A DNA stretch of 25,641 bases from a virus, in the IMG/VR virus record IMGVR_UViG_3300042475_002934, positions 1-25,641 of that record, one strand, 5' to 3'. The position numbers and the translations under genes were made by a program. A model generated the notes under the pieces. It was not told the origin of the DNA and ran no database searches. It worked only from the letters and a program-made list of their open reading frames with translations. Of this stretch, positions 1-25,641 are shown one piece after another; the first letter of the stretch is position 1, and every line of letters starts with the position of its first letter.

Positions 1-279
1 GGATTTATGCTGTGTAATCATAAACGCGGGCAACAATAACAAAGGGCGATTAGAACGCAATACAGATGGTAGAAGCATAGAAACTAGCGTTTTACCTTCA
101 CCACAGGCAACAAAACCAAGTAAGCCCCTTCGGTCGATTGCTTGCCATAGCATCTCATTTTGAATAGGCCGTAATTGTTGTTTGCCTTCTGGTCTCTTTA
201 AGTATTTTGTCAAATCTTGCTTATGTTCAATTTTATCTAAGGGAACTAATCGGAGGCGTTCCCATTCAGTAGCAATCAT
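1..279 (-). CDS. Helicase, N-terminal part (gene runs off the left edge)
   Basis: The first 93 residues of an ATP-dependent helicase of superfamily 2 type are visible; the rest lies outside the window. The sequence shows a Q-motif-like stretch (LRPIQNEMLWQAI, residues 34-46) followed by a Walker A motif, ACGEGKT (residues 58-64), and a hydrophobic strand ending LLLLPA where motif Ia is expected. The start ATG at 279 lies 6 bases after the stop of the nuclease gene, so the two are translated from one message. In phages this kind of helicase normally sits with primase and RecB-like nuclease genes, as here, and works in replication or recombination. The exact subfamily (SNF2-like or DEAD/DEAH-like) cannot be fixed from the N-terminus alone. 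Confidence 0.75.
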   Translation of the reverse strand, partial: MIATEWERLRLVPLDKIEHKQDLTKYLKRPEGKQQLRPIQNEMLWQAIDRRGLLGFVACGEGKTLVSMLLPSVLRSNRPLLLLPAFMITQHKS

Positions 280-285
280 TTTATT

Positions 286-1440
286 CTAGACTCTTCGAAT
301 CACTGTACTTGCATTCGCAATTAATAAGCTGCCGACTCTTGTAAATTCATCGCTCATAGGATCAATGTAGATAGCTGTTGTTGTCTTTGACCAACTTTGA
401 GAAGCTAGTAAAGACTGGAACGCATTCCAACCTTTACCATAATCGACTTGAGACAAATGAAAAACTTGAAACTGATTACAAATCATCTGAATTTCTTCTC
501 TAAATGCTTCGTAAAATGTGACAGGTGCAATCGTACTCTTTTGGGGCAAACAACCAATGAACAATGATCGGCGTTCATACGGCGGGACAATTGCTAAAGG
601 GCGTTCAATTTGTGCTTGAATCTTTGCTTCTACTTGTGTTGCTTGTACTGGTGCTGCTTGTACTGGTGCTTTAGGCGCTGTAAGTCCTAACTTACTTGCT
701 AAATCTTGACCTTGTGTCTGTGTCATAGTGTCAATCTCTTTTCGTTTTAAAAGGCATTCGGAGCGATAAGGGCAACCCCCGAACTTGAAACATGCTTCAA
801 GGTTTTTTTCAACCTCGTTTTCTTCTTTTATAGCGTCGATTTTCATTTTGTCAATCGTTTTTACAATTTCATTAAAATGATCATCGTTTTCTTGTCTAGT
901 GAGTACATATGAAACACTAGACGACCACGCCGGCGCTTTCGTACCATAGTAAACATGCACAACCTCAACCTGTTCAAGGGCGGGCATATTATCAAAGATT
1001 GATCGTGCATAGATATTCATTTGAACATCATAACCTAGTTCTTTTGAAGTCTTTGTATACTTCTTTGAACTGGTCGTTTTATGATCAATGATACGTACAA
1101 ACCCCGCCCCTTTATGGAGTAAATCAATGAATCCCATAATAGGGACGGGGGAATCTTTGATCGGTAGGGCCTCATGAATACCTAATTCAATTGATAAATC
1201 TTCATCTCTACTAGGTAAATACTCAAGCCCGCGTTTAGCGATTGCCCCTGTGTCTGTTTCTGGGATATCTAGCCCATCTCTGAAATAGGCTTCTATGATG
1301 CTATGTATATCTTTACCAAGTTCAGTAGATGCGCTTGATGGAGACGGTAGCCCAACGATCTTTTGTAGATACCATTTGCGGGGGCAATCAAGATAAGTTT
1401 TGATCTGTGATGCGGAAACATGCGTAAATTTTGAACTCAT
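286..1440 (-). CDS. PD-(D/E)XK nuclease, Cas4/RecB-like, with Fe-S cysteines
   Basis: A 384-residue predicted DNA exonuclease. Residues 10-46 hold the N-terminal signature SQIKTYLDCPRKWY and LGKDIH (Cys19, His46). The catalytic core follows: GFID (Asp106), IIDHKTT (Asp119, Lys121) and Q140 with Tyr144, matching the Cas4/RecB/AddB nuclease order. Cys217, Cys223 and Cys229 with Cys19 form the expected 4Fe-4S ligand set. A linker rich in A/P/Q (about 255-278) leads to a C-terminal extension of about 100 residues that I do not recognise. The start codon overlaps the primase stop as TAATG, so translation is coupled. Its neighbours, helicase and primase-helicase, suggest a role in end processing during replication or recombination. 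Family call is solid; the exact role is inferred. Confidence 0.85.
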   Translation of the reverse strand: MSSKFTHVSASQIKTYLDCPRKWYLQKIVGLPSPSSASTELGKDIHSIIEAYFRDGLDIPETDTGAIAKRGLEYLPSRDEDLSIELGIHEALPIKDSPVPIMGFIDLLHKGAGFVRIIDHKTTSSKKYTKTSKELGYDVQMNIYARSIFDNMPALEQVEVVHVYYGTKAPAWSSSVSYVLTRQENDDHFNEIVKTIDKMKIDAIKEENEVEKNLEACFKFGGCPYRSECLLKRKEIDTMTQTQGQDLASKLGLTAPKAPVQAAPVQATQVEAKIQAQIERPLAIVPPYERRSLFIGCLPQKSTIAPVTFYEAFREEIQMICNQFQVFHLSQVDYGKGWNAFQSLLASQSWSKTTTAIYIDPMSDEFTRVGSLLIANASTVIRRV

Positions 1441-4400
1441 TATTCTTTATCACCATATTTCTCTTTTGCTGCCTGCTCTCTTTGTTCGGGCGTGGTCGCC
1501 TTAGCGATAGCATCTTTGATCTGTGTTACGCCTAGCACGCTTTGAATAAGGGAAGCGCCGGTAAATAGTACACTCTTTCTATCTGTACTTGATCCACATG
1601 TTACGCCGCCAATCGGTAAACCTTCTGAATGCTTAGATAAATATTCTTCTTGTGAAATCCTGGTTGTTGGATACCCCGCAAGCCAACGATGATCATACAC
1701 GCCCCTTTTTTCAAGTTTCTGTTCGGCGCCGGTGATCTTCTTTTGTGTCAATCTAAAGAATTCGATTGCTTTATTTACCTTGATACTTGACCATTTGCCC
1801 TTGTCTACGGCGAATCCTTCTTTATTCAAGATATCCACGATTTCAGCGGGCTTCTTTAGATCATTCAGTAACGTAGTTAATCTTTGTTTCAAGGCTTCTG
1901 TGCATATTTGCTTGAATGTGTCAATGGTCTCAAGTTCGAACAATGCTTCTTTGGTCTCTTCTTTCTTTTTAGGTTCTTCAACCTGATACACAAAAGATGC
2001 TTCGCAAGGTTCACCATCATTTAGCGCGCAAACATTGCCCTTTTGAATGAATTTACAAGGCTGCTTCTTGTCTGCATCTTCCTTATGCCCACAAAGTGAC
2101 AAAATACTTTCAATTGTTGTAGTACTTGTATTCACGCTACTTGTTACTTGATTGATAGGTTGATTTGTTTCTTTTGGCGCTTCTTGTGTATTTAAATGAT
2201 CTTGATACGTTTGTTCTGGTGTAAAATCTTTTCGTTCGGTAGGTGGTGTAATACGTACTAAAGAGTATACACTCTTATTACCTGCTAATCTGTAGTATTG
2301 TAGTTTATACCCGTTACATACTTTATCTTTGTATCTCATCAATCTACGGCCTAAATTAACAACGCTTAAAGAGATGCCTTGAAGTAGTGCATCTTGTAAA
2401 GGTTCTAAGTATTCATCTTCTGAATGCTTATTTTTTAAGGCTGTGTACAAGTCTGGTGCATTCCATTGAACGCCCGCCCCTAAATCTCTTTGATAACTGT
2501 ATAGGCCTTGAAATATTGTATTTAGATCATCGTTTTCTCTTGATACAATTTCAGATCGTGACATTTCAACAATATCAACATTCATGAAACCTAGTAACTT
2601 GCCCACCCATGCGACAGGATATTGAACCCAATCCGCCCATTCTGTGAAACTTCCCATTGATGAAAGTTCTTTTGATAACTCTTCTACGTCTGCCAATTCC
2701 TGAAAGCTCTTTTGAATGGTGAGCATATCACGCCAAATAGAACTTGTATTTTGAGACGCAAAAGTCAAGATATCTCTATGTTTAAAGTCTCTTCGTTCAT
2801 CTGGTCTATCTAAATCAGATACAAGGCGAACAGTAATTACGCGTCTATCTGTATCCGCTTTCATAACTGCATTGTTAGAAGTGCCCGCAAAGAATGATCT
2901 AATCTTAATTGTTGGCATGTGACTTTTGCCAAGAATACGAGTTTTATAAACTGAACTTGTTAAGATCGCATCGATACTACCTGAACCGAGGGCCTGTGTA
3001 ATATTATCAAGTACAATGAAATCTTCACCTTCTAAGAGCATTGTATTTAATTGTTTCTCAAGTTCTTCTTGTTTTTCTGGTGTTGCCATGATTGAAGGCT
3101 GGCGGATACCATACACGCCGGCCAAAGCGGTCTGAATAAAGGTAGTTTTACCGGCGGCCTTAGTGTTTGCGGATACTAGAAACAAAGGGGCGGGGGCGTC
3201 AATCTTCTTACGGAAACCGGCTGTGAATAGTGTAGCTAGTGCCATAAGTCTATAATGGTCCTGCGCAAATGGGAAATCGCAAAATAGATCAAGTAGTCTA
3301 AGTGCTGCATCTTTCGCTGCTTGAGTGCTAGATGGTATATCTTGCAACGCCTTAAAATTGAAATGGCGTACAGGTGAATAAAAGCATGCTTGGGCCTCAC
3401 AATAGCCCTTATGTGTTTGCAATGGTTCAAATGCGCTATTGATCGGGGGGATGCTAGTCACGCCCTCAATACGTGGCAACATGTCTTTGATATATGCATA
3501 GTAAATTTTGATCGTGGCTACTTGTAAAGCTATGTAATTTCGTGTCAAACCTTCTTTTGTTGTCTTTACTGTGTACCATCTAGAAAACTGTAAAATGTAC
3601 CCCGTAATTTCTTCTACGCTTGGCGTGTAGATAGTCTCTCTATCAATTTCTAAGTTCATTTTTACACGAACAATTTCATTCCCTCTTTGATAAAAGGGCG
3701 CTTCTTTAGATGATTTTAGAACTTCTACTAAGTTTCTAATAATCTCTTGCCCGTCTATGCTGTTAAACTCATATTCAAAACCATCTTGAACAAAATCACT
3801 CCAACCTCTAGGGAACTTGTTCCGAAGCGCATTAGGTTTAGTTCGTTCAGTTTTACAAGATGCATGCATACAATTGAAAACCCAACCATTATCACCAAGA
3901 AAAAGAACGCTAGCGGTGCTTTTATCGTCGTTTGATGAATGTAAATCATGCCAAGGGCATTGAACACGATGAACTAATTCGCCGTTGATTTGCTTGTTCA
4001 TAGGTTCGATATAAAGCTTGTTTTCTTTGAATACTTCGATTAAGCCTTGACTTACGCCCCTGATTGCTTGTCTCTGTGCTGTAATGTATGAAATATCAGA
4101 GAACATAGAGAGCATATCAATTTTATGTACATATTGTTTAGCTGGCACATAGAAAAAAGAGTACAAGTATTCTTTTTCTCTAATTACTTGTGGCAATCTA
4201 TAAGTTTTTACTACTGTGTCGCAAGATACATCAAACGCGCCAAAAGATGATTTAGGCAACCTGGCCAAAATGGATTCATAGACTTTCTCCCAATCTTTAC
4301 CCCGTAACTCTTTATCAATCATAAAGGGCGCTTCAAGAGGGATTAGAACGCGTAGACCATGTTTTGTCTTATAGGTCAATGAATTTCCTAGAATAGGATG

Positions 4401-4787
4401 CGCCGCCCAAGAGATAACGCAAGCGCTAAAGTCATCATTTGACCAAGCCCATTTTTCACGTGGACTCTCTTCCCTCTTTGCATCAAAATCTAAAGCGATA
4501 AAATCAATTTGTACTTGTAAATCTTTGATATGTTCTGTCCCAAGTCTCCAAGTTTGTGCTGTTGCTTTAACAAGTTGTGATGCGTATGCAGGTTGCATCT
4601 GTGCATCTGTGTTAAACTGTGTTCTAAGTGCATCTTTCAAGTCTACATGAAAAACGGCGGGGTTTGTATACTGGCCCGCTTTAACTTTGAGATTAGGCAA
4701 AATGGAACAGAATAAGGGTTCATTATACCACTGATTCAAAACTTCACTGGATAGATGAGGATAGAACTTGCCTTTTGCTTCGTTCAT
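1440..4787 (-). CDS. Primase-helicase fusion (AEP-like primase, Zn motif, SF3/AAA+ ATPase)
   Basis: A 1115-residue replication protein. Residues 95-200 look like an archaeo-eukaryotic-type primase: FIALDFD (Asp100, Asp102), TKHGLRVLIPL (His143) and a third acid near Asp186/Asp190 followed by YRLPQ. A zinc-binding segment follows, CPWHDLH (Cys277, His280, His283) with CMHASC (Cys306, Cys311). The ATPase domain has a P-loop at 539-549 (SANTKAAGKTT, Asn541 in place of the usual first Gly), Walker B FIVLDN (590-595), a sensor-1-like AGTSNN (634-639) and paired arginines in DTDRRVITVRL. Residues 899-928 carry four more cysteines (899, 911, 920, 928), then an alpha-helical tail of unknown role. ATG at 4787 has AGGAGT six bases upstream and a promoter at 4822-4850. 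The primase subfamily is less certain than the helicase. Confidence 0.82.
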   Translation of the reverse strand: MNEAKGKFYPHLSSEVLNQWYNEPLFCSILPNLKVKAGQYTNPAVFHVDLKDALRTQFNTDAQMQPAYASQLVKATAQTWRLGTEHIKDLQVQIDFIALDFDAKREESPREKWAWSNDDFSACVISWAAHPILGNSLTYKTKHGLRVLIPLEAPFMIDKELRGKDWEKVYESILARLPKSSFGAFDVSCDTVVKTYRLPQVIREKEYLYSFFYVPAKQYVHKIDMLSMFSDISYITAQRQAIRGVSQGLIEVFKENKLYIEPMNKQINGELVHRVQCPWHDLHSSNDDKSTASVLFLGDNGWVFNCMHASCKTERTKPNALRNKFPRGWSDFVQDGFEYEFNSIDGQEIIRNLVEVLKSSKEAPFYQRGNEIVRVKMNLEIDRETIYTPSVEEITGYILQFSRWYTVKTTKEGLTRNYIALQVATIKIYYAYIKDMLPRIEGVTSIPPINSAFEPLQTHKGYCEAQACFYSPVRHFNFKALQDIPSSTQAAKDAALRLLDLFCDFPFAQDHYRLMALATLFTAGFRKKIDAPAPLFLVSANTKAAGKTTFIQTALAGVYGIRQPSIMATPEKQEELEKQLNTMLLEGEDFIVLDNITQALGSGSIDAILTSSVYKTRILGKSHMPTIKIRSFFAGTSNNAVMKADTDRRVITVRLVSDLDRPDERRDFKHRDILTFASQNTSSIWRDMLTIQKSFQELADVEELSKELSSMGSFTEWADWVQYPVAWVGKLLGFMNVDIVEMSRSEIVSRENDDLNTIFQGLYSYQRDLGAGVQWNAPDLYTALKNKHSEDEYLEPLQDALLQGISLSVVNLGRRLMRYKDKVCNGYKLQYYRLAGNKSVYSLVRITPPTERKDFTPEQTYQDHLNTQEAPKETNQPINQVTSSVNTSTTTIESILSLCGHKEDADKKQPCKFIQKGNVCALNDGEPCEASFVYQVEEPKKKEETKEALFELETIDTFKQICTEALKQRLTTLLNDLKKPAEIVDILNKEGFAVDKGKWSSIKVNKAIEFFRLTQKKITGAEQKLEKRGVYDHRWLAGYPTTRISQEEYLSKHSEGLPIGGVTCGSSTDRKSVLFTGASLIQSVLGVTQIKDAIAKATTPEQREQAAKEKYGDKE

Positions 4788-4821
4788 GGCTGTACTCCTA
4801 GCAATGGATTAAGGTTGAATC

Positions 4822-4850
4822 AAAATAGAGAAAAAAGTGTGATTTGTCAA
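4822..4850 (-). promoter_or_regulatory. Sigma70-type promoter of the primase-helicase operon
   Basis: On the minus strand there is a perfect -35 box TTGACA (4850-4845), a 17-base spacer and a -10 box TATTTT (4827-4822, four of six matches). Transcription would start near 4815, giving a short leader with AGGAGT (4799-4794) before the ATG at 4787. Position, spacing and orientation all fit the replication genes. Confidence 0.7.
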
Positions 4851-4881
4851 ACTAAAACCATGAAAAAGATATGTGAAAAAC

Positions 4882-5127
4882 ATCTTAACTAGAGAATATT
4901 GTTATAAATCAATGATTTACATAGATGATTAGATAATTATTGGCCCGATAGCCCCTATATATATAAATCACATATACATCATGTACATATATTTTATTTT
5001 TAATATTATACTACTCTTCAAAATATCTTAATTATCTTAATTATCTTGGTAAATTGTTGAAACATAACAAGATTTTCTAGTTACGATATACAAGAAACAT
5101 CTTAACTATGATCAAGTATCTTAACTA
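4882..5127. repeat. Dispersed and tandem repeats, consensus ATCTTAAYT(A)
   Basis: Copies read on the plus strand: ATCTTAACTA at 4882-4891, 5099-5108 and 5118-5127; ATCTTAATT in tandem at 5025-5033 and 5034-5042; and a decayed unit ATCTTGGT at 5043-5050. The tandem units have a 9-base period and the rightmost pair is 19 bases apart. The last copy runs into the stop codon of the gene ending at 5125. They look like binding sites for a regulator or a replication initiator. Confidence 0.7.
5005..5034 (-). promoter_or_regulatory. Possible activator-type promoter: TATAAT behind tandem repeats
   Basis: A perfect TATAAT lies on the minus strand at 5010-5005. No TTGACA-like -35 box is found at normal spacing; instead the tandem AATTAAGAT repeats occupy 5042-5025, the place where an activator or phage-specified factor would bind. 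This could be a second, regulated start for the replication operon. The claim rests only on arrangement. Confidence 0.35.
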
Positions 5128-6039
5128 AATTTTAGGCGGGAACGGGTAAAGTCCTTGCTGTGCGTAGATGCTAAGTGACTGATAGTCAAGGGAAGTATCC
5201 CAATCTTGATTTACAAGTTCGTACTTGATACCGGCTGAAATGCATTTATTTAAAATCGTACCAAATACGCCTTCTAATTGTGAACCTCCTACATATAGAG
5301 GAAAGGGCCCTGTGATCTGATCGCCATAGTTCTCTGTGTCTGGGTTAAGATCAAACAATTCTAGTAATTGCCCCCCGAATGGTTCGCCGGCGTCTCTCTC
5401 TTCATTATCTTCTTTCATATACGTTGGGGGCGCTTTAGCTAGTGTAGAATCAAGGTAAATTGTAAGCTTACCATTTCTTAGATCATCTAAGGCATTTACA
5501 TTCCCAAGGCCCCCGCCTGTAGTCTCAAAGATTAAGAATGGTAAAAATTCCATCGTGCTCACTGTCACATTTTGCCCGCGTGTATACACTGAAAACATTG
5601 AATTACTGGCAAATGTTTGATCAGTAAACAATTGATACCTACGAACCACGATCGGGGGCGTCCCTGTTTCATGTATTTGATAAACCATGTAAATTTTTAC
5701 TGAACCATCGCTAAAGGTGCATCTTAGCAATTTATGTACTCTACCATCAGACAGATCGCCGGTAGGTAGTACAAAACGCCCATCGGTGCTAATTGTCACA
5801 TTTTCATAAGTCTCTTGATCGGTCCATGGTTTGAATAGCCAATAGAGAACATTGAATAGCTGTGCATAAGTGCCTTTTGGCTGGTAGATAATGGATTGCA
5901 TCACCTTTGCCCAATATGCACGAGGGAACGATGCGGGGCGGACTAGATCATAAAAAAAACTTAGTCTATCTAGATCGGTCGTGGTCGCCCTAGTGAAGAT
6001 CGTAGAATGTCGGGCCTTGTCAATTTGTGATAGTAGCAT
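5125..6039 (-). CDS. Distal baseplate or tail protein, unknown
   Basis: This is the last gene of the late block. I place the start at the ATG at 6039, which gives 304 residues and a 20-base overlap with the preceding gene; the longer reading from 6111 would overlap by 92 bases and has no better ribosome site. The N-terminal third is helical and rich in aromatic residues (YWAKVMQSI, LFNVLYWLFKPW); the rest looks beta-rich, with a Gly-rich turn GGGLGN. I see no enzyme motif. Its place after baseplate J and a fibre-like gene suggests a baseplate-fibre connector or tail protein I-like part, by position only. It is followed by the repeat-bearing intergenic region. Confidence 0.6.
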   Translation of the reverse strand: MLLSQIDKARHSTIFTRATTTDLDRLSFFYDLVRPASFPRAYWAKVMQSIIYQPKGTYAQLFNVLYWLFKPWTDQETYENVTISTDGRFVLPTGDLSDGRVHKLLRCTFSDGSVKIYMVYQIHETGTPPIVVRRYQLFTDQTFASNSMFSVYTRGQNVTVSTMEFLPFLIFETTGGGLGNVNALDDLRNGKLTIYLDSTLAKAPPTYMKEDNEERDAGEPFGGQLLELFDLNPDTENYGDQITGPFPLYVGGSQLEGVFGTILNKCISAGIKYELVNQDWDTSLDYQSLSIYAQQGLYPFPPKI

Positions 6040-6766
6040 ATGTAATCTCTGCCCCCTGTTGTACGATTGAAAAGGGTTGTTGTGTTTGAATATAGACGGC
6101 GTGGCCTGCAATGCTATTGACTACGCATTTAATGCCCTGTACATAGATAATTTGACCGGCCTCAAGTCCTAAGTTACTTTCTAGTTTGATCAGTGAATTA
6201 TCACTAGAATTGATTTCATAGGGCATTGTGACTTGTTCCGCTACTCTTGTTCTAGATTTGCCCTTTAGATAAGTTAATTCGTCGCCTATGCAAGAAGTCA
6301 AAATCGCTAAGTTGCTAAGTTCTGTTTGATCAAGATCACTTGAACCATACGCAAACAATGTATCTTGATTTAATATGCGTTCGCCGGCCTTATATAGAGG
6401 GGGCAAAGACGCCCGAAGCTCATACGCCTCAAGACTTCTTAATCTTCGTTTAACCTGTATGCCGGCGCTCACTGTGTAATTTTGTACGCCGTAGGTTAAC
6501 ACTAGATCATAAATACCTGGTTCAAGGATAGGTGAGGCGCATAAAACGTATTGGCCCCTTTGTACTTGGCAATTTACGCCCTGCCCTGATATACATGAAT
6601 AAAGATACTGTGTATAAGCAAGAGTACTTGTATTCTTAAGCCTGATCTTGATCTCTTGATCATTTGAAATCGTGCCATCTGTGAAATAGTCACCGATTAC
6701 ATAAATCAAGTATCCACCATTATCACCGATCGTTGTTGATAGGGGACTAATTTCTAGGTTTGCCAT
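6020..6766 (-). CDS. Baseplate-associated protein with Ig/IPT-like N-terminus
   Basis: A 248-residue protein of unknown exact role. Residues 1-105 read as an Ig-like or IPT/TIG beta-sandwich: alternating hydrophobic strands, NGGYLIYVIGDYF near the N-terminus and EPGIYDLVLTYG before a closing strand. The middle (about 108-180) is helical, and the end (200-248) is again beta-rich (GQIIYVQGIKCVVNSI). It begins three bases downstream of the stop of the fibre-like gene and its own stop overlaps the next gene, so it is co-translated with them. A structural role at the distal tail end, perhaps as adhesin support, is inferred from the fold type and position. Confidence 0.6.
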   Translation of the reverse strand: MANLEISPLSTTIGDNGGYLIYVIGDYFTDGTISNDQEIKIRLKNTSTLAYTQYLYSCISGQGVNCQVQRGQYVLCASPILEPGIYDLVLTYGVQNYTVSAGIQVKRRLRSLEAYELRASLPPLYKAGERILNQDTLFAYGSSDLDQTELSNLAILTSCIGDELTYLKGKSRTRVAEQVTMPYEINSSDNSLIKLESNLGLEAGQIIYVQGIKCVVNSIAGHAVYIQTQQPFSIVQQGAEITYATITN

Positions 6767-6769
6767 TTG

Positions 6770-8140
6770 TTACGCTCCATAAGGATTGACAGGGGCGCCA
6801 AATAGCGTAATTAGAAGTGTGATACTTGCTGCGTTTGTCAAATTGTTGTAATCGGCGGAACCGGCGGTACTTGTGAATGATGCTTCATTTGATAGTTGCC
6901 AAGGGATTGTGTCAAATGAAAATGTTCTTTGATTGCCTACATCTGGATCAATCCAATCTGTATGACTTGTAGGTGTAGCAAACCATCGTAATTGTGTACT
7001 TACTCTATTATGATTCTTGTTTGAAGGTTGGTGTCTTTGTGTGATACTACAACCATTCACATAAAAACCACTGTTCACCATTTCCGTATTCATAAGCAAT
7101 CTAAAATTATTAGGATTATTAGGATCAACGTAAATACCGGTTGTAGTCCCACGTATTACTTGCCAAATATTAGAAGCAAATAGCGGGTTACCTTGCACAA
7201 TCCAATAAGCAAAAGGAACAGTTCCACGTTCAAGAACTTGCGTTTCTAGGTTGTCTACTTGCCCTTGTAGATCGTCGATTTGTGTATCGTGCGCATCGAT
7301 CTTCTTATATGCTCCATTCAAAGAGATTTTAGGCTGTGTATTATACCAAGCGGCGGGCGTACTTGTGCCGACTGGATCATTTTCGCCCTTTGCGTGCATC
7401 TGTCTTGTCATTCTACCTAGTGCATGAATCACACTTAATAGGCCAACATTTACATCTAATGCGCTCTGTTGATATGTTGGAAGCATGCCGCTAAAAGCTG
7501 TTGCGTTTGTATTTGTACTATCGTAAAAAGTCCCGCTTTCGCCTGTCACTGCTTGCATATCTTCGGAATCAAACGCCGAAATAAAATCAAACAATACATA
7601 AGTTCCGGTAATCGCCCGAACTTTTGCTAATGGTGAATATTGAAAATCATCACCCTCTATTGTGGGATCAGTAGCGCCGAAAGCAAATTCAACACGCATG
7701 CGCTCACGTGTATTGTCTGAAAAAGTAACCTCTCCGCCCTGTGCTACGTCCCATTTTCTACGATTACCTAGATCAGTATCAACCATAAGCGGGCGGGCCC
7801 AAAGAAACATCGTATTATCTACGCCGGTTAATGGAATGGGGTAATTACCATGATCAGTAAGCAAACTATCAAACTTGACAATGTGAGATGAAAAATTAAC
7901 TTTATACAAGCCTAAAAGTGCATTACCGATAGGTTTACTGGCAATAAATGAGAAGTCACTAAGTGAAATTTTATCAGGTGTTCCATTGATAAAAGTAACA
8001 AGCGGTTGAGAGAGGCAACCTCTAGCGGGGCCAATTAGTGAACCTAAAGCATCTTGTACATAGTCATAGACTAATTGTTGTAGAGCGCCGGCGTCTCCTA
8101 AGTCTAATCGTTCTTGGGGGTATAATTTAACTTTATCCAT
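6770..8140 (-). CDS. Tail fibre or baseplate wedge-associated structural protein
   Basis: A protein of 456 residues when started at the ATG at 8140, which follows AGGAG at good distance (AGGAGATAAAATG). A reading from 8161 would overlap the J gene and lacks a site. Residues 1-60 are helical (ERLDLGDAGALQQLVYDYV) and may dock to the baseplate. The middle has beta-rich Gly/Thr/Ser stretches. A short coiled coil near 285-305 (IDAHDTQIDDLQGQVDNLE) suggests trimerisation, as in tail fibres, and the C-terminal part would be the distal domain. Placed directly after baseplate J, where fibre-joining genes are usual. I do not recognise a named family. Confidence 0.65.
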   Translation of the reverse strand: MDKVKLYPQERLDLGDAGALQQLVYDYVQDALGSLIGPARGCLSQPLVTFINGTPDKISLSDFSFIASKPIGNALLGLYKVNFSSHIVKFDSLLTDHGNYPIPLTGVDNTMFLWARPLMVDTDLGNRRKWDVAQGGEVTFSDNTRERMRVEFAFGATDPTIEGDDFQYSPLAKVRAITGTYVLFDFISAFDSEDMQAVTGESGTFYDSTNTNATAFSGMLPTYQQSALDVNVGLLSVIHALGRMTRQMHAKGENDPVGTSTPAAWYNTQPKISLNGAYKKIDAHDTQIDDLQGQVDNLETQVLERGTVPFAYWIVQGNPLFASNIWQVIRGTTTGIYVDPNNPNNFRLLMNTEMVNSGFYVNGCSITQRHQPSNKNHNRVSTQLRWFATPTSHTDWIDPDVGNQRTFSFDTIPWQLSNEASFTSTAGSADYNNLTNAASITLLITLFGAPVNPYGA

Positions 8141-8141
8141 T

Positions 8142-9527
8142 TTATCTCCTAGTACTAACAAATAGATTGATAGTGTCTGCTTTTAGTATGTGTCTTTGTG
8201 TTGTTGGGTAAATATCGGGGCTTAGGTTCAATGTGTTACTTGAATATACTTTAACATTCTGTAAATCTACATCGTTCATAAGTGCGTCAATCAATTGAGC
8301 AATTAATAAAGGTTGCCCCGCCTCAAGCGAATTTACAAAACCATTGGCGATTCCCTGTAGTCTAGCTTGTAGTGCGGCTAGGTCTACGCCATTATAAGCG
8401 GTAATTTGTAAATCAAAAGAAACAAGCGTAATAGGTGCCGGTAGTACACGAACACGAACGCCCGCCGCCCTATAGCCTGGATTATTGATAGGATCCGCCG
8501 GCGAACCTTCAATCAAGTTTTGTAGTTCACTAATTAGGCCTGTATAGATACTATAAGAGTTCGTAGTAACAATATCACCATCTACTAAATCACTACGATC
8601 TAAGAAGATGATTAAGCCGCGTTCATGAATAATTCGATATTTATTCGGATTGATCACAAGTGACCCTCTTGTTCTAGTCAGTACAAGATTAGATGCATCT
8701 GTGATAGGGCTTGAAACTGGCATCACAAGAGGACTTTGATCACCATACACAACAAAAGACGTGCTAGTAATTGTTTGAGTTACTACGTTGTTATATAGGG
8801 CGCTACCATCATCTATCAAAAGTTCACAATAAGCGGGCAAGTTTTCAGACTCATAGATTGCTGCGTTAAATGCTCGTGTCCCATCTGTCGCAATGTATGA
8901 TTTAGCTAGTGTTTGAATTGCCTGTGGTTGACTCTTTGCAAGTGATTGAATAAATTGTTTACAACGATTGCGCAATTGATCATCTGTCTCTTCATCAAGT
9001 CCATTTGTGAGCGCATTAACATTTGTACAGGCAATAATGGAGCTTGGGAAATTCTCAAGGCGTGTAATCGTGTTATTTATTGCGTTCCCTACGCTACCGG
9101 CTACGCCTGCAATAATTGAAACTGTTTTCGTTAAATCATTAGTACCAAATACGGCCTGTTCTCTTGTGTAATAAACTAGCGCTTGATTACTAGGATTTGA
9201 TACACGAAGGCCCGCTTCTAGTGTAAGAGTTGCCCCTATGCTTGATCGTGTCAAAGTGATTTCACCGGTTGCGTTGGTTGGTTGTAGTCTACTAATACCA
9301 ATTTCAAGCGCCCGATCATCTAGATCAGTCCCTGTAGTGTTTGTAAGTGTAAATTGTTGTCTTAGTTTCGCTAGTTTATATTCTGAATCTGCTATCTGTT
9401 CAGCAATAGCACTCATCAAAGTATAAATTACGCTACCTTCAACAATATCGGTTACGGCGCTTCTTGCTACCATACGGGCAAGTAAACTTGTTAAGATTTC
9501 ATCTTTTGTTCTTTGTACATATGCCAT
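8142..9527 (-). CDS. Baseplate J-like protein (wedge)
   Basis: A 461-residue protein of the baseplate J/gp47 family, which forms the baseplate wedge ring in contractile tails. Typical features are the N-terminal helix with DIVEGSVIYTLMSAIAEQ (28-45), the GTDLDDRALEIGISR stretch (65-80), and the central GLDEETDDQLRNR segment (about 195-207) that marks this family. The C-terminal part repeats a beta-alpha pattern ending in a short tail. It starts one base after the stop region of the LysM-gp25 gene and is followed at once by a fibre-like gene. Length is within the family's usual range. Confidence 0.88.
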   Translation of the reverse strand: MAYVQRTKDEILTSLLARMVARSAVTDIVEGSVIYTLMSAIAEQIADSEYKLAKLRQQFTLTNTTGTDLDDRALEIGISRLQPTNATGEITLTRSSIGATLTLEAGLRVSNPSNQALVYYTREQAVFGTNDLTKTVSIIAGVAGSVGNAINNTITRLENFPSSIIACTNVNALTNGLDEETDDQLRNRCKQFIQSLAKSQPQAIQTLAKSYIATDGTRAFNAAIYESENLPAYCELLIDDGSALYNNVVTQTITSTSFVVYGDQSPLVMPVSSPITDASNLVLTRTRGSLVINPNKYRIIHERGLIIFLDRSDLVDGDIVTTNSYSIYTGLISELQNLIEGSPADPINNPGYRAAGVRVRVLPAPITLVSFDLQITAYNGVDLAALQARLQGIANGFVNSLEAGQPLLIAQLIDALMNDVDLQNVKVYSSNTLNLSPDIYPTTQRHILKADTINLFVSTRR

Positions 9528-9528
9528 T

Positions 9529-11106
9529 TTAGTTTATCTCTTTTTTAACTGGTACGATTAGAGGGATTGAGACGCCTTGAACACTTGAAACTATGCATGA
9601 TAAAGCAATTTGATCACCTTGAACAATGATTTCAATTTGTGTCACTCCCACGATTCGGGGGTCTCTGTTTAATTGTTCTTTGATATGCATAGATAGAAAA
9701 GCGCTTGTTCGATTGTTTACATTGCCCCCAATAAGAACAGGTAAACCATAATCAAGCATTGTTCTAGCGCTTCCTTTTTCAGTGAGTACACGATTTTTTA
9801 TAGCTTGAACCAAGTTATCTTCTTGAGTAATCAAATTGAAATCGTTGTTCTTGATTTCAAGGTCTCCATCATTATTTAATAGTAAATCTGTATAAAAGTA
9901 ATCATCCTGTTTAAATTTAAATTCGTTTGCGTTGCCACCTTCAAGAATAGGAATCAGGATTTCATCACCTGGCAACAAAGGGCGCCCATTTGCGTACGTA
10001 TATTGATCAAGCATGTTATTAAGTGTTAAAATTACGCCTAATGCGCCCTCATTATTTAATTGCCTTTGCGCAATGGTCCGAATGCTTTCGCCCGCTCGCA
10101 CTGTGTACAATAAAGAAACTAAGTTTTGATTGATTGCAAGTTCTACTTGAGCTTCTTTGTTTGTACTGGCGCTAATCAATTGATTTGTTACGCCGGCCAA
10201 TTCAATAACCGAATTTTGCGCCTGTTGCGTCTCGCTAATAAGCTCATCAATTTGATCTTGATATGGGTCAAAAGTCTCATTGATACCTAGTAAGCCCTGC
10301 GCTGTCCCTTTTACGGTTCGTAGCGCTGCCGTAAGGTTGCCAAAAACGTTGACCATATCGGATAGTATGGCGCTTGGTAACTGGAATAGAATCCCGTCTA
10401 AGCTGTTTGCTACTTGCCTAATCGCTAAAGATACACGATTCACCGCTTGAATAGGGCCTCTGATGATTTGTGATACTTCTTTATTTGTGTTTTGAATTGC
10501 GTTGTCAAGAATTGCAATGCTTGCGCTGGCAACGTCGATTTGATCTGTGATCGCTTTGACGGCCTCCGTAACTGGTGAAAAGATAGGTGTTAACTTGCTT
10601 TCGGGGGCGCTGTCATAGGCATGAAGCGACAAAGTCCATTGATACGAAAATTTAGAGGCGTCCGCGTCTCTTGACCATTCAAATTTTTCTACGCCTACTT
10701 TATATGCGAAACCTTCATTTAAGCTCCTAAAGACTAGATAATCTTTGTTCGTGGCTGTCTTTTGCCACTCATTAAGCCAATGATCAAACTCTTCTAGAAT
10801 GATCAAGCCATTTTGAAAAATTACATCACCTTGCCTATTATAGCCGGTTCGCTCCATGTATCCGCTTGAACCTCTTAGTTCGATATGCGTATTTCTATAG
10901 GGCGTGTTTTCTTTTACATACGAATTCAAAGTATATGTAATCAGTGAGGCACTGGGCCTTGATTGCATATACATTGTAGGTTTATTCGGTAGCGTGATCA
11001 TATCGCCCTTGCTAGTCTCTATTATGTAGTCAATAGGCACTTTAAATAGAGTACCTAAGCGCCCTGTTTTAGGTACTGATACGCCCTTAGGCATTGAGCT
11101 TGGCAT
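9529..11106 (-). CDS. LysM-containing tail protein fused to gp25-like wedge domain
   Basis: A 525-residue protein joining three parts. Residues 1-170 resemble the N-terminal domain of LysM tail proteins of the XkdP/gp53 kind (FKVPIDYIIETSKGD, then RNTHIELRGSSGYMER). Residues 180-330 are mainly helical. A LysM-type module follows at 334-387 (YTVRAGESIRTIAQRQL to LLPGDEILIP). The C-terminus (403-520) is a gp25/gpW-like wedge domain: DLLLNNDGDLEI, NLVQAIKNRVLTEKGSARTM, LDYGLPVL, and DPRIVGVTQIEI with closing beta strands. In most phages the LysM tail protein and the wedge protein are separate genes, so this is a fusion. It lies between the spike-like gene and baseplate J, the normal wedge position. 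Confidence 0.85.
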   Translation of the reverse strand: MPSSMPKGVSVPKTGRLGTLFKVPIDYIIETSKGDMITLPNKPTMYMQSRPSASLITYTLNSYVKENTPYRNTHIELRGSSGYMERTGYNRQGDVIFQNGLIILEEFDHWLNEWQKTATNKDYLVFRSLNEGFAYKVGVEKFEWSRDADASKFSYQWTLSLHAYDSAPESKLTPIFSPVTEAVKAITDQIDVASASIAILDNAIQNTNKEVSQIIRGPIQAVNRVSLAIRQVANSLDGILFQLPSAILSDMVNVFGNLTAALRTVKGTAQGLLGINETFDPYQDQIDELISETQQAQNSVIELAGVTNQLISASTNKEAQVELAINQNLVSLLYTVRAGESIRTIAQRQLNNEGALGVILTLNNMLDQYTYANGRPLLPGDEILIPILEGGNANEFKFKQDDYFYTDLLLNNDGDLEIKNNDFNLITQEDNLVQAIKNRVLTEKGSARTMLDYGLPVLIGGNVNNRTSAFLSMHIKEQLNRDPRIVGVTQIEIIVQGDQIALSCIVSSVQGVSIPLIVPVKKEIN

Positions 11107-11114
11107 TTTGCCCC

Positions 11115-11828
11115 CTATCCTCTAGGAATCTTTATTTTTGATGATACCATACTTGGGGGCGGATTTGAGAAATTTGTATTATTTAAGATTGTTTGAATTG
11201 GTGTTATTAGCCCCGCTAAGATTGTACCTGTTACAGGGGCGCCGCTTATGCTGTTCAGTGTGACAATCATTGATTCTATGATTGCAAGTAACGTGTTCAC
11301 AAGTAGAACTTGTTTTTGAGTCTCGGCGGTCAAATAGTTCATTGTGTCACTGGCAATTATTACAAAATCCTCACTTTCACCATTTGAAGAAATTCTTAAT
11401 TTGCCCGCCCCTGATAATTGAATCCTAATTGATTGATCAGTGTTTGAGGTATCCAAAAGAATACCATTGTTTCTTGATACCGCAATCACTGAATCGCCCT
11501 GTTTCATAAGTACATCTTGAATTGATGCTCTGTACACATAATCAGCGGTCGGGGCGTCTGTCTCTTCTTGCAAGTCTGATACGTTCGGAATTGCTGAAGA
11601 TACATAGAAACCTCTTGAAATTTTATCATTGTACTCTATGAATGCTTCTGATTGATCTTCGGGGGGCGCATAAACAAAGGATTGCCCGCCGCCGATTCCC
11701 ATGATAGGCGTATAGAGAGACGCCGCACCATTGTACACAGTAGCGCCGATTGTTGGCTGGCTGTTTGATTTTGAGGGGCTGCCCTGTATGCGTGCTGTGC
11801 TTGTCCCTGGTTTCTTTATGTTTAACAT
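11115..11828 (-). CDS. Spike-like or central baseplate protein
   Basis: A 237-residue protein between hub and LysM-gp25 genes, where the membrane-puncturing spike is usually encoded. The Ser/Thr/Gly-rich N-terminus is followed by a beta-rich region at about 95-155 (SIQDVLMKQGDSVIAVSR, IRIQLSGAGKLRI) that could form an OB-fold or beta-helix, then a hydrophobic helix at about 170-195 (VLLVNTLLAIIESMIVTL). The ATG at 11828 has a strong ribosome site (AGGAGGG) inside the end of the hub gene. No lysozyme motif is seen. The spike assignment is by position and general composition; another inner baseplate part is possible. Confidence 0.55.
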   Translation of the reverse strand: MLNIKKPGTSTARIQGSPSKSNSQPTIGATVYNGAASLYTPIMGIGGGQSFVYAPPEDQSEAFIEYNDKISRGFYVSSAIPNVSDLQEETDAPTADYVYRASIQDVLMKQGDSVIAVSRNNGILLDTSNTDQSIRIQLSGAGKLRISSNGESEDFVIIASDTMNYLTAETQKQVLLVNTLLAIIESMIVTLNSISGAPVTGTILAGLITPIQTILNNTNFSNPPPSMVSSKIKIPRG

Positions 11829-11834
11829 GGTCTA

Positions 11835-13394
11835 CTACCCTCCTTGATATTCTTGTAAGCGTTCTAGTGTGAAACTTGATGATCTTTGTATTCTACCATC
11901 TGCAAGCGCTCTATGATTATGAGTGATTTGAGTGCAATAGCCAATATAGTAACTTGTTGGGAAGTCTTTTTGATAACCTATGCCAATTATTACGTACTCA
12001 CCCTGTTTGATATTAGGTTCATAGTATGAAGTACATTGCGCATTTCCATAAGTCTCACCGCTACCAAGTAACAAACGAACATACAAAGTTAATTCTTTTG
12101 CAAAAGCTCTTATGTTCTCATTTTTATCAGTTGCCCCGAAAAATGGATATGTAGATTCATACGAAAACACGCCGTATTTTTTAATTGATTCTTCATCAAT
12201 AAAGAAGTCTGTAGTAGTCCCTAGAATATTGTTTACGCCGCTCGCCCTTGTAGATACATTGATCAAATTCAAGCGGTTGTTCGTATTCCATGAAATTGAT
12301 AAACTTGATACTGTGTCAATTCTAATAGGTTTCAAGATATTAGGTTTAATAGAAGTAAATGTTAATGAAGCCCCTGATCTATTAAATTCTAGTTGCGCTT
12401 CACCTTGTTCGCCCGTACCCAATTCACCTTGTACTTTACCTTTATTCAACACGATTTCAGAAGATGCCGGCGCGTTTATGTAGTCACTTGGTAAAGGTCT
12501 ATAGCGATAAATAAGAACTGGTTGAACTTGTGTTCTTGGCGGGCCTGTTTCTACTTCATCTGAAAAAAGGCCTTCAAAAGTTGTCACTTGTTCATAAGAT
12601 GGGAAGAACTCAAGAACACTATCCATTTCACCTTGAAAAGATGAAGTCAATGAACTCAAAAGAGAATTGTTTAAAGCTGGAAACAGTGTATCAAAGTTAA
12701 ATGATATGATTTCGGTGAGCGTGCGCCCTGTGATTGAATATTTCTTTAACTCGTTCGTTCTAGTTAAAAAGATAACATCCTTTAGCGCTTTATCTGTGAT
12801 CTCGGGGCCTGGTTTAAATGTGGCAAATACAGTGAACCATTGTTTAATCGCATCTTTAGGATCTTGAAAATTCTTTAGGATGCTGTCAAGTTTACCATAA
12901 TAAGCAAGTTCACTTGATGCGCCGCTATCTACTTTTAGGCCTTGGGCGTTGTAATATTCTGAAAGTATCAATTTAATAGGCGTTTGTAAGACGGACAACC
13001 AACAATTCAAAGTAATATTTAGATCAATAGTAGTTTTTAGGCCGTTTTGATCTGCTACAAGTCCCGAACTGATTGATGAAACTACGCCAAAAAATCTAAG
13101 TGTTCTTGTGTTCTTTTCATCATCAATCTCATAGATCGTAGCCCATCCGTCAACATGCATAATCTTATATTCTAGTAAATCCTCATTGCGTGGCTGTACA
13201 ACGCGCCCCATTTGTAGAAACAAGTCATTAAATGGCATCTTTGCCTTGATGCTTGCCTGTTCATAGGGCGCTCTGATCATATATGTATATTGAATTTCTG
13301 TGATATAATCGCTAATTGATACAGTGTTTAATTGTTCCGGTCTTGTAAACTCATCTTGTTTGTATTGTGTCAAATAGACTTCAAATTTAATCAT
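11835..13394 (-). CDS. Baseplate hub protein, gp27/gpD-like
   Basis: A 519-residue protein that looks like the central hub which joins tail tube and spike (T4 gp27, P2 gpD and XkdQ group). The N-terminus has beta strands with YITEIQYTYMIRAPYEQASI (about 30-50) and later FFGVVSSISSG, typical of the tube-like domain. The end carries the family-like closing pattern: CTSYYEPNIKQGEYVIIGI, SYYIGYCTQITHNH and FTLERL (about 450-515). It follows the tape measure gene directly, as hub genes do, and its stop lies within the ribosome site of the next gene. Homology is recognised by pattern, not by alignment. Confidence 0.7.
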   Translation of the reverse strand: MIKFEVYLTQYKQDEFTRPEQLNTVSISDYITEIQYTYMIRAPYEQASIKAKMPFNDLFLQMGRVVQPRNEDLLEYKIMHVDGWATIYEIDDEKNTRTLRFFGVVSSISSGLVADQNGLKTTIDLNITLNCWLSVLQTPIKLILSEYYNAQGLKVDSGASSELAYYGKLDSILKNFQDPKDAIKQWFTVFATFKPGPEITDKALKDVIFLTRTNELKKYSITGRTLTEIISFNFDTLFPALNNSLLSSLTSSFQGEMDSVLEFFPSYEQVTTFEGLFSDEVETGPPRTQVQPVLIYRYRPLPSDYINAPASSEIVLNKGKVQGELGTGEQGEAQLEFNRSGASLTFTSIKPNILKPIRIDTVSSLSISWNTNNRLNLINVSTRASGVNNILGTTTDFFIDEESIKKYGVFSYESTYPFFGATDKNENIRAFAKELTLYVRLLLGSGETYGNAQCTSYYEPNIKQGEYVIIGIGYQKDFPTSYYIGYCTQITHNHRALADGRIQRSSSFTLERLQEYQGG

Positions 13395-13406
13395 ATGTAC
13401 TATTCC

Positions 13407-15041
13407 CTATGGTTTAAAGTAATCGCTAATTGTGTTTGCAAGTTCGATTAATTTTGTTGATAGTGTGCTTGTTGCTATATTCTCTATAATCAATTCTAAG
13501 TCTTGTTGTATCTTTAACAATGCATCTAATTGAGCTTGCCCCTCTGTGGTCCTGGTATAATCAAAATTGCGTTCGACTCGTTCACGTTCTAATTTATTAA
13601 GCTTCTTAGTGACATCTAATTGATCGCCAATCTGCCCCGTAAGATCAAAGCTTGTTCCAAGTCCGCCACTACCTGCACCGAATAAAGCGCTAACTTGTGC
13701 CTGTGATAAACCTGCACCACCTAAAGCAAGTTTAGAAACTGTTTGCCCTAGTCTCTTTTTGATAATATTTGTTGCCTGTCTTGGGTCCGCTTGAAACTCT
13801 TCAAGCTTAGTAACCATCCCAAGCGGTGAACCGTCACTTGTGGCCGCGGCCTCCGCTTGTAGGGCTTGCATTGCTAAACCTTGAAAATTGCCTAAGTATC
13901 CGCCCTTTGCCTGCCCCGCGATTGCCTCAATGCCTTGAATTGCACGAACCGCCCCCGCCCCTTGTACTGATTTGATACCTGCATTCGATACGCCAATGAT
14001 AAAATCTGTTAATTTTTCAGCATTGACATTAAGCCCCTTAGATGCCATCCCTTGAATTCCTGAATTGATCGCACCTAGTAACTTTTCAGCCTGTGAACCT
14101 AACATATTTTTATCATTTGCATATTGTAAAACGCCGCGGGCAATCCCTGCCATTGCGCTTTCGTCTTGCATTGCCCCGCCCATACCACCTAAAGCGGCGA
14201 ACTGGGGAATCGCTAAGGGGTTAAGGCCCATCATTTCGGCGCTTCTCATATCTGAAAAGATCGTACTTGTTGAGAGGGCGTCAACGCTTCTAGTACCAAA
14301 AGCGGAAGCATAAGCATTCATATTGTTCAATGATTCGGCCATAGAATACCCATAAGCCCCGCCAAGTTTAGGCGCTTCTTTTGCTCTAAATGCATCATTA
14401 AACCTATACCCCGCAAGCATTTTGGGCAATTCATACTGTGCTACTTCGGTATATCGTGAATAGAGTTGCCCTATCGCTTGAGAGATACCTTGACCAATGA
14501 GCGGGACAAGTGAACCGGCTGTCTGAACAATAGAACCGGTTTTCTGCATGCCTAAATTACTAAGTAAGCCCCCAAGCGCATTGACGCCTTGCCCCGCCCC
14601 GCTACTTAATGCGCTAATGATACCGCTGGCATCCGAACTTGTAGCAATGTTCATACCTGTAGAGACGCCCGCCGTAAGTATACGCCCCGCCCCTTGAAGT
14701 ATGTTTAATCGTTGCTGTTGTACTCTTTCTTTTTCAATCTGGGCCTGTCGTCTATTTGCCTGATCGGCCTGCGTGATCATTGTTGTTTGACCATTTGCCA
14801 TCTGCTGTTGGTGCTGCTGTTCTTCGCGTCTTTCTCTTTGTTCTCTTCGTGCTCTTGTCTGCCTTAGATAATCTCTATATTCTTCATTCTTTTGAATTGT
14901 TTCTTGTGTACGCTTTAAATTTTCTTGTGTGTCTTCTGCGTCTTTAGATACTGATTGAAACTGTGTTTTAAATGTGTTCAAGGCTTGTACGGCCGCTTGA
15001 TCATTGAGATCTACAACAATTTCTACTCTTTGCGTTGCCAT
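13407..15041 (-). CDS. Tail tape measure protein
   Basis: A 544-residue protein that sets tail length and helps DNA pass into the cell. Residues 15-115 are a strongly charged coiled coil rich in Gln, Arg and Glu (repeated ARREQRERREEQQHQQQ-like stretches). Residues 118-200 are Gly/Ala-rich and hydrophobic (GAGRILTAGVSTGMNIATSS, GSIVQTAGSLVPLIGQG), as in tape measure membrane segments. The remaining part is helical and Gly/Ala/Met-rich, ending in a second short coiled coil (470-530). It starts directly after the stop codon of the chaperone gene, with AAGGGGG upstream, and precedes the hub gene. It is short for a contractile-tailed phage; at about 1.5 angstrom per residue the tail would be near 80 nm. 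Confidence 0.88.
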   Translation of the reverse strand: MATQRVEIVVDLNDQAAVQALNTFKTQFQSVSKDAEDTQENLKRTQETIQKNEEYRDYLRQTRARREQRERREEQQHQQQMANGQTTMITQADQANRRQAQIEKERVQQQRLNILQGAGRILTAGVSTGMNIATSSDASGIISALSSGAGQGVNALGGLLSNLGMQKTGSIVQTAGSLVPLIGQGISQAIGQLYSRYTEVAQYELPKMLAGYRFNDAFRAKEAPKLGGAYGYSMAESLNNMNAYASAFGTRSVDALSTSTIFSDMRSAEMMGLNPLAIPQFAALGGMGGAMQDESAMAGIARGVLQYANDKNMLGSQAEKLLGAINSGIQGMASKGLNVNAEKLTDFIIGVSNAGIKSVQGAGAVRAIQGIEAIAGQAKGGYLGNFQGLAMQALQAEAAATSDGSPLGMVTKLEEFQADPRQATNIIKKRLGQTVSKLALGGAGLSQAQVSALFGAGSGGLGTSFDLTGQIGDQLDVTKKLNKLERERVERNFDYTRTTEGQAQLDALLKIQQDLELIIENIATSTLSTKLIELANTISDYFKP

Positions 15042-15350
15042 CTATTCCCCCTTTTCTTTTTGCCAAAATTCACGTTCCCACTGATCATCGATCTTGTTTT
15101 CGTGCTTGATGGTTTTGTCTTGATTTACTTTGTATCTAGGTTGTATTTTATCATAATCTTCATCTGATAGGGATAAAAGCCACGATTCAAATTGATCATT
15201 TTCTGAAAGGGACGAATAAACAACGTTTACTTGTGATCTAGTGTATGTATTAGGCAAGTTCTTTTGAATAAATCGCCACTCTTGAGACCGCCGAATCGCC
15301 CGTACCCTGTCCAACACTTGAGCGAAAGTATAAATTAGCATGCTTGCCAA
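15042..15350 (-). CDS. Second tail assembly chaperone candidate (T-like), overlapping frame
   Basis: A 102-residue, highly charged helical protein lying between the first chaperone candidate and the tape measure, the place of lambda gpT or P2 E' analogues. It overlaps the preceding gene by 101 bases in the +1 (equivalently -2) frame. The frame has a stop just upstream (TAA within GATTTAAGGG), so any ribosomal frameshift must happen inside the overlap. Independent initiation is also possible: a TTG at 15350 follows AAGGGAG by four bases, and an ATG lies at 15341. It ends with TAG directly before the tape measure ATG. The function is inferred from synteny. Confidence 0.6.
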   Translation of the reverse strand: MASMLIYTFAQVLDRVRAIRRSQEWRFIQKNLPNTYTRSQVNVVYSSLSENDQFESWLLSLSDEDYDKIQPRYKVNQDKTIKHENKIDDQWEREFWQKEKGE

Positions 15351-15678
15351 GTTGCTCCCTTAAATCGAAAAGTAGTTCATCATCAATCACCGCCCATTTA
15401 TTCAACCATTCGGGGGGCTGCACAAGTTGCACGCTTAAAACGGCTATAGCCTCAATTCTTAACTTAGCTAGCGGGCTTAAATTCTCCCAAGGGCCGGCGG
15501 CCAAAAGTGCCATTTTTCGTTCAATCAATAGTTTACCGTCTCCATCAGGTACTTTTGAAATCACTGTGTCTTGATGCCTCTCTCCTTCTGGATCATGATA
15601 AGTAATGATCAAGGGCAATTCTCTTTTGATTAGAGGCTTGATCGCTTCGTCTTCTGTTACTAGGTTTCTTAAGTCCAT
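15250..15678 (-). CDS. Tail assembly chaperone candidate (G-like)
   Basis: A 142-residue, mostly helical acidic protein. I start it at the ATG at 15678, which follows CAGGAGA at eight bases; an ATG at 15699 is a close alternative, and the longer reading to 15831 would run through the promoter. The N-terminal half holds a beta hairpin (PLIITYHDPEGER) and the rest helices with a WENLSPLAKLRIEAIAVLSVQ segment. Lying between the tube gene and the tape measure, with a second, overlapping out-of-frame gene after it, it has the position of the gpG-type chaperone that coats the tape measure during tail assembly. A promoter at 15738-15767 would drive it and the downstream baseplate genes. Confidence 0.6.
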   Translation of the reverse strand: MDLRNLVTEDEAIKPLIKRELPLIITYHDPEGERHQDTVISKVPDGDGKLLIERKMALLAAGPWENLSPLAKLRIEAIAVLSVQLVQPPEWLNKWAVIDDELLFDLREQLGKHANLYFRSSVGQGTGDSAVSRVAIYSKELA

Positions 15679-15737
15679 TTTTCTTTTCTCCTGGTTCATG
15701 TTTGCCTTGATACTATGCAATTCAAGTAAAAAATAAA

Positions 15738-15767
15738 AATATAAATCTTTGTAAAATTTATTGACAA
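15738..15767 (-). promoter_or_regulatory. Minus-strand promoter for chaperone-tape measure block
   Basis: On the minus strand, TTGTCA (15767-15762, five of six) is followed after 18 bases by TATATT (15743-15738, five of six). The start would lie near 15731, about 50 bases before the chosen ATG at 15678. The -35 box shares five bases with the -35 box of the opposing plus-strand promoter. Confidence 0.5.
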
Positions 15768-15789
15768 AGTAAAAACCTTGATTTAGTAT
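15761..15789 (+). promoter_or_regulatory. Plus-strand promoter of the methyltransferase cassette
   Basis: TTGACA (15761-15766, perfect) is followed after 17 bases by TAGTAT (15784-15789, four of six). Transcription would start near 15796, which excludes the GTG at 15790 as start of the next gene and supports the ATG at 15832. Its -35 box overlaps that of the divergent promoter. Confidence 0.6.
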
Positions 15790-15831
15790 GTGTTCACCCT
15801 TAACCAAAACCACTATGAAACGAGTTTTCAC

Positions 15832-16167
15832 ATGGATTCTTTACAGTTCGCAAGTTGCCTATTCATTAGCGAAGGCTACGAAGTACAATACAATGATGAT
15901 CGCTTACAAATGATCGTAAGAGAAAAAGGACAAACAGCACAAATCACAGTAAATTATGTTATGAGTTCCGATGAATACTTATACTTCTTAGAAGCGGATG
16001 GCATGAAAGAACATTCTAAAATCGGCATGTTCAGGGCCTTCGGTTCTTCTGAAATTGAACTCACTGTTTATAGATTACTTAGTGCATACACAAGCGCGAT
16101 CAATGATTACTTAAAGGCTAAGCAAGATATCTTAGATCGCTTAGAAAAAGAAATTAAGTACATCTAA
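15832..16167 (+). CDS. Small protein of unknown function, first gene of plus-strand cassette
   Basis: A 111-residue protein that I do not recognise. The ATG at 15832 follows AACGAG (one mismatch to AAGGAG) by seven bases; the frame continues upstream to a GTG at 15790, but this lies at the promoter -10 box. The first 60 residues look like a small alpha/beta fold (FASCLFISEGYEVQYNDDRL, then strands), and the C-terminal 40 are helical with a likely amphipathic helix (YLKAKQDILDRLEKEIKYI). It is transcribed with the methyltransferase, 83 bases upstream of it, and is one of the few genes on this strand. A role linked to modification, regulation or host takeover is possible, but nothing in the sequence decides it. 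Confidence 0.65.
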   Translation: MDSLQFASCLFISEGYEVQYNDDRLQMIVREKGQTAQITVNYVMSSDEYLYFLEADGMKEHSKIGMFRAFGSSEIELTVYRLLSAYTSAINDYLKAKQDILDRLEKEIKYI

Positions 16168-16250
16168 TTACTTTTCAAATTTATATTATTTCTAAGTTAC
16201 TGTTATATATTTAATTCATTCGCTAATTAATCAATCTACGAAAGCAAAAA

Positions 16251-17900
16251 ATGAATGTGGATACTACCAAAAAATTTAATCATATCTCCCTTTGTACAGG
16301 ATACGGCGGGATTGATCTTGGACTTGCAAGAGTTTTGCCAAACCTGCGAACCCTCGCTTACTGTGAGATCGAACTTTACGCAATCGAAAACATTATTGAC
16401 AAAATGGAAAAAGGAATCATTGCGCCCGCTCCTATATGGTCGAACCTTAAAACATTCCCATTCGGCAAATTTCGTGGATGCGTGGATATCTTATCTGGCG
16501 GTTTCCCATGTCAACCTTTTTCAAGTGCTGGACGAAGAGACGGTGACACAGACCCCCGCCACTTATTCCCATTCATCAAACAAGGAATCATTGAGTCAAG
16601 ACCTGCCTTTGTTCTCTTGGAAAATGTTCGAGGGCTTGTCAGCTCAAAGCTCCAATCAGACGAATGGACAGACCCCAAAGAAACGCCCGTATTGCTTCAT
16701 GTCCTTAGAGAAATGGAAAGAATCGGTTACGAGTGCCATTGGGGCTTATTCTCTGCGAGAGAAACAGGCCTCCCCCATCTTAGGCAAAGAGTCTTTATCT
16801 TGGGAAAAAGAACAGATATTGAAACGTCTAGGCTTGAAGAGTTTTCCCGATACATTTTTCACACCGGTAAAAGCAAGTCGGATACATGCAACAGTAATGG
16901 CGAGCGTGTATGTGAATCAAAACTTAAGTATGATCAGGGCGGATATGGGAATGACAACGCAACCATTTTACTACAAAAGATTACTGCATCAGCTTTTAGC
17001 GCTGAAAAAATCCAATCCTCAAGCATTTGCACGCCTAGCGGTAGAGACCGAGAACAACAATTCTACGAACCCCCAAGAACCCTTAGTAAAGACTTGGGCA
17101 ACGCCAATGGAAAGCATAGCGCGCCGGTCGATTTATCCTCTTCAGATGGACACCTTGAACAAGAGACTAGAAGAGAACAGGCAATTAGATTTAGGGATGC
17201 AAGTACACATAGAGACAATGACAGGGCAACACTGGCAAACACCAACAAAGAGCGATGCCCTAGATGTGACAATGATAACACCGATCAAGGAAGATCAAAT
17301 ATTCGACCGAGAGAATGCGAAAGTATCAAGGCAAGTTCACTTAGCCACGATGAACGAGCAAGTAATGAATTGGCAAACACCGAAAAAGACGGATTTCAAA
17401 CAGATTGCTTATTCTCCGGAAGCGTTAGCAACATACATTCAAAACGGGCATCAAGAATCTATGCCAATTCAAGCCCTACGATCGGACACGAACAAGGATT
17501 CAATGAATTGGCAATCACCGATGAAAGGGGATTGCACCGCATACAAACTAACGCCGGAATCTGTGGATCTTGCATTAGAGAATCAAAGAATGGATATGTT
17601 AGCAATGCAAGCCCTACGATCGAACAAACTAACATTCACCGAACTACGAGCGATGAGAGAACAAGCACTAGCGAAGCCGGAATCAGAGAGAACACAGGAA
17701 GAGATCAACCTATTGAACTATCGGGAAATGTTGAATCCGAGATGGGTAGAAATGTTGATGGGGCTTCCGATTGGTTGGACTATGAAAAATTGTGTACAAG
17801 TTATACAAGTATCGTGGACGAAATAGCTTTACTAGGGAATGGGGTTGTCCCTGCAACCGCTGAACTTGCTTTTAGAATTCTATTTAGCAAGTTTCTTTAA
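16251..17900 (+). CDS. DNA cytosine-C5 methyltransferase
   Basis: A 549-residue enzyme that would methylate cytosine at C5 using S-adenosylmethionine, probably shielding phage DNA from restriction. Motif I is LCTGYGGIDLGL (14-25); motif IV GGFPCQPFSSAG (83-94) holds the catalytic Cys87; motif VI is ENVRGL (124-129); motif VIII is LPHLRQRVFILG (174-185); motif X is LLGNGVVPATAELAFRIL (527-544). Between VIII and X, where target recognition is normally encoded, the frame is hydrophilic and low in complexity, with recurring L-A-N-T-like starts at residues 282, 328, 374 and 420. Nearly all of this gene is also open in the +1 frame (see 16255-17826). No strong ribosome site precedes the ATG. The stop shares a TTAA with the stop of the convergent 71-residue gene. 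Catalytic assignment is firm; the target sequence is unknown. Confidence 0.9.
   Translation: MNVDTTKKFNHISLCTGYGGIDLGLARVLPNLRTLAYCEIELYAIENIIDKMEKGIIAPAPIWSNLKTFPFGKFRGCVDILSGGFPCQPFSSAGRRDGDTDPRHLFPFIKQGIIESRPAFVLLENVRGLVSSKLQSDEWTDPKETPVLLHVLREMERIGYECHWGLFSARETGLPHLRQRVFILGKRTDIETSRLEEFSRYIFHTGKSKSDTCNSNGERVCESKLKYDQGGYGNDNATILLQKITASAFSAEKIQSSSICTPSGRDREQQFYEPPRTLSKDLGNANGKHSAPVDLSSSDGHLEQETRREQAIRFRDASTHRDNDRATLANTNKERCPRCDNDNTDQGRSNIRPRECESIKASSLSHDERASNELANTEKDGFQTDCLFSGSVSNIHSKRASRIYANSSPTIGHEQGFNELAITDERGLHRIQTNAGICGSCIRESKNGYVSNASPTIEQTNIHRTTSDERTSTSEAGIRENTGRDQPIELSGNVESEMGRNVDGASDWLDYEKLCTSYTSIVDEIALLGNGVVPATAELAFRILFSKFL
16255..17826 (+). CDS. Overlapping +1-frame protein with four 46-residue W-x-[TS]-P modules
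   Basis: A 523-codon reading frame inside the methyltransferase gene, shifted by +1. Its last 250 residues look like a real protein rather than a shadow: W-x-[TS]-P starts at residues 281, 327, 373 and 419, exactly 46 apart, the last three with Asp seven residues on (WQTPTKSD, WQTPKKTD, WQSPMKGD). Units 3 and 4 also share a P-E-x(8)-N core and M-Q/I-Q-A-L-R-S ends. The C-terminus holds LNPRWVEMLMGLPIGWT (493-509), a motif I recall from phage proteins encoded with or next to C5 methyltransferases; it resembles methyltransferase motif IX. The third frame has stops within the first ten codons. The first ATG is four bases after the methyltransferase ATG; an internal ATG at 16951 with AGGGCGG upstream is another possible start. 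Function unknown; a target-recognition or partner subunit is a guess. Confidence 0.65.
   Translation: MWILPKNLIISPFVQDTAGLILDLQEFCQTCEPSLTVRSNFTQSKTLLTKWKKESLRPLLYGRTLKHSHSANFVDAWISYLAVSHVNLFQVLDEETVTQTPATYSHSSNKESLSQDLPLFSWKMFEGLSAQSSNQTNGQTPKKRPYCFMSLEKWKESVTSAIGAYSLREKQASPILGKESLSWEKEQILKRLGLKSFPDTFFTPVKASRIHATVMASVYVNQNLSMIRADMGMTTQPFYYKRLLHQLLALKKSNPQAFARLAVETENNNSTNPQEPLVKTWATPMESIARRSIYPLQMDTLNKRLEENRQLDLGMQVHIETMTGQHWQTPTKSDALDVTMITPIKEDQIFDRENAKVSRQVHLATMNEQVMNWQTPKKTDFKQIAYSPEALATYIQNGHQESMPIQALRSDTNKDSMNWQSPMKGDCTAYKLTPESVDLALENQRMDMLAMQALRSNKLTFTELRAMREQALAKPESERTQEEINLLNYREMLNPRWVEMLMGLPIGWTMKNCVQVIQVSWTK
17095..17646 (+). repeat. Four tandem 138-base units, diverged, dual-coding
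   Basis: Units begin at 17095, 17233, 17371 and 17509. Units 3 and 4 keep stretches of identity in register: AATGAATTGGCAA at 17364-17376 and 17502-17514, and CAAGCCCTACGATCG at 17470-17484 and 17608-17622, each pair 138 bases apart. The period equals 46 codons in both overlapping frames. Units 1 and 2 are recognisable mainly at the protein level. Confidence 0.75.
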
Positions 17901-18112
17901 TCTTTGTTTTCAATCTTCTTAATTCGGCTAGCAAGATCATTGATCTTTGTTTCAAGTTCAGATTTTACTTGATTATTTTTTACCTTGTTAAGCATAAGTA
18001 CGGCAAAGATGGCAAGGGCTAAAGGGGCGTTGTTTTGTGTCATACTCATCAAATCTTTGATCTGTGAGATATCATCAACAGGGGCGCCAATTGTCTTTTG
18101 TTGTTCATCCAT
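17897..18112 (-). CDS. Small membrane-anchored protein with coiled coil
   Basis: A 71-residue protein. Residues 29-43 (APLALAIFAVLMLNK) are hydrophobic enough for one membrane span, preceded by an acidic N-terminus and followed by a charged, heptad-like helix (KVKNNQVKSELETKINDLASRIKKIE). It begins nine bases after the tube stop and ends on a TTAA shared with the methyltransferase stop. One-span proteins with a charged tail can be class III-like holins or spanin-like parts, but position next to the tube gene could equally mean a tail assembly factor. I cannot decide between these. Confidence 0.55.
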   Translation of the reverse strand: MDEQQKTIGAPVDDISQIKDLMSMTQNNAPLALAIFAVLMLNKVKNNQVKSELETKINDLASRIKKIENKD

Positions 18113-18121
18113 GATTCTACT

Positions 18122-18559
18122 CTACAACGTCAAATCGGCTTCGTCTTTGAGTCTCTTAGCTTGGAAACTGGCATTTTCTGACACAATCGCGCCCGCTTGA
18201 ACTTGAAATGATCTTGTTTCACATCTAGCCCCTTCAATTTGAGCAACGATCTTGTTCTCTACTCCATCATAAACAACAATAGTAAGTTCAGGGAAGTTTA
18301 GAACGTCGATAGTTTGCCCCTTAGGCCAAATGCCCAAAGTACGTAGAGACTTGCCACTAATACGAACTAGGTCGCAACGAACATCAACAGTTCTAGAGGT
18401 TGCTATGATTTCTTCTGAATCAAGGTTACCAAGCACATTTACACGCTGTAAAGTGTGATTTTCGTTTACACTGATACCGGTAGCGAATCCCGCTTCTACT
18501 TGCCCTGTTGCTGTGTTAAAATAGAGCTTTGCTCTTGCACCACTAAAAACTTTTTCCAT
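18122..18559 (-). CDS. Tail tube protein
   Basis: A 145-residue beta-rich protein directly after the sheath gene, the standard place and size for the tube subunit of contractile tails. It starts with a short arm (MEKVFSGARAKLYFN), shows alternating strands with a central VDVRCDLVRISGKSLRTLG, and ends in the pattern CETRSFQVQAGAIVSENASFQA, as in tube proteins where the last strands close the barrel. The ATG follows AAAGGAG. Stacked hexamers would form the DNA channel inside the sheath, with length set by the tape measure. Confidence 0.82.
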   Translation of the reverse strand: MEKVFSGARAKLYFNTATGQVEAGFATGISVNENHTLQRVNVLGNLDSEEIIATSRTVDVRCDLVRISGKSLRTLGIWPKGQTIDVLNFPELTIVVYDGVENKIVAQIEGARCETRSFQVQAGAIVSENASFQAKRLKDEADLTL

Positions 18560-18572
18560 TTTCTAAGCTCCT

Positions 18573-20513
18573 TTAAAATCTGCTAACGCTGGCGGTGATA
18601 GAAATAAAGTTCAAAGGTTCAACGGCTGCGACTGTGTAATTTACTTTGAGCGTATCGCCTAAGTTCTCTAAGACTATGTTTTTATATGCTTTAATAATAC
18701 CATCTGTTACTTGTTGATCGAGACGGGCCGAAACGATACCTTGAATTCTTGAACTGGTAATATTTAAATTACGATCGCCAATATAAATATCTAATGCGTT
18801 TCTAAGGTCTCTGACGCTGGTATTGATACTTTCATTCGCTGATACTTCTGAATAAATAGGATTATCATCTTTGATCCATGTAGTCACAGATCGTTCAATG
18901 CGCCACCCTAAATTATCAGAAGTTAAAGCGCAAACGCCGGCCTTGATTGCGTCTGTTACGTCTCTATTAGCAATCCAAGCGCCAAGAACATCGACCACGT
19001 CGGGGCGCTTTCTAGTGAGAGGCGTAGCAACAGGCGTACCGGCTTGCATAGCTGCACAGATCAACGCAAAATATTTAGGTTCAAGTGTCTGAATGACGCC
19101 TTGAGGATTAGTCACTTTTACGCTTTGACCTACTAAAGCAATGTTTCTATTATTGAGCGCTTTAACCCAATTGTTCTTTAAATCAGTGATTGATTGATTA
19201 GCACTGGCACCAACCCAACCATTTCTTTCACTACCTGCAAGCGCTGATTTAGTACAATGTTTCAAAACTTCTTTATGGACATCTACATCACTTGAGAAAG
19301 GGACAACGATTTGAATATCGCTTGTTTCAATGAGTTCAAGCGCATCAGTCCAATCACCAAGAACTACGTTTGATTGAGTACCACCGATCAAGAAAGTACC
19401 TGTAATATTTGTAAAATCATCGCATGCATTCGTTCCCACACGAACCAAAGAAGCTACTTTAGAAGCGCTCAAGGTATCAATTAACTCTTGTAGATTCGCT
19501 GTTACGGCTACTTCTACGCCCTTGATATCTTGTACACTTCTGAAACCATCTAAAGCGGTTGCATTGTATGATTTAGATGCTAAGTAGTTTGCTGTAAAAT
19601 GATAATCATTGTTCGCTTGATTTACAAAGTCGACTACGTCATTCACTGTTTCAAAGGTTGATAGATCAAGATCAAACGCGACGCCGTCAATTGTGAGAAC
19701 AAGGCCGGCCTTAGCTGTATTTGTAATAGTTAGCCCGTAAATTTGAGAAAACACGTTACTTGTCACTTTAGTTGTATTGCTAAGGGTAATCGTTTGTGTA
19801 GTCTCTACGCCGGCCACATTATAGCCACTAATCACGATTACTACATTCCCTGTTGGCGCTTCATCCAATTGAAAACCTAAGCCGGCCACTGTTTTCATAT
19901 CGGTAACATTTACAGAAGCATTATTTGAACTAAGATCAACGGTCTTAGTCCAAGTAATTACTAGATTACTTGTATCGCTAAGATCAAGGCTTGCGGTTGT
20001 TAGGGCTGTACCTGTATACTCAAAAGAACAAACATCACCACTAGACACATTCAAGAATTCTTCTGCAAGTCCATTACGATTTAAAGCAACATCGAACGCA
20101 CCATCAAAAGAACAAGTTAAATAAGTATTATTACCTTTTGCGCCCCACACAGAAGCTTCAAAGGTTGCCACTGTGTCCGCGTTGTCATTTACTAAGTTGT
20201 ATTTAGCTTGTGCGCATGTTTGCACATTCAAAATAGTAAGCGAATTGACGCCGGCGGGCACACGATCATCTACGCTAGGGGCAAAGGCGAGTTTGCCTAG
20301 TAGCGCTAGTTCTTTGTCTGTGCTGTCATAATCCCTTAGCGCTCCGGCGCTTGTAAAGGTTAGCGGATTGTCAGCTTCAAAACTAGGAAAAGCACCGACT
20401 AGACAAACGTTGCCTGTACTTGTATTTTGACCACCTAAGGCGCTTGCGTCGATTGTTGCGTATACGCCTGGTTTATAGATTCTTAATCCATTGAGATTTA
20501 AAGAACTGGGCAT
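18573..20513 (-). CDS. Tail sheath protein
   Basis: A 646-residue contractile sheath subunit. The N-terminus has the KPGVYATIDASA signature (14-25) common to sheath proteins, and the C-terminal domain carries RRx-type core features: NLGWRIERSVTTWIKDDNPIYSEVSANESINTSVRD-like helices in two halves (around 535-570), IYIGDRNLNIT and a final strand VEPLNFISITASV. Residues about 182-265 read as an inserted Ig-like domain (VVIVISGYNVAGVETTQTIT), which with neighbouring sequence explains why it is longer than the common 450-500 residues. ATG follows AAGGAGT; a TATAAT lies upstream. The tube gene follows at once. Confidence 0.92.
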   Translation of the reverse strand: MPSSLNLNGLRIYKPGVYATIDASALGGQNTSTGNVCLVGAFPSFEADNPLTFTSAGALRDYDSTDKELALLGKLAFAPSVDDRVPAGVNSLTILNVQTCAQAKYNLVNDNADTVATFEASVWGAKGNNTYLTCSFDGAFDVALNRNGLAEEFLNVSSGDVCSFEYTGTALTTASLDLSDTSNLVITWTKTVDLSSNNASVNVTDMKTVAGLGFQLDEAPTGNVVIVISGYNVAGVETTQTITLSNTTKVTSNVFSQIYGLTITNTAKAGLVLTIDGVAFDLDLSTFETVNDVVDFVNQANNDYHFTANYLASKSYNATALDGFRSVQDIKGVEVAVTANLQELIDTLSASKVASLVRVGTNACDDFTNITGTFLIGGTQSNVVLGDWTDALELIETSDIQIVVPFSSDVDVHKEVLKHCTKSALAGSERNGWVGASANQSITDLKNNWVKALNNRNIALVGQSVKVTNPQGVIQTLEPKYFALICAAMQAGTPVATPLTRKRPDVVDVLGAWIANRDVTDAIKAGVCALTSDNLGWRIERSVTTWIKDDNPIYSEVSANESINTSVRDLRNALDIYIGDRNLNITSSRIQGIVSARLDQQVTDGIIKAYKNIVLENLGDTLKVNYTVAAVEPLNFISITASVSRF

Positions 20514-20539
20514 TTATAGACTCCTTCATCTTTTTTTCT

Positions 20540-20569
20540 ATTATAAAATAAATAAAAGTTTCATGTTTG
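20540..20569 (-). promoter_or_regulatory. Possible promoter of sheath-tube genes
   Basis: The 64-base gap upstream of the sheath gene contains a perfect TATAAT on the minus strand (20545-20540). At 18 bases upstream the -35 position reads CAAACA (three of six), so this would be a weak or phage-activated promoter. The leader contains AAGGAGT just before the sheath ATG. Confidence 0.35.
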
Positions 20570-20577
20570 ATTTTTTG

Positions 20578-21222
20578 TTAGGTTTCGGGGGTGACTCCGC
20601 CCTTGATGCTATTCTTTTCTTGATCACTGGCTAAAATGAGAAGATCATCAATGGTTGAATAGGTTGTTTGATCTCCGAATTCTGCATCTTTAGTAAGTTT
20701 GATCTCTACTGGATAACTAGCGCTAAAGTTCATCTTTCTTACATAGATGCCTAATTCTTCGCTTGATAGTTCTTCTTCTGGATCAAGTAGCGTTGTGCCC
20801 TCGTACGCTGTTTGTGAGTATCCCGCTTTCATTAGCGCCCTAGCGCCTTGCTCAAATGCTGCCCTAAGTACGATAAAATAAACTCTTGCAAGTTCGGGCG
20901 ACTTTGCAAAGATTACCGCTTGAGCATTCTCTGAAACATGGTAGCCTACAACCATACGCCCATCGTTGCCCCTATATTCTGTTTTACCCATAAACTTTTC
21001 TTGTACGTCTTCTTGACCTGTTAAAATGGTAATCATAGGCGCTTGAGCGGTACCTTGTGCGTATCTTGCACGAAATACCGGCTTTTGTGCAATGAATAAT
21101 GAAAACCACTGTTCAAGAGTCGCATCACTAAGGCCAAAGAACAAAGCTTTAAAATCATTCTTGTTTTGAAGGTAGTATTCAAATCCATTGTGTAAAGTTT
21201 CTAGTAATAGTAGATCGAACAT
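20578..21222 (-). CDS. Tail terminator-like / neck protein
   Basis: A 214-residue protein directly upstream of the sheath gene. The pattern of a helical N-terminus, then beta strands (APMITILTGQED, GRMVVGYHVS) and a long helix (LARVYFIVLRAAFEQGARALMKAG), ending in YVRKMNFSASYPVEI, fits the fold of tail terminator proteins, which cap the tube and sheath at the head end. The ATG is two bases after the preceding gene's stop and its ribosome site GGAG lies within that gene. Assignment by gene order and secondary-structure pattern only. Confidence 0.55.
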   Translation of the reverse strand: MFDLLLLETLHNGFEYYLQNKNDFKALFFGLSDATLEQWFSLFIAQKPVFRARYAQGTAQAPMITILTGQEDVQEKFMGKTEYRGNDGRMVVGYHVSENAQAVIFAKSPELARVYFIVLRAAFEQGARALMKAGYSQTAYEGTTLLDPEEELSSEELGIYVRKMNFSASYPVEIKLTKDAEFGDQTTYSTIDDLLILASDQEKNSIKGGVTPET

Positions 21223-21225
21223 AAT

Positions 21226-22008
21226 TTATACTCCATATATATGGTTAATCATTTGCGGAAGCATTCTAAAGACACGATCGCCAAGATTTAAGGGTTTGAT
21301 ACCTGGGTGCATCCACTTAGGGGGCTTCTGATCAATTGTCATTCTACGCCAAGTAATATAACCGCTAGTTTGTATCACTGGCCGCCCCTGTTTGTTTGAA
21401 TATGCGCTCGCTTGTCTTCTCATACCTGCATAGATATCAGTAGCATGATGAGGCGCTTTTTTAGGTACTAGCCCGCGGGGTAATTGATTACCTTTAGCGC
21501 CGCGGGGGCTACCTTGAGGCGTAACATTGTGAGCATTTGCATGAAAAGAAATCATAGGGGCTAATTTCTTTGCTTGCTTATAGATAGCGGGGTTCTCCGC
21601 CTGTAGTTTCTTAGCGCTCTTTTTAAAGGGAACATTCAGATATAAATTGCCTTTTTTATCCCGTCTTATGTTTCTAGTTTTCTCTTGAAGCATAAATTTA
21701 CGCATATCATAAGGCCCTGTTGTCCCGATGCCCCCTGGCCCCATTCCAAGTTCATACATGAGGGCAATTGTTGCGCTTTGTCCTGGTTTAGGTAGGCTAA
21801 CAGATACGCCGTATTCATCCGCTTTATTGATTGATAATGATCTAAGATAACTTTGTTGAACAGAACCTTTAAGGGCGCTTCTGGCCTCCGCTGACCATTC
21901 GGCAAGTATCATGCTTGCAAGTTGTCTTGATCGTTGTTTTTGGTCTTGTTTGCCAAGGCCTAAGCCCTCTATCAAATCTACAAGGGATAAGCGTTTAATG
22001 TTAACCAT
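21226..22008 (-). CDS. Tail completion / neck protein, HK97 gp10-like
   Basis: A 260-residue basic protein. The closing part YITWRRMTIDQKPPKWMHPGIK (about residues 218-240) matches the pattern of the HK97-gp10-type tail completion family, in which a Trp/His-Pro-Gly-Ile stretch ends the domain. The centre is rich in Lys/Arg/Gly (PQGSPRGAKGNQLPRG), suggesting contact with DNA or with an acidic partner. It overlaps the preceding gene by 8 bases and is followed closely by the terminator-like gene, as expected in the head-tail joining block. Confidence 0.65.
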   Translation of the reverse strand: MVNIKRLSLVDLIEGLGLGKQDQKQRSRQLASMILAEWSAEARSALKGSVQQSYLRSLSINKADEYGVSVSLPKPGQSATIALMYELGMGPGGIGTTGPYDMRKFMLQEKTRNIRRDKKGNLYLNVPFKKSAKKLQAENPAIYKQAKKLAPMISFHANAHNVTPQGSPRGAKGNQLPRGLVPKKAPHHATDIYAGMRRQASAYSNKQGRPVIQTSGYITWRRMTIDQKPPKWMHPGIKPLNLGDRVFRMLPQMINHIYGV

Positions 22009-22828
22009 TTAAACCGGCCCCCATGAATTCTAGGGTTGCTTTACATTGAACTGGCATCAGTCTAATTTGTTCATCTGTTGACTTGCGAACATATCTTGAA
22101 TCCCTGTGAGTATGGGGGTTATCCGCCACATAGTATCTAGGATGCCCATAATAAGAGATTGAGTATCTCACGCCCACCGCCGGCGCTTTGCCATTTAGAT
22201 CACCTTTAGAAAAATCAATGTCTCCATCTACATTGACTTCAAAGTCTACGCCCTCAATCAAGCTACCATTTAGAACGCCTAAACCTGTACTATTCGCCGT
22301 ATGTAGATGCAAAACACGTAAAGTAGTCGCCCCGCCCTGTGTATCTAGTACACGAGGAACAATAGGATTTCTAAGGGACTGAATCGCCCCCGTCTTTCGC
22401 GTCTTTGTCTCTTTAAAGATCATGCTTGAATCTACCATTGTAAAGCGATCGCCGAATGAAGGCAATGTTTCAGGTAGTAGCGTAATGTTTACCATTCCTC
22501 TTGCGTATTCTCCATACTCATGAAACCTTGATTCATCTGAACTTGCGCTAGTGATTAGTGCCCTTGTATCTTGTTTGCTATGCCAAAAATAGCCAATGCC
22601 CTTGCATAGGGGGCAATCTGAACGAACTTCGCCTTGTTTCTCTAAGTTTGCATCTATACTAGGAAGATCAAGCACCACCGCCCCGCCCTTATTTGAGCAT
22701 GGGCATTCGGCGCACATTTCCCAAGATACGAGCATTGATCTTGTGAAAAATTGTTTTCTAAATTCCTCATTTAGCCAATCAACGCGGGGCCTTAGTTTTG
22801 TTGGTATTCTAGGGGTGATCGTAGTCAT
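22001..22828 (-). CDS. Neck protein with zinc-ribbon-like cysteines
   Basis: A 275-residue structural protein of the head-tail joining block. Cys39, Cys42 and Cys44 (CAECPC) with Cys72 and Cys75 (CPLCKGIGY) form a zinc-ribbon-like pair of knuckles, as seen in several phage neck proteins with a CPxCxGxGY motif. The rest is beta-rich, with a central strand region around DFEVNVDGDIDFSKGD and the sequence VGVRYSISYYGHPRYYV. It begins on the base after the connector stop (TAAATG) and overlaps the next gene by 8 bases. Head closure or stopper function is inferred. Confidence 0.6.
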   Translation of the reverse strand: MTTITPRIPTKLRPRVDWLNEEFRKQFFTRSMLVSWEMCAECPCSNKGGAVVLDLPSIDANLEKQGEVRSDCPLCKGIGYFWHSKQDTRALITSASSDESRFHEYGEYARGMVNITLLPETLPSFGDRFTMVDSSMIFKETKTRKTGAIQSLRNPIVPRVLDTQGGATTLRVLHLHTANSTGLGVLNGSLIEGVDFEVNVDGDIDFSKGDLNGKAPAVGVRYSISYYGHPRYYVADNPHTHRDSRYVRKSTDEQIRLMPVQCKATLEFMGAGLNG

Positions 22829-23797
22829 TTAGATTACTCCGAACTGGTTGATTTTGTACTGTGCTTTTACGGCCTTCTTTAGTGTGTCATACTGTTTTTC
22901 ATAGTAATCAACACGCGATGAATAACCTGAATACATAGCGGAAGACGTAGTTTGAATACTTTGAGACAAACCATCAATGCCAATAGAACTTGATGCAATA
23001 CCGGCGCCTAAAATCAAATCCCCCGCTACTTGTAAAATCATATTACTTGATGCTTTTAATGTGATCATGTGCTTAATGTCACTTGGTAAAGTATCAAGTA
23101 GATAAGTAATTTGAATATCTGTTACGGGGGCGCTATTTAGTTCGATGACAAATGAGTCTTGACCAAGTGTTATCGCTTTACCGGTAACGCCGGCGGGCAA
23201 GGTCAATGCAATACGATATTTTAAAAAACAGTGACGACTTAGATTGACTGTGTATTGTGTTTGTCCCGCTGGGAATGTGATTGTTTCTTTTCGTGTTTCA
23301 AATCCCGCTGTATAGTCAAACTCAAAGTAACCTGGTATAAAGTCCCGCCCTTCATAGAAAATTCCGTAATTCCCTAAAATAGGCATGCCCGCCGTAAAAA
23401 AATATGATCCTAAGCTCTCTTGAGATGGAATGATATGCATTTGCCCATGAATAGCGGACACCATGCGAATCCATGAGACAGGCAAGTCAACAGGTTGAAA
23501 CGAACCGAATCTAATTCGTACTTTGTCAATTGATACGATAGGCCTATAATCAAGCTTCATAGGCCAATATGAGAATCGCCCTTGTCTTTCGGCGTCGTGT
23601 GTCTCCCTGGATACCTTAAAAGGTTCTAAGTTGATACCTATATCGTTTTCAATGTGTTGAATAGATGCTTGAATAGAGGTTTCATATATCTCATTAGGGA
23701 AGGGGGCGCCGTCGTCTGTGGTCAAGTCAACACCTAATAAAGAAGTTTTCTTGAGGTAATCGGGCGTGATAATATCTAGTAAAGTTGTAGTACTCAT
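22829..23797 (-). CDS. Head-tail connector / adaptor protein
   Basis: A 322-residue protein, first of the neck block after the capsid gene. The N-terminus (residues 30-60, NEIYETSIQASIQHIENDIG) resembles the helical part of adaptor proteins of the HK97 gp6/SPP1 gp15 kind that bind the portal. The middle has beta strands (VSIDKVRIRFGS, YFEFDYTAGFET) and the C-terminus a helix pair (YEKQYDTLKKAVKAQYKI). ATG follows AAGGTG. The 93-base leader region carries a candidate promoter and a direct repeat. The family is inferred from position and the N-terminal helices. Confidence 0.55.
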   Translation of the reverse strand: MSTTTLLDIITPDYLKKTSLLGVDLTTDDGAPFPNEIYETSIQASIQHIENDIGINLEPFKVSRETHDAERQGRFSYWPMKLDYRPIVSIDKVRIRFGSFQPVDLPVSWIRMVSAIHGQMHIIPSQESLGSYFFTAGMPILGNYGIFYEGRDFIPGYFEFDYTAGFETRKETITFPAGQTQYTVNLSRHCFLKYRIALTLPAGVTGKAITLGQDSFVIELNSAPVTDIQITYLLDTLPSDIKHMITLKASSNMILQVAGDLILGAGIASSSIGIDGLSQSIQTTSSAMYSGYSSRVDYYEKQYDTLKKAVKAQYKINQFGVI

Positions 23798-23808
23798 GGG
23801 ACACCTTA

Positions 23809-23836
23809 ATCTAGAACTTTGACGATCTAGAACTTT
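23809..23836. repeat. 12-base direct repeat in connector leader
   Basis: ATCTAGAACTTT occurs at 23809-23820 and again at 23825-23836, four bases apart (16-base period). Each copy contains the palindrome TCTAGA. It lies between the candidate promoter and the start codon of the connector gene, where an operator or a translational control site could act. Confidence 0.65.
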
Positions 23837-23852
23837 TATTCTATGCCCTCAT

Positions 23853-23882
23853 ATTATCATAATTTCATATTAAATAAGTAAA
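23853..23882 (-). promoter_or_regulatory. Possible promoter of the connector genes
   Basis: On the minus strand TTTACT (23882-23877, four of six) is followed after 18 bases by GATAAT (23858-23853, five of six). It lies just downstream of the capsid gene and would give a leader of about 50 bases with the direct repeat. No GC-rich hairpin terminator is seen between capsid and connector genes. Confidence 0.35.
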
Positions 23883-23890
23883 TAATAAAC

Positions 23891-25321
23891 TTAGCCTAAA
23901 GTTTCAATCAAGCTTGAACCAACACGAACATTCTTAACAATCCAACACTTAGAAGGAACTTTAACAATAGGTGAACCAAAAAGCATGAGCAAGAATGGTT
24001 TACTTGTTTGTACTTCAGCGAGGGGGCGTCTGAAGAAATCAAGTAACTTTGCAAATTCCATAATTTCAGAACTGTGTTGAACAAATACCATCTTATGACC
24101 ATTTGCTAAGTTTTCATTGCGATCAACAAACACAGTAGCCCCGCCACTGGTAGCGGGAACTTCGTTGATCAAGACCGCTTCAGAAGCTGGACGATCTACA
24201 GGGGTTCTGAAAATCTTGAAATAGATTGCGTCTGATTGTTGAGCGATGGTCAAAGTTACTTTTTCACCGGCGGCGACTGTCTTAGCAACAGAAGTAACAG
24301 GAGCAGAATAACCGCTATTATTGATCGCTACGACCTTATAGAAGTAATCGCCGGCGTCGCTTGAAATAAATTGAGAAGCGGAATCACTAGCAACAACAGC
24401 AGAAGTAAGAACAGGGGTAGATGCGGCGCCGGTGGTTGCGCTTCCTGTGTCTGGTGCTTTGCCATTGTTCGCCAAGAATGGGGCGCTCTTTACTGGTACT
24501 GGTCCGACTGGGCCCATGATAGAAATTTCTTGAGTACCATATGTAATAGATGAAGAATTAGTAAGAACCAATTGATCATGACGGCCAAATTGAACAGCAA
24601 ACTTGATCAATTCGCCATGAATATCTGGGGTTACATAGATACAGTCTGGAGTACCATATAAAGGCGCAGAATAAAGTTTAGCCAAGATATCTTGAAGAAG
24701 TCTAGGTGATGGACTTGCGCCGCGTGCATCAAACACATTTGAACCGTTGTTATAGGATTCAATTTGATGAATGATACCATCGAAATGTAAAGGATTATTA
24801 CTTTCTTTAGCGTGGAACATTGCTTTTTCAAGCTTAGCAAGTAAAGAGAGGGTGCCGCGTTCTGTTTCTAATGCGATTGCATTTTGATTAGCGCCAATCA
24901 AGCCAACCAAGGTTCCTACGTCAGTTACTTCTCTTCTTTCAGCTAAGTACTTGATACGAATTGACTTTCTTTGATATTCAGAGCGATTTGTAGTACCGGC
25001 GGAACCTTCGCTAATAAATGGATCAATATCTAAGCCATGAGAATTGATTACGGCGTATTCGTGTAAGGTATTAGTAACAGATACTTTAGGCATTGCAGGC
25101 CATAAAGCAAGTTGCTTCATGCTATAAGTAGCACTTGCCAAAATGTTTTCAATGCTTTGAGGAACTAAAGGACTTAAAGAACCTGTATCACCACCGGAAG
25201 TGCCGGCGGGGGTTTGATAACCGATAGTTGCAGACTTGCGAAGGGCACTGTTTAAATCAGCTAAATCAGCAGCGGAAACAAGGCCGTTGGCTTGTGGGAT
25301 ATTTAATGAATTGAAACTCAT
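23891..25321 (-). CDS. Major capsid protein with inserted FN3-like domain
   Basis: A 476-residue protein that I read as the HK97-fold major capsid protein. The N-terminal part (about 45-285) has the helix-strand pattern of such proteins: SIENILASATYSMKQLALWPAMP, the acidic HGLDIDPFISEG segment, the E-loop-like IRIKYLAERREVTDVG, and a long helix LETERGTLSLLAKLEKAMF. Residues about 301-400 form a separate beta-sandwich of fibronectin type III kind (FYKVVAINNSGYSAP, then VTLTIAQQ and YFKIFRTP), after which the capsid fold resumes (VFVQHSSEIMEFAKLLDF). Residues before 45 are low in complexity. It is followed by the connector block. Call is supported by size, order and fold pattern; no catalytic motif is expected. 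Confidence 0.8.
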   Translation of the reverse strand: MSFNSLNIPQANGLVSAADLADLNSALRKSATIGYQTPAGTSGGDTGSLSPLVPQSIENILASATYSMKQLALWPAMPKVSVTNTLHEYAVINSHGLDIDPFISEGSAGTTNRSEYQRKSIRIKYLAERREVTDVGTLVGLIGANQNAIALETERGTLSLLAKLEKAMFHAKESNNPLHFDGIIHQIESYNNGSNVFDARGASPSPRLLQDILAKLYSAPLYGTPDCIYVTPDIHGELIKFAVQFGRHDQLVLTNSSSITYGTQEISIMGPVGPVPVKSAPFLANNGKAPDTGSATTGAASTPVLTSAVVASDSASQFISSDAGDYFYKVVAINNSGYSAPVTSVAKTVAAGEKVTLTIAQQSDAIYFKIFRTPVDRPASEAVLINEVPATSGGATVFVDRNENLANGHKMVFVQHSSEIMEFAKLLDFFRRPLAEVQTSKPFLLMLFGSPIVKVPSKCWIVKNVRVGSSLIETLG

Positions 25322-25335
25322 GTTCTACTCTCTCT

Positions 25336-25632
25336 TTATTTGCTATTCATATTGATGTTAAATTCAGCGATGATCTCTTGAGGATTAGCGCCAACGCTTA
25401 ATCTAGAAATTGCGCTTGTAAGTTCGGACTTTCTAGACCAATCAGACTCGGAACGAACTAAAGATAAGGCCTTGTTCATTACGTCTTGAGTAGTGAAGCT
25501 GGGCGCCTTAGCTGTTTGTTCTACATATGGAATCTTATTGAAATTGATAGAAGTAGGTGCGACAGGTTCAAGCAATGCACGATTTAAAGATTTCTCCATT
25601 TGTTGCATTTTGCCCGCCCCTGTGTCCTTCAT
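25336..25632 (-). CDS. Small head-region protein, possibly truncated by the window edge
   Basis: At least 98 residues, polar and helical, with no motif that I recognise. The ATG at 25632 is the first in view, but the frame stays open to the window edge (three further codons), so the true start may lie outside. It ends 14 bases upstream of the capsid gene. By position it could be a scaffold fragment, a head decoration protein or a capsid assembly factor. Confidence 0.45.
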   Translation of the reverse strand: MKDTGAGKMQQMEKSLNRALLEPVAPTSINFNKIPYVEQTAKAPSFTTQDVMNKALSLVRSESDWSRKSELTSAISRLSVGANPQEIIAEFNINMNSK

Positions 25633-25641
25633 CGCCTTGAT

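Follow-up and report, generated by a model that had tools for sequence, protein, structure and literature searches.

Two overlapping frames of one phage gene probably encode a split C5-cytosine methyltransferase

Why does a phage methyltransferase gene stay open over almost its whole length in a second frame, and what might the second product do? The question arises in the window, a 25,641-nucleotide stretch of viral DNA (positions 1 to 25,641 of IMG/VR record IMGVR_UViG_3300042475_002934), where the gene for a C5-cytosine methyltransferase shares nearly all of its bases with a long ORF in the +1 frame. A preliminary description, made from the sequence, had proposed a widespread dual-coding pair of this kind. 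The gene lies on the plus strand amid long minus-strand ORFs.

The two frames and the motifs they carry

The methyltransferase ORF (alpha) runs in frame 0 from 16251 to 17900 of the plus strand and codes for 549 residues, while the +1-frame ORF on the same strand (beta) runs from 16255 to 17826 and codes for 523. Both frames are open for more than 520 codons, as first described. The only +1 stops across the alpha gene are at 16252, ahead of the beta start, and at 17824 and 17833; the third frame is closed early, with its first stop at 16277 and 56 in total. The two starts overlap in the site ATGAATGTG (16251 to 16259), which holds the alpha ATG at 16251, the beta ATG at 16255 and a GTG in frame with alpha at 16257.

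Alpha matches the Pfam family PF00145 over residues 9-244 (E=5.1e-33) and PHROG 363 ('DNA methyltransferase'; E=5e-42), and its best match in the PDB is M.HaeIII (residues 10-201). It carries, in order, a segment that we take to be motif I (SLCTGYGGIDLGL, 16287 to 16325), motif IV with PCQ and the catalytic cysteine (GGFPCQPFSSAG, 16497 to 16532), motif VI with ENV (LLENVRG, 16614 to 16634), motif VIII (LPHLRQRVFILG, 16770 to 16805) and motif X (ALLGNGVVPATAELAF, 17826 to 17873). Between motifs VIII and X of alpha, motif IX and a recognition domain were not found, and the PF00145 match stops at residue 244. The stretch from 16806 to 17730 is, by its dN/dS and position, a weakly constrained linker in alpha, and in the +1 frame it bears the W-x-TP or W-x-SP modules of beta, a putative target-recognition subunit. 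These modules form the regular array noted earlier and start at 17092, 17230, 17368 and 17506. They are followed by the beta end LNPRWVEMLMGLPIGWT (17731 to 17781), which looks like motif IX by its position, its relatives and weak profile matches to the classical motif.

The methyltransferase frame had been called hydrophilic where the two proteins share their bases, and the composition bears this out: F, W, Y, I, L, V and M make up 18% of alpha residues 191-510 and 32% of beta residues 186-510, which use nearly the same bases. The +1 frame had also been thought to look like a folded protein in this region. Structure prediction did not support this, since AlphaFold2 gave low-confidence models for both window beta (alignment A4, 62 rows; mean pLDDT 56, pTM 0.28) and the beta of L057, a compact relative (alignment A5, 66 rows; mean pLDDT 56, pTM 0.23).

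When the synonymous codons of the methyltransferase were permuted 10,000 times, the +1 frame held 12 stops on average and at least 4, against 3 observed, and an open +1 stretch of 523 codons was never reached. The reciprocal permutation, of beta codons, gave a mean of 19.7 stops and a minimum of 9, against none observed.

Spread, start sites and selection

A DNA pattern for the beta end found at least 120 loci in IMG/VR. Together with L004, L005, L008 and the window these gave 124 rows, of which 97 have motif IV in the alpha frame upstream of the beta end motif; the remaining 27 include cut-off contigs. Because this sample was chosen on beta, another was drawn with the catalytic domain (A2), its seeds mostly from the first, and the best 80 of at least 595 relatives were taken. 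The 80 include a contig whose catalytic domain is identical to that of the window. In these best 80 of at least 595, a motif IX profile had its best match in the +1 frame at 67 loci, in frame 0 at six, and in the +2 frame or on the reverse strand at none; seven loci had no match, four of them with less than 1,200 bases of contig left. In L137, whose catalytic domain is 100% identical to that of the window, the best match is in the +1 frame. Among 28 loci on genome contigs, motif IX lies in the +1 frame of the catalytic ORF in 16, motif IV was unseen in nine and the profile found no match in three; looser inspection of the nine with motif IV unseen revealed four with the +1 layout and one, L313, with a single frame. 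By a loose count, the number of W-x-TP motifs varies among loci, as would be expected of a recognition array.

The arrangement of the starts also recurs. It was surveyed in 79 loci, namely the 80 of a second search with beta, less L217 (identical to the window) and L296, plus the window itself. ATGTG, with beta on the ATG and the alpha frame on the GTG, is found in 67 of the 79, and at 47 of those 67 alpha has no ATG, GTG or TTG other than this GTG available upstream of motif I. Some of the loci are near-copies of one another, since the 79 comprise only 65 distinct start contexts. Counted instead on the catalytic domain, in the 67 loci left from the best 80 of at least 595 after removal of seven truncated ones and six of other layout, the start has the form AUGUG in 30, NUGnAUG in 15, a late internal position in three and none of these in 19. 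For comparison, a start codon lies at -4 or +2 of 9% of all ATGs (1795/19887) in the sequences of the first sample. The window site ATGAATGTG has both forms, so that the ATG is usable by alpha there.

Overlapping starts in so many relatives suggest joint initiation. The sections of PMC9841429 on ambiguous start sites state that AUGUG can initiate both frames in E. coli and cite the AUGGAUG of Thermus rnpA-rpmH as such a site. The window resembles the sites described there in that two frames have their start codons just a few bases apart. Unlike them, the sites reported here recur over many phage contigs and would serve the two halves of one enzyme.

Stop codons were counted in 62 overlap loci from the best 80 of at least 595, with 11 unparsed loci, six of other layout and L196 left out. 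Between motifs IV and VIII these contain no +1 stop at all, compared with 64.1 expected and a minimum of 46 in 300 permutations, whereas the +2 control frame contains 202 compared with 204.0 expected. From the start to motif IV the +1 frame contains 26 stops (94.7 expected), with none in 47 of the 62 loci, and the control frame 208 (228.7 expected). The +1 stops upstream of motif IV occur in part of the loci because beta starts later in some. No locus among the 62 combines an intact methyltransferase with a +1 frame broken between motifs IV and VIII.

In seven ordinary single-chain C5 methyltransferases (those of phages SPBc2 and SpGS-1 and five encoded on plasmids) the +1 stops are at the null level. 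BS-TP4 and Ssp-JY39 were rejected as controls, as they proved either to have the overlapping arrangement or to carry their annotation in the beta frame. The Paenibacillus phages Shelly and Redbud have a methyltransferase with an internal +1 gene ('g55/g50 internal gene') that ends in NPxWVExLMGxPxGW, but their beta begins 184 bases after alpha. Because of this late start, the +1 stops over their whole alpha genes are also at the null level (12 against 13.4 and 14.1 expected).

Selection was estimated with a simplified overlap dN/dS count from four sequences (window, L004, L218 and L005), the pairs of which are non-independent. Its classes mix codon positions, the third position of the +1 frame being the first of frame 0, and sites synonymous in both frames are very few. 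In this count, frame-0 dN/dS is 0.13-0.24 upstream of motif VIII. Beyond motif VIII (beta residues 186-510, 16810 to 17784) it is about 1.2, whereas the +1 frame has 0.48, and 0.16 around the IX-like end. The mixing of codon positions confounds the +1 value upstream of motif VIII (0.39), which is not relied on. Constraint thus moves from frame 0 to the +1 frame after motif VIII, so that in the second half the frame-0 protein is linker-like and the +1 frame carries the information. Residue conservation up to motif VIII, compared with codon permutation in 16 pairs only, was 0.363 against 0.243 expected in the +1 frame and 0.300 against 0.228 in the control frame, and in the bin at motif IV it fell below the null for beta. 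This gives modest support for constraint on the residues of beta before motif VIII, which appears just modestly above that of the control frame.

Both frames are conserved and under selection. The widespread dual-coding pair that had been proposed is upheld by the +1 end motif in the 67 loci (of the best 80 of at least 595), by the deficit of stops and by the excess +1 constraint beyond motif VIII. The LANT-like stretches of one set of phage proteins and the W-x-TP stretches of another are, as had been surmised, two readings of the same DNA.

Motifs IX and X in the two chains

The motifs do not keep to one distribution. In L033, L047, L053 and L103 motif X stands in the beta ORF and alpha ends after motif VIII; up to the beta end, frame 0 of these loci contains 15, 7, 9 and 12 stops, respectively, alpha's own included. 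Motif X is also on beta in L158, L190, L198 and L207, and the IX profile found no match in L158. The state of motif X was mapped on FastTree trees of distinct labelled loci, which do not give the direction of change. A tree of 125 loci, eight of them with X in beta, requires seven parsimony changes, four of which are forced by well-supported branches; with long-branch rows taken out, a tree of 121 loci, six with X in beta, requires five, and all five are forced. Motif X has been exchanged between the frames, and on these trees it appears to have switched chain at least four times.

In six of the best 80 of at least 595 loci, the modules are in the +1 frame, and both IX and X in frame 0. Their +1 frame contains 35 stops before motif IV against 34.2 expected, and 2 between motifs IV and VIII against 15.6. 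L313, from a Pelosinus metagenome-assembled genome, has everything in one ORF of 419 residues: motifs I-VIII, three W-x-TP modules placed between VIII and IX, motif IX and an X-like end. PF00145 matches its residues 3-188, and PHROG 1008 its residues 189-400 (E=7.1e-25). Both other frames have stops in the module region. A sequencing indel is an unlikely source of the single frame, since it would leave the old alpha frame open downstream, and that frame is closed. The indel-like L122 was left unused. In L175 and L177 alpha stops after motif VIII and beta lacks X, which in L175 is on a separate frame-0 ORF; a simple two-subunit model does not explain these two loci.

Family searches place beta among methyltransferase proteins through its relatives. 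Window beta matched nothing in Pfam and NCBIfam up to E=1; two PHROG families that have no assigned function match its end at about 1e-4 and 3e-4, and the protein on its own reaches PHROG 1008 ('DNA methyltransferase') at E=0.14. The beta proteins of relatives match PHROG 1008 down to E=1.9e-36 (L033 beta), and a profile of window-clade beta matches the X-carrying beta proteins at E=1.6e-52. Judged by these matches, the window-clade and X-carrying beta proteins are evidently one family, and PHROG 1008 is evidently the beta family. The entries for PHROG 1008 and PHROG 363 are silent on overlap, subunits and motif IX. Three of the four X-carrying beta proteins tested match PHROG 363 over IX-X (E=2e-4 to 3e-3). 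A beta IX-X profile aligned with classical enzymes collinearly but weakly (E=0.034, probability 1.5%), and the larger beta alignment without X (A5) found no match among them.

Against PDB sequences the profile of the window beta alignment (A4) found no match, and three matches of A5 (E 0.14-0.75), all to unrelated proteins, were discarded. The alignment of beta proteins with motif X (A6) matched two 'DNA methyltransferase' entries over IX-X at E=0.063, which is suggestive only; these entries are presumably plant C5 enzymes.

The second product had been said to have no known role. Motif IX is absent from alpha and an IX-like end is present on beta, relatives carry X on beta, and L313 unites all parts in one chain, so that this statement is not supported; the label of PHROG 1008 also speaks against it.

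The same observations bear on how the two frames might be used. A programmed +1 frameshift after motif VIII would give one fused chain rather than two subunits, in keeping with the order of the parts in the DNA, which is that of one enzyme. A single shift would complete the chain in L033, L047, L053 and L103, and L313 has such a chain with no need of a shift. However, one shift in the window would drop motif X, and beta ORFs start at recurring positions. A frameshift also needs no open +1 frame upstream, yet between motifs IV and VIII that frame is free of stops in the 62 loci from the best 80 of at least 595, where 64.1 would be expected. We consider this mechanism unlikely.

Less probable still, and in our view very doubtful, is that beta works independently in another role, such as host take-over, and merely shares the DNA of the methyltransferase. 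This would fit the long N-terminal extension of window beta and its lack of a Pfam match up to E=1, but not the complementary state of alpha without motif IX and beta with an IX-like end, nor the switching of X at least four times, the single chain of L313 or the PHROG 363 matches over IX-X.

Annotation by default treats the +1 frame as non-coding, a side effect of base composition or of the codons that the methyltransferase uses (in phage C75C1, for example, only the methyltransferase is annotated), but this view is scarcely credible. The +1 frame has far fewer stops than the permutation nulls, with the control frame unaffected and single-chain enzymes at the null, +1 dN/dS is below 1 where that of frame 0 is near 1, and the end motif and start sites are conserved. 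An out-of-frame selfish insertion, as in the ShiLan domain of mycobacteriophage methylases, has the same setting of a second-frame protein inside a phage methylase gene, but the account of that domain in PMC11855218 is of an insertion that codes for a hidden HNH homing endonuclease and not for part of the enzyme, whereas beta covers nearly the whole gene, catalytic motifs included, and window beta has no HNH domain and no Pfam match up to E=1, so that this origin can be practically dismissed.

A split enzyme from one phage gene

The best explanation, which we regard as highly probable from sequence comparison, is a natural split C5-cytosine methyltransferase with the layout of M.EcoHK31I, its two subunits encoded by overlapping frames of one phage gene. 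Alpha would bind AdoMet and catalyze the reaction through motifs I-VIII, and would contribute motif X by way of the long, weakly constrained linker. Beta would provide the target-recognition segment, formed by the W-x-TP modules, and motif IX, giving a small DNA-recognizing domain that would pair with alpha in a heterodimer. The two together may reconstitute a single methyltransferase acting on the phage's own DNA, most likely as protection against host restriction. Orphan phage methyltransferases generally serve to evade restriction. Given the overlapping start codons of the window clade, we infer that both frames start from one ribosome-binding site.

We also lean, if only slightly, toward a broader reading, in which the locus belongs to a phage-wide family with a conserved ambiguous start (AUGUG or NUGnAUG). 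One ribosome-binding site would ensure that the halves are made together, IX and X would move between the frames, and the recognition array would evolve opposite a mere linker.

The split enzyme itself is already known. The gene for the larger subunit of M.EcoHK31I also codes, in another frame, for the smaller one. As the enzyme is outlined in PMC3404938, its larger polypeptide has motifs I-VIII and X and its smaller one motif IX. The window, likened to M.EcoHK31I (YGGCCR) by this described layout, divides the motifs in the same way; unlike the known enzyme, it has a beta that, at 523 codons, comes close to the 549 of alpha and begins four bases downstream of the alpha start. The same outline in PMC3404938 has the TRD of M.EcoHK31I predicted in the larger subunit, whereas we place the recognition segment on beta. 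Bearing on this placement, alpha beyond motif VIII is near-neutral and beta is not, and the modules may have the role of recognition. M.AquI (CYCGRG) is given in PMC3404938 as two polypeptides split between motifs VIII and IX, the larger with I-VIII and the smaller with IX-X, a layout shared by L033, L047, L053 and L103. Unlike M.AquI, the window keeps X on alpha, and its two genes overlap almost fully.

Annotation of beta differs among phages. The internal gene product is a 'DNA methyltransferase' in Shelly and a 'hypothetical protein' in Redbud, and the record of Synechococcus phage Ssp-JY39 has the beta frame annotated as the gene, for a hypothetical protein. Separate beta genes are annotated in Sabertooth, Upyo and Vash, apparently with little or no overlap; the open beta frame of Sabertooth and Upyo extends back into alpha, and includes an SGMTR segment. 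A search of titles and abstract openings in the openly licensed PMC literature found no description of this phage pair. What seems to be new is that the two genes overlap almost fully, that their starts overlap too, that IX and X pass between the frames and that the arrangement is so broadly spread among phages.

What was a mystery overlapping gene becomes a testable enzyme. The loci supply many natural cases of very long overlap on one strand, in which selection is measurable and constraint switches frame along the gene. They probably also show ambiguous start sites in natural use; the sections of PMC9841429 on the subject name just a few such sites. The TRD prediction for M.EcoHK31I may merit re-examination. 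If the split reading is true, many 'complete' C5 methyltransferases of phages are half enzymes with a partner hidden in the +1 frame, and expressing alpha-type genes alone would fail.

Layouts that depart from the two-chain form

Two of the related loci, L175 and L177, depart from the arrangement in which a frame-0 α chain carries motifs I–VIII and X and a +1-frame β chain carries the W-x-TP modules. In both, α stops just past motif VIII and β ends with no motif X. In L175, a frame-0 open reading frame (ORF) of its own, farther downstream, carries a motif X. The enzyme could be in three pieces at these loci, or the α gene could be broken. A single-chain form is found in a Pelosinus metagenome-assembled genome (L313, 1499–2755), where the leftover +1 ORF retains a β-like N-terminal segment and one W-x-TP module and then meets several stop codons.

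The β frame and the overlapping starts

In Synechococcus phage Ssp-JY39 (L328), the record itself annotates a β-frame coding sequence (1469–2584) as a hypothetical protein. The LNPLFVEWLMGWPPGW end is present in this sequence, and of the other frames across the annotated gene one is free of stops. At the α/β starts of three loci (L166, L169 and L179), ATGTG is replaced by GTGTG, the second kind of ambiguous start investigated in PMC9841429.

Genomic setting and host group

Directly upstream of the pair, the window has a 125-residue ORF on the plus strand (15790–16167), surrounded by long minus-strand ORFs; the related locus L004 also has an ORF in a similar place. Part of the 55,818-base IMG/VR contig 3300042350_003432 matches the window gene at 16251–17900 with 100% identity, and thus this virus, or one very close to it, is also represented by a longer record. 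Among the clade's best genome-contig matches, several (L297, L299, L300 and L301) lie in records of Opitutae, Verrucomicrobia, Spartobacteria and Geminisphaera, and another, L298, is from Shimia. The records of the former four loci hint at the host group.
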